Positions 1-41,775 of a stretch of DNA of 41,775 nucleotides are shown piece after piece (position 1 is the first letter of the stretch; each line of letters opens with the position of its first letter). The position numbers and the translations under genes were made by a program. The stretch comes from a virus. Below the pieces are notes generated by a model. The model did no database searches. It was not told the DNA's origin and saw nothing but the letters and a program-made list of their open reading frames with translations. Where the stretch lies: the IMG/VR virus record IMGVR_UViG_3300033149_005173, positions 1 through 41,775 of that record. One strand, given 5' to 3'.

Positions 1-92
1 TAGGCCAGTAAATCAGCTGCACGCGGCCGTAGGCCCGGTACAGATCCAGGGGCAGGCCCAAGCGCTGCCCCATGTTATAAACGTAATCTTTC
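1..92. repeat. Terminal redundancy, left copy (matches 41684-41775)
   Basis: These 92 bases are repeated at the other end of the window with a single difference (T at 76, G at 41759). The repeat lies inside a protein-coding gene that reads continuously across the join. This fits an overlap of a circular or circularly permuted assembly better than a phage direct terminal repeat, which in T7-like phages lies outside genes upstream of the early promoters. The mismatch changes one codon (Asn versus His) and may reflect population variation or a sequencing error. Confidence 0.9.
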
Positions 93-112
93 AAGCTTGC
101 CCTTTTCATCAT
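1..112 (-). CDS. Early gene of unknown function, 5' part (continues at 41775)
   Basis: This is the beginning of the gene whose remainder is at 41547-41775. It opens with two Met codons (112-110 and 109-107) that overlap the stop of the preceding gene, behind a GGAGGGCAA ribosome site. Joined across the window ends it gives a protein of about 82 residues beginning MMKRASLKDY. I do not recognise a family. The tandem stop/start overlap implies translational coupling with the gene at 109-465. Confidence 0.75.
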   Translation of the reverse strand, partial: MMKRASLKDYVYNMGQRLGLPLDLYRAYGRVQLIYWP

Positions 113-465
113 TTGCCCTCCTTTAACGGCGCTGCCAGGTATTTTCTTATTGTTTCGGGCCGCGCGTGCAAGACAATATATTGTCGTGTGCCCGCGTAAC
201 AGTGTTCGAGTACAATTGTTGAATCTTCGGGATAGTCAAAGTCCCGCGGCCGATCCTTTTCAAAGACAGGATGATTTGACGGGACGCTGCGAAAAACGCC
301 TTTGGTAAAGATCGCCCAATAGCTGCGATACCCGTTGACCCAATAGCTATCGAGGCGGTGCGGCATAGAGTTGCAATAGTAATAGGTGCGGCCGCGGTAT
401 CGCGGAAACGCACGCCGCACCAAATCCCGCCCCCAATCGTTAAGCCTCACGCGCTCCATTATCAT
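109..465 (-). CDS. Hypothetical early protein, 118 aa
   Basis: I chose the start MIMERVRLND because it follows a perfect AAAGGAGGG site at 6 nt; the open frame runs further upstream but through the terminator region. The product is aromatic- and arginine-rich (a YYYC cluster near residue 28) with no recognised family, signal peptide or membrane segment. It is the first gene after the intrinsic terminator at 517-559, with no promoter visible between them, so it seems to rely on terminator read-through. Its stop overlaps the next start. The location suggests a small early host-interaction protein; that is inference. Confidence 0.7.
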   Translation of the reverse strand: MIMERVRLNDWGRDLVRRAFPRYRGRTYYYCNSMPHRLDSYWVNGYRSYWAIFTKGVFRSVPSNHPVFEKDRPRDFDYPEDSTIVLEHCYAGTRQYIVLHARPETIRKYLAAPLKEGK

Positions 466-516
466 CACTTGCCCTCCTTTCGCTGCTGCACAGCTTGCGG
501 TCTTGCAAAGTGCCGG

Positions 517-559
517 AAAAACAAAACAGCAGCAGGGCATTAAGCTTGCCCTGCTGCTG
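517..559 (-). terminator. Intrinsic terminator with stop codon in its loop
   Basis: Two 13-nt arms, 527-539 and 547-559, are perfect inverted repeats around a 7-nt loop. On the minus strand the hairpin is followed by TTTTGTTTTT (526-517). The TAA stop of the gene at 540-941 is in the loop (540-542), so the last codons of that gene form one arm of the terminator. Confidence 0.85.
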
Positions 560-941
560 TTCGTGTTTGTGCCCAAGCGCCGCCCAAGCCACGCCCGTAC
601 TCCAGATCAAGCATCACTTGCCGCTTGATCCAGTTTTCGACCACCGACCCAACCGCGGCCCCCGGCGCCGATATTGGCGCTGCTGGCGGCACTGCCGGTT
701 CAACCGCCCGGCGGTATGCGGTGGCGATTGAATCAACGAGGACCTGCGCGGTGTATCTATCACCGCGCAGCCAACGCTCCTCACGCGGGATCAAATTCTC
801 ATTGACCCCGCGCTCAAGGTCCTCCAACAACGCGCTAATGTACTGCTGCAGGACCGGATCGCTGATGCGGCCCTCTAGGGCCGCAGCCCACGGCCGCAAA
901 ATTGCGGCCGCCCGTTGCGGGTTGATGTTTTGCCAGTCCAT
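540..941 (-). CDS. Hypothetical early protein, 133 aa
   Basis: It starts at ATG 941 behind GGAGGCGTAACA, about 25 nt downstream of the predicted start point of the promoter at 971-998. The protein is Ala/Pro-rich and mostly helical-looking, with an acidic and basic mixture (motif EDLERGVNENLIPREERW near residue 40) and a Pro/Ala linker around 83-96. No family is recognised. It is a monocistronic unit bounded by its own promoter and terminator, which sets it apart from the tightly packed genes downstream and suggests that it must be made separately and early. Confidence 0.75.
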   Translation of the reverse strand: MDWQNINPQRAAAILRPWAAALEGRISDPVLQQYISALLEDLERGVNENLIPREERWLRGDRYTAQVLVDSIATAYRRAVEPAVPPAAPISAPGAAVGSVVENWIKRQVMLDLEYGRGLGGAWAQTRTAAGQA

Positions 942-970
942 TGTTACGCCTCCTTTTGTTATCTATTATC

Positions 971-998
971 ATCATACTATATCGTTGTCGGTTGTCAA
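971..998 (-). promoter_or_regulatory. Sigma70-type early promoter P2
   Basis: On the minus strand TTGACA (998-993) and TATGAT (976-971) are separated by 16 nt. Upstream is an AT-rich, UP-element-like block (AATATTTTTTCTGA). The whole 65-bp region is a diverged copy of the promoter at 2040-2067, including the sequence around the start point. Transcription would start near 964 and serve the gene at 540-941. Confidence 0.85.
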
Positions 999-1059
999 GA
1001 AAAACTTCAGAAAAAATATTTGTTGCCGCTGCTGCAGTGTTTTGTCCGGGCCGGGCTGG

Positions 1060-1099
1060 GCAAAGCAAAGGGCCGGAGGTGCCAGCAGCCCTCCGGCCC
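1060..1099 (-). terminator. Intrinsic terminator after the first early unit
   Basis: The arms GGGCCGGAGG (minus strand, 1099-1090) and CCTCCGGCCC (1079-1070) flank a 10-nt loop, followed by TTTGCTTTG. It lies 5 nt after the stop of the gene at 1105-1386 and upstream of promoter P2. The hairpin is very GC-rich but the T tract is interrupted, so termination may be partial. Confidence 0.75.
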
Positions 1100-1104
1100 G
1101 CGGT

Positions 1105-1386
1105 TTACTGTCGCGGCATAACCGGCGATTCGATTGCCGGCCCGATCCCGTATTCGCGCCGGGCTGTTTTGATCAGCTGGCCGGCTTCAACGAAGCCAAG
1201 CGTTTGTTGGCCGCGCAGCTTGCGGCATTGACGGCGCCACGCGCGGGCTGCTGTGTCGCGGCGCCGGTGCCGGCTTATCGGGATCGGCGTAAGCCGGCCG
1301 GACCGGTCTATCCTCCACGATCCCAACGGATCGTAGAGCTCGACGATTGTGAATTCTAATTCTGCTGATGCTTTTGTTCTGCTCAT
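1105..1386 (-). CDS. Hypothetical basic early protein, 93 aa
   Basis: It begins at ATG 1386 behind TTGGAGGATAACCG, just after the T tract of the terminator at 1399-1440. The product is strongly basic, with an arginine-rich middle (RHRRRDTAARAWRRQCRK, about residues 40-57), compatible with nucleic-acid binding. No family is recognised. It is the third gene of the unit driven by the promoter at 2040-2067 and is followed directly by a GC-rich terminator. Small basic early proteins of T7-like phages often target host machinery; that is only suggestive here. Confidence 0.7.
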   Translation of the reverse strand: MSRTKASAELEFTIVELYDPLGSWRIDRSGRLTPIPISRHRRRDTAARAWRRQCRKLRGQQTLGFVEAGQLIKTARREYGIGPAIESPVMPRQ

Positions 1387-1398
1387 CGGTTATCCTCC

Positions 1399-1440
1399 AA
1401 AAAAGAAAGAGTACGGAAGATTAATCCTCCGTACTCTTTC
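1399..1440 (-). terminator. Intrinsic terminator, stop codon at hairpin apex
   Basis: 1405-1440 is a 36-bp inverted repeat with one mismatch (A1418/C1427) and a TTAA centre. On the minus strand it is followed by six T (1404-1399). The TAA of the gene at 1421-1666 lies at the apex. Within the hairpin, a GGAGGAT-like sequence pairs with its complement. It closely resembles the terminator at 1682-1721. Confidence 0.85.
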
Positions 1441-1666
1441 GGTTTTGTTGTTGTTGGTGCCGTACGGCAGCAGCGTATCCACAGCAGTAGCCAGCATGGT
1501 ATGCAATAATCCATCGGCCGACGTCGGAGAATCGATCCGATGAAAAGAGTACTGTGTCTGTGTCTGAGTTAATCAGAGTATATTTCGGCGGATACTCTGA
1601 TCGACGTAACCAAATCTCTCCATGATTTTTTAGTATTGTGTGGATGTGTTTTTTGGATATTCTCAT
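1421..1666 (-). CDS. Hypothetical early protein, 81 aa
   Basis: I chose ATG 1666 (MRISKKHIHT) because it follows GGAGGATTCAATC; the longer frame would start inside the ribosome site. The product starts with a basic helix, has a central beta-like stretch (YTLINSDTDTVLFSS) and ends QQQQNRKSTED. The terminal TED and stop are shared with the preceding gene, because both 3' ends are built from the same terminator sequence. Function is unknown. It sits between two terminators and its ribosome site starts 2 nt after the T8 tract of the upstream one. Confidence 0.72.
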   Translation of the reverse strand: MRISKKHIHTILKNHGEIWLRRSEYPPKYTLINSDTDTVLFSSDRFSDVGRWIIAYHAGYCCGYAAAVRHQQQQNRKSTED

Positions 1667-1681
1667 GATTGAATCCTCCAC

Positions 1682-1721
1682 AAAAAAAAGAGAATACGGA
1701 GGATTAATCCTCCGTATTCTC
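1682..1721 (-). terminator. Intrinsic terminator, perfect 32-bp palindrome
   Basis: 1690-1721 is a perfect palindrome centred on TTAA. On the minus strand it is followed by eight T (1689-1682). The stop codon of the gene at 1704-2003 occupies the apex. The ribosome site GGAGGAT of the next gene follows two bases after the T tract. Confidence 0.9.
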
Positions 1722-2003
1722 GATTACGCATACATCGCCGGGCGATGGATCGCCCAAGACAATTGTCAACCCCTCCGGTAACAGCTTCTCCATTTCGTTT
1801 ATGAGCTCGTCTTCGAGCTCGTAGATAAACTCTGCTGTGTCCGGATCTGCCAGAATCGTATCAACCTCCTGCTCATAATGTTTGATGCGATCCTCCGGTA
1901 ACCCCCAACTATTCGCAACGTCGAGTAAGCGCTGGATCCTCTCTTGTGGCGTTCGCGGAAAACCGCCGTCGAGCCAGCAACCCAAATAGTCTTGTGTCTT
2001 CAT
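1704..2003 (-). CDS. Hypothetical acidic early protein, 99 aa
   Basis: This is the first gene after promoter P1, with ATG 2003 behind TTGGAGGAAGATCAATC. The product is markedly acidic in its second half (EFIYELEDELINEMEKLLPEG) and may be a small nucleic-acid mimic or a partner-binding helical protein. I recognise no family. Its last residues (IENTED) are encoded in the upstream arm of the terminator palindrome. As the promoter-proximal gene it should be among the first phage proteins made, a position that in T7 holds the anti-restriction protein Ocr; that functional comparison is speculation. Confidence 0.75.
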   Translation of the reverse strand: MKTQDYLGCWLDGGFPRTPQERIQRLLDVANSWGLPEDRIKHYEQEVDTILADPDTAEFIYELEDELINEMEKLLPEGLTIVLGDPSPGDVCVIENTED

Positions 2004-2039
2004 GATTGATCTTCCTCCAAGTTTCCGTTGTCTATTATC

Positions 2040-2067
2040 ATCATACTACATTATCGTCAATAGTCAA
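2040..2067 (-). promoter_or_regulatory. Sigma70-type early promoter P1
   Basis: On the minus strand TTGACT (2067-2062) and TATGAT (2045-2040) are separated by 16 nt, with an AT-rich upstream block ending near 2093. Start is predicted near 2033 and the first gene begins at 2003. The sequence from about 2028 to 2093 is a diverged duplicate of the region at 957-1023. Confidence 0.85.
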
Positions 2068-2098
2068 GAGAAAAATCAGAAAAAATATTTTTCGGCCA

Positions 2099-2188
2099 GG
2101 AACAATTTGTTCCTGCACCAAACCGGACAAAATCTGTCCAACTATTGCAATTTGCAACACCATTGCAAAATGCAATGCGCAATATTGC
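2099..2188. repeat. Cluster of four short inverted repeats upstream of P1
   Basis: Four palindromic elements follow each other: GGAACAATTTGTTCC (2099-2113), GGACAAAATCTGTCC (2124-2138), ATTGCAAAATGCAAT (2162-2176) and GCAATATTGC (2179-2188). Additional TTGCAA/GCAAT words lie between them. They begin 32 bp upstream of the -35 box of P1, so they could be operators or elements of the genome end. Confidence 0.6.
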
Positions 2189-2309
2189 CCGGTTTTTCGT
2201 ATAAACGGACAAAAGTATCATATAAACGGTTAAAACGGCAGCGCCGGCCGGATCCTCCCGGCGATCTGCGGCCGGGCCGCTCTTGTTGGTGTTTGGTGTT
2301 GGGTTTGTT

Positions 2310-2550
2310 TCCACGCAACCCCAACCATTTCACCACCACGCCCCCATTGATCCCCCCACCGGGGGGCCGCCCCATGCAACCATCTACCATCCTCCCCTCC
2401 ACCAATTTCCCCACCTCACATTCCCCCCTCTACCATAAGTCCATGAAAAACAACCACTTGCACCATGAAAAAACAACCACCAAGTTCAATCCACCCCCTG
2501 TGCAGAACCAACCAATGACCATCCAATGGTTCCCCCACCCACCCACCCTT
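2310..2550. repeat. Strand-asymmetric G-rich tract with short direct repeats
   Basis: The plus strand is almost free of G over about 240 bases, so the transcribed-sense minus strand is G/T-rich and nearly lacks C. It includes a near-identical direct repeat, CCATGAAAAACAACCAC at 2441-2457 and a one-base-longer copy at 2463-2480. It also has a CCCCCC(ACC)GGGGGG inverted repeat at 2352-2366. No reading frame here looks coding. Confidence 0.6.
2532..2548 (-). other. G-quadruplex motif
   Basis: The minus strand reads GGGTGGGTGGGTGGGGG: four G-runs with single-base loops, the arrangement known to form very stable parallel quadruplexes. It lies at the upstream edge of the G-rich tract, directly after the CACTATATATGAAGGG sequence. 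Confidence 0.75.
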
Positions 2551-2570
2551 CATATATAGTGCCAATAGTT
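2545..2570 (-). promoter_or_regulatory. Possible phage RNA polymerase promoter
   Basis: The minus strand contains TTGGCACTATATATGAAGGG, which resembles the CACTATAGAAGGG end of SP6-type promoters and would start transcription at a G-run. A somewhat similar GGGCAATAATATAAAGGGG occurs at about 25935-25953, upstream of the gene before the capsid. I could not find a repeated set that fixes a consensus, so this is tentative. Confidence 0.25.
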
Positions 2571-2746
2571 TTTGTAGAGTTTTCAATTAAGTGAGGGTAA
2601 AAATGGAGGGAGTACGTTTAGGGGTTGGTACTCCCTTGAAAGGCTTATCCCGTATGTTTTTGGCAGCCCAGGCTTTCCCCGGCCTGGCCGGAAGGTCGCC
2701 TGATGGGCGTCAGGCGGCGCTGCCGATTGTTGTGCCTGCAGGCAAG

Positions 2747-2762
2747 GTGGCAACGTTGCCAC
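2747..2762. repeat. 16-bp palindrome GTGGCAACGTTGCCAC
   Basis: This perfect palindrome contains the 12-mer GGCAACGTTGCC, found four times exactly in the window (also 3898-3909, 4999-5010, 26791-26802). A degenerate copy, GGCAACATTGCC, is at 2777-2788. On the plus strand it is followed by TTTTCTTTTTT, so it could terminate plus-strand transcription; it has no T tract in the gene direction. Confidence 0.8.
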
Positions 2763-2833
2763 TTTTCTTTTTTCTTGGCAACATTGCCGGTTGGTTTGGC
2801 GATGCGACTTTCCGCCGTCGCTGGCACCGTCGT

Positions 2834-2890
2834 GTAGGCTAACGGCCTGTGATCGCCAAGGGCGTCGGGGTGCCCTTCGTCGCAGCCTAC
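2834..2890 (-). other. Nested inverted repeats, possible structured leader RNA
   Basis: Outer arms GTAGGCT/AGCCTAC (2834-2840, 2884-2890) enclose inner arms AAGGGC/GCCCTT (2858-2863, 2872-2877). Transcripts from the promoter at 2922-2950 would begin near 2915 and contain this structure within their first 80 nt. No known RNA family is recognised. Confidence 0.4.
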
Positions 2891-2921
2891 CATACGATAC
2901 ACCCCCGCCCATTCACACTAT

Positions 2922-2950
2922 ACTATACCACCACCACCCGCCCATGTCAA
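2922..2950 (-). promoter_or_regulatory. Near-consensus sigma70 promoter P0
   Basis: TTGACA (minus strand, 2950-2945), a 17-nt spacer and TATAGT (2927-2922) form the best match to consensus in the window. The spacer is GT-rich. It lies 9 bp beyond the stop of the methyltransferase gene and would transcribe the gene-free stretch towards P1. Its position matches that of the first host promoter after the left end in T7-like genomes. Confidence 0.7.
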
Positions 2951-2958
2951 AGGATTTT

Positions 2959-3897
2959 TTAGGTTTGCCTGATTTTTCTGGTGGCTATGATGGGGTTGCC
3001 TTTGCAGAAAACGAGGACATTTTGATGTATCTTTACTAATTTTCGGGACTTGCGGAATTGTTTCGGGGCGCGGATAGGGGCTGTGCCGGCAGGGGTAATC
3101 AGGATTGCGTCATTGTAAAAACCGGCGCTTGTTGCTGTAAAGGCGCTGATTGTTTCAGCTACAAGGGGCCTGTAGAAACCCGTAGCGGGGTCGCGGAAAT
3201 TAGCCACCACGATAACGGCAAAGCTGTGCTGTTTTAGCTTGTCTATTGCCTTGGCGATAATCCGGCGATACGCCGCGACGAATTGGGGCCAATCCATGTT
3301 GCTTAAATCATGCGGGTTGCTGCTGTATCTTTCCAAATTGCCGTAAGGGGGGCAGGTAAAAATCAGGTCTGCGGCCGGCGCATTGGCTAATTCGGTTGTG
3401 CTGTCGCCGCATACCCAAACAGGCGATTGTGGGGTCTTTATATCTGTTGCTTGCTGTCTGTTCGCCGCTACCTGTTCTGCCCGTAATTCGCAACCCCAGT
3501 ACCGGTACCCCATTGCGGCGGCAACAATGCCACGCACACTGCCGCCGGCGAAGGGGTCAACCACTTGGCCGCCAGGCGGACAGAACCATTTATACACTAT
3601 TTCGCAAAGGACCGGATCGAAGACGCTAATGCCAACACTGGTTCGTTGCGTGATAAAACCCCCACCCTTTGCGGTGTTGTACACGTTTGTATCCCGCCCT
3701 ATTTCGCCCCTAATCCCCAACGACAGCCATGCGCGTTTTCGCTGTCGCCACCACCCGCTGCGACCATCAAATACCGTAAACGGCGGCGCAGTGAAGTCCT
3801 TGCCCAGCGGCCCTGTAGCATGCGGCGGTTCCATTATACCGCCGAAAAGGTCCCTTTCGCCAATAGGATTTGTATAGCTTTTGCTGTGGTTGTTCAT
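2959..3897 (-). CDS. DNA methyltransferase, DPFAGG/CPPY type
   Basis: Amino-group DNA methyltransferase (N6-adenine or N4-cytosine). The S-adenosylmethionine motif DPFAGGSVRG (about residue 114) precedes the catalytic CPPYGNLERYSSN (about residue 184), and the C-terminus has QNVLVFCKG. The start is uncertain: MNNHSKSYTN at 3897 begins right after the stop of the previous gene, but no Shine-Dalgarno site is visible. The frame is open to 4017 with Met codons at 3948 and 4017, also without ribosome sites. A GGCAACGTTGCC palindrome abuts the chosen start. It probably protects phage DNA from restriction or marks it; target unknown. It is the last gene before the genome-end region. Confidence 0.82.
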   Translation of the reverse strand: MNNHSKSYTNPIGERDLFGGIMEPPHATGPLGKDFTAPPFTVFDGRSGWWRQRKRAWLSLGIRGEIGRDTNVYNTAKGGGFITQRTSVGISVFDPVLCEIVYKWFCPPGGQVVDPFAGGSVRGIVAAAMGYRYWGCELRAEQVAANRQQATDIKTPQSPVWVCGDSTTELANAPAADLIFTCPPYGNLERYSSNPHDLSNMDWPQFVAAYRRIIAKAIDKLKQHSFAVIVVANFRDPATGFYRPLVAETISAFTATSAGFYNDAILITPAGTAPIRAPKQFRKSRKLVKIHQNVLVFCKGNPIIATRKIRQT

Positions 3898-3910
3898 GGC
3901 AACGTTGCCA
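3897..3910. repeat. GGCAACGTTGCC palindrome copy 2
   Basis: TGGCAACGTTGCCA is a perfect 14-bp palindrome that ends exactly at the candidate start codon of the methyltransferase at 2959-3897. If transcribed it could fold over the start site, where no ribosome site is visible. Confidence 0.8.
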
Positions 3911-3919
3911 GTAGGATGT

Positions 3920-4180
3920 TCAGAGGTTTTTTGTGAGTCTTTTGACATGTTGTTTGACGGTTGTTTGGGCGTCGGCGAGGGTTGGGGTGAGGCCGAGGAT
4001 GTCTTCGTAGGCGGCATCTGGGATTTGGAAGATGATGTGGTACTGCCAATGTGCCCACGAAGGCTTTTTCAGCCTGTTGTCGTTGATGATGGTTATCTTG
4101 GTGAACCCTTCCGGCAATTGTCGCGGCTGGTAGATGATGTCGTCGCCTTCGGCGATCCGCTTCCATGACAGTTTCTGCAT
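3920..4180 (-). CDS. Hypothetical protein, 86 aa
   Basis: It starts at ATG 4180 behind AAAGGAAAGTAAG, two bases after the metallopeptidase-like gene. The small protein has an N-terminal beta-rich part (DDIIYQPRQLPEGFTKITII) and a C-terminal helix (TVKQHVKRLTKNL). No family is recognised. The spacing and identical ribosome site suggest co-translation with the upstream gene, and it sits between that gene and a methyltransferase in the accessory cassette. Confidence 0.65.
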   Translation of the reverse strand: MQKLSWKRIAEGDDIIYQPRQLPEGFTKITIINDNRLKKPSWAHWQYHIIFQIPDAAYEDILGLTPTLADAQTTVKQHVKRLTKNL

Positions 4181-4181
4181 C

Positions 4182-4652
4182 TTACTTTCCTTTTTCCTTA
4201 CTGCGTCTATCAGCCAAGGCTTGGGCGATAGCTTCTATCGCTTGCTCCAACAATATGTTTTCGGTACTTCCCTTAGGCCACTTGTCCAGCAGAGCAAAAT
4301 GCAGATGCAGTAGTTCGTGTACGATGATGGCATCGTATTTGGTGTACTTCCTACTCGATGGTACAACATCGGCAGGCGGCCTGATATCAATACGAGCCAT
4401 CTTGTGGTTCAAGTCCCAGTGAATCTCTGCTCTGTTGGCGATGTTCATTTCGTAGAAACGGTTTATATCAAAATCCACCTCCCAATCCTGTAATCGCAGA
4501 ACCCTTTGCCAATACCTGATACGTTCCCGAATCCATTCGTAGAGCTGCGGTACCTCCAGCCTGCTCAAATCCGATATGCGCTTATTGGATTTTTTCGCTA
4601 CTTGTCTTTTCGCCATACGTGCTCGTCCGGTGGAAAGTTGTTCTTCATCCAT
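4182..4652 (-). CDS. Zinc metallopeptidase-like protein (HELLH)
   Basis: The motif VHELLH (His112, Glu113, His116) with downstream glutamates in LLEQAIEAIAQAL (about 135-140) is the arrangement of HExxH zinc peptidases with a third ligand on a later helix. I associate this layout with a small phage family of unknown substrate. The N-terminal 25 residues are basic; a helix and beta region about 40-95 precede the motif. It starts at ATG 4652 with AAAGGAAAGTAA, overlapping the stop of the previous gene. A role in processing a host or phage protein is inference; catalysis is untested. Confidence 0.65.
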   Translation of the reverse strand: MDEEQLSTGRARMAKRQVAKKSNKRISDLSRLEVPQLYEWIRERIRYWQRVLRLQDWEVDFDINRFYEMNIANRAEIHWDLNHKMARIDIRPPADVVPSSRKYTKYDAIIVHELLHLHFALLDKWPKGSTENILLEQAIEAIAQALADRRSKEKGK

Positions 4653-4886
4653 TTACTTTCCTTTCATCCTTCTCGCTACCGCCCTTGCTTCCTTTAGCGC
4701 CTGGGCCAGCGTAGGGGCATATTCGAGGGCTACAAAACTATACCCGTCGTCTTCCCATTTCCACAGTTCCCACTGCCACGGCCCATGCGCCAGCTTGACG
4801 AATACAACCGTGCAGTTGTTGCGCAAGTCAACCACCTTCACCCACTTGCCCCGCCGTCGGTAATATTCCGCCCTTCTTTCCGGCAT
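4653..4886 (-). CDS. Hypothetical protein, 77 aa
   Basis: ATG 4886 follows GGAGGGTGCAGGG. The product has a Trp-rich centre (GPWQWELWKWEDDGYSF) and ends in a basic helix (ALKEARAVARRMKGK). The pattern of strands followed by a helix resembles small phage proteins of unknown role. It overlaps the start region of the metallopeptidase-like gene, so the two are probably translated together. Confidence 0.6.
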   Translation of the reverse strand: MPERRAEYYRRRGKWVKVVDLRNNCTVVFVKLAHGPWQWELWKWEDDGYSFVALEYAPTLAQALKEARAVARRMKGK

Positions 4887-4904
4887 CCCTGCACCCTCCT
4901 TCCT

Positions 4905-5138
4905 TCACCCCACCCTGCTTTCAAACCACCTTTCCGCCGCCGCCTCCGCTTCGCGGCTTTCAATCCATCCCTTGATTACCAGCACCGGCCCCCACACCGG
5001 CAACGTTGCCAGCGACAGCACGGCCATAATGGCGCAGAAGCCGGCCATCACCACCCCCTTGACCGCAGTGATTGCGCCGACAATCGCCGCAACCACCATC
5101 GTAAAGGGAAACAGCAGCACCGTCCACGGACTGTCCAT
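4905..5138 (-). CDS. Small membrane protein, 77 aa
   Basis: ATG 5138 lies behind GGAGGACAAAGAT. Hydrophobic segments at about residues 5-28 and 32-60 (Val/Ala/Gly-rich, with a short polar break at TAVKG) indicate one to three membrane passes. They are followed by a charged C-terminal tail (ESREAEAAAERWF). It could be a second holin-like or host-envelope protein, but no family is recognised. The palindrome at 4999-5010 lies in its coding sequence and encodes part of LATLPV. Confidence 0.6.
   Translation of the reverse strand: MDSPWTVLLFPFTMVVAAIVGAITAVKGVVMAGFCAIMAVLSLATLPVWGPVLVIKGWIESREAEAAAERWFESRVG
4999..5010. repeat. GGCAACGTTGCC palindrome copy 3
   Basis: This exact 12-bp palindrome lies inside the coding sequence of the membrane protein at 4905-5138. 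It is read in a different frame from copy 2, so it is conserved as DNA rather than as a shared peptide. Confidence 0.8.
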
Positions 5139-5168
5139 ATCTTTGTCCTCCTACCCTGCTATAGCGTT

Positions 5169-5645
5169 TCAGATTTGATTTTCTTCCCCATCCTGGACCG
5201 ATTCCCCATCCCCTTGCCTTTTCATCCCCTCACGCACCGCATCAATCGCCCTTTCCATGATGTGGTTTTCGAAGGCCCTTTTTGCCCCCTGGTCCTGTCG
5301 TATGTGGTCTATGAAGCCTTGTTCGTATTGCATCCAGATTGTTGCTGTCCCTGCCATGCCGAGGGCCCCGATGCGGAATAGGCATATCGGCCCATCGAAT
5401 ATGGGCCAGCGGCACCACCACCCCTGCCTTATTCGCTCTTCCGCCAGCCTAAGATCGTCCTTGTGGACGGCCCCGCATCCGTTGATGATGGCGTCTATTG
5501 CATCCGCCGGCGATGGGCGAATCCAAATGCAATAGCGGCTATCGCGGTGGAATATGTCCGTTTGGTAGGATGTCAAGACCTTGATGGTCCGGCCGTTGAT
5601 GGTAACGGTCTTCCCTGCCAGCTGCTGCCGGTTTTGCGTGTCCAT
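5169..5645 (-). CDS. Hypothetical protein, 158 aa
   Basis: It starts at ATG 5645 behind AAAAGGGGAACGATTT, just after the methyltransferase stop. The N-terminal half looks beta-rich with several Trp and Cys (WIRPSP, GWWCRWPIFDGPICLF). The C-terminal half is charged and helical and ends in an acidic/Gln stretch. I do not recognise a family. Its place between a methyltransferase and a membrane protein suggests an accessory role rather than a virion role. Confidence 0.6.
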   Translation of the reverse strand: MDTQNRQQLAGKTVTINGRTIKVLTSYQTDIFHRDSRYCIWIRPSPADAIDAIINGCGAVHKDDLRLAEERIRQGWWCRWPIFDGPICLFRIGALGMAGTATIWMQYEQGFIDHIRQDQGAKRAFENHIMERAIDAVREGMKRQGDGESVQDGEENQI

Positions 5646-5666
5646 AAATCGTTCCCCTTTTGTTTG

Positions 5667-6512
5667 TTAGCAAGGGATTTCCGTTTGGATGTTGCTGCAT
5701 CGTTTCTCTATCAGCTTACCGTAGCCTTCGTTTAGTTCTATGCCTATGGCATTTCTTCCAAGTCTGATGGCCACGGCCAGCGTTGTCCCGCTGCCTGCGA
5801 ACGGGTCAAGTACCGTACCACCGATAGGGCAACCGGCCAAAATGCACGGCTCAATGAGTTTAGGCGGGAAGGTTGCAAAATGTGCACCAGGATATGGGCA
5901 CGTTGCCACAAACCACACGTCGCGCTTGTTGCGCATAATGTATGTTTTACCCCTCGGTATATTGTGAAACCCTCGCGTTTGTGCGTGCGCCGCATCTAAA
6001 GACAATATTAATTGGGGTTTACGACCACGAAACCCTTCAATGGATTCCTTGGCGATAGATGGCTCCCGTATTGCGTCGGCATCGTAATAATACTTGGCCG
6101 ATTTCGCCAACAAAAAGATATACTCGTGCGACTTGGTGGGTCTATCTTTCACGCTTTCCGGCATCGGATTGGGCTTTGCCCAGATGATGTCGCTGCGCAA
6201 ATACCAGCCATCGGCCTGCAGGGCAAAGGCCAATCGCCACGGCTGGCCGACCAGCTGTTTGCCCTGGTAGCAGTCGCCCATGTTCAGCCATAAGGTGCCG
6301 TCTTTACGCAGGACGCGGCGAACCTCGCGGAATACTCTCACGAGCTTATCGATGTATTCTTCAAGCGAGGGTTCTAATCCGATTTGCCCTTCAACCCCGT
6401 AATCTCGCAGCCCCCAATAAGGTGGTGATGTAATGACGCAATGAACGCTTTCTGATGGCAGCTGCTTTAGCTGTTCAAGTGCATCGCCGAAAATGATGCG
6501 GTAAGGCTTCAT
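5667..6512 (-). CDS. DNA methyltransferase, TSPPYWGLRDY type
   Basis: The catalytic motif TSPPYWGLRDYG (residues 28-39) precedes the S-adenosylmethionine motif DPFAGSGTTLAVA (about residue 232). This is the beta-class order of N4-cytosine/N6-adenine methyltransferases. At 281 aa it is normal for the family and lacks an obvious extra recognition domain beyond the central region. The order of motifs is opposite to that in the second methyltransferase at 2959-3897, so the two are not recent duplicates. A weak sigma70-like promoter lies upstream (6523-6550). It likely protects phage DNA against host restriction; no partner endonuclease is visible. Confidence 0.9.
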   Translation of the reverse strand: MKPYRIIFGDALEQLKQLPSESVHCVITSPPYWGLRDYGVEGQIGLEPSLEEYIDKLVRVFREVRRVLRKDGTLWLNMGDCYQGKQLVGQPWRLAFALQADGWYLRSDIIWAKPNPMPESVKDRPTKSHEYIFLLAKSAKYYYDADAIREPSIAKESIEGFRGRKPQLILSLDAAHAQTRGFHNIPRGKTYIMRNKRDVWFVATCPYPGAHFATFPPKLIEPCILAGCPIGGTVLDPFAGSGTTLAVAIRLGRNAIGIELNEGYGKLIEKRCSNIQTEIPC

Positions 6513-6522
6513 TTCCCTTTGA

Positions 6523-6550
6523 AGGGTACACGGTCTATACCTTTTGTCAA
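6523..6550 (-). promoter_or_regulatory. Possible sigma70 promoter of the methyltransferase cassette
   Basis: A perfect TTGACA (6550-6545) is followed after 16 nt by TACCCT (6528-6523), a poor -10 box. It sits in the short gap between the 49-aa peptide and the methyltransferase. It would let the accessory cassette be expressed by host RNA polymerase independently of the late virion genes. Confidence 0.35.
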
Positions 6551-6553
6551 GGA

Positions 6554-6703
6554 TTATCTGCGCTTTTTATGATGTTTTTTCTTACGGGCGGCCTCTATCT
6601 TTTGCATTGTGCCGTAAACGTAGGCGTTGTAGGCGGCCGTGCCGGGGCGCAATCCGGCCTTTCTGGCCGCCTTGGCCAGTTTGCGGTGCAGTTTTTTGGG
6701 CAT
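6554..6703 (-). CDS. Small basic peptide, 49 aa
   Basis: This short gene opens with MPKKLHRKLAKAARKAG at ATG 6703, preceded by AAGGAGATAACTAGCT, and ends KKKHHKKRR. It is rich in Lys/Arg/Ala throughout with one short Tyr-containing segment (TAAYNAYVYGTM). The ribosome site lies in the tail of the upstream gene, giving tight coupling. The charge suggests DNA or RNA binding. Two consecutive small basic peptides after the large terminase point to a shared origin or function, but their sequences differ. Confidence 0.7.
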   Translation of the reverse strand: MPKKLHRKLAKAARKAGLRPGTAAYNAYVYGTMQKIEAARKKKHHKKRR

Positions 6704-6709
6704 AGCTAG

Positions 6710-6907
6710 TTATCTCCTTCTTTTCCTTCGCTTGGCGTAGGACATCAGCCGCAGGGCCAGGGCGCATTGCCGCTTGGTTCGTGTCGATGCGTTCTTCGGC
6801 AGCGTCCTGCAGTATTCGCGGACCGACTTGCCGGCAGCCTTGGCCTTGCGTCGCAGTGCACCGGGTCTTTTGATCGCCCTTTGTATCCATTTCTTCTTCC
6901 GTGCCAT
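6710..6907 (-). CDS. Small basic phage protein (KRPGAL family), 65 aa
   Basis: I chose ATG 6907 (MARKKKWIQRAIKRPGAL) rather than the longer frame, because homologous small phage proteins begin this way and the upstream part overlaps the terminase gene. The segment IKRPGALRRKAKAAGKSVREYC is typical of a widespread family of short basic phage proteins of unknown function. The C-terminus is MSYAKRRKRRR. It probably binds nucleic acid or a nucleoprotein complex. Confidence 0.7.
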   Translation of the reverse strand: MARKKKWIQRAIKRPGALRRKAKAAGKSVREYCRTLPKNASTRTKRQCALALRLMSYAKRRKRRR

Positions 6908-6924
6908 CTTCTTAACCCCTTTTT

Positions 6925-8610
6925 CTACCAGATTTTGAACCATTTTCGTTGCTGGCTGATACCGCACAGCCGCAGATGTTCTTCGATGGCTTCCATCTTC
7001 TTTTGTTCCCGTAGTCGTTCTGCCGCCTTTGTCGGGTCAATTGCCAAATCCATGTCGAACCTGCTTACCGCCCCCGCCAGGGCGTCCACCATATCGTCAT
7101 GGTCCAGGCAATTGCGCATGCGGGTGATGCGTGTTATCTGACGTTGCAGGTCCGTATTCGCCGCCGCCCGCGGATGCAGCACGATTCTGTGGCTGTTCAT
7201 CGGCGGTTCCAAGGTTTCGATAATCCGCACTTCCTTCTGTGCGGCTACCCTTACCGTTTCTATCGTCGGGATGACCGTGTCCTTTGCCGTAGCCGCCACG
7301 CGGGCAAAAACGGGCTCCAACAACGGCCGCAGCATCCCCTGTCCGAAGTTATCCTCAATATACAATCTTCTGACCTTGTATTGGATTGCCACCTTGGCCA
7401 GCATTTCCAGGGTGGATTCGTCGTATCCGCCGGCAAGGCCGCCGACATCGTGTACCCAGATGATGCCGTTGGCGTGTGATGCGATGGCGTAGGCCGTTTT
7501 GTCTTCACCCCTGCCGGACGGGTCTATCCACATGACGGTGTCGGTAATGTCCGTCCAGTCTTCCGACACCATGATGGGGTGGTAGTAGGCATCTGAACCG
7601 AAGCCCAGGGATGGGATGTCTTCGACGCGGGTGGACATGCCACGGAAGTCCCGCTTGCCCCAAGCTATGGCCACAGGGGCCTTGTCGGGCAGGAACGGGA
7701 AGACGATGAAGTCTTCCAGCTTCAGCGGATATGCCAGGGTGTCGCCAAGCCACGGGATGCATCGCATCTGCATCAGGTACCTGCTGCGTCCCTGCGACGC
7801 TTCCCTTGCCTGCAGTTCGGTATCGCCGAACCTTTCCGGCCATGTCGGCTGGCCGGGCTTGGCCAGGCCGGATTCTATCCGCCTGGCGTACGTCTTGCTG
7901 ATGAAGGGGATCCTTTCGCCCGGTTCGGGGAACCTTTCCGGCCATACCCGCATATCATAGCCGTCTTTCTGCAGCTGCAGGTAAAGCGATTCTTCATGGT
8001 GGTAGCTGCCGAGGAAGGTGATGGTACCGCCGGGGATGATGATGTTGTCGAACTCGGTAACATCAGACCGCAGCCGCTGACGCATATCGGCGGTCATCGT
8101 ATTCTGCAGCGTTTCTACGTCGTCTGCGATGATGACGGTGGCCCTGTTGCCGGTTACTTGTCCCGTGTTGCCGTAGGCGGCGAAGGACGGCATGCGGATG
8201 CCGGGTGCCCCGCGAACGTCGAACTGGCCTACCGAATCGCGCACTTTGTGCGACTCCCATCGCGGCACTTTCCGTTGCGGTTCCATGTGCTGAAGGAAGG
8301 GTACTTTGGAAATCCAGTTCCGGGCCATCCGCAGGCTGTCCCTGGAGTGCTTTTCGGTTTTCGATATGACCATGACGCCTTCTTTCTTGTTGCGGAACAA
8401 CCGCCACAAGGCATAGGCGATGGTAATCCAGGTTTTCGATGCGCCGCGGAAGGCGATGATGATTCGCCTGTTGGGGCCGTGTTGAAGGTAATCGGCCATG
8501 TCGAGCTGATGCCATGCCGGTTCCGGCAAGCCGATAGCCTTCCACAGTTCCGTCATAAAGAACGGGAAGTCGTCGTAAAGTTTTGCGATGTACTTTTTCG
8601 TTTCCATCAT
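6925..8610 (-). CDS. Terminase large subunit (T7 gp19-like)
   Basis: Packaging ATPase and nuclease, 561 aa, close to T7 gp19. The ATPase domain shows the phosphate loop AFRGASKT (about 53-60) and Walker B VIIADDVE (about 159-166). The nuclease domain shows the acidic MWIDPSGRGEDKTAYA (about 361) and the late HDDMVDALAGA (about 503). It would translocate DNA through the portal and cut concatemers. The start overlaps the end of the small terminase gene (ATGATGG), the usual order for T7-like phages. The T7-like class predicts direct terminal repeats at the genome ends. Confidence 0.95.
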   Translation of the reverse strand: MMETKKYIAKLYDDFPFFMTELWKAIGLPEPAWHQLDMADYLQHGPNRRIIIAFRGASKTWITIAYALWRLFRNKKEGVMVISKTEKHSRDSLRMARNWISKVPFLQHMEPQRKVPRWESHKVRDSVGQFDVRGAPGIRMPSFAAYGNTGQVTGNRATVIIADDVETLQNTMTADMRQRLRSDVTEFDNIIIPGGTITFLGSYHHEESLYLQLQKDGYDMRVWPERFPEPGERIPFISKTYARRIESGLAKPGQPTWPERFGDTELQAREASQGRSRYLMQMRCIPWLGDTLAYPLKLEDFIVFPFLPDKAPVAIAWGKRDFRGMSTRVEDIPSLGFGSDAYYHPIMVSEDWTDITDTVMWIDPSGRGEDKTAYAIASHANGIIWVHDVGGLAGGYDESTLEMLAKVAIQYKVRRLYIEDNFGQGMLRPLLEPVFARVAATAKDTVIPTIETVRVAAQKEVRIIETLEPPMNSHRIVLHPRAAANTDLQRQITRITRMRNCLDHDDMVDALAGAVSRFDMDLAIDPTKAAERLREQKKMEAIEEHLRLCGISQQRKWFKIW

Positions 8611-8888
8611 GCCACTTCTTCACTGCCGTGCAGTTTCAATCCCCTGCTTCGCATTTCCTGAATGATTTGTTCGATGGGATTTTCACCTGCCGGTATGGCG
8701 GTGATGCCGCAGTCCTTAAGCCGCTGACGTATGACGTTAAGGTCCGCAGCGGACAAGGGCACGTTGATGACGTTCCCATCGTTATCAAGTTGCGGCTTGC
8801 CTTCCCGCAGCATCTTCAAAAGCAAAGCATCAAACTCTTCCGCCAGTGTCTCTTGGATATTGCTATCGTTCCGGCTGTCTTTCTTCAT
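8607..8888 (-). CDS. Probable terminase small subunit (T7 gp18-like)
   Basis: 93 aa, starting at ATG 8888 behind AAGGGGTGGTAAA and overlapping the large terminase start. The segment ADLNVIRQRLKDCGIT near residue 50 and the C-terminal IIQEMRSRGLKL resemble the helical DNA-binding small subunits of T7-like phages (T7 gp18 is 89 aa). Position, size and these helices support the call; there is no clear enzymatic motif. It would recognise the concatemer junction and load the large subunit. Confidence 0.75.
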   Translation of the reverse strand: MKKDSRNDSNIQETLAEEFDALLLKMLREGKPQLDNDGNVINVPLSAADLNVIRQRLKDCGITAIPAGENPIEQIIQEMRSRGLKLHGSEEVA

Positions 8889-8889
8889 T

Positions 8890-11800
8890 TTACCACCCCT
8901 TTCTTCTGCTGCCCCAGTTGTTCAATAACACGGGCGTGCTGTAAACAGGGGCTTCGGTTATGGCTTCGGGCACTGTGGGCAGCCCTGCGGTGGTATGAAG
9001 CAGTCGCAGCCACAGCAGGTTTTGCCCCGGCAGCAGTTTGGCGAAATTAAGTGCCGTCCATTTTGACATTTTGCCGTTGAGCACGTCCCGTATGACCTTA
9101 TACGTCCTGTTCAAGTCCGACCCGAAGGGGCCTATCATGGAAATGGGCAGGTCCGGGCTGGCATAGTGTACGAAGGATGACGTGCCTTGCATCAGTCTGG
9201 CAAAAGGCGGTGCGACCGTTCCAAGGGTTCTGATTATCCGCGGATACCATCCCAGCAGCCCCGCCCTTTCCCATGCGACGTATAGCATCTGAAGCGGCTG
9301 TTCTTCCCATGCCTTTGCCGTTTCGGTGAAACTTCGCCTTCCGGATAGCGCTGCTTGGATGGCGTCGGTCATGGCGCCAAGGAAGGTGTAGGATGCGGCG
9401 TACCAGAGCTGGTAGTGTGCGGGCATTTGCGCCATCACGTTCAGCCGTTGATTGACGAACGCCATCGAAAACGTTTGAAACTGATTCAGCAGTCTGCCGA
9501 GTACCGGCATGGTAATCATAAACGCTGGCCGGTCGAACGCGCCGGGCGTAACCACCATTTCGTGATTGACGAAACTGGTAATGTTTATGGCAATGGTGTC
9601 GAACAAGTCCTTGACGTCCTTGCGCACCAGTGGCCATGCCTCGAAGTTCGGCTTTACCGGCTTGCTTGATGCCATGTATTCTTCGAAGGTCATTACTTCG
9701 CGTATGGGCCTGTCGTCCATCGTCAAGCCGTACTTGTAGATGAGGTTGTGGTACAGTTTGGCGCGCTTGTAGTTCAGGCCCATCTTGTTGACTTTTGCCA
9801 GCCAGTAGCTTTTCTTGCCGCCGCGCAATCCAACCCTGCGTAGCGCGGCTTCCAGTGTCATGCCCTCCTTTTCAACCAGTTCAACCGCCCTGACCATCTT
9901 GCGGCTGATATTGGTCAGCATATCTATCCCATAGATAGCGCTACCCCTCTTGGCAATATCAGTTACAAGATTCATCAGATTGATTCTGCTGCCCCAATCG
10001 GCGAGGGTTCTGATGCCGCGTTCGAATCCCATCATCAGCCTGCCGTCGATGGGTTCGTCAACCGGAACGTCTATCAGGCGTCTTGTACGTATCAGATGAT
10101 CTTTCAGCAGGCCGATTAGTTCCAAGTCGCGCTTCGTAACTTTGTCCAGGCTGCGAATGGCTTTTATCAGTAATCGCAGTGTTTGGGGGCGCATCAGGGC
10201 AAACAATGACATTGGGGCGAAGTCGTTAATCTGCGTGAGGGCGACGCAGCCGAGCTTGTTGGCGTAGTTCATGTAAAGGATGCTTCTGCCGAAGGCCGCC
10301 ATGTACTGATAGCCCGCGTACTTCGATGCGGCCATTGTGCGGACGCCAAGCATGTCTTCCACGACGCGCTTGAAGTCCCTTTCAACCATGTACTGCATCT
10401 TCTTGGCGACAGGCAGCAAGGGCTTGAACTTCACGCCGCGTTTTGCCATGTGCTCGTCGTGGAACTGCGCGAACCGATAGAAGGCTTCAGTCCCTTCATC
10501 GACGTAGGTGAACAAGTCCTCCAGCGTGCGGATTTTCGTTCCGTTGGTAAGCCTTGCCTTCTCCCATATCTGCGGGTTCAGTTGTATGGCCCTGCTGACG
10601 GCGTATCGCGGTGCGGTGGCACGCATGTAGTAGTTGACGATCTTCATCGGGTCGTTAATCATCCACTTTGCCATGCGTGCCGGATTGGCTTGCATCAAGC
10701 GAAGTTGCAGTGGGTCGGGTACCATTGCCGGCATGTAGATTCCGCTGCGCTTGCCTGCGCCTTGCGGTATGCCGGTGATAAGGTCGTAGGTCTGTTCGGC
10801 AATCTGCGTCCAGACGGTTTCCTTGGCCTTTTCGTAGGTGGCCAGGAACTTGGGCGACAGTTCGGCTTCGGTGAGGTTATCGACGATGAACTTCACCATT
10901 TCATCATGGGTCATGTCGTCAACAGGTCCGCCGGTGATTCTTGCCAGTTCATTTGCGATGGTGGCCGAATCCACCTTGCGCACGGCGTCTTCTATTATCG
11001 GTTTGCCTTCGACCACATGCCCTTCGCGCATCGCTATGACCAGGTCGTCGGTGAAGTCGGTGCGGTTCGGCAGCACCTTGTTCACGTCGTAGATTTGGGT
11101 GGAATAGTAGGTCATCCTGGTCAGTTCTTTTTCGACTGCTGCTTTACGCCGCGCAAGGTGCGCCAGTTCCTTTTCTATTTCCTCCACCGCTTCCGCCGGC
11201 GGCGATTGCCCGCGACGTTCGTAGAGTTTTTTGAGTTCACGGAGCTTGCGTTGTTGGTACTTGATTTTGCCTTTGATTTCCTTTAATGCCCGCGGCCCTA
11301 TCTTCATCAATCCTGCCGATTCCATGTTCAGCAGTTGCTTGTTCATGTAGGCCCGCAGTTCATCGAGTATTGCTGTGATGGGTTCCGGTATCGGCGTTGG
11401 TGCGGTAACGTCGTAACCCTTCAGTTCGGCCTCTTTCAACCGCAGCCAGTTGCCTGCCGCTTCAAGCAGGTCTTTCCAGCTTTGCAATCGAACCCCCGCA
11501 AACTCTTGCGCCCTATCCGCCCTTCGCAGCCATCGCTTGTAACCTTTGGCAACCTTTTTCAATCTTGCTTGCACATCGCCTGCAATAAGTCGCTGATGGT
11601 CGAATATGCCTTCAACGGTAGGCCCGTGCGTGGCTTCAAAGGGATTACGTGCGGAATCCACCGTTATCGGTCGAAGCGAATCTGCAACGGTGGCCAGCGC
11701 TTCGCGCAGGCGTCGCAGCGGGAGGTTTTTCACCCTTGAAACCATCGCCATGCCTGCGGGTTTGTTAATCAGTGTGGCGGTGTTGACGAACAGCTTGTCG

Positions 11801-12936
11801 ATGACGTTGTAATACGGAAAATCCTCCGCCGTCGCCTCCTTGATGTAATCCGGGATTTCCACCGACCCGATTTTCTCGAAATACCGCACCATTCTGTAGA
11901 ACTTGACTTCGGGGTCCGGCCTCGGCACCACATGCAGCTTCTTTCCTTCCTGGCGATACTTTTCCTTCAGTTGTTTAAGCAGCCTGTAGTTTTCGTCGCC
12001 GCCGAAGGCCGGGTCAAACAGCGGACTGATTCGGGCGTTATCAACGGGGTTTTCCAGAAGGTCGGTTATTTGCTTCTTGCTTACGTTCAGGATTTCGTTG
12101 ATGGAAAGGTCCATGTCCTTAAGTGGGTCAACGTTCGGAAGTTCCTTAACGTCGCGGACAAGTTTAGTGTTCTTGAACTCCTCCAAAGCAGCCCTGATTT
12201 GCTGCATCCTTCTGGCGTTCGGGATGGCATCCCTGATTCTGCCTACGCCCCAGCCGAGGACGTAGGTCCCTGCGAACAGGGCCGCGGTGGCGGCCATGCC
12301 GGCAAGGTCATCGGCAGCGCCTGGTTCGTCCGATGCTGGTGTCATACCGGCCCTGATTTTGTGTGACAGTTCATAGGATGCGGCACCGACCACGGCGGCC
12401 CTGACGGCCTTGGCTGCAGTCGATGTTGCCCTGGCCAGTGATGCTACGCCGGCGGTAGCGGCAAGGGAAACCAGGAAGACGGGGTCGAGCAGGTCAAGGC
12501 CCATGCCGGCGATTTTCTGCATGGAACTGCCACGGGCCATGACGCTTATGTCGTCAACATACTGCCGGCCCTGGTCAAGCAGGATTTGAAAGTCGGTTTC
12601 GTTGACGGCATCGTCGAACTGCCCGCGGTTGTATAGCCACCATACTATGGGGTCTTGGTCCAGGCCGGGATTGCTGCGGATGTACTTGCCTGGGTCGAAG
12701 TTGGGGGCTGGTTCACCGCCGTAAATCCACCGTGCTACAGGATCGCCCAACGTCCCTACGGTCTGATGCGTCTTGGCGTAGATGTATTCCTTCCATGACG
12801 CCGTTTGCGGCTGGTACGCCCCCGATTCTACGGCTTCAATGGGCGGACCGTTGGTAATGAGGTCATCGTAATATGACCTTAACAGTTCCGCCGGATGCGG
12901 TCTTGTGAATATCTGTTTCGATACTACTACGGCCAT
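8890..12936 (-). CDS. Internal virion protein (T7 gp16-like), 1348 aa
   Basis: Size (T7 gp16 is 1318 aa) and position between gp15-like and terminase genes identify it as the large ejection protein that forms the trans-envelope DNA channel. Hydrophobic, Ala/Gly-rich stretches occur about residues 150-185 and 205-235. Long charged helical regions occur about 480-610. I do not see the N-terminal lytic transglycosylase motif of T7 gp16. The first 9 bases overlap the end of the gp15-like gene. Without alignment the domain limits remain approximate. Confidence 0.85.
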   Translation of the reverse strand: MAVVVSKQIFTRPHPAELLRSYYDDLITNGPPIEAVESGAYQPQTASWKEYIYAKTHQTVGTLGDPVARWIYGGEPAPNFDPGKYIRSNPGLDQDPIVWWLYNRGQFDDAVNETDFQILLDQGRQYVDDISVMARGSSMQKIAGMGLDLLDPVFLVSLAATAGVASLARATSTAAKAVRAAVVGAASYELSHKIRAGMTPASDEPGAADDLAGMAATAALFAGTYVLGWGVGRIRDAIPNARRMQQIRAALEEFKNTKLVRDVKELPNVDPLKDMDLSINEILNVSKKQITDLLENPVDNARISPLFDPAFGGDENYRLLKQLKEKYRQEGKKLHVVPRPDPEVKFYRMVRYFEKIGSVEIPDYIKEATAEDFPYYNVIDKLFVNTATLINKPAGMAMVSRVKNLPLRRLREALATVADSLRPITVDSARNPFEATHGPTVEGIFDHQRLIAGDVQARLKKVAKGYKRWLRRADRAQEFAGVRLQSWKDLLEAAGNWLRLKEAELKGYDVTAPTPIPEPITAILDELRAYMNKQLLNMESAGLMKIGPRALKEIKGKIKYQQRKLRELKKLYERRGQSPPAEAVEEIEKELAHLARRKAAVEKELTRMTYYSTQIYDVNKVLPNRTDFTDDLVIAMREGHVVEGKPIIEDAVRKVDSATIANELARITGGPVDDMTHDEMVKFIVDNLTEAELSPKFLATYEKAKETVWTQIAEQTYDLITGIPQGAGKRSGIYMPAMVPDPLQLRLMQANPARMAKWMINDPMKIVNYYMRATAPRYAVSRAIQLNPQIWEKARLTNGTKIRTLEDLFTYVDEGTEAFYRFAQFHDEHMAKRGVKFKPLLPVAKKMQYMVERDFKRVVEDMLGVRTMAASKYAGYQYMAAFGRSILYMNYANKLGCVALTQINDFAPMSLFALMRPQTLRLLIKAIRSLDKVTKRDLELIGLLKDHLIRTRRLIDVPVDEPIDGRLMMGFERGIRTLADWGSRINLMNLVTDIAKRGSAIYGIDMLTNISRKMVRAVELVEKEGMTLEAALRRVGLRGGKKSYWLAKVNKMGLNYKRAKLYHNLIYKYGLTMDDRPIREVMTFEEYMASSKPVKPNFEAWPLVRKDVKDLFDTIAINITSFVNHEMVVTPGAFDRPAFMITMPVLGRLLNQFQTFSMAFVNQRLNVMAQMPAHYQLWYAASYTFLGAMTDAIQAALSGRRSFTETAKAWEEQPLQMLYVAWERAGLLGWYPRIIRTLGTVAPPFARLMQGTSSFVHYASPDLPISMIGPFGSDLNRTYKVIRDVLNGKMSKWTALNFAKLLPGQNLLWLRLLHTTAGLPTVPEAITEAPVYSTPVLLNNWGSRRKGW

Positions 12937-15509
12937 AGCACATTTACATCCACTACGTTAGCTGGTGCTTCAGGCGGTGTGATTTGTGTGCCCGTTCTGG
13001 CTAGCACGCTGCCGTGTTCCCGCAGTATTCTCTGCTTTTCTTCTTCCGTGGGCAGCTGCCCCAGTGGCAGTTCCAGCGGCAGATTTTCCCTGGCCCGCCG
13101 CAAATCTTCTTCCTCCGGTATGAAGACCGGCATGTTGCCGTTTTCATCAACCCATAGCGTTCCGTTTTCGGTTACGTATGCGAACCCTGAAAGAACCCTC
13201 TTATCCGCAGTTTCCTTCGCAAGCACTTGGGCGGTTTCCCTTGCTTCTTCTTCGTTGAAAGGCAGCCCCCTTGCCCTTGCATCGTCTTTCAATCGCTGGA
13301 AGTAATACTGTTGCAGTTGTTCCAACGTCGGCTTGTAGGCCACCAGCTTTAGCCCGATGATGCCTTCCTTTTCGGCGTTCTTCCCGACAATCTTTTCAAA
13401 CTGTGATATTGCTGTGTTCTGCAGCCAGTAAGGCTCTCTTGTGATGATGCTGTAGATTTCGTTTGCATGCGGATAATCAGGCGTATTGATATTGCCCTTT
13501 ATCCTGACCGGCACCACCGTCTTGTCGCCGTCTTTGGTCTTCCACGGGACGAACAGGAATTTGTGTTCCAGCATGGCAGTGGTGTATTCTATGGCCTTGT
13601 TGACGGCTGTTTTTTCATCGACCCCGGCATTTATCAGGATGCGGATTCGGTTGCCGTAGATTTTCATTGCCGTATCGTACAAATCCGCTGTTGCGCGGAA
13701 AGTGGGGTCGCGGGTAAACAAGCCGCTGCCGAAGATGGGGCCGTATTTGTCCTTCAGCTTGTCCCTTATTTCATCCAGTACGAAAGCTTTTGCATCGTCT
13801 TCCGTCTTGAAGGGTGTGCCCGATCCGACGGCTGTGATGCCGGTTATGTCTATACCCTCAATGAATTGCATACTGCGCAGCTGTTCTATCAGCTGCTGCA
13901 TCTTTGTGTCATTCTGCAGCGTACCGTCATCCCTTGCCAGGAAGATGGCTTGCAGGATTGTGCCGTCCTTGCCTGATGCGCTATCCAAGGCGCGGATTTC
14001 AAGGGCTGGTTGTGCTTTGGTTATCGTTGCCAGCAGCCTTGCCGATTGCAGGGCTTCGCTGGGTGTGCCGTACTTGATGTTGTTCAAGTGATAGGCTAGG
14101 CGGTTCCGCGGTATGATACCGGTACTGGTCAATACTATCGCTTCGATGTCGGAAGGGATTTCACCCGTCTGCGGGTCGGCGTATCTTTTCAAGTGGTTCT
14201 CTACAAGCGTTCTGTTGGACGCAGTGTCCGGCAGGACCCGTGGCGGTGCCTTGCCGCTTATCATGTCGCTTATCTGTTTTTCCGCGACGTTGGCTTCGAC
14301 TTGCTTGCCGACCGCACCGACGATGTATCGGTACTGTTCAACGGTAATGCCCATACCGTTGTCGGGGTTTTCGAAGTCGTATGCCTTCAGCAGGTCGGTT
14401 GCTGTCTTGATTGCCCTTTCCCCTGAAAGGGTGCCTTCGTAGTACCGCTGTAAGATAGCCCGTACCCGCAAGGCCCTCACCCTGTCCGATGCAACCCGCT
14501 GCAGATATTTCGCATCTTCTTGCACTTCGGGGTTCTTGGACAAGTGTTTCTGCAGTTCGACAACCGTGTTCAGGTCCCCTTCCCCGGCCGCATCCCGCAT
14601 CTTGTTGATGACGTGGCTGTCGATGATGCTGGTTGCTTCAGCTTTAGTCAGTATCTTGTCTTCGACGTGTTGCTGGACGATTTGCTTGATTGTTTCCACC
14701 GGCGCGTTTTCTTGCTGCCGTTGTGCAAGATCGTCCAGAACTATTTTGAGCTGCTTGGCGATTTGCTGTTGTTGCCTGATAACAGCACGATGTTCCAGTG
14801 CAGCGAAATCGGCGATGAACTTGCCGTTGGCGGCTTCTTTAATTATGTGCAGCAGTTCGATGTTGCCGCTTTCGGCTGCGGCTTCCGCTGCGGTAAGCAA
14901 TGTTCGTCGCATGACTTCAAGCGGCGACAGCCACGGTAGTGCCTTACGGGCTTCATCGACCACAGCGATTATGTCTTCCGGCGTCTTTGCTGTCTGTACG
15001 GATGATGAATATGTCTGCAGCAGTTCTGCGGCCTGTTCCTGTCGCAGTTGTTCCCGCTGCCTGATGAAGGCTGGCGTAAGCGTAGCCGTCATCGACGTAA
15101 CGAAGGTCTGCGCCATAGGCCCCGGCATGCCGTCGGCATATTCCATTGCCAGCTGCTTGGCGTAGTCCGCTGCCGACATGCCTTCAGGCACAAGCAGTTG
15201 CTTCTCTTGGATTTTCTCAAGCAAAGAAGGCGCCAGTTCGCGGTACCGTTGGAATCCCGCCCCGCGGTAAAGGTTCTGCATCCGCTGGGCATGGTATTCC
15301 AGGGACTGCGAAATCCTGGCCGCGCCTTGTGCTGCTGCGCCCAGCGCCGCTTGCAACTGCGCGAGCTTGGTAGCCGGGACTGATACGGGTGGAATGGGTA
15401 CAACGCCGGGCGCAGTCAGCTCATAGTTTATCCCCTGCCTGGGCAATCGCCTTGTCCTGGTTCTTGCGTATCCCGTTAATGGCTTGCTGTATTCCAGTTG
15501 CACTGCCAT
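12927..15509 (-). CDS. Internal virion protein (T7 gp15-like), 860 aa
   Basis: The gene follows the gp14-like gene and precedes the gp16-like gene, the T7 order; T7 gp15 is 747 aa. The product is largely helical, rich in Gln/Ala/Lys, with coiled-coil-like segments about residues 60-260 and 580-760. There is no signal peptide or membrane segment. It starts at ATG 15509 behind AGGGAAACTGAAAT. It is expected to be ejected with the DNA into the host envelope. The assignment rests on order and size; no catalytic motif is visible. Confidence 0.85.
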   Translation of the reverse strand: MAVQLEYSKPLTGYARTRTRRLPRQGINYELTAPGVVPIPPVSVPATKLAQLQAALGAAAQGAARISQSLEYHAQRMQNLYRGAGFQRYRELAPSLLEKIQEKQLLVPEGMSAADYAKQLAMEYADGMPGPMAQTFVTSMTATLTPAFIRQREQLRQEQAAELLQTYSSSVQTAKTPEDIIAVVDEARKALPWLSPLEVMRRTLLTAAEAAAESGNIELLHIIKEAANGKFIADFAALEHRAVIRQQQQIAKQLKIVLDDLAQRQQENAPVETIKQIVQQHVEDKILTKAEATSIIDSHVINKMRDAAGEGDLNTVVELQKHLSKNPEVQEDAKYLQRVASDRVRALRVRAILQRYYEGTLSGERAIKTATDLLKAYDFENPDNGMGITVEQYRYIVGAVGKQVEANVAEKQISDMISGKAPPRVLPDTASNRTLVENHLKRYADPQTGEIPSDIEAIVLTSTGIIPRNRLAYHLNNIKYGTPSEALQSARLLATITKAQPALEIRALDSASGKDGTILQAIFLARDDGTLQNDTKMQQLIEQLRSMQFIEGIDITGITAVGSGTPFKTEDDAKAFVLDEIRDKLKDKYGPIFGSGLFTRDPTFRATADLYDTAMKIYGNRIRILINAGVDEKTAVNKAIEYTTAMLEHKFLFVPWKTKDGDKTVVPVRIKGNINTPDYPHANEIYSIITREPYWLQNTAISQFEKIVGKNAEKEGIIGLKLVAYKPTLEQLQQYYFQRLKDDARARGLPFNEEEARETAQVLAKETADKRVLSGFAYVTENGTLWVDENGNMPVFIPEEEDLRRARENLPLELPLGQLPTEEEKQRILREHGSVLARTGTQITPPEAPANVVDVNVLWP

Positions 15510-15521
15510 ATTTCAGTTTCC

Positions 15522-16046
15522 CTAAACGTTTGTGCGTCCTGACAGTTGCTGCATGGTTTGCATGCGCTTTATTGCCAGGCCGGTGTTAACTAGTTGCGGT
15601 GCGTATGCTGCAAACGATTCAAATGCTGCCAGGCCGGGCGATATTGTCCGCCCTTGCAGCCTTGCCATGTTTGCCTGTGCCGCTGTTCTGGCGTACTGAA
15701 CCTGGTTCAGGTAATTCTGTTGGATGATTTTTTCATTCAGTGCCGTTTCGTAGAGTGTTTGGCGGATAAGGGCATCGTAGCTGCCTGCTATACCGACCCC
15801 GGCTTCGCCTGCAGCGACGCGCAGGCGGCCGATTATCTGTTGTGCCCTTGCAATGTTCCGCATCTTTTCCAATCCCGCTTGTTCTGCAAGTTGTTTCTGC
15901 TGAATCCGCAAGGCCTCCGCCTGCGACTTCATGGATGCTTCAATCGCCTCGTTCTGTGCCTTGGCTGCAGCGTAGGATGCGTAGGTAGCCCCTGCTGTTG
16001 CCGCTATTTCGGTTATCACCAATGCCGGTATCACTGCTTCAGCCAT
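15522..16046 (-). CDS. Internal virion protein (T7 gp14-like), 174 aa
   Basis: ATG 16046 was chosen because it lies at the stop of the upstream gene behind GGGTGGTTAAG. The protein has an N-terminal hydrophobic Ala/Gly segment (VITEIAATAGATYASYAAAKA) followed by Gln/Ala-rich helices, the pattern of T7 gp14 (196 aa), which inserts into the outer membrane during ejection. The motif RVAAGEAGVGIAGSYDALIRQ near residue 80 and QANMARLQGR near 130 are typical of this family. It is the first of the three ejection genes. Confidence 0.88.
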   Translation of the reverse strand: MAEAVIPALVITEIAATAGATYASYAAAKAQNEAIEASMKSQAEALRIQQKQLAEQAGLEKMRNIARAQQIIGRLRVAAGEAGVGIAGSYDALIRQTLYETALNEKIIQQNYLNQVQYARTAAQANMARLQGRTISPGLAAFESFAAYAPQLVNTGLAIKRMQTMQQLSGRTNV

Positions 16047-16047
16047 C

Positions 16048-16656
16048 TTAACCACCCCTTGGGATGTAATCGGCTATTATTTCCACCGCTGATATTGTAA
16101 ACGGCGCAGGGCCGTCGTCCGTAACTGCCAGCGTCTGCTTATCTGACTTGCCTTGGAACCATGCCTTGAAAAAACCTTCGCGTTCGGTAAGTGCCCGCCA
16201 GGGTGTAAAGGTTGCCGTCCTTATCCCGCTGTTGCTGTTCCACGGTCTGTTGCGCATCGTCGATTGCAGCTTGTAGCTGCCGCTGTTTCTGTGTGCAGTT
16301 GTCAGCTGCCTTACCAGCAGGAAGGCGTCTATGTCGGCGTTGTTGTTGACATCCCTGAAGTACGGCCTGGAAAACGTACATGTGGCTGTGAACTTCCTGC
16401 CGATAATCACCTCGCCCGCCGTAAGGTCCTGGTCGTTGACCCTCACAATCCCGTCTTGCACGCTGTCGGGTGTAATGACCTTGCCGGCGTAGTTGTCGTC
16501 GGGATTGTCCGGATCGTAGCTGCCGAAATCGGGGCCGAGGACGATGGCGTTCAGCGTAGTGTCGGCAGTTGGAACGTAGAAGATGGTGTCGTTGCCATCA
16601 AGTTCACCTTGGCATTTCATCATTCTGTCAAGATGTACGATGTACGGCCATGCCAT
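16048..16656 (-). CDS. Tail nozzle C-terminal domain as a separate protein (T7 gp12 C-part)
   Basis: This 202-aa protein starts with WPYIVHLDRM, then a beta-rich region. It then has VIIGRKFTATCTFSRPYFRD (about 90-110), LLVRQLTTAHRNSGSYKL and a final PFTISAVEIIADYI. These match the layout of the C-terminal third of T7 gp12-like tail nozzle proteins (VG..Y..RF.FSR, LQLR...VNY.DSGAY, ..IESAEWEG), including the LDR stretch that normally follows the propeller domain. It lacks the N-terminal two thirds, which are in the gene at 16658-19825. ATG 16656 begins 1 nt after that gene's TAA, in another frame, with AAGG as ribosome site, so the two parts are coupled and probably assemble together. Confidence 0.8.
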   Translation of the reverse strand: MAWPYIVHLDRMMKCQGELDGNDTIFYVPTADTTLNAIVLGPDFGSYDPDNPDDNYAGKVITPDSVQDGIVRVNDQDLTAGEVIIGRKFTATCTFSRPYFRDVNNNADIDAFLLVRQLTTAHRNSGSYKLQSTMRNRPWNSNSGIRTATFTPWRALTEREGFFKAWFQGKSDKQTLAVTDDGPAPFTISAVEIIADYIPRGG

Positions 16657-16657
16657 C

Positions 16658-19600
16658 TTACCTTATCCCCTTTGCTGCCGCGCCGCTTCTGCCCGGCGCC
16701 GGCAATTCCGTCATTGACGACCATGCACCTAATGAAAGTTTTGCTGCATCCTGGTAGTAGGTTGTCGCATCGTGCCCGCCGTAGATGTAGATGTTGCCGT
16801 TCATGTAGGCGGCCGCGATGTCCTGTCGTGCATTGCCGGGTATGTTGCTGACCGATACCCACGAATCGGTTGACGGGTGATAGTATTTCGACGTTTTGAC
16901 GTACTCGCCGCTGTCGTCGTCATAGCCGCCGAAGAAGTAGAATCGCGTGTGTAGTATGGCGCAGCCCGGCTGAACCCAGCTGAACGGCATGGATGAACTT
17001 TGTGTGGACCAGCTGTCGCTGGAAATCTGATACTTGTAAACGTACTTGTAAACGCCGCATGCCATGTAGAAGTTGCCGTAGTAATCGGCCATAGCCTTCA
17101 GTCCGCCGCCGCGTGCCGTTTCCGGCATTTCGTGTAATAGAATCCAGCTTGTTTCATCTGACTTGGCGGCGGCCTTCTGCGGTGCCAATCCGTTGTAGCC
17201 GCCGAAGGTGTAAACGTATGACGGCCGGAAACCCCCGTAGCCGTTGTAATTCAAATAATCGCCACTCAAATCCGGCAGCGCTGTCCACGAATCCGTTGAA
17301 TCGTATTTATCGCAGTTCGGCACCGCGCCGCTGGCATTGCCGCCAAGGATGTAGATGCTGTTGGCAGCGCCTGCCGTCTGCGGCAATGACCTTGCATCAT
17401 GGCTGCCCCGTGTCGGTATAGCGGTTTTTGTGGACCAGCTGTCTGTGGCGACGTTGTGTTGGTCGTTGTCTTTGAGATAGGTTGAAGGGGCGGATGCCCC
17501 GCCGATGACGTTTATCAAGCCGGTAAAGACCGTGCTTTTCGTCCATGTCGTCGGGAAGCTGTCGGTTTCGTAATCATCCCGCGGACTGATGGGGTCGTCG
17601 TAGTTGAGGTTGTCAATCGTTTCGATGTTAAACCCGTCGGTGGTTTCGACAAGCATGTAAAGACTGGTCGAAATCATCGTGGCATCGGCGATACGGTAGC
17701 TGTCGTCGAAAACATAGGTGGTCCATGCCGACTGGTCCTTGTTAAGGCCCGACCAGTGGAAGCGGTACATGAAGATTCTGTTGCCGTCTTTCGGGATGAC
17801 GAAAACACAGTTGTCATTTGCGGATACTGCTATCGACCGTATTTCCGCCGGCAGCAGATGCGGCGTATGACTGGTCGTATCCGCCGCTTCATTTGCCACG
17901 CGGGAATCGTTGTAGAAGTATTCGTACAGTGCCGTTGTTCCGCTTTTCAGGCCGATGAAGTAGAGCAGGTTGCCGATGGTGCGGGGCTTAACCGACAGCG
18001 ACTTGTAGGTGGTTGATGGTTCTATTGCCGCCGTTTCTGCGGTAAGGTTATCCGGCGTATTCAGCTCGAACTGGCTTCCCGCCTTCGTGAAGATTATCAG
18101 CGTCTTGCGGAAAGGTACGATGTAGTCGATGATGGTTACTTCGTGCGATGTAAGCGTCAGGTCTATGGGGTCCGAATCGACAACGTTGTTGGCATTGTCA
18201 AGATAGAAGTTGAACAAGTCGCCTGCTTGACTGAATACGATGTATTCATCACCGGCCAGGACAAGGCGGTTGCGATGCAGGGTAATGTCCGAAATGGTAA
18301 CTTGATTTTCCCAGATGGATGGGATGGGATTGTTGTTTTCATCCCCGCTTGCCCTGGCAGACCAGTCTATGGTGGACAGAGTGAACTGTGCCGGCGTATC
18401 ACCGCTGCGCACCGCCGTCCTTACCAGCTTTATCGGCATGGTGGTTTCATCTATCATGGCGTTCGGCTGGTTGGGCGGTGCGGTGGATGTCCAGCGGTCC
18501 TCCGGTGCCAAAGTCAGCGTTGTAGGCGTGCCCGTGCCTTTATGCGATGTGGCGTTACCCCAGTAGAATGGGCGGTTTTTTTTAGTGTAATCATAGCCGC
18601 TGGACGGGGCTTCGGTACCGAAGATTTCCGCAGTTTCCCCGCGATATGAACACGTAATGACGAAATGCCCTTTTGCCGTACCTTCGCCTGTGTCCACCCA
18701 GCTTACAAGTGCATCAAAGGCGCCGTTGGCCCGCAAGGCATCCTGGAACTCCTTGGCAACGTCATCCATATCCGTAAAGGCGCCCGGTTCAACGTCGATG
18801 ATTGCCTCAAAGCTGTTCTTGATTCTTGCCTTTTCCGGCAGTGGCGAACCGGTGGCACCTATTTCAACGTCATTGACATCGCTTGTGGCAATGCTGGTTT
18901 CAAGGACGATGGCATCATCGCTTTCTTTATATGCGATGGTGTACCAATCTGGTGTAATACCGCCACTTCCGCCTGCCACCCAGATTTGATCGCCGACTTG
19001 CCAGTCGTAGTCGGCGAAGGCGCCGGTTTTGGTAAGCTTCTTATCAGCGGCGGTCCATGAAACGTTGGTTTCGTGGATGTTGTTCCTGCCCCAGGTTATC
19101 TTGAATCCGCCTGGGTTCATATCATCGTTGTCGTAGTAACCTGACGCTCTTGCCCATGCCCCTTTTACGGTGCCGAACACAACGTGGGCGAAGGTAGCCT
19201 TGTTTGCCGGCGTGGATTGGTCGGGGTCAGGGTCGTAGTAGTAATACTCTTCCGCCGTGGCATCTGTGGATTCTACCCTATGCCTTTCGCCAACGCCGTT
19301 GGTGAGGTCCCACATCCCTTTTTGTGTTGAACCGTCCCCGGAAGGCGTATAACTGATAAGGGCATCGTAATCGTTGTGGGTCCCGTCAACGGTGTAGTCC
19401 GGTGATGCCTTGCCCTTGGCTTGAACTTTTCGGTTAAGGATGATGGTGTAATCTTCGATGGTGATTAGTTGCAGGTCGTCCGCCGTGGCATTTTCGGCAT
19501 TGATGTAGTCGATGGCATCTTGGCTTGCTGTAACATCACATTCCAGGCCGTCGGTGTGGAAGACGCGGATTACGCCTTCGCCGTAAACGACGAAGTATTT

Positions 19601-19825
19601 TTCATCCTGGTCGCGTTCGATGGAATAGAGGCGATAGTCGCCATCATTTAAAAGGTCGTCAACCTTACAGATGAAGACGGTTCCCGGTCGCTTGGATGCG
19701 CCTTCTGCAACGTCGAACAGGATGTTGACGGCATCTTCCACTTGGTGTGGAAACCGCAGATGCGCAGGCTGCTGGGATATACCCCCGTAAAGTGCCGGTA
19801 TTGCTATCCGTACTTCTTCTGCCAT
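16658..19825 (-). CDS. Tail nozzle protein (T7 gp12-like) N-part fused to a Kelch propeller
   Basis: 1055 aa against 794 for T7 gp12. Residues 1 to about 745 show the gp12 signature: a start with a GGISQQP motif and KRPGT, then the VTISDITLHRNRLVLAG region, VDYIVPF-type strands and ending LYMLVETTDGFNIETIDN. Residues about 765-1055 are six Kelch-type repeats of about 48 aa. Each has a hydrophobic strand plus GG (VIGG, ILGG, TFGG, MACG, FFGG, IYGG) and a downstream TDSW-type tryptophan. The conserved gp12 C-terminus is in the next gene. The nozzle closes the tail tube and contacts the cell surface; an added propeller could bind a receptor or fibre. It starts at ATG 19825 overlapping the gp11-like gene. 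Confidence 0.88.
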   Translation of the reverse strand: MAEEVRIAIPALYGGISQQPAHLRFPHQVEDAVNILFDVAEGASKRPGTVFICKVDDLLNDGDYRLYSIERDQDEKYFVVYGEGVIRVFHTDGLECDVTASQDAIDYINAENATADDLQLITIEDYTIILNRKVQAKGKASPDYTVDGTHNDYDALISYTPSGDGSTQKGMWDLTNGVGERHRVESTDATAEEYYYYDPDPDQSTPANKATFAHVVFGTVKGAWARASGYYDNDDMNPGGFKITWGRNNIHETNVSWTAADKKLTKTGAFADYDWQVGDQIWVAGGSGGITPDWYTIAYKESDDAIVLETSIATSDVNDVEIGATGSPLPEKARIKNSFEAIIDVEPGAFTDMDDVAKEFQDALRANGAFDALVSWVDTGEGTAKGHFVITCSYRGETAEIFGTEAPSSGYDYTKKNRPFYWGNATSHKGTGTPTTLTLAPEDRWTSTAPPNQPNAMIDETTMPIKLVRTAVRSGDTPAQFTLSTIDWSARASGDENNNPIPSIWENQVTISDITLHRNRLVLAGDEYIVFSQAGDLFNFYLDNANNVVDSDPIDLTLTSHEVTIIDYIVPFRKTLIIFTKAGSQFELNTPDNLTAETAAIEPSTTYKSLSVKPRTIGNLLYFIGLKSGTTALYEYFYNDSRVANEAADTTSHTPHLLPAEIRSIAVSANDNCVFVIPKDGNRIFMYRFHWSGLNKDQSAWTTYVFDDSYRIADATMISTSLYMLVETTDGFNIETIDNLNYDDPISPRDDYETDSFPTTWTKSTVFTGLINVIGGASAPSTYLKDNDQHNVATDSWSTKTAIPTRGSHDARSLPQTAGAANSIYILGGNASGAVPNCDKYDSTDSWTALPDLSGDYLNYNGYGGFRPSYVYTFGGYNGLAPQKAAAKSDETSWILLHEMPETARGGGLKAMADYYGNFYMACGVYKYVYKYQISSDSWSTQSSSMPFSWVQPGCAILHTRFYFFGGYDDDSGEYVKTSKYYHPSTDSWVSVSNIPGNARQDIAAAYMNGNIYIYGGHDATTYYQDAAKLSLGAWSSMTELPAPGRSGAAAKGIR

Positions 19826-19826
19826 C

Positions 19827-20405
19827 TTAATCCTGTGCCAAGATTCTCATCGCATCATACGTATCGAACACGTTGGCCCGCCGCAGGTCGGTATCTTCCT
19901 GCCTTGCAGCGATGCGGGCCTGGTACATTTCCTGTTGCAGGATGTTATCATCCACCAAGCCGCGCTTCTTGTTCCGTTGGAACTTCACTGCCGCTGCCTT
20001 GGCGATGTAGTAGGCCAGAAGCGGCGGCAGGACTTCAAAATCAAGGTTCTGAACAACGTCAAGCTCTATTTCATCTTCATCGAACTCGTCAGTATCGTTT
20101 TCAATGTCGTACACGTAGCCATTGCGCAGAACCAGTTTCATGTAAATGGACTTCCCAGCCGGGGTGATGGAAAGGATGCCGGGATCTTCAGACGACAGGT
20201 CTATCTTGTTGTTGGCATCCGGCTGGTATGCCTTTTCTTCCACGGTGTTGCAGAACCAGCCTTCGGCAAGGATTTTTTCGCACGTGCTTTCCAGCAGCAC
20301 TTTTGCTTCGTATTCTTCGCTGCCGTCGTCGGAATCCGGCAATGATGCTACAGGCGGTTCACCTATAGCTGCCAGCATTTCGTTAACTGCTTCCAGCTTC
20401 GTCAT
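19827..20405 (-). CDS. Tail tubular protein A (T7 gp11-like), 192 aa
   Basis: This is the adaptor ring between portal and nozzle. The opening MTKLEAVNEMLAAIGEPPV and SLPDSDDGSEEYEAKVLL are characteristic, as are LLAYYIAKAAAVKFQRNK (about 140) and the closing Arg-rich helix DTDLRRANVFDTYDAMRIL. Length agrees with T7 gp11 (196 aa). ATG 20405 (behind TTGAGG) is preferred to a TTG 15 bases upstream. The start lies inside the end of the preceding gene and the stop adjoins the nozzle gene. Confidence 0.93.
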   Translation of the reverse strand: MTKLEAVNEMLAAIGEPPVASLPDSDDGSEEYEAKVLLESTCEKILAEGWFCNTVEEKAYQPDANNKIDLSSEDPGILSITPAGKSIYMKLVLRNGYVYDIENDTDEFDEDEIELDVVQNLDFEVLPPLLAYYIAKAAAVKFQRNKKRGLVDDNILQQEMYQARIAARQEDTDLRRANVFDTYDAMRILAQD

Positions 20406-21015
20406 TGTTATTGTCCTCAAGCAACCTTTCCACCTGGTATCCGTTCTTCGCCCTTTCGGCGACCGCGTTCTTGTCCGTCAGGAACTTCACTATGCTGGTC
20501 CGGTCTGCCGGCGGTAAGGCAATTATCATTTCGTAGCTTGCCGGCGACAGTCTGCCTGCCGTTGCCAAGTCTATAATGGCAAGCAATTTGGCGCGTTCGA
20601 CCCACATTTCCCTTTCCAGTTCATGCCGTCGCGTGTCGTCAATGTCGCCCAGCCTTTCCTTTAGGGCAACGGCTTGGGTATAGAAGCGGTCAAGTTCGCG
20701 TCTTGTGGTATGGATGGATGTAAGAATATCTTCCAGCTCAAGCTTCTTTAGTTGTATTTCCAAATCCCTGCGTCTTTGCTTTATCGGGCAGCCGTCGCTT
20801 TGCTGTTGTAACTGGTCTATGTCCAGTTCTATCATCTGTCGCTTGATTTCCAGCCGCTTCAAGGCCTTATGCCTGGCAACCAGCTCGCGTAACGCCTGCC
20901 GGTACATGCCGTAAGTGGTCGGGCCGCCTTTGCCGGTAATGAAGTAATCCATCTGAAAATCGGAATGACCGTGCAAATGGTCGGCCAGCAACTTGTCTAT
21001 GATTCCATCGGCCAT
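20383..21015 (-). CDS. Coiled-coil structural protein, 210 aa
   Basis: I chose ATG 21015 (MADGIIDKLLADHLHG), which lies within the end of the previous gene behind AAAGGGAAAAGGC. Residues about 50-150 form a long charged helix with heptad-like Leu/Ile spacing (LKRLEIKRQMIELDIDQL, ELEREMWVERAKLLAII). The C-terminus is acidic. No family is recognised. Its place directly before gp11 suggests a tail or head-tail role; in other T7-like phages small virion proteins occupy similar sites. Confidence 0.65.
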   Translation of the reverse strand: MADGIIDKLLADHLHGHSDFQMDYFITGKGGPTTYGMYRQALRELVARHKALKRLEIKRQMIELDIDQLQQQSDGCPIKQRRRDLEIQLKKLELEDILTSIHTTRRELDRFYTQAVALKERLGDIDDTRRHELEREMWVERAKLLAIIDLATAGRLSPASYEMIIALPPADRTSIVKFLTDKNAVAERAKNGYQVERLLEDNNNDEAGSS

Positions 21016-21224
21016 GCCTTTTCCCTTTGCAGTTGTTCCTTCACCACCTTGAATAGCGTAGAAAGCCGCTGGCACACGTCGGTAACGTCCATCCCTTGCC
21101 GCCAGTAGCGGCGCAGGACGGATACGTCATCATGGCACCGTGCCAAGATGGCGTTCGCTTGTGCCGGCCCTTCGCTGTGCTTTTCCAGCACCTTTGCTAC
21201 GATTTCCTGCCATTCGCTGTTCAT
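20997..21224 (-). CDS. Hypothetical protein, 75 aa
   Basis: ATG 21224 overlaps the stop of the upstream gene. The product is helical with Trp/Arg (VLRRYWRQGMDVTDVCQRL) and no membrane segment. Its last codons overlap the start of the coiled-coil protein, so the three genes from 21541 to 20383 form a coupled series. Function is unknown; the position suggests a virion or assembly protein. Confidence 0.6.
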   Translation of the reverse strand: MNSEWQEIVAKVLEKHSEGPAQANAILARCHDDVSVLRRYWRQGMDVTDVCQRLSTLFKVVKEQLQREKAWPMES

Positions 21225-21541
21225 TCGATTGCATAGAACCTCTGCAATGCATCGCTGATTTTTTCATCCATCGTAGTGGTGAACGGTGGGTCGGAAATCT
21301 TCAGCCGCGCTTTTATCCATGCAACGTCGCGTTCGATGTTGCGCAGTCGTTGGTCAAGCGCTTTGTTGTTCTGGTTAAGCTCATCTATGGCGTGGTACAT
21401 GTTTGCGACCTTAACCCGCACTTCAGCCAGTTCAGTGTGAACACGAACCATATCAACGGCAAGCCAACCGATGACTGCGGCAATGAGACCAGCGGCAAAG
21501 ATGCCGACCCTCATTAGCCTGGAAACGGCCTTGTTTTCCAT
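21221..21541 (-). CDS. Membrane-anchored coiled-coil protein, 106 aa
   Basis: ATG 21541 (MENKAVSRLMRVG) follows GAGGTGATAGCA. An N-terminal basic stretch leads into one membrane helix (VGIFAAGLIAAVIGWLAVDMV, about 11-31), then a long coiled coil (ELAEVRVKVANMYHAIDEL through about 85). This architecture fits an inner-membrane spanin of the Rz class, or a tail-associated membrane protein. The holin and lipoprotein genes lie 1.5 kb upstream in transcription, separated by adhesin-like genes, so the spanin assignment is only one option. Confidence 0.6.
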   Translation of the reverse strand: MENKAVSRLMRVGIFAAGLIAAVIGWLAVDMVRVHTELAEVRVKVANMYHAIDELNQNNKALDQRLRNIERDVAWIKARLKISDPPFTTTMDEKISDALQRFYAIE

Positions 21542-21546
21542 TGCTA

Positions 21547-22413
21547 TCACCTCAAAATGCGAAACACCTTGTGCCCATCCGCGCCATCGCCACCGTCGCC
21601 ATTGCCGGCACCACCGCTTACATCCACTTTTGCCTTGTCGGCATCACTTAACGCGTAACTCGTCCATATCTCAACGTACCCACCACCACCGCCGCCGGTG
21701 TTGGTGCCTCGGCCGCCCTCACCCTTGGCTTCTATTTTTCCGCTGGCACCGAAGATTATGCGCGGGGCATATAAGATGATTATCCCGCCGCCGTTGCCGC
21801 CACGTGCGGAAGTGTTACCACCACCACCGCCGCCGGCGCAGTAACGAAACGGGCGGCCTGGGCCAATCCATTCGTCGCGGTCAAAATTGGAGTCGATGAT
21901 GTCGTTGCCATTTTGGGCTGGGCTGCCGCCTGTGGCCTTTTGGCTCGTGTAGCCCGCAGGGAAAAAGGCGTAATCAGTCTCACCCCGTGCGACGAAGGCA
22001 TCATTGCCGTCGGCCGACCCGCCACCGCCGACGACGGGCCAGATGGTGAAATCGTAAAGCATGTGGGTAACACCGGCGGAAATATGCAGCCCAGGTGGCA
22101 ATCCATCGCTCGCTGTTCCCACATCCCCAAAAACGCCGTTGTTGTTGATTTTCCGCGTTACCCCCGTCGCGCTCAGCGTCCCGTTGATTTCGATGAAATC
22201 CTGTGCGCGGATAACGCATATCGCACCCTTGTCATGCGCCCAGGCCGGCACGGACAAGGTTCGTCCTTGTAAGATGGTCAGCGACACGTAATTCAAATCT
22301 GTTTTCGTCAGCGTTTCGTTCGTGCCAACGGTCTTCGTTCCGTCGCTGCCGTCGCCGAACTGCCACGGCAAGTTGCGTCGGCCGATGGGCTTGTTTATTA
22401 CAGGGTAAGCCAT
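21547..22413 (-). CDS. Glycine-rich adhesin-like structural protein, 288 aa
   Basis: ATG 22413 (MAYPVINKPIGRRN) lies behind GAGGGTGAAGTG. The N-terminal half is beta-rich. The C-terminal half has repeated poly-Gly runs (CAGGGGGGNTSARGG, EGGRGTNTGGGGGG, GNGDGGDGADG) separated by short strands. Such runs are known from phage tip adhesins that pack polyglycine helices, for example the gp38 type of T-even phages. It may bind a host surface glycan or decorate the particle; which of the two cannot be told from sequence. Confidence 0.65.
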   Translation of the reverse strand: MAYPVINKPIGRRNLPWQFGDGSDGTKTVGTNETLTKTDLNYVSLTILQGRTLSVPAWAHDKGAICVIRAQDFIEINGTLSATGVTRKINNNGVFGDVGTASDGLPPGLHISAGVTHMLYDFTIWPVVGGGGSADGNDAFVARGETDYAFFPAGYTSQKATGGSPAQNGNDIIDSNFDRDEWIGPGRPFRYCAGGGGGGNTSARGGNGGGIIILYAPRIIFGASGKIEAKGEGGRGTNTGGGGGGYVEIWTSYALSDADKAKVDVSGGAGNGDGGDGADGHKVFRILR

Positions 22414-22428
22414 CACTTCACCCTCCTC

Positions 22429-22707
22429 TTAAAATGCCAGGATCTTTGCATTAAGGGACGTGCTGCCACCGGCCCCGGATATACTTGCCCGTATCTGATT
22501 CATCGTGTGCAAGGTGATGTTGGTTACGGTGTTTTGGGTGAAGGTGGCATCTTCAAGGTCAATCCAAGTGGTGCCGTTGTCGGGGCTGGCTTGCAGTGTT
22601 ACAGTAGCGCCGTCCCACGTACCCCATACGTACAGCGTTCCCTGCCCACCCCAGAAGATGTTGGTTGATGGGGTGGAGCTGGCGTTTTCCAGAAGTGTAG
22701 TTATCAT
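22429..22707 (-). CDS. Small beta-rich structural protein, 92 aa
   Basis: It starts at ATG 22707 overlapping the lipoprotein stop (ATGA). The segments LYVWGTWDGATVTLQ and SPDNGTTWIDL give a beta-sandwich-like pattern often seen in small phage structural or decoration proteins. They are followed by Thr/Ser/Ala strands to the end. No membrane segment. It is encoded between the lysis genes and the Gly-rich adhesin, so it may be a particle protein. Confidence 0.6.
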   Translation of the reverse strand: MITTLLENASSTPSTNIFWGGQGTLYVWGTWDGATVTLQASPDNGTTWIDLEDATFTQNTVTNITLHTMNQIRASISGAGGSTSLNAKILAF

Positions 22708-23021
22708 TTTTCATGGTCCTCCGGCCCCACACAGTACCATCCTTCAGGGATGTGCACTGTATGGTCAGAAAGTGTCCATTTGCCCGTGTCAGGGTCAAGG
22801 TAGTAGATATGCCCTTTTACATCAGGGCCTATCCTGATTGGCGCCCCTGGCTCGACGAACACGGTCCTCGTATTCGTGCACCCGGCGACGAATACGATTA
22901 GCAAGGTCGTTGCGACGACCAGCGTTTTGGGCAGTCGATGGCTTTTCCGCTTGCTTCGCCAACCAGCCAAGCAGCGCTTCAATGATGATGACAGCGATTC
23001 GCTCCAGCCATGCCACTTCAT
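22704..23021 (-). CDS. Outer-membrane lipoprotein, o-spanin-like
   Basis: 105 aa. ATG 23021 overlaps the holin stop (ATGA) behind AAGGACAA. After a long basic N-terminus comes a hydrophobic segment and lipobox (LLIVFVAGC, Cys about 48), followed by TNTRTVFVEPGAPIRIGP. The mature part is about 57 residues ending HIPEGWYCVGPEDHEK. A lipoprotein next to a holin, overlapping another small gene in a different frame, fits the Rz/Rz1 pattern. The mature part is not notably proline-rich, and the N-terminus is longer than usual, so the true start may lie further in. Confidence 0.6.
   Translation of the reverse strand: MKWHGWSESLSSSLKRCLAGWRSKRKSHRLPKTLVVATTLLIVFVAGCTNTRTVFVEPGAPIRIGPDVKGHIYYLDPDTGKWTLSDHTVHIPEGWYCVGPEDHEK
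22822..23016 (-). CDS. Overlapping small gene, candidate i-spanin partner, 64 aa
   Basis: This frame is entirely inside the lipoprotein gene. It opens at GTG 23016, or at ATG 23061 inside the holin gene. The product begins VAWLERIAVIIIEALLGWLAK, a hydrophobic helix. A strongly charged, arginine-rich coil follows (NDLANRIRRRVHEYEDRVRR). Overlapping genes encoding a membrane-anchored helical protein and a lipoprotein are the hallmark of spanin pairs. The start codon and the reality of the frame are uncertain. Confidence 0.45.
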   Translation of the reverse strand: MAWLERIAVIIIEALLGWLAKQAEKPSTAQNAGRRNDLANRIRRRVHEYEDRVRRARGANQDRP

Positions 23022-23242
23022 TTGTCCTTGCCTTTGGTGCTTTTTCCTTTGATGCCGACATCTTCAGACGACTTGTCGTTGTCGCGTGCCAGCAGCAGGC
23101 CTATGCCGGCCATGATGGCGACTGCAACGGCGTTCCAGTCGGGGGTAGTGGATGGGTCGTTGTCCCACAAGGCCTTCAGGGCGGTGGCCACGGCGATTAC
23201 AATGGCCAGCAAACCGGTAGCAGTAGTTTTCCATGACCTCAT
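23018..23242 (-). CDS. Holin-like membrane protein, 74 aa
   Basis: ATG 23242 follows AAGGAGGAAAGCAA. Two membrane segments (TTATGLLAIVIAVATALKAL, about 6-25; AVAVAIMAGIGLLLA, about 38-52) flank a short acidic/Pro loop. The C-terminus is charged and Lys-rich (KGKSTKGKDK). Size and layout match class II-type phage holins, which time lysis by permeabilising the inner membrane. It is followed at once by the spanin-like overlapping genes, supporting a lysis cassette inside the late region. Confidence 0.7.
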   Translation of the reverse strand: MRSWKTTATGLLAIVIAVATALKALWDNDPSTTPDWNAVAVAIMAGIGLLLARDNDKSSEDVGIKGKSTKGKDK

Positions 23243-23254
23243 TTGCTTTCCTCC

Positions 23255-23866
23255 TTATACGTTGGGTATGAGGGCGCCGGTGTCGATGCGGCGCCAGTTG
23301 GTGCCGTCACTGTAAGCTACACATGCACCGCTAGGTTCATCTGAAACCCAGATAAGCGACCCCGCAGGGCGCTGTTCTGATGGTATTGCGTTAGCTGCAG
23401 CTACGGTGTAGCTTTTTAGTATAAGGACGGTATTGTAGACAATATGGTTAACAATGCTAGTGCCTAATTGAACAGCGCCGTCAGCCGTCAAATTGCCATC
23501 AATATCGGCGTTCCCTTTAACGTATAGATCTCCATTTTCTATCTGGACACCACTGCTGCCAAAAAACTGGGCATTCTTTTCTGCCATCAAGTCATTGGCA
23601 AAGTAAATATGCCCATTCCCTTTGACAGCGAATCCCATCTCTGTAATGCTGGATTCGTCGTTCTTGCTGTAAATTGCGGTACCACGTCGGTCGCTTTGCC
23701 AGTGAGGGAACTCCGTGCTTCCAGCATTGTCTGCTTGGCCTGTGATTTCCAGGTAGTCGGTGGTGGTGTAATCGTCTTTGCCGCCACTTAACGATGTTGG
23801 TTCATATTCTTGTGCATCAGTAACACGCAGAATCTTCGTAGGCCCGTATTCCCGTGTCTCGCTCAT
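23255..23866 (-). CDS. Head-fibre/decoration-like protein B, 203 aa
   Basis: ATG 23866 (MSETREYGPTK) lies behind AAGGAGTGCTTGTG. The N-terminus (KILRVTDAQEYEP, TTDYLEITG) and the C-terminus (VAYSDGTNWRRID) both match those of the preceding gene at 23927-24328, so the two are paralogues. Between them is an inserted beta-rich segment of about 75 aa (DLYVKGNADIDGNLTADG). The AYSDGTNW ending recurs in phage structural proteins. Position after the capsid gene suggests fibres or knobs on the head. Confidence 0.65.
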   Translation of the reverse strand: MSETREYGPTKILRVTDAQEYEPTSLSGGKDDYTTTDYLEITGQADNAGSTEFPHWQSDRRGTAIYSKNDESSITEMGFAVKGNGHIYFANDLMAEKNAQFFGSSGVQIENGDLYVKGNADIDGNLTADGAVQLGTSIVNHIVYNTVLILKSYTVAAANAIPSEQRPAGSLIWVSDEPSGACVAYSDGTNWRRIDTGALIPNV

Positions 23867-23883
23867 CACAAGCACTCCTTATC

Positions 23884-23914
23884 GGGCAGCCCAGCCAGGA
23901 AGGCCGGGCTGCCC
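23884..23914 (-). other. Strong hairpin between two head-fibre-like genes
   Basis: Nine-bp arms GGGCAGCCC (23884-23892) and GGGCTGCCC (23906-23914) enclose a further short stem. On the minus strand no T tract follows, so it is more likely an mRNA-stabilising or processing element than an intrinsic terminator. Its place after the capsid region recalls the T-phi terminator of T7. Confidence 0.55.
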
Positions 23915-23926
23915 TTAAAAGGACTG

Positions 23927-24328
23927 TTAGGTCTTGGATATGTTGCCACCTGCACCATCAAGGCGCTTCCAATTGGTTCCGTCACTGTAAGCCAGTGTAG
24001 GATTTCCTGCAGCACCATCGGTTACAAGGATGACGTAGCCAGTGTAATTGGATGCACCGAGATCGCCTGCACCGTCAACATCCGTTTGAAGGAACTTAAC
24101 AAGCGTCCCGCCATCCCCTTTGCCGGCCAGCCGCAGCTGCACATCATCTTCGTTGTCGTTCTTGGCGGTAACAATGATGTGTGGCGTGGTGCTGCTGATG
24201 TTGCCTTCTATCTCAAGGTAGTCGGTTTCATCGTAATCCGGCCTGCCGGTATTTTCGGCAGGGGCAACGGTTTCGTTGTCCTTGACGCGCAGCAACTTGT
24301 TGCTGTCAACTGCAATAGTTTCAGCCAT
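23927..24328 (-). CDS. Head-fibre/decoration-like protein A, 133 aa
   Basis: ATG 24328 behind AAGGAGGAATGAATC, 14 bases after the capsid stop. It shares its N-terminal module (KLLRVKDNETVAP, ETDYLEIEG) and C-terminal module (LAYSDGTNWKRLD) with the next gene. It is a compact beta-rich acidic protein without membrane segment. Immediate proximity to the capsid gene suggests a capsid decoration or head-fibre protein made in high amount. Confidence 0.68.
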   Translation of the reverse strand: MAETIAVDSNKLLRVKDNETVAPAENTGRPDYDETDYLEIEGNISSTTPHIIVTAKNDNEDDVQLRLAGKGDGGTLVKFLQTDVDGAGDLGASNYTGYVILVTDGAAGNPTLAYSDGTNWKRLDGAGGNISKT

Positions 24329-24342
24329 GATTCATTCCTCCT

Positions 24343-25377
24343 TTACGAAGTCTTCTGGACCTGAATCAGCCCCGCCGACCACGGGCACAGGATGCCGGCA
24401 CCGACGACCATCTGTGCCTTCATAAAGATGGTATTGCGCCGTTCATCGCGGGCCTGGTACGGGTAGATGGGACCGGCTTGGACAAGCCCGATTGCGGCAA
24501 CGTCGTCAACCGTACCGCACAGGGCCACCGCAGCAGGCAGACCGAAATCTTCGCTATCTGCTTGCGTAGCAGTGAAGTTGCCCTGATAGGCGGTGGGGCC
24601 GGTCGAAACGTTGGTACTTGGCAGTTGGTTGGTAACGATGACATTGAAACCAGCCAGCGTGCCGATGACGCGCTTGTTCAAGTCGCCGGGCAACGACGTC
24701 AGCTCACGGTTGAAGATGTTAGGCGACGTAAACTGCGTCAGCACGTACCGCAGCCAGGGATGGATGAACAGGAACCGGTTTTCTTCCGGCACGTTGTCCA
24801 CGTCAAGCATTTCCGCGAGTTCGGAAATATCCGCGTAAAGCGTGGTAGCGCCGGTATTGTCGGCCGACCAAGTGGCTTCAATGCTATCCTCAGAGCCTTC
24901 TTTGGTCAGCACGTTACCGCCTGCAACGTAGCCGTCCTTTTCTTCTGCCCGTGCGGCATTGACTGCGACGCGAAACAGCTTCTTGTCGAAGTCAATGGCC
25001 AAGGCCCTGCCCAAGCGACGACCAAGGTTGCCCAGCACATCAAAGTGGCTCATCCTTTCCTGGTCGATGGGAACATCGAAGTGGGCGACAAGAATATCGT
25101 CCACAGTAACGGTCCCTTCGCTGAACGAGTAGGTTTGGCCGAGCAGCTCGGTACCAGGCGTATGGTACTCTGGGGTCGGGTCGGTCCCGCCCATGATGAA
25201 CTGCCAGCTTTTCCCGGACGTGATGTTCTTGTACTTGATTACATTGCCTGTGTTGTCCCACAGGACCGTCTTTGCCCTGAACGCCTCAAGCACCTGCCCT
25301 TCCCAATACATTTTCAAGGCAAGTGCCCTGTCATCGGTGTCAGAGGCAAGGAAACGAACTGCGTTTGACGAAGCCAT
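24343..25377 (-). CDS. Major capsid protein (T7 gp10-like), 344 aa
   Basis: HK97-fold shell protein; T7 gp10A is 345 aa. It starts at ATG 25377 behind AAGGAGTGAAACACT. Family features include ALALKMYWEGQVLEAFRAKTV near the N-terminus, the GKSWQFIMGG strand, the central FDVPIDQERMSHFDVLGNLGRRLGRALA helix region and a C-terminal LCGTVDDVAAIGLVQAG. No minor frameshift product is evident. It is preceded by a 98-bp gap, the only sizeable one in the late region, as expected for strong independent expression. Confidence 0.93.
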   Translation of the reverse strand: MASSNAVRFLASDTDDRALALKMYWEGQVLEAFRAKTVLWDNTGNVIKYKNITSGKSWQFIMGGTDPTPEYHTPGTELLGQTYSFSEGTVTVDDILVAHFDVPIDQERMSHFDVLGNLGRRLGRALAIDFDKKLFRVAVNAARAEEKDGYVAGGNVLTKEGSEDSIEATWSADNTGATTLYADISELAEMLDVDNVPEENRFLFIHPWLRYVLTQFTSPNIFNRELTSLPGDLNKRVIGTLAGFNVIVTNQLPSTNVSTGPTAYQGNFTATQADSEDFGLPAAVALCGTVDDVAAIGLVQAGPIYPYQARDERRNTIFMKAQMVVGAGILCPWSAGLIQVQKTS

Positions 25378-25475
25378 AGTGTTTCACTCCTTCAATAGGT
25401 ACACACTTTCCCTGTTGTCCGATTACGTTCGGGCACCTATCGAAGATGTGAGTTGTCCACTACGGCTGCGAGGGC
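25378..25475 (-). promoter_or_regulatory. 98-bp leader upstream of the capsid gene
   Basis: This is the largest gap in the structural module. It contains an inverted repeat ATAGGT/ACCTAT (25395-25400 and 25435-25440) enclosing 34 bases, just upstream of the ribosome site. In T7 the phi10 promoter and an RNA-processing site occupy this place. I see no clear match to a known phage promoter. Confidence 0.35.
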
Positions 25476-25922
25476 CTAGGACAGGTTGTCCTCGGCAGCG
25501 GTGGGCTCCCCATCCGACGCGGTTCCCAGGTCGGAAACCTCCGTGGCTGTGGGGGGCGCGGTGGGTTTCCGACCTTTCCGCCTTCCCCTTCGCTTACTTG
25601 CAGGGGCAGGCGTGGCGGAAAGCACCGTATCCAACTTGCTTTCCAATTCTTTCAGCTTGGCTTTTAAGGCCTCATTTTCATCTCGTATCGCTTCGGCCTC
25701 TGCGATAATCTCTTGTGGCGATTTGGGTCTCGGTGCTTTTGTTGCTACAGCCAGTGCGTTGACCAAGGCGTTATGCTCGCTGCTACCAGCCGCCTGCGCA
25801 TAGATTTTGCGCGTGGCGGCATCGAAGATCTTGGCAACCCAAGTCCCCCCTTGTCTGTCAACCCTGAACGTGCTTTTCAGTTCATGCAGGATTTTCCAAT
25901 CTTCCGGCGTAGCAACAGGCAT
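25476..25922 (-). CDS. Hypothetical protein between scaffold and capsid, 148 aa
   Basis: ATG 25922 follows AAGGAGGAAAACAGG. An N-terminal globular part (STFRVDRQGGTWVAKIFDAATRKIYA) precedes a short coiled coil (EAIRDENEALKAKLKELESKL, about 78-98). A basic block (KRRGRRKGRK) and a disordered acidic Thr/Ala tail follow. It may be a capsid assembly or minor head protein. T7 has no gene in this slot, so it is a lineage-specific insertion. A GGGCAATAATATAAAGGGG sequence upstream could be a promoter. Confidence 0.6.
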   Translation of the reverse strand: MPVATPEDWKILHELKSTFRVDRQGGTWVAKIFDAATRKIYAQAAGSSEHNALVNALAVATKAPRPKSPQEIIAEAEAIRDENEALKAKLKELESKLDTVLSATPAPASKRRGRRKGRKPTAPPTATEVSDLGTASDGEPTAAEDNLS

Positions 25923-25949
25923 CCTGTTTTCCTCCTTTACCCCTTTATA

Positions 25950-26756
25950 TTATTGCCCGAAACCCGACACGGCGTCAACTATTTCTCTCGGCGTATTTGC
26001 CAATTTCGCAATCTGTTCCGGCGTAGGCTTGCCGCCGGCGGAATTGATTTGCCGTATCAGTTCAAGGTATTCTTCCGGCGTCCTGCAGCCAGCGCCGCTT
26101 GCCGGTGGCGTGGTACCGCCACTAATCAATGGGCTGGCCTTGCCCGCACCTACGGCTTTGTTGTATTCAGTCATAATTTCTACTATCGCTCCTTCATAAC
26201 TGGACTCGCGTGCAAGCCGTTCGTTCAGGTCCTGTATCCTGTAATCGGGCAGGTTCTGCCCAGCCCATGCCAGCAGGGTCTGCAATTGTTCCTGGCCGCC
26301 GGCAAGTTCCGCTGCACGCTGTGCTATCAGTTCCTGCCTTGCCTGGGCATCGCGGTATTCGGCTGCCTTGGCCCGTATCACTTCATCCACAAGCCCCCTG
26401 CCGAATCCTTTTGCCGCCAAGGCAATGTAGGTTTCGTCCTTTAGCCTTCCCCTGCCTTCCGCCCATTCCTGCAGGATGGTTGCTTCATCCTTGCCGATGG
26501 CGCGGAGGAGGTCGGAGACGCTTGAGGGGACTTCGTCGGACGGCTTTGGGATTTCCAGCCCTTTCGGCGTGTCCTTGCCCTTCTGCTGGCTTCGCTGCCC
26601 AAGTTTCTTCTGCAGCTCAAGATAAGACTTTTCCAAGTCTTCTACAGACTTGAACTTACCGGCCAACAGCCTAGCCTGCTGCTGTTGTTCGGCGGCAGCG
26701 GCATCCTGATTGGCCTGGTCGTCCCCTTGGGTCTGAACAGCTGCTTCGTCGGGCAT
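25950..26756 (-). CDS. Scaffolding protein (T7 gp9-like), 268 aa
   Basis: I prefer ATG 26756 (MPDEAAVQTQ), which has GGAGGA 5 nt upstream; an ATG at 26768 overlaps that site. The protein is acidic, rich in Gln/Ala/Glu and predicted helical throughout (KSVEDLEKSYLELQKKLGQR; PEEYLELIRQINSAGG near the C-terminus), typical of T7-like scaffolds located between portal and capsid genes. It would direct procapsid assembly and leave before packaging. Confidence 0.85.
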   Translation of the reverse strand: MPDEAAVQTQGDDQANQDAAAAEQQQQARLLAGKFKSVEDLEKSYLELQKKLGQRSQQKGKDTPKGLEIPKPSDEVPSSVSDLLRAIGKDEATILQEWAEGRGRLKDETYIALAAKGFGRGLVDEVIRAKAAEYRDAQARQELIAQRAAELAGGQEQLQTLLAWAGQNLPDYRIQDLNERLARESSYEGAIVEIMTEYNKAVGAGKASPLISGGTTPPASGAGCRTPEEYLELIRQINSAGGKPTPEQIAKLANTPREIVDAVSGFGQ

Positions 26757-26789
26757 GGCTTCCTCCATAACTTTCTTATAACTTCCTTA

Positions 26790-26803
26790 TGGCAACGTTG
26801 CCA
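26790..26803. repeat. GGCAACGTTGCC palindrome copy 4, intergenic
   Basis: TGGCAACGTTGCCA, a perfect 14-bp palindrome, lies in the 48-bp gap between portal and scaffold genes, 2 bp beyond the portal stop. It has no T tract on the minus strand, so it is not a standard terminator. Confidence 0.8.
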
Positions 26804-26804
26804 C

Positions 26805-28388
26805 CTATCCGCCGCTTATGGCTTGTTGGGCAATTTTGCCAACGGCTTTTGCCGCTTCTTGTGCCACCGGTGCGGCTGCAGCGGCAGCCATAGCCTGTTG
26901 CGCCTCGGCTGCCATCTGTTCATCCGACTTGACCAGTCCTGCTTCGTACAGGTTCAGGTACTGTGCCATCTTCGCCATCAGCACCGCAGGATCAATGCGG
27001 GCCATTGCCTGCGGCCCAAGCTGTGAAACCACTTGTGCGAAGGTCATCAGCCTGTTCATATCCACCTGCCGGCCCAAGGCAGCCAGCCCCGTAAGGGCCT
27101 CGATATGCACCGATTCATCCGGCAAGGGCGGAAAGACCTTATCCCTTTCCAGTTGGTAGATAACCCGTTGCAGCAGCGGTATTTGCTGTTCATCTGCAAT
27201 TGGGGCGTACACGCCGCCGAGGGCACCTTCGAGTTCCATTGCTACGCGCTGGATGGCCGTGGCGGTAACCCGTTCGCCGCGGGGCTGGATTTCAGATTCA
27301 ATGAGCATGGCGGTGGCCAGGTTCTTGGTCTTATGCAAGATGGATTGATAGACTACATTGAAGTCGTTTAGCCTATCCACCGACAGGAACCCTATATCCT
27401 GTGCCCTGCCGCCTTGCACCCTGCAATGGATGATTTCGCCGGATTCCTTCATAAAGTCCTTATCCCTGACGGTGGATGCATTATCAATGATGGGGTGATG
27501 CTTGGCAGCAGTAGCGGCGAATTCAAGCAGCCGTTGTTCAAGGGCGTTGAGACTGCGAAGGTCGCCAAGGTTGATTTCGATGAACCCGCGACCGTAGTCG
27601 TCGCCTGGGGCAAGCTCAAAAGGTGTTGAGAAGAAAGGACTTACTTTTTCTTCCGATTCATTGACGACGACATCGTTCAGTTCCTGGCGTATAACCCACG
27701 TATCCGCTTGCGGCTGGCGTTCTACAAGCGTGTAAATGTCTATCAGTCTTTCATTTACGGGCTTGGCTGCCAAGTCGGCGGCACTTAACCCTGCCGCTGA
27801 CAGGATTTCCGGCGGCAGGCCCAGCGGGTCGATGTTTTCCTTGATGATATGGTACAGGACCGTGCCGCAGGAATCGCGCCTGGTTACGTACTGGTCCCGC
27901 CTGTAAACCTTTATTCTGTAATCATCTGTGAGTTGTTCCAGAACGTCGCCGGTTATCAGAACTTGGCTGATTGCGGTGCGTTTCTGCGACCGGAAGCCGG
28001 TGGCCTTGCGCAGGTGCTTGGGCTTCAGCGGTGCGGAATCCAAGGTTGCCTGGATGATAAGTTCCCGCAGGAACAGCTGTTGTTCCCATTGCTGGATGGT
28101 TTCAGGCGGTATTTCCGGGTTGTATTTGATGTCTGGGGACAGTTGCAGGCGGAACCAAGGCTGGGATGGGGGGAAAAGGGCCATGAGCATGCGGCCTTCA
28201 AGGTTCATAATGCCGCGTGAGCCGATGGATTGGTATGATGTCGGCAACTTTGCCGCTTGATGCGTTCCTACCGGCGGACATATCCACGGCTTGGTCAACG
28301 ATGCGCACAGCCGCACCGTTTCAAGTATTTCCTGCCTTGCCGTGTCATCTTCCTTGTAAAGCTTTGCGATATAGCCCTTTTCCGGCAT
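26805..28388 (-). CDS. Portal / head-tail connector (T7 gp8-like), 527 aa
   Basis: Dodecameric DNA entry channel; T7 gp8 is 536 aa. Typical features are the N-terminal CPPVGTHQAAKLPTSYQSIG-like loop and GIMNLEGRMLMALFPPSQPWF (about 56-76). The core GYGRGF-type segment is PGDDYGRGFIEINLGDLRSL (about 262). RVTATAIQRVAMELEGALGGVY follows at about 375. The Gln/Ala-rich C-terminal tail is the barrel end. The start overlaps the Pro-rich protein gene upstream. Confidence 0.93.
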   Translation of the reverse strand: MPEKGYIAKLYKEDDTARQEILETVRLCASLTKPWICPPVGTHQAAKLPTSYQSIGSRGIMNLEGRMLMALFPPSQPWFRLQLSPDIKYNPEIPPETIQQWEQQLFLRELIIQATLDSAPLKPKHLRKATGFRSQKRTAISQVLITGDVLEQLTDDYRIKVYRRDQYVTRRDSCGTVLYHIIKENIDPLGLPPEILSAAGLSAADLAAKPVNERLIDIYTLVERQPQADTWVIRQELNDVVVNESEEKVSPFFSTPFELAPGDDYGRGFIEINLGDLRSLNALEQRLLEFAATAAKHHPIIDNASTVRDKDFMKESGEIIHCRVQGGRAQDIGFLSVDRLNDFNVVYQSILHKTKNLATAMLIESEIQPRGERVTATAIQRVAMELEGALGGVYAPIADEQQIPLLQRVIYQLERDKVFPPLPDESVHIEALTGLAALGRQVDMNRLMTFAQVVSQLGPQAMARIDPAVLMAKMAQYLNLYEAGLVKSDEQMAAEAQQAMAAAAAAPVAQEAAKAVGKIAQQAISGG

Positions 28389-28588
28389 CAGGGTATCCTT
28401 AATCCTGTCTGGTTGCCGTCCAGCGTGGACAGCCCTGGGTTAATTCGCAAGGACACCACGGTGGTCCGTCCTTTGCGTAATCGCTTGCGTTTCTTCTCGA
28501 TTTCCTCCGGTTCGATTTCCGGTGGTTCCGGTGGCGGCGGTGGGATTTCCAGTTTTGGCGGCGATGGGCTGTGAAACACCATTTTCAT
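28388..28588 (-). CDS. Proline- and charge-rich small protein, 66 aa
   Basis: The N-terminal half is a Pro/Glu tract (IPPPPPEPPEIEPEEIEKK), followed by a basic cluster (KRKRLRKGR) and a hydrophobic C-terminus. It overlaps the stop of the gene before it and the start of the portal. Short Pro-rich proteins at this site occur in other podoviruses without known role; a flexible virion or assembly factor is plausible. Confidence 0.6.
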   Translation of the reverse strand: MKMVFHSPSPPKLEIPPPPPEPPEIEPEEIEKKRKRLRKGRTTVVSLRINPGLSTLDGNQTGLRIP

Positions 28589-28779
28589 TCCCTCGGCTTG
28601 ATTTTCATTGCGTACAGAAGATCGTCAACCAAACTACGCCTGCCGGCAGCGAAGGCAAGGCTGACAGGGTCGGTAAGGTCCATTGGGTCTTGAACAAGGG
28701 CTTTGGGAATCACCTCATCAAGTCGCCTTACCAATTCGTCGCTCGTAGGCGGGACATGGTCATTCGGGAAAAGGGACAT
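28585..28779 (-). CDS. Hypothetical protein, 64 aa
   Basis: ATG 28779 behind GCGGAGGTATAAGT, overlapping the end of the papain-like gene. The product is a small acidic helical protein (SDELVRRLDEVIPKAL, RRSLVDDLLYAMKIK). No family is recognised; it is coupled to the genes on both sides by short overlaps. Confidence 0.6.
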   Translation of the reverse strand: MSLFPNDHVPPTSDELVRRLDEVIPKALVQDPMDLTDPVSLAFAAGRRSLVDDLLYAMKIKPRE

Positions 28780-29326
28780 ACTTATACCTCCGCTGCCGGC
28801 AGAACTCGAACAGCTGTCTTGGTGATACTACCTGCCGGGGCACCCTTACACCCCCGGCCCGTAGGATACGACATGCCATAGCGACGCAATCCTGCGTCTC
28901 CACCGCACCGCGACTTATCCATCGCAGCACAGTAGGCCAGGCTTTCTTGTGTGGCCCAGGACATTTCACCTTTCCCATCTCCCTTGCCACTGCATCGCCT
29001 TCTACTGGAATTATATGATAACCAAGACAAGTTGGGTAGTAAAGTAAAAAAGTGTAAAGCGGCCAAAACCGATTCGCCTGGATGGATGCGTCGAGGACAG
29101 CACCGTCATGGCCTATGCAGACATGGGCTATCGGGCTGCGGGTGATGGTGCGTACCAGCCAGCCGAGAAGGTAGTGATAGGACCGTCGCGGGAACCGCCA
29201 TAAGATGCGTAACCTTCGACGCCAACTTAATTTGTGCCGTTTGCGGCGCCATAGGCCGCTGCAATAGAACACATAAACCACGTCAGTTGAAGAAGTATCT
29301 GCTTTGCAGGACTTGTTGCAGGTCAT
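28760..29326 (-). CDS. Permuted papain-like (NlpC/P60-superfamily) protein
   Basis: 188 aa from ATG 29326. A His in RSPIAHVCIGHDGAVLDAS (His68) comes before a Cys in VETQDCVAMACRIL (Cys147), the order seen in circularly permuted NlpC/P60/YiiX-type cysteine hydrolases. Two Trp/Arg-rich segments (about 33-60) are positively charged. The start overlaps the RNA polymerase end by 44 bases, and a later GTG just after that stop is possible. It may cleave cell-wall peptides or lipids, in entry or lysis. No other endolysin is evident in the window, so it is the best lysin candidate. Confidence 0.6.
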   Translation of the reverse strand: MTCNKSCKADTSSTDVVYVFYCSGLWRRKRHKLSWRRRLRILWRFPRRSYHYLLGWLVRTITRSPIAHVCIGHDGAVLDASIQANRFWPLYTFLLYYPTCLGYHIIPVEGDAVAREMGKVKCPGPHKKAWPTVLRWISRGAVETQDCVAMACRILRAGGVRVPRQVVSPRQLFEFCRQRRYKYVPFPE

Positions 29327-31646
29327 AGTCGCCTTGTAACGGTGGCATGGGAATATCCACTGTGGGGTAATTGTGCCTGAATTGGTAGTAAATGTCCATC
29401 AGGATATTGCGTTGGTGCAATTCTACGAACTTCTGCCGCAGGATGTCTTGCAGGGCATTTGCGGTGGCTGAATGGGTCCAGTAGCTGTCATGCACCGCTG
29501 CAAAGGCGATGCCTTCAGCCTGGCATGCGAGGGCGGTGAACATCAAGTGGCTGCTGTCTATGCTGTGAATCAGGTTTGGGGGGAGGGCTGTTTTCTGCTT
29601 GCCGATGGCGATGGGAAGTTTGTCGGATTCGATTGCGATCTTCAGCCGGCCGGTGATAGTGCGTATGTTTTGCTTTGCCCGCTGGCGGTACGGTTGGACT
29701 ACCGGCAAACCGATGGGGTTTTTCCATCGCACAAGATGCCCTGCCGTAGCTATCCTGTTGCCGCATCTTCGCAGCCAGCCCATGATTGCCGCCGCCTTGT
29801 CGCACATCCTGGACACCTGCCATCTGATTACGTTCGACAAGTAAGCGCTGGCTTCGAATCGCTGATGATTGTCTTCGATTTTCTGCAGCCAGTCCCACAC
29901 TTGTTGTCGTGCGCCGATGGCCGTCAATCCGTACACCATCGTCATTACAATCGGCTTGACGACATCGCGGGTAATGAACGGCTCAACAACAGCCGCCAGC
30001 GCGTAACCGGCTTCAATGTCCTGCCGTACCGCCCGTAAGGTCATTGCAGTAACCTTCGCGTACAAGTCTGCAGGTGATGATGACGGCATCATGTTGACAT
30101 CCGGCGCCGCTTTTTCATCCAATCCCAGGGCGGTGTAATGTTGCAGTCCGTTGCAAGTGCCGTCAAGTTGAATAGGCAGATGCATGGCGGCATCATCATC
30201 AATCAGCGCCCGTGCCGCTGCCAGGGCTTCCAGCGGTTTGGGCATGGATGCCCAGCCGATATTGTCCATCGGGTTGCTGGCCCATCTTGCGAATTCGTGA
30301 AGGTTGCTTTTCACCCACTGCAGCCGATGTTCGTGCGGAAGGTGTTTCAATCCGCAACAGTTGGCAAGATGGATTGCAATGCTTTGGTAATTGACTGGCT
30401 TTGCTGGATGCGCGAATTCAAGCAAGCCACGAGCAAGGTCGTTGGCATGGGTGTTGAGTAATGCGGGCCGGGGGTAAATCCTGCCACGGAAATCGATGAT
30501 ATGCGGCATGTAGAACCTGTCATAGCCCACCATGCGGTCTGCAGTCGCCATGCAGTTAAGGAATTTCGTGCGTTCGCCACGCAGGATTAAGTTTTGCTGC
30601 ATGATGTTCTTTCGCTGCATATGCCATCTTGCCTTATCGCTTCGGGGGGATGTTGCCGGTGGGGGGTCAGGAAGGGGCAGGTTATCGCGTGGCGGCACCA
30701 ATGCCAAGCCGCCACCTGTTTCCCATATTTGCTTGACGACATCATAGATGAACCTGTTTATCCGCCACGCCGTAGCGTTCAATGCGTTCAAGGCCGCATG
30801 CACTTGACTGATGTCGGCGGCCTTCACCAGTTTGCGTTGCAAGGTACATGAATGTGAAATGAGGGGATTCTTAAGACGCAAGTAGCCGCCGGTTTGCGTT
30901 GCCGTCCATTGCCGCGGTCGGACGATCATCGGCAAGCATACGGGCCTGGCTATCAGCAACTTGTCCAGGTCCCGCTGAACGATGTCGAAGATAATGTCGT
31001 TCAGCCTTACCCAGATGTACCTTTTCCCTTGCAGATAGTGCTTGTAAACGACCAACGGCGGATTATCGTAGATACCCGCCGTCAGTTCTATCAGCATGCC
31101 AAGCAGCTTGGCACCGAGGATTGTGGATACCCGTGTGCTGAAGGCACTGTCCTTCAGCGTTTTTCTGCCCCACTTGTTTACCAGTTTAGGGGTAAGTGCG
31201 CGGAACCGTTGATGCATCTTGCGGTAGCTTTCCCTTTCATTGCGTGCAAGCAAATCCATGTGTATTTCCGCAAGTACTGCATCACCTATTTTCTTCGCCA
31301 AGCCTGAAATCGGCAGGCCTTCGGGGAAGGTAAGCAAATTGCCAAGGCAGGCGTTCAGTGTTGCAACAGCGATTGTATCGGCATGCAGTGAAACCAAAGG
31401 CGGACCGTATTCGGCACGATGGGTTGAATACTTGCCCGCCAGCGTCAGTTTCTGTTCGGCAGCGATGGCCTTCCGCAACGGTGCGAACCATTCGCCGAGC
31501 AGCTTTTGTGCAGGGCGCAGGACTGCGGCGAACCCGTCCCGTCCCAGCTGTTCGGCATAATGTTGGTACTTTCGTGCACCGAGGCGGATGGATTCCGTTT
31601 CAAGGCCTACTTGCTCCGAAACTTTCTCCGCCGTCCCCGTATTCAC
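29283..31646 (-). CDS. T7-type single-subunit DNA-directed RNA polymerase, 787 aa
   Basis: It transcribes the phage middle and late genes from its own promoters. The three catalytic motifs are intact: A, DGTCNGLQHYTALG with Asp495; B, KPIVMTMVYG with Lys564 and Tyr572, spaced as Lys631 and Tyr639 of T7; C, VHDSYWTHS with Asp720. The N-terminus EQVGLETESIRLGARKYQHY aligns with the T7 helix near residue 35. It is about 95 residues shorter than T7 RNA polymerase (883). It starts with GTG 31646, overlapping the nuclease gene. It lies directly before the virion genes, as in phiKMV-like phages, not near the early end as in T7. Confidence 0.96.
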   Translation of the reverse strand: MNTGTAEKVSEQVGLETESIRLGARKYQHYAEQLGRDGFAAVLRPAQKLLGEWFAPLRKAIAAEQKLTLAGKYSTHRAEYGPPLVSLHADTIAVATLNACLGNLLTFPEGLPISGLAKKIGDAVLAEIHMDLLARNERESYRKMHQRFRALTPKLVNKWGRKTLKDSAFSTRVSTILGAKLLGMLIELTAGIYDNPPLVVYKHYLQGKRYIWVRLNDIIFDIVQRDLDKLLIARPVCLPMIVRPRQWTATQTGGYLRLKNPLISHSCTLQRKLVKAADISQVHAALNALNATAWRINRFIYDVVKQIWETGGGLALVPPRDNLPLPDPPPATSPRSDKARWHMQRKNIMQQNLILRGERTKFLNCMATADRMVGYDRFYMPHIIDFRGRIYPRPALLNTHANDLARGLLEFAHPAKPVNYQSIAIHLANCCGLKHLPHEHRLQWVKSNLHEFARWASNPMDNIGWASMPKPLEALAAARALIDDDAAMHLPIQLDGTCNGLQHYTALGLDEKAAPDVNMMPSSSPADLYAKVTAMTLRAVRQDIEAGYALAAVVEPFITRDVVKPIVMTMVYGLTAIGARQQVWDWLQKIEDNHQRFEASAYLSNVIRWQVSRMCDKAAAIMGWLRRCGNRIATAGHLVRWKNPIGLPVVQPYRQRAKQNIRTITGRLKIAIESDKLPIAIGKQKTALPPNLIHSIDSSHLMFTALACQAEGIAFAAVHDSYWTHSATANALQDILRQKFVELHQRNILMDIYYQFRHNYPTVDIPMPPLQGDYDLQQVLQSRYFFN

Positions 31647-32040
31647 CCTTAATCACCCTTGTTACACGGAAGTGCAGCGGCCCGACTCTTTTCACAACCA
31701 CCAAATCGAACTTGCCGTATTGTTGCCACAGCTTCATATCGTGCAGAAACTTCCTTGTTTCCGCGCCTTTGACATCGACGTAGTAGATGCGGCCCTTTGC
31801 CGGCACGACAAGAAAGTCCGGCACATAGACGTTTTCCGGCACGCCAAGCCATAATCGCGGCTGGCAGATGAAGTCCAGGACGACGCCTTCCTTCTGCAGC
31901 CGCACCAAGACTTCCGCATATTCTTTTTCCGCCAGCGAATCGAAGGTGCGGCCAAGGAACCGCCGTCGTTCAACTGATGCGACGTTGTACTTGTGTCTTT
32001 TGCTGGGATACTTGGCAAGTGGACGGAGTTTGATAGCCAT
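31600..32040 (-). CDS. DUF1064 PD-(D/E)xK nuclease-like protein, 146 aa
   Basis: The start ATG 32040 lies behind GCAGGAGGTTCTGTA. It has the family layout: basic N-terminus KRHKYN, then RTFDSLAEKEYAEVL (about 31-45), ICQPRLWL, then the nuclease core PD75...Asp89-Val-Lys91 in VPDFLV and YYVDVKG. DUF1064 proteins are predicted phage nucleases related to Holliday-junction resolvases. In T7 the equivalent role belongs to endonuclease I. It probably resolves branched replication intermediates or concatemers before packaging. It overlaps the RNA polymerase start. Confidence 0.8.
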   Translation of the reverse strand: MAIKLRPLAKYPSKRHKYNVASVERRRFLGRTFDSLAEKEYAEVLVRLQKEGVVLDFICQPRLWLGVPENVYVPDFLVVPAKGRIYYVDVKGAETRKFLHDMKLWQQYGKFDLVVVKRVGPLHFRVTRVIKGEYGDGGESFGASRP

Positions 32041-32112
32041 TACAGAACCTCCTGCAGGATAAAAAGCGGTGGGGCTGCAGGGCGGAGGGCAATTGCCACC
32101 TTCTATGACATC

Positions 32113-33000
32113 TCATCCAACCACCGGGAAGGCGGCAAACCCTGCAGCCTCCACCTTCACAACACCCACCCTCCCCCCGCCGGCACTATTTCTGGCCAAC
32201 CGCTTCCTGGCCTTCAGCCATTCCCTTACGTCCTTATAGCCAGGCGGCGGCATGTAAATTGTAACACTTGATGCCACCAGACGCAACTTTCGTTTCAAGT
32301 CCATCGCACCGGCCCATGTGTTTCTGCGGGCTATTTCCTTGGCATCCCTGTCAATGATGATCCTGACGTGCGGTTTGTGCCACCGCCGGCAGTAATCGGC
32401 GATGATGTCTGCACCGCCGCGACAATCGGGGCGACCGATAACCTTCAGTCCCATTTCATAGCATGCAGCAGCATCCGTAGGCCCCTCGCAGACTATCAGC
32501 GTATCGCCGCGTTTCAGCACTTGCCCTGCCGGCTGAAACACCCCAGACTTGCTGGATGGGATACACCACTTCCGCCCCTCATCATTTCGCAGGCGGATAC
32601 CGATAACTTTCCCCTTGGCATCATACATCGGGAAGGTAAGGGCGCAATGGTAAGCGGAATATCCTGCCCCCATTGCGGTTAAGCTGCGCGAATAAACGCC
32701 GAGCGATTGGGCGTACATCACAAGCAAGCCGATTCGGTTACGCAGGAGCATCTGATACAGTTTGGCCAGCAAGCTAAAGTCCATTCTGTCGATGGACTTG
32801 ACCTTTCGGTCGTCCTTTGGCGGTTGTATCCCGTTGTGCAGTTTGTGTAGGAAGCCGGCAGGCCCCAGGTCCCTTTGGCTTCCCTGCGGGGTCCTGGGGC
32901 AGATGACTGCGGTGCCATCCTTGTGCACCATGCACCAGTCCGGCTTCCCGCAAATAGGGCATGGAAACTTCTTGCTGACCCTTAACCAATCGCCTTTCAT
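32113..33000 (-). CDS. Zinc-finger/TOPRIM primase, 295 aa
   Basis: An N-terminal zinc finger (Cys14, Cys17, Cys23, Cys34 in CPICGKPDWC...VICP) is followed by a TOPRIM core: VCEGPTDAAACYEMG (Glu about 172) and IIIDRDAKE (about 213). This matches the primase half of T7 gp4, but the C-terminal SF4 helicase is absent. It is a primase-only protein, and no replicative helicase is seen elsewhere. It would make RNA primers for phage replication. It is separated by a 72-bp gap from the nuclease gene; upstream it is 3 bp from a small gene. Confidence 0.88.
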   Translation of the reverse strand: MKGDWLRVSKKFPCPICGKPDWCMVHKDGTAVICPRTPQGSQRDLGPAGFLHKLHNGIQPPKDDRKVKSIDRMDFSLLAKLYQMLLRNRIGLLVMYAQSLGVYSRSLTAMGAGYSAYHCALTFPMYDAKGKVIGIRLRNDEGRKWCIPSSKSGVFQPAGQVLKRGDTLIVCEGPTDAAACYEMGLKVIGRPDCRGGADIIADYCRRWHKPHVRIIIDRDAKEIARRNTWAGAMDLKRKLRLVASSVTIYMPPPGYKDVREWLKARKRLARNSAGGGRVGVVKVEAAGFAAFPVVG

Positions 33001-33003
33001 CGT

Positions 33004-33168
33004 TCAGAACGGCGCCTTTTGCTGGCGGCTGCGCTCGAAAGTATCCAGCACCTTCTTCAACGTCTCCGCAAGCCCATCTACAGGCACTTCCAGCTTGACA
33101 ACGATTGAATAGACCAGGTCATCAACGTGGTCTATTTCCACCTTTCTGATGATCGCGTCATTCTTCAT
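33004..33168 (-). CDS. Hypothetical protein, 54 aa
   Basis: I chose ATG 33168 (MKNDAIIRKVEIDHVDD), which has GGAGGG 8 nt upstream; the two earlier Met codons overlap or crowd that site. The small protein has a beta-strand/helix pattern (LVYSIVVKLEVP, LAETLKKVLDTFERSR). No family is recognised. It is sandwiched between helicase-side genes and primase, so a replication accessory role is plausible. Confidence 0.6.
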   Translation of the reverse strand: MKNDAIIRKVEIDHVDDLVYSIVVKLEVPVDGLAETLKKVLDTFERSRQQKAPF

Positions 33169-33421
33169 CACCATTGCCCTCCAATTCAAAAAAGTCCAAC
33201 AGTTTCCGTTTATCCTGTTTCAGCGATTCAATGGTAAACGCGGCATCGGTAGCCGCTATCCGCAGGTTAGCCAGCAACCGCCTTGCTTTCGCCCACTTCG
33301 GTTCATTGACGTGTTCTATTTGGATAAATCCCAGCCGGAACAGGCAAGCGTGCAGTTCCGCAATCAGTTCATCTGCTTCAATCGGCGTTATCTTAAAGAC
33401 TTCATGTTGCACCGCTTTCAT
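33158..33421 (-). CDS. Hypothetical helical protein, 87 aa
   Basis: ATG 33421 overlaps the helicase stop (ATGA) and its end overlaps the next start. The product is helical, with alternating acidic and basic faces (ARRLLANLRIAATDAAF, SLKQDKRKLLDFFEL). No motif is recognised. Coupling to the helicase suggests a partner or regulator of DNA processing. Confidence 0.6.
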   Translation of the reverse strand: MKAVQHEVFKITPIEADELIAELHACLFRLGFIQIEHVNEPKWAKARRLLANLRIAATDAAFTIESLKQDKRKLLDFFELEGNGDEE

Positions 33422-34713
33422 ATCACCACCTCCGCCGGCCGTCGCCAGCCGTTTTCTGCAATCGCGGTAATCAGCCGCGTAGCATCTTCCCTGCTTAAGT
33501 TTTCGGTATCATACCCGAAGGCCTTTAAGATTCTTGCCTGTTTGTACGTGCACAGCTTCTTTTCCGCCCGCTTCAATGCCACGCCGATAAGCTGCCTGGC
33601 CTGCGTGAAATTAAGGTTGGTGGGGTCTATTCCGAACCTTCGCAGCAATGCTTCCATGCGGGCCGTAGGCCGCCGGGTATCATTATAGCCGCTTCGCCAC
33701 GGCTTAATGTCGTAAACATTGAACGGGTCCACCACTTCGGTGGTATAGTTTACCCTGGCAACCAGGTTGCGCCGCCGCCTTCGTTCCAGTTCCCGCAAGC
33801 GTTCTATCTTTTCCGCCTCAATCTCCCTTTCCGCCTCCTCCATCTCGCGCAGCAAATCGTAGCTGTACCCGCGCCTTGCGATGTTCTTCTTCGCCCTTTC
33901 GACCACTTCATCGCTGTATTTGCCGCCGAGAATATCGGCGGTGGACATCAGTTTGTGCCGACCGCTGTTCCCGACGAAGTCCAGCACCACCAACTTGGGC
34001 TTTGACGATTCGGCGATCATCTGCTTGCGCTGTTCCGCCGTCCGGCCCTTATCAATTAATCCCCCTATAGGCCGAAGCCCGCGGCCCGCCATCTGGGCAT
34101 ACAAGCACCTGCTCTTCGTCGGCCTTGCCATTGCGACAACCTGGATGGATGGTTCGTCATAGCCTTCCGTGAACACCCCGACGTTGACAAGGATTTGAAA
34201 CTTGCCGGCACGATAGTCCCGCAGGATACGCCGGCGATTGTCCCGCGGCGTCCTGCCGCAAATCCATTCCGCCGTCATCGGCTTATGGCGATTGAAGATT
34301 TCGCACAGCCTTTCCGCGTGCCTGACACTGCTTGCGAACACCAGCGTTTTCCTGCCTGCTGCAAGTTCTATCGTCGGTGTGGCGATGCGATGCAGTATCT
34401 TTTCATCTTCCATCACCGCCGCCAGGTCCGCACCGTTAAGGTCGCCCGCAGTGGTACGCACATGGGAAAAGTCAAGGTCGCGGACGTTCACCCGTTGCTG
34501 CTCGATGGGCACCAGCCAGCCGTCTTCAATGGCATTAAGTATTTCGTACTGATGCGCCACCGTCTGGAATATCTGCCCCAGGGCAAGCTGGTCCGCACGG
34601 TCCGGCGTTGCGGTTACGCCGAGCACCTTAAGGGCCGGGTTGGCGGTGTAATGCTTGATGACGCGCTTATACGACTGTGCAACGGAATGATGCGCTTCGT
34701 CTATCACCAGCAA
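33418..34713 (-). CDS. SF2 helicase, C-terminal part (after frameshift)
   Basis: 431 aa beginning at the DEAH box (LVIDEAHHSVAQSYKRVIKHY), then GVTATPDRADQ (motif III region). RecA-like domain 2 follows, with LVFASSVRHAERLCEIF, QILVNVGVFTEGYDEPSI (motif V) and YAQMAGRGLRP (motif VI). The phosphate-binding loop is in the preceding open frame. To join them, translation would have to shift by -1 within about 34704-34720, where I see no classical slippery heptamer. It is either an indel in the assembly, a real mutation or an unusual recoding site. The family includes UvsW/RecQ-like branch-processing helicases. Confidence 0.85.
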   Translation of the reverse strand: MLVIDEAHHSVAQSYKRVIKHYTANPALKVLGVTATPDRADQLALGQIFQTVAHQYEILNAIEDGWLVPIEQQRVNVRDLDFSHVRTTAGDLNGADLAAVMEDEKILHRIATPTIELAAGRKTLVFASSVRHAERLCEIFNRHKPMTAEWICGRTPRDNRRRILRDYRAGKFQILVNVGVFTEGYDEPSIQVVAMARPTKSRCLYAQMAGRGLRPIGGLIDKGRTAEQRKQMIAESSKPKLVVLDFVGNSGRHKLMSTADILGGKYSDEVVERAKKNIARRGYSYDLLREMEEAEREIEAEKIERLRELERRRRRNLVARVNYTTEVVDPFNVYDIKPWRSGYNDTRRPTARMEALLRRFGIDPTNLNFTQARQLIGVALKRAEKKLCTYKQARILKAFGYDTENLSREDATRLITAIAENGWRRPAEVVI

Positions 34714-35081
34714 GGCGAAGTCTGTCTTCCGGCTATCTGCGTCTGTATGGTGCTTACTACGATTCTCGGCGGATTACCGCGGGACGCCCGCAAATCCGCC
34801 ATCTCGATTTCCGTCCGCCATCCGGTAATCGCCTTGACGGTGTCCACCGCCTGCCGTATCAGTTCCTCGCGGTGCGCCACAATCATTATTCGGCCTTCGG
34901 GGATTCGCTTGATGATATGGCTGAACACCACCGTCTTGCCGGTGCCCGTGGGCTGGACGATCAACGTTGACCTGACGCGCTGCCACTGGTCGAAAGCGGC
35001 ATCCACGGCCTGGGCCTGATAAGGCCGCAGCGTAATCGTGTCCCGCAAAACATCTTCATCCCACAACACTAACTGGCTCAT
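34704..35081 (-). CDS. SF2 helicase, N-terminal part (before frameshift)
   Basis: 125 aa from ATG 35081, containing the Q-motif-like LRPYQAQAVDAAF, Walker A QPTGTGKT (43-50), motif Ia VAHREELIRQAV and VVSTIQTQI (motif Ic/II approach). The frame stops at 34704, just before the DEAH box. The conserved sequence resumes in the -1 frame (…KTDFALLVIDEAH). A full helicase would be about 550 aa. Overlap with the ParB-like gene end indicates coupled translation. Confidence 0.85.
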   Translation of the reverse strand: MSQLVLWDEDVLRDTITLRPYQAQAVDAAFDQWQRVRSTLIVQPTGTGKTVVFSHIIKRIPEGRIMIVAHREELIRQAVDTVKAITGWRTEIEMADLRASRGNPPRIVVSTIQTQIAGRQTSPCW

Positions 35082-35968
35082 CGCATATCCTCAGGCAGCA
35101 CGTCCCAATGATACTTTGGTATCCATCCTACTTGTCGGTATGTTTCGTTTTTGGCTTTAGCCTTTTCCGATGCCAGCGCATACGGCTGGCAATCACGCAG
35201 GGCCATCCAAGCATCACGCAAGGCACCATCAGCGCTTTGCCAATGCAAGTAGTAGCACACTTCCATCCCCCGCAATTCCTTCAATCTGCGGCGAATGGCC
35301 TGTATTTGCTTTTGCAGTTCCTGCAGCAGTTTGGCGTCTTCAAAAACCTTTGCGATTTGCGGGTTGGTAATGGGCTGGCCTACTTTGTCTTTGGGGGCGG
35401 AATTATAGGACGGGGGGGGAGGGCTGGTGGGGCCGGCATCCTCCGCCCGCTTTGCCACCTCCTTTTGCTCGGCCTTGTCCCGCGGAACCCCAACGTCGTC
35501 ATCATCCGGCCCTTCTATTTCTTCAGCCATCGCCGTAATCATCGCCCGCCGCATTGATGATACGAACGTGTGGCTTACATGGCAATGCTGTGCAATCTTC
35601 CTGTCGCTCATCTGCGACCATTCGGGATCTTTCAGCAGCAGCAGCACGGCATGCCGCTTGTCCGCCTGCGTGCGACGCAGTCCATGCGTTCCGTTTGCAC
35701 CTGCTGCGCAAAAGATCGCATCCCTTCGCGTGCCGGGGCGAACATCGGCGGTAATCGTCTCCATCTTGTTGCGTTTGGCTGCCAGCAAGCGGTGATAACC
35801 GTCTGCAAGATAGTAATGTTTGCTATCGTGAAAGACAACAATCGGGGGGAAGGTTTCGCCGGCAGCCATTGCTTCAGCATATTCCGCCACTACGTCTTCG
35901 TTGATTTCCAGCCGTGGCTGCGTGCCGGCGTCTATGCTAATGCTTTCAATCCGCAACAGCTTTTCCAT
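35078..35968 (-). CDS. ParB-like DNA-binding protein, 296 aa
   Basis: ATG 35968 (MEKLLRIESISIDAG) follows GAGGTGCGCAAG. The N-terminal ParB/sulfiredoxin-fold domain shows PPIVVFHDSKHYYLADGYHRLLAAK (about 40-64). It is followed by a helix-turn-helix segment (MSDRKIAQHCHVSHTFVSSMRR, about 127-148). An acidic/Pro linker and a C-terminal coiled coil (KLLQELQKQIQAIRRRLKEL) complete it. It may act in replication, DNA organisation or transcription, possibly at the palindromes seen in the genome; that last point is speculation. Confidence 0.8.
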   Translation of the reverse strand: MEKLLRIESISIDAGTQPRLEINEDVVAEYAEAMAAGETFPPIVVFHDSKHYYLADGYHRLLAAKRNKMETITADVRPGTRRDAIFCAAGANGTHGLRRTQADKRHAVLLLLKDPEWSQMSDRKIAQHCHVSHTFVSSMRRAMITAMAEEIEGPDDDDVGVPRDKAEQKEVAKRAEDAGPTSPPPPSYNSAPKDKVGQPITNPQIAKVFEDAKLLQELQKQIQAIRRRLKELRGMEVCYYLHWQSADGALRDAWMALRDCQPYALASEKAKAKNETYRQVGWIPKYHWDVLPEDMR

Positions 35969-35978
35969 CTTGCGCACC

Positions 35979-36485
35979 TCACCTGATAAGCAAATGCGTT
36001 CCCCTTGGTTTCAGCCGGGCGAACGGCAGGACGATGCCGCGTTGCAGGTCCTGCCGTATCTTTTCCACGTCCACCATCCGCACCAGCTTGCAATATTCTG
36101 GCGGCACGTTTGCTTCATCAATATCCACCGCTTGCCTGCCGCCATCCTTGGCAACGGTGATGCGGAAGTTGGTGGTTTCGATGGTCTTGATGCCGTGGGT
36201 TTCCATGAACCACTTCAGCCGGTCAGCAAGGTTTCGTGCGGCGTAAGCATCGGCTTCGGCCCTGGCCTTCAGTCGCTTGTATTCTTCATGCCGCCCTTGC
36301 GAACGCAGCTTCAATTCGCGTATCAGCTTGGCGTAAGCGTCCAGCTTGGCCTTGACTTCGATTTGACCGTTCTGCAGCCAGTCATCAATAAGGGCCTGCA
36401 CTTCAGGCGTGATTTCGCCGCCCGTTTCTGCTAGGGCAGCTTCAATCCTGGACATTCGTTCGTGCAGTTCCAGCAGCGTTCCCAT
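35979..36485 (-). CDS. Siphovirus Gp157-family protein, 168 aa
   Basis: The family pattern is clear: an N-terminal helical segment with ETGGEITPEVQALIDDW, a long coiled coil (KLDAYAKLIRELKLR...EYKRLKARAEADAYAARNLADRLKWFMETHG), then KTIETTNFRITVAKDGG and VPPEYCKLV. Gp157 proteins are common next to ssDNA-binding or annealing genes and have been linked to phage resistance phenotypes in lactic streptococci. The biochemical role is unknown. It is encoded 15 bp after the SSB-like gene. Confidence 0.85.
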   Translation of the reverse strand: MGTLLELHERMSRIEAALAETGGEITPEVQALIDDWLQNGQIEVKAKLDAYAKLIRELKLRSQGRHEEYKRLKARAEADAYAARNLADRLKWFMETHGIKTIETTNFRITVAKDGGRQAVDIDEANVPPEYCKLVRMVDVEKIRQDLQRGIVLPFARLKPRGTHLLIR

Positions 36486-36500
36486 CCTTATGCCCTCCTA

Positions 36501-37427
36501 TTAAAACGGCACTTCTTCTTCCGGTGGCGGATATTGCTGGTCTAGGTATTCCTGGACGCCTGGGTCCATTTGTGGCGGTTGCGGCGGCGCCACCGGCGGC
36601 GGTGGTGCCGTTGCCGCCAGCGATTTGATGGTAAGCAGCCGTGCGCCGCGGTTGGTCTGCGTGTATTCCAGCAACACAGCCGCCTGCGTCGTCTTGCACT
36701 CCAGCGCCACCTGGTAATCGGTAGCGTTAAAGGTGGTGTACATCACGCCTTCGGCATCTGTGATGCCGTACAGCGTCCACGGCCCGCGGCTGCCGGTGCC
36801 GGTCTTCAAGATGAAGGCATCGGCGATGCGGGTATTCTTGCGCAACGGCTGGCTGCCGTCAATCACTTGTTGCTGCTGCGGCTGTGGCGGCGGTTGCGGG
36901 GCTTGTTGCTGCGGTTGCGGCGGTACGGTTTGGGCGGTAGGCATTTCTTCCGCCGGCGTGGGTTCCAGGCCTGCCATCACTGCCAAAAACGACAGGCCGA
37001 TACGAAACGCCTTGCCTGTGGCCCGCGTGATGGCCATCGACCGGATGGCGTATTCGTCCGCCTGTTGCCAGTTGGCTTCGGTGGATGAGCATATTGCTGA
37101 GGCCCTTGTGATGGGCGTTTCGCCATGGCGCACTTCAACGATAGCCTCGTAAACGATTTCGTCTTTGTTCTGTCGCACCAGCCGGCGGCAAGTGATTTCA
37201 TAAGGGAACAGTCCCAGCGATGCCCCTACTGTGGTCCACCATTCGACGCGAGGGTATCGTTTCGGACCTTCCCGTGTGGAAATGACAGCGATATACTTCG
37301 GGCCAGTGCATTTTTGCGCCATCATTCCCACGATTTCAGCCGCCCGTTCCAAGACAGCACTGGGCTGGCCGGTAACAAGGACGTTCTGCACGCGGACAAT
37401 ATCGGTAGATGGAGATTCTTCCGGCAT
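36501..37427 (-). CDS. Putative ssDNA-binding protein with SSB-like acidic tip, 308 aa
   Basis: ATG 37427 lies behind AAAGGAGGGCATTATT. The N-terminal domain (about 1-155) includes KYIAVISTREGPKRYPRVEWW and the motif DEYAIRSMAITRATGKAFR followed by AGLEPTPAEEMP, known from phage proteins often placed beside Gp157. A Gln/Pro linker (about 165-190) leads to a second beta-rich, OB-like domain (GPWTLYGITDAEGVMYTTFN). The protein ends PPPEEEVPF, closely resembling the DDDIPF tip by which bacterial SSB recruits repair and replication proteins. I infer ssDNA binding or annealing. No DNA polymerase is encoded, so the tip could recruit host enzymes. Confidence 0.7.
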   Translation of the reverse strand: MPEESPSTDIVRVQNVLVTGQPSAVLERAAEIVGMMAQKCTGPKYIAVISTREGPKRYPRVEWWTTVGASLGLFPYEITCRRLVRQNKDEIVYEAIVEVRHGETPITRASAICSSTEANWQQADEYAIRSMAITRATGKAFRIGLSFLAVMAGLEPTPAEEMPTAQTVPPQPQQQAPQPPPQPQQQQVIDGSQPLRKNTRIADAFILKTGTGSRGPWTLYGITDAEGVMYTTFNATDYQVALECKTTQAAVLLEYTQTNRGARLLTIKSLAATAPPPPVAPPQPPQMDPGVQEYLDQQYPPPEEEVPF

Positions 37428-37447
37428 AATAATGCCCTCCTTTTAAA

Positions 37448-37585
37448 TCAGAACAAGCTAATCAACAGCCACAGCAGCAGGCCGGTGATCAGCGGGCCTA
37501 CTACCGTGGCAATAACTTCATCGCAATCGACCTGCCGGCTGTACGGCCCCTGCCCGACCTTAACCAGTGGTTGCTTTACTTTCAT
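37448..37585 (-). CDS. Small membrane peptide, 45 aa
   Basis: It starts at ATG 37585 (MKVKQPLVKVGQGPYS) behind AGGAACTGCAAG, inside the end of the previous gene. A C-terminal hydrophobic helix (ATVVGPLITGLLLWLLISLF, 26-45) reaches the last residue, giving a tail-anchored topology. Unknown function. An early membrane peptide could affect the host envelope or superinfection. Confidence 0.5.
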   Translation of the reverse strand: MKVKQPLVKVGQGPYSRQVDCDEVIATVVGPLITGLLLWLLISLF

Positions 37586-37748
37586 CTTGCAGTTCCTCCA
37601 GCCGCCTGTCCAGCAACTGGTCCAGGACGGCATAAAGCGGTATGCGGGCGAACCCGGTCCGCTGTTCCGTCAAGTCGGCGATCCGCCGCAGCTTTTCGCG
37701 TGTAGCGACGGGAATCGAGATCGTTGTGAATTCTGTCATCTCCTCCAT
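37560..37748 (-). CDS. Ribbon-helix-helix-like protein, 62 aa
   Basis: ATG 37748 follows AAAGGGGTGAAACG. The short strand EFTTISIPVATREKLRRIADLTEQR and the second helix IPLYAVLDQLLDRRLEEL match the CopG/Arc pattern of small dimeric DNA-binding proteins. It probably acts as a transcription regulator of early genes; target unknown. It overlaps the small membrane peptide downstream. Confidence 0.6.
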   Translation of the reverse strand: MEEMTEFTTISIPVATREKLRRIADLTEQRTGFARIPLYAVLDQLLDRRLEELQDESKATTG

Positions 37749-37761
37749 CGTTTCACCCCTT

Positions 37762-38196
37762 TCAATCCAAATCCTTTATTTGGACCATCCTTGTTCCGTT
37801 TTTGACCCAATCTTTCAAAATGACATTCATCAGCAGCACCCCCACGATGATGCGGATAAAGTTGGCGTGCAGGGCCGCACCAAGGTCAAGCCTTTCCCTG
37901 CCTTCTGCCTGTTCGTATTTCGTTTGAAGCCGCGGCCCCTCAAGTATCAGCTCCCCCAGCCGTGCTATCATCTTTGCCATCTGGGGGGCATAGTTTCTTT
38001 TGCTGTTCATCTTCTCCCGCAGCTCTTTTAATCCAGGCAAGCCAGCCGTCCCCACCTCAAGGTCTGTCAGCTCAACGAGGGTGTGGTAGCTTATACTGCC
38101 AAGCAAAGCCGTCCCGCCAAAAATGGCATCCTTGGGTGATGCAATGCACCGCCTAACCAACCCCATGATTTCATCCATCCCGTTCATCGCCACCAT
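37762..38196 (-). CDS. Hypothetical protein with C-terminal membrane segment, 144 aa
   Basis: I chose ATG 38196 (MVAMNGMDEIMGLVRR), with AAGGG 6 nt upstream; an in-frame ATG at 38223 lies too near the predicted promoter. The helical N-terminal two thirds contain KELREKMNSKRNYAPQMAKMIARL. A hydrophobic helix (NFIRIIVGVLLMNVILKDW) lies near residue 120. Function unknown. A sigma70-like promoter lies about 40 bp upstream, so it may start its own transcript. Confidence 0.6.
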   Translation of the reverse strand: MVAMNGMDEIMGLVRRCIASPKDAIFGGTALLGSISYHTLVELTDLEVGTAGLPGLKELREKMNSKRNYAPQMAKMIARLGELILEGPRLQTKYEQAEGRERLDLGAALHANFIRIIVGVLLMNVILKDWVKNGTRMVQIKDLD

Positions 38197-38237
38197 TGTC
38201 GTCCCTTTTCCTTTCTCCCCCATTTTAGCCTATTGAA

Positions 38238-38265
38238 AGTTTACCATATTTTTAGAACTTGGCAA
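38238..38265 (-). promoter_or_regulatory. Candidate sigma70 promoter
   Basis: TTGCCA (38265-38260), a 16-nt AT-rich spacer and TAAACT (38243-38238) lie in the AT-rich 68-bp gap before the gene at 37762-38196. This is the largest gap in the downstream early block. It would restart host transcription downstream of the early terminators and upstream of the DNA module. Confidence 0.5.
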
Positions 38266-38291
38266 GTAAAAATTGAGCCTTTTCCGCAATA

Positions 38292-38672
38292 TCATCCGTT
38301 TCCGTAGTATGCCGTCAACTCTTCCTCGAAAGCGGCGGCGGCAACGGTCAATTCCGCGCTTGCCTTTACTATGGTCCTCAGGTCTGCCCTTATGCTTGCT
38401 ATGTGTTCTGCTATTTTTCCCTTGTCCCTTTCTTCTATCCTTTTGTGGTGTTCTGCCAGCGTGTACGAAAGGCCTGACACTTGTAGCAGGAGCAGGTGGA
38501 GCGACTGGAAAAAATCGCGGACTGCGTGATGCTGGTTGTATGTTCTAGCCCATCGCTTAGCGGCTGCTCTGATGGTTTTGATTTTTTTGCTGGCAGTTAT
38601 GAGCGAATCCGACGCTTCTTCTACGGCCTTGTAAAATTCTCTTTGTAACTGTTCTGGCACCTTGCTAATCAT
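38292..38672 (-). CDS. Hypothetical helical protein, 126 aa
   Basis: ATG 38672 (MISKVPEQLQREFYKAV) follows AAAGGGAAATAGCA. The whole protein looks like a bundle of amphipathic helices (ASKKIKTIRAAAKRWART, HLLLLQVSGLSYTLAEHHKRI, VKASAELTVAAAAFEEEL). No family is recognised. Its start overlaps the end of the previous gene, and it is the last gene before the promoter-containing gap. Confidence 0.6.
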   Translation of the reverse strand: MISKVPEQLQREFYKAVEEASDSLITASKKIKTIRAAAKRWARTYNQHHAVRDFFQSLHLLLLQVSGLSYTLAEHHKRIEERDKGKIAEHIASIRADLRTIVKASAELTVAAAAFEEELTAYYGNG

Positions 38673-39114
38673 TGCTATTTCCCTTTCTTTGCCTTTGCAG
38701 GGCCAGCGTTTTATGCCACGCGGCGGTTTTGTAGTTGCGTTGATAGATAACCCAGTGTCCAACCCAGATGTAGATGTACTCGCATCCCATATCGTAAGCC
38801 CACCGTTTCAATTCCCTAAAGTCATACGCCCAGCGTGGTCTAACATCATCCCAACTTTCGCCCCTGTCGCGGTGATAGGCAAGGCACCAATGCGGGTGCT
38901 TATCGTAATTTTCATTGAAGTCGTGTTTCTCACCTATTTCTCGCTCAAGGACCGACAAGTCGCCTAAAGTAAGCAGCGTATCTATTTTAGCCTCAGTGTT
39001 ATAGCATTCCTCTAGAATAGGGAAGTGATGTTCGGGGTATCCGTCCCAGTGGCAGTAGATGCACCAATAGCCACCGTTTTTGTCTTTCTTTGCTATCATG
39101 CTACGGGTTGCCAT
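38665..39114 (-). CDS. Phage protein with YCHWDGYP motif, 149 aa
   Basis: The N-terminal motif MATRSMIAKKDKNGGYWCIYCHWDGYPEHH and the following LEECYNTEAKIDTLLTLGDLS, LAYHRDRGESW and YDFRELKRWAYDMGCEYIYIW are hallmarks of a widespread phage family with no assigned function. ATG 39114 lies behind AAAGGAGGGCTAGCAA. Conserved His/Trp/Tyr residues suggest a structured globular protein. It belongs to the early accessory block. Confidence 0.75.
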   Translation of the reverse strand: MATRSMIAKKDKNGGYWCIYCHWDGYPEHHFPILEECYNTEAKIDTLLTLGDLSVLEREIGEKHDFNENYDKHPHWCLAYHRDRGESWDDVRPRWAYDFRELKRWAYDMGCEYIYIWVGHWVIYQRNYKTAAWHKTLALQRQRKGNSND

Positions 39115-39159
39115 TTGCTAGCCCTCCTTTCTAGTTTTTTGCAACAGTTTTCGGCCTCC

Positions 39160-39693
39160 TCACGCTTCAACTAATGCCCGCAGACCGTCTAAATCAGGGC
39201 CAAGGGCACGCAACAGCCAACGATATTGACGGGTCAGTTCAAGGTAAGCATCAACGGCCTTGCGGGAATCCGTATCGTAGCCGAATTCAGCACAGAATTC
39301 TTCAAAATCACCGATGTCATGGTAAGGTAAGTTGCTGAGCACATCCTTAATGGTAGGCGGTATGTGCCGGCGGATAAGAATTGCATCACATTCTTTCACC
39401 TCTTTGTTCCCCTTTCGGATTGCTGCCTTGATTGCAACATTTGCCCATTCGTCAGGCCGAAGGAGGCGGGCATCTTCGCCCCTGTATTGAATAAGCCAAC
39501 TGTTAACGAGCGAATTGCCGAACTTGAAAGTAAAATCCTTTAGCCCATGCTTGCGAAGTGTAACCTGCCATATGGAGCGCCATTCTGGCGTATCCCACAT
39601 CGGCCCGTGGCCCATGTAAACAATATCGTAGCTAATGCTATGGTCTTCTAAGAACCTTCCGATTTCGTTAATTATCATTTTATCATTTGCCAT
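39160..39693 (-). CDS. Phage protein of the GYDTDSRKA family, 177 aa
   Basis: I chose ATG 39693 (MANDKMIINEIGR), behind AAAGGAAGGCTAAAG. The N-terminal part resembles IVYMGHGPMW...WQVTLRKHGLKDFTFKFGNS. The C-terminal part has the diagnostic PTIKDVLSNLPYHDIGDFEEFCAEFGYDTDSRKAVDAYLEL. Proteins with this ending are common in phages of many hosts and have no established function. It may bind a host target; nothing in the sequence indicates catalysis. Confidence 0.75.
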   Translation of the reverse strand: MANDKMIINEIGRFLEDHSISYDIVYMGHGPMWDTPEWRSIWQVTLRKHGLKDFTFKFGNSLVNSWLIQYRGEDARLLRPDEWANVAIKAAIRKGNKEVKECDAILIRRHIPPTIKDVLSNLPYHDIGDFEEFCAEFGYDTDSRKAVDAYLELTRQYRWLLRALGPDLDGLRALVEA

Positions 39694-39707
39694 CTTTAGC
39701 CTTCCTT

Positions 39708-39929
39708 TCAATCGATAAAGTCTCTAAAAGGTCCGACGTATTCGTGCTCCATTATCCGCTTTGCTTCTCTTATCTCCGTCTCTGCTTTCAATATCGCTTT
39801 GTAAGCAGCGATAAGCCCTACACTAGTCAAGACAGCAGGACCAACTTTTTCTAGAGCTTCTTTAGTAGCATCGCGCACCTGCTTGATATGATTTTCAAGG
39901 CGGCTTTTGTTGTGTTTTTGGTCAATCAT
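39708..39929 (-). CDS. Hypothetical protein, 73 aa
   Basis: ATG 39929 (MIDQKHNKSRLENHI) overlaps the previous stop (ATGATTGA) behind GGAAAGCAA. It has an N-terminal basic helix, a hydrophobic Ala/Val/Ile segment (VGPAVLTSVGLIAAYKAIL, about 32-50) and a charged helix. It may be membrane-associated through the central segment. No family is recognised. Confidence 0.6.
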   Translation of the reverse strand: MIDQKHNKSRLENHIKQVRDATKEALEKVGPAVLTSVGLIAAYKAILKAETEIREAKRIMEHEYVGPFRDFID

Positions 39930-40128
39930 TTGCTTTCCTGCTCTTCCGCGGCACCTCGCCATGCAGTAACTTTTCATAGCAAGCGTAGCAGCAAACCCAC
40001 TTGCCTTGATACTGCTGGGGTAAGGTAGAATCTTTAGCCCATGAGCCGTTGATTCTGCGGCCTTCGCCGATAAATAACTTGCGGCGGCCACAGACAACAC
40101 AGGCAACATCGTCAGTCTTAAGCTTCAT
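39922..40128 (-). CDS. Zinc-ribbon-like small protein, 68 aa
   Basis: ATG 40128 (MKLKTDDVACVVCGRR) follows GGGTGGTTAAAG. Two cysteine pairs, CVVC (10-13) and CCYAC (about 49-53), separated by a 35-residue loop, suggest a single zinc ribbon, used for binding nucleic acid or protein. The C-terminus is basic. It overlaps both neighbours. A regulatory role in the early region is plausible. Confidence 0.62.
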   Translation of the reverse strand: MKLKTDDVACVVCGRRKLFIGEGRRINGSWAKDSTLPQQYQGKWVCCYACYEKLLHGEVPRKSRKAND

Positions 40129-40330
40129 CTTTAACCACCCTTTCTGGCACCTCGCCACGCAAGCGGCGCGAGGAGCGAAGGAAAACGCGGCGATTGGTTT
40201 CGGTGTTAATGCCATACCAGTGCGTGCGACCGTCGTAGCCGATGGTCCGCTCGATGATTCTCACCGGCACAACCTTGCCGGACACCTTGCACCAGTACCG
40301 CTTGCCGATTTCAACTTGTTTTGCTCTCAT
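40118..40330 (-). CDS. Small conserved phage protein (KVSGKVVPVRI), 70 aa
   Basis: ATG 40330 behind GGAGGGCTAAAAG. The sequence VEIGKRYWCKVSGKVVPVRIIERT, then a Thr/Asn-rich turn (GINTETNRRVFLRSSRRLR), is typical of a short beta-barrel-like phage protein found in many phage early regions. Function unknown. The pattern resembles SH3-like folds; that is only an impression. Confidence 0.68.
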   Translation of the reverse strand: MRAKQVEIGKRYWCKVSGKVVPVRIIERTIGYDGRTHWYGINTETNRRVFLRSSRRLRGEVPERVVKDEA

Positions 40331-40333
40331 CTT

Positions 40334-40609
40334 TTAGCCCTCCTCGATTTCAAGGTAGTTTCTCGACCACGGGCAAGACAGCTTCCGCCAGCCATTGCCC
40401 GTTTCTATTTTCAGCTCGCCGATGCACGTTCTGCCGTTGACGCAGAACGTAGCAAGCAAAATGCCCTCTGCTTCAAACCCTGCCGGCTTTCCGCCCCACG
40501 GCCGCAGCCAGCGGACGCGCAGCCGGCGGCCGGTGCAGGGATTTTTGGGGCCGATAGCATAGGCCGAAGCGCCGGGGCGGCCCGGCGCTTCGCGCTTTGC
40601 GTAGCTCAT
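40334..40609 (-). CDS. Hypothetical protein, 91 aa
   Basis: ATG 40609 overlaps the previous stop (GGATGAGC). The protein is basic and Gly/Pro-rich at the start (REAPGRPGASAYAIGPKNPC). A probable beta-rich core follows (RLRVRWLRPWGGKPAGFEAEGILLATF), then CIGELKIETGNGWRKL. No family is recognised. Its base composition is clearly more GC-rich than the neighbouring AT-richer genes, which may mark separate acquisition. Confidence 0.62.
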   Translation of the reverse strand: MSYAKREAPGRPGASAYAIGPKNPCTGRRLRVRWLRPWGGKPAGFEAEGILLATFCVNGRTCIGELKIETGNGWRKLSCPWSRNYLEIEEG

Positions 40610-40836
40610 CCGATCACCCCCGGCCCTTCGGCCACCACGATCGCCTTGACGCCTTGCTCTGCTAAAGCAGCCTTTATTTCCCGCTCGATAGCAGGAAAAT
40701 CCTTATTTGGCCGCCAATCGCGGATTGTAACACACATAACCGAATCACGTGCCAGGTCTGTAGAATCAACGTGGCGGACAGAAAAGCGATTTGTCAAACC
40801 GTACCTTTGCAAGATTGCTTTAATTGTCTTACGCAT
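40606..40836 (-). CDS. Hypothetical protein, 76 aa
   Basis: ATG 40836 (MRKTIKAILQRYGL) follows the recurrent AAAGGAGGGCAAGTG site. An N-terminal helix, strands (RFSVRHVDSTDL, SVMCVTIRDW), a second helix (AIEREIKAALAEQG) and a final strand (KAIVVAEGPG) give an alpha-beta pattern common among small phage early proteins. Unknown function; it overlaps the next gene. Confidence 0.65.
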   Translation of the reverse strand: MRKTIKAILQRYGLTNRFSVRHVDSTDLARDSVMCVTIRDWRPNKDFPAIEREIKAALAEQGVKAIVVAEGPGVIG

Positions 40837-40865
40837 CACTTGCCCTCCTTTGCCGTTTTCGGCCA

Positions 40866-41330
40866 TTAAAAGGTCGTGTCGTGTATTTCCTCCGCCTGTC
40901 GAAAAAGCATATCGTAAATCTCCTCCGCCGATTTGTATTCTGCAGAGGGGAAATCCACAACATCTTGCGGGTCAACATGCCGCAAGTGCGTATCCCAATC
41001 GCTTTGTGAGTGCGTCCATATCTTGCCGCGGCACTCTTTGCAAAAGCAGATGTGCCAGACGTGATAATAGCTGCCGGGCGTTTTCAGGAGCCTTATTTCA
41101 CCTTTTCGGGCATCCTTTGCCAGCCACTTGGCAGACAGGGCATTAAAGGAAAATGCCCTTAATCTGTCTTCGGGATGATAAGGGCTGTATAGAATTTGCT
41201 CGAAAAACCCTATAGGCGTCAGTGACGGATCAGACACAGACGGCATTAGAGCAACCGTAATGCCGTTTTGCCGCTGCCAAATTGCCGTTGCCTGCTTTAT
41301 CTTTTCCATCAGCAGCTTATCAGTATTCAT
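40866..41330 (-). CDS. Hypothetical protein with CxxC pair, 154 aa
   Basis: ATG 41330 (MNTDKLLMEKIKQAT) behind GGAGGGCAAGCG. The N-terminal half is helical with FSFNALSAKWLAKDARKGEI. The centre has SYYHVWHICFCKECRGKIWTH, with Cys-x-Cys-x-x-Cys near residue 99 and nearby His residues that could bind zinc. The C-terminal part is acidic and helical. No family is recognised. Confidence 0.65.
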   Translation of the reverse strand: MNTDKLLMEKIKQATAIWQRQNGITVALMPSVSDPSLTPIGFFEQILYSPYHPEDRLRAFSFNALSAKWLAKDARKGEIRLLKTPGSYYHVWHICFCKECRGKIWTHSQSDWDTHLRHVDPQDVVDFPSAEYKSAEEIYDMLFRQAEEIHDTTF

Positions 41331-41343
41331 CGCTTGCCCTCCT

Positions 41344-41547
41344 TTACACTGGCAATTGCCCGACAGCATCCCAATCGGCTTTTGCCCGTCGCGCATCATC
41401 AAGCGCATCTTTCCGCTTAATGCGCCACGGGCCGGCAGTGCGGTAATACCGGCCCCATGGTGCGCGGATGCAGAGCATACCGCGATAGTGCGGCTGCGCT
41501 GTTCCTTGCCCCCGCATGCGAACCATAACAGCAATCGCCTCTTTCAT
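41344..41547 (-). CDS. Hypothetical basic protein, 67 aa
   Basis: ATG 41547 (MKEAIAVMVRMRGQG) overlaps the upstream stop (TGATGA) behind GGAGGGCAGGTG. It is an Arg/Trp-rich small protein (HYRGMLCIRAPWGRYYRTAGPWRIKRKDALDDARRAKAD) with strands then a helix. No family is recognised. It belongs to the coupled early series. Confidence 0.62.
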   Translation of the reverse strand: MKEAIAVMVRMRGQGTAQPHYRGMLCIRAPWGRYYRTAGPWRIKRKDALDDARRAKADWDAVGQLPV

Positions 41548-41775
41548 CACCTGCCCTCCTCTGCTGTAAGCCGTTGCCCCTCGTGCGTGCAGCGACCGAA
41601 TCCGCACTCGAACCCCTCCAGCCAGGTCAGCAATTGCTTATGCGGTAACAGGGGCGATATGGCAATCCAGCCGCTGCAACCTGTAGGCCAGTAAATCAGC
41701 TGCACGCGGCCGTAGGCCCGGTACAGATCCAGGGGCAGGCCCAAGCGCTGCCCCATGTGATAAACGTAATCTTTC
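41547..41775 (-). CDS. Early gene of unknown function, 3' part (starts at 112)
   Basis: This is the major part of the gene that begins at 112 across the join. An internal Met at 41756 (MGQRLGLPLDLYR) could be mistaken for the start, but the true upstream codons and ribosome site are at 93-126. The protein has a central Trp/Pro/Gly-rich region (IYWPTGCSGWIAISPLLPHK), an EGFECGFGRC segment and ends in TAEEGR. No family is recognised. The gene is complete only when the two ends are joined. Confidence 0.75.
   Translation of the reverse strand, partial: KDYVYHMGQRLGLPLDLYRAYGRVQLIYWPTGCSGWIAISPLLPHKQLLTWLEGFECGFGRCTHEGQRLTAEEGR
41684..41775. repeat. Terminal redundancy, right copy (matches 1-92)
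   Basis: This is the same 92 bases as at the start of the window, differing only at 41759 (G instead of T at 76). One copy should be removed when the circle is closed, leaving a molecule of 41683 bp if the match is an assembly overlap. Confidence 0.9.

Follow-up and report, generated by a model that had tools for sequence, protein, structure and literature searches.

In T7, gp12, the nozzle for DNA ejection, is built around a seven-bladed propeller, with the nozzle tip inserted in blade 3. On the outer surface, the fibre dock joins the propeller's end to a platform composed of the C-terminal domain and strands from the N-terminal 45 residues, three of them in the barrel (PMC6702177). Among the parts of T7-like tails, the nozzle belongs to the conserved core; in the T7-like structures compared it is a single chain (794 aa in T7). 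A screen of titles and abstracts in the open-access literature found no described split nozzle and no described Kelch nozzle.

The DNA analysed here (the window, 41,775 bases) is the virus record IMGVR_UViG_3300033149_005173. It carries a 92-base terminal direct repeat with one mismatch and is therefore a near complete genome. Its minus strand encodes a T7-type RNA polymerase, portal, scaffold, capsid, adaptor, nozzle, internal virion proteins, and terminase. Capsid and terminase showed <60% identity to any phage record, which makes the virus divergent within the T7-like group. Two DNA methylase-like genes are also present (2959-4017(-) and 5667-6512(-)).

A nozzle encoded by two genes

Pfam profiles placed the nozzle genes between gp11 and gp14, as expected for a T7-type nozzle. 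The adaptor gene (tail tubular A, gp11-like; 19827..20420, minus strand; PF17212 1.4e-28, phrog_446 1.1e-40) encodes 197 aa, an ordinary length among the adaptors surveyed (183-252 aa for ordinary adaptors). The next gene downstream of the nozzle encodes a gp14-like internal virion protein (15522..16055, minus strand; PF24072 4.3e-12), which fixes the order gp11-gp12-gp14. Between the capsid and adaptor genes lie three genes for unassigned proteins (21547-22416(-), 23255-23875(-), and 23927-24328(-); in ascending order of length, 133, 206, and 289 aa), two of which have a common YSDGTNW-R ending and one of which is glycine-rich; these are possible candidates for other appendages.

Where a T7-type nozzle is a single polypeptide, the window contains two ORFs in different frames. 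The first (N-part, 16658-19825, minus strand, 1055 aa) matched the nozzle profiles PF25675 (9.6e-108) and phrog_457 (1.7e-102) at its N-terminus and over residues 440-757, reaching profile position 580-599. Residues 1-140 (19406..19825, minus strand) comprise the N-terminal strands and the start of the propeller (profile 7-137 at 1e-31) and were modeled with an AF2 pLDDT of about 90 across most of residues 50-140; by homology to T7, the N-terminal strands probably contribute to the platform. Residues 141-444 (18494..19405, minus strand) form a divergent, enlarged nozzle-tip region of ~300 aa that was unmatched by the nozzle profile and gave low AF2 confidence. The nozzle's own beta-propeller follows at residues 445-740 (17606..18493, minus strand; PF25675 289-580). 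Its pLDDT was mostly 72-94, the model being confident over residues 455-740 and falling in confidence after residue 740, and the best Foldseek matches of the propeller model were T7-like nozzles (3e-37).

The second ORF (C-part, 16048..16656, minus strand, 202 aa) matched phrog_457 591-790 (4.7e-15) and PF25675 643-790 (2.3e-9), the portion missing from the 1055-aa ORF, and thus represents the fibre dock and C-terminal platform as a separate protein. Its AlphaFold model (pLDDT 88.2) gave TM scores of 0.68-0.72 to the nozzles of T7, Kp7, Kp9, and P-SCSP1u, with Foldseek E values down to 4.8e-9. In alignments with intact nozzles the break fell after the last strand of the propeller and before the LDR segment, which, given the layout of T7 gp12, corresponds to the boundary of propeller and fibre dock. 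In comparison with T7 gp12 (PF25675, phrog_457; PDB 6r21, 7ey7), the N-terminal part, the propeller, the fibre-dock/platform C-part, and the position after gp11 are shared, whereas the window has two chains instead of one, a Kelch propeller in addition, and a larger tip region.

At the junction (16658..16673, minus strand), the stop codon TAA of the N-part (16660-16658) is followed by one base (16657) and then by the ATG of the C-part. The stop is preceded by AAAGGGG (16673-16667) and AAGG (16664-16661), which, judged by their sequence, are likely the ribosome-binding site for the C-part. An identical TAA-G-ATG junction was present in an independent sister strain (IMGVR_UViG_3300005098_000040), and the C-part differed between the two strains by synonymous changes only. 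These two observations rule out a frameshift or assembly error, and a chance or sequencing frameshift as the source of the split is excluded for practical purposes. Profile, fold, and second strain together establish the division of the nozzle into two genes that had been proposed in a first-pass annotation, including its assignment of the 202-aa protein, from the LDR segment onward, to the gp12 C-terminus as a separate, coupled gene in another frame.

The Kelch domain at the end of the N-part

The N-part is extended at its C-terminus by residues 768-1055 (16661..17524, minus strand), in which six Kelch units are readable in the sequence. Pfam models for Kelch_1 (41.5 bits versus a curated cut-off of 20.1), Kelch_6 (34.9 versus 25.3), Kelch_2, and Kelch_4 all scored above their cut-offs, and a KLHDC2-type domain model scored just under its own (47.6 versus 50). 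A phmmer search of the PDB with residues 756-1055 alone retrieved a designed six-bladed Kelch propeller (6.7e-36) as well as KLHL17 and KLHL20 (~1e-18). These Pfam and PDB matches, together with the unit layout, establish the ~290 aa that end the N-part as the six-unit Kelch domain anticipated earlier, a predicted six-bladed propeller; the region, residues 765-1055 included, is not ordinary gp12 sequence. The domain resembles the six-bladed propellers of KLHL17 and KLHL20 in its six-unit repeat pattern and sequence, but it is fused to a phage nozzle, and its nearest solved relatives are eukaryotic or designed proteins. The AF2 pLDDT over the Kelch part was <50 in a run made without homologues for that stretch. 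As T7 gp12 already has a seven-bladed propeller, the Kelch domain would be a second propeller. It had initially been placed at the tail tip; the break that it adjoins lies instead at the junction of propeller and fibre dock on the outer flank of the tail. A tblastn search of phage records with the Kelch part yielded no match at 1e-3, and a scan of the collection with the whole 1055-aa protein returned the sister strain only.

Selection was evaluated from a single pair, the window and its sister strain. Synonymous change was broadly similar throughout the nozzle, and amino acid changes numbered one in the N-terminus, 17 (plus two gap columns) in the tip, one in the propeller, 13 in the Kelch part, and none in the C-part. 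The tip region (18494-19405(-)) was thus the most strain-variable part of the nozzle. The difference between the Kelch part and the N-terminus, propeller, and C-part combined was significant (Fisher p 9e-5), and the pN/pS of the Kelch part was about 0.32. The Kelch domain is therefore less constrained than the conserved parts, yet still under constraint at the protein level. The higher rate of change could reflect relaxed constraint.

Split and unsplit relatives

For comparison, 80 nozzle loci were collected from viral-contig scans, followed by eight closer ones (some on the same contigs) and nine from genome contigs. Ordinary nozzles were nearly all encoded by a single ORF with a median length near 785 aa, in a list to which pieces of the window itself contribute a few copies. 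At one locus (L033, 5097-7506) the nozzle appeared as two overlapping ORFs meeting at profile position about 135, which may be a frameshift error. In the tree, the window fell in a family of seven with strong support (100/100). The nozzle is split in the window, L015, and L107/L108, and unsplit in L016, L017, L086, and L109, L016 and L017 being cut at contig ends.

The search for other phages with the same split also revealed a distant case, Podoviridae sp. ctgrD200 (L010; MW202733, Manatee Spring). The break lies just before the LDR segment in the window, L015, L107/L108, and ctgrD200, each with different added parts, which establishes it as a conserved break site. The IMG/VR relatives L015 and L107/L108 share with the window the family, the split site, and a C-part encoded as a coupled gene. 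They differ in their extensions: the N-part of L015 is extended by ~110 aa together with a Ser-rich linker, that of L107 by a tail of <100 aa, both without Kelch and unrelated to it. The earlier suggestion that insertion of the Kelch propeller may have created the split is not borne out, since L015 and L107 share the break site without having Kelch; the split is independent of that domain. Within the family, one common origin of the split was not rejected (AU p 0.20), and independent origins there are for this reason not claimed.

The nozzle pieces of ctgrD200 cover about 1-558 and 583-793. Its C-part starts at a GTG that immediately follows the stop before it, and the sequence APISLDRQV there marks the same break. 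As in the window, a nozzle split before LDR with a separate C-part gene occurs in a record without the fibre anchor PF03906; unlike in the window, two genes lie between the pieces, one for a pectate-lyase-like (tailspike-like) beta-helix and one for a 315-aa unassigned protein. In the tree it sits outside the family clade, although its branch is very long. The nozzle C-part and the 315-aa protein occupy one frame (12508-14031) with a single TAA between them, and the first 31 aa of the latter weakly resemble the last nozzle blade (profile 545-573, E about 0.1), which is suggestive only. Searches for relatives resembling this Manatee Spring phage found none, and a further scan with the C-part added no new members.

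Other modules were observed on the nozzle or adaptor of family members. L016 carries a LamG-type domain inside its nozzle (2.6e-18). In L017 the adaptor (3322-4926) is 535 aa long, with an F5/8-C domain after the adaptor proper (8.3e-14), and in L015 it is extended to 568 aa (3047-4750) by about 365 aa ahead of the adaptor. The unsplit nozzle of L109 (6978-11189) reaches 1404 aa through a Cys-rich insertion of ~570 aa at profile position 514. Two tandem adaptor (gp11-like) genes were present in each of L086 (520-1793) and L109 (5636-6963).

The T7 gp17-type fibre anchor PF03906 was absent from the window genome, six family records, and the ctgrD200 record. Several of the family records are fragments, so that their share in this absence carries little weight. 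The domain was present in 4/4 ordinary relatives tested (BB8, PspYZU08, and a pair of viral contigs whose nozzles are ordinary). PF13884, the fibre chaperone domain, was absent from 8/8 records searched; these included two with T7-type fibre anchors, and its absence is accordingly uninformative.

Function of the split nozzle and its added module

The reading that we favor, with a probability of roughly 0.6, is that of a two-polypeptide nozzle bearing, at the C-terminus created by the break, a module that binds the host and takes over from docked fibres. The N-part would supply the N-terminal platform strands, the tip, and the gate propeller, and the separately translated C-part the remainder of the platform together with the fibre dock, both assembling into one nozzle subunit. 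Since three strands of the barrel in the C-terminal platform come from the first 45 residues of T7 gp12, the two chains would most likely rejoin non-covalently. Next to the fibre dock, on the outer flank, the break would leave a C-terminus free for the addition of modules, Kelch in the window and others in the relatives. The most likely role of such a module would be recognition of the host surface, with six copies held on the DNA gate replacing docked fibres. For the Kelch domain, which belongs to a class that frequently serves in binding, its position, domain type, and strain variability make receptor binding plausible. Across the relatives, the split nozzle is best read as a site onto which modules for host binding have repeatedly been grafted, substituting for docked fibres.

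In the alternative that fares best, the Kelch domain would be a docking collar that stands in for the fibre-dock contact and anchors a separate fibre or tailspike from a gene elsewhere, without itself binding the host. The Kelch domain does adjoin the fibre dock, the window has three unassigned genes (133, 206, and 289 aa) between those for capsid and adaptor, and in ctgrD200 the tailspike-like beta-helix gene lies between the nozzle pieces. We nevertheless consider a collar improbable, because the other split relatives have unrelated extensions at the site and because Kelch varies between strains while the dock in the C-part is identical, the opposite of what is expected for a conserved docking interface. 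A tail-carried enzyme, for example a glycan-modifying one like NanM or galactose oxidase, appears less probable still: the NANM profile gave a weak match to the Kelch part (1.2e-6, 28 bits, under the cut-off of 45), whereas the best matches were binding-type Kelch domains.

Programmed +1 frameshifting at AGG-TAA, which would join the ORFs and yield some fused nozzle besides the split one, might be considered as the C-part follows the stop directly in the +1 frame, AAGGGG precedes it somewhat as in prfB, and L107 shows a +1 relation as well. However, the junctions read TAA-G-ATG in the window, TGA-C-ATG in L107, an ATGA overlap in another frame in L015, and TAA-GTG in frame 0 in ctgrD200, and every C-part has its own start codon. 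With no conserved frame relation, translational coupling or reinitiation is likelier than a conserved frameshift, and we regard the latter as very unlikely. Least credible is a tolerated, non-functional extension on a neutral gene fission, for which a possible single origin in the family and the lower constraint on Kelch might be cited, given that a pN/pS of about 0.32 in an intact frame indicates selection for the protein, that different modules recur at one site, and that LamG and F5/8-C domains occur elsewhere on nozzle or adaptor.

The favored two-polypeptide nozzle with a host-binding module can be extended, tentatively and with less confidence than the reading itself, to the whole family: lacking the fibre anchor, its members might use split nozzle and adaptor as a plug-in platform for exchangeable binding domains on the DNA gate, and binding by Kelch might be mechanically coupled to gate opening with no fibre involved. 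That the break recurs with a module-bearing free end, in phages devoid of the T7 fibre anchor, suggests that host recognition on T7-like tails can be built in a second way. The break site indicates where the nozzle chain can naturally be interrupted, and a coupling of host binding to gate opening becomes testable.
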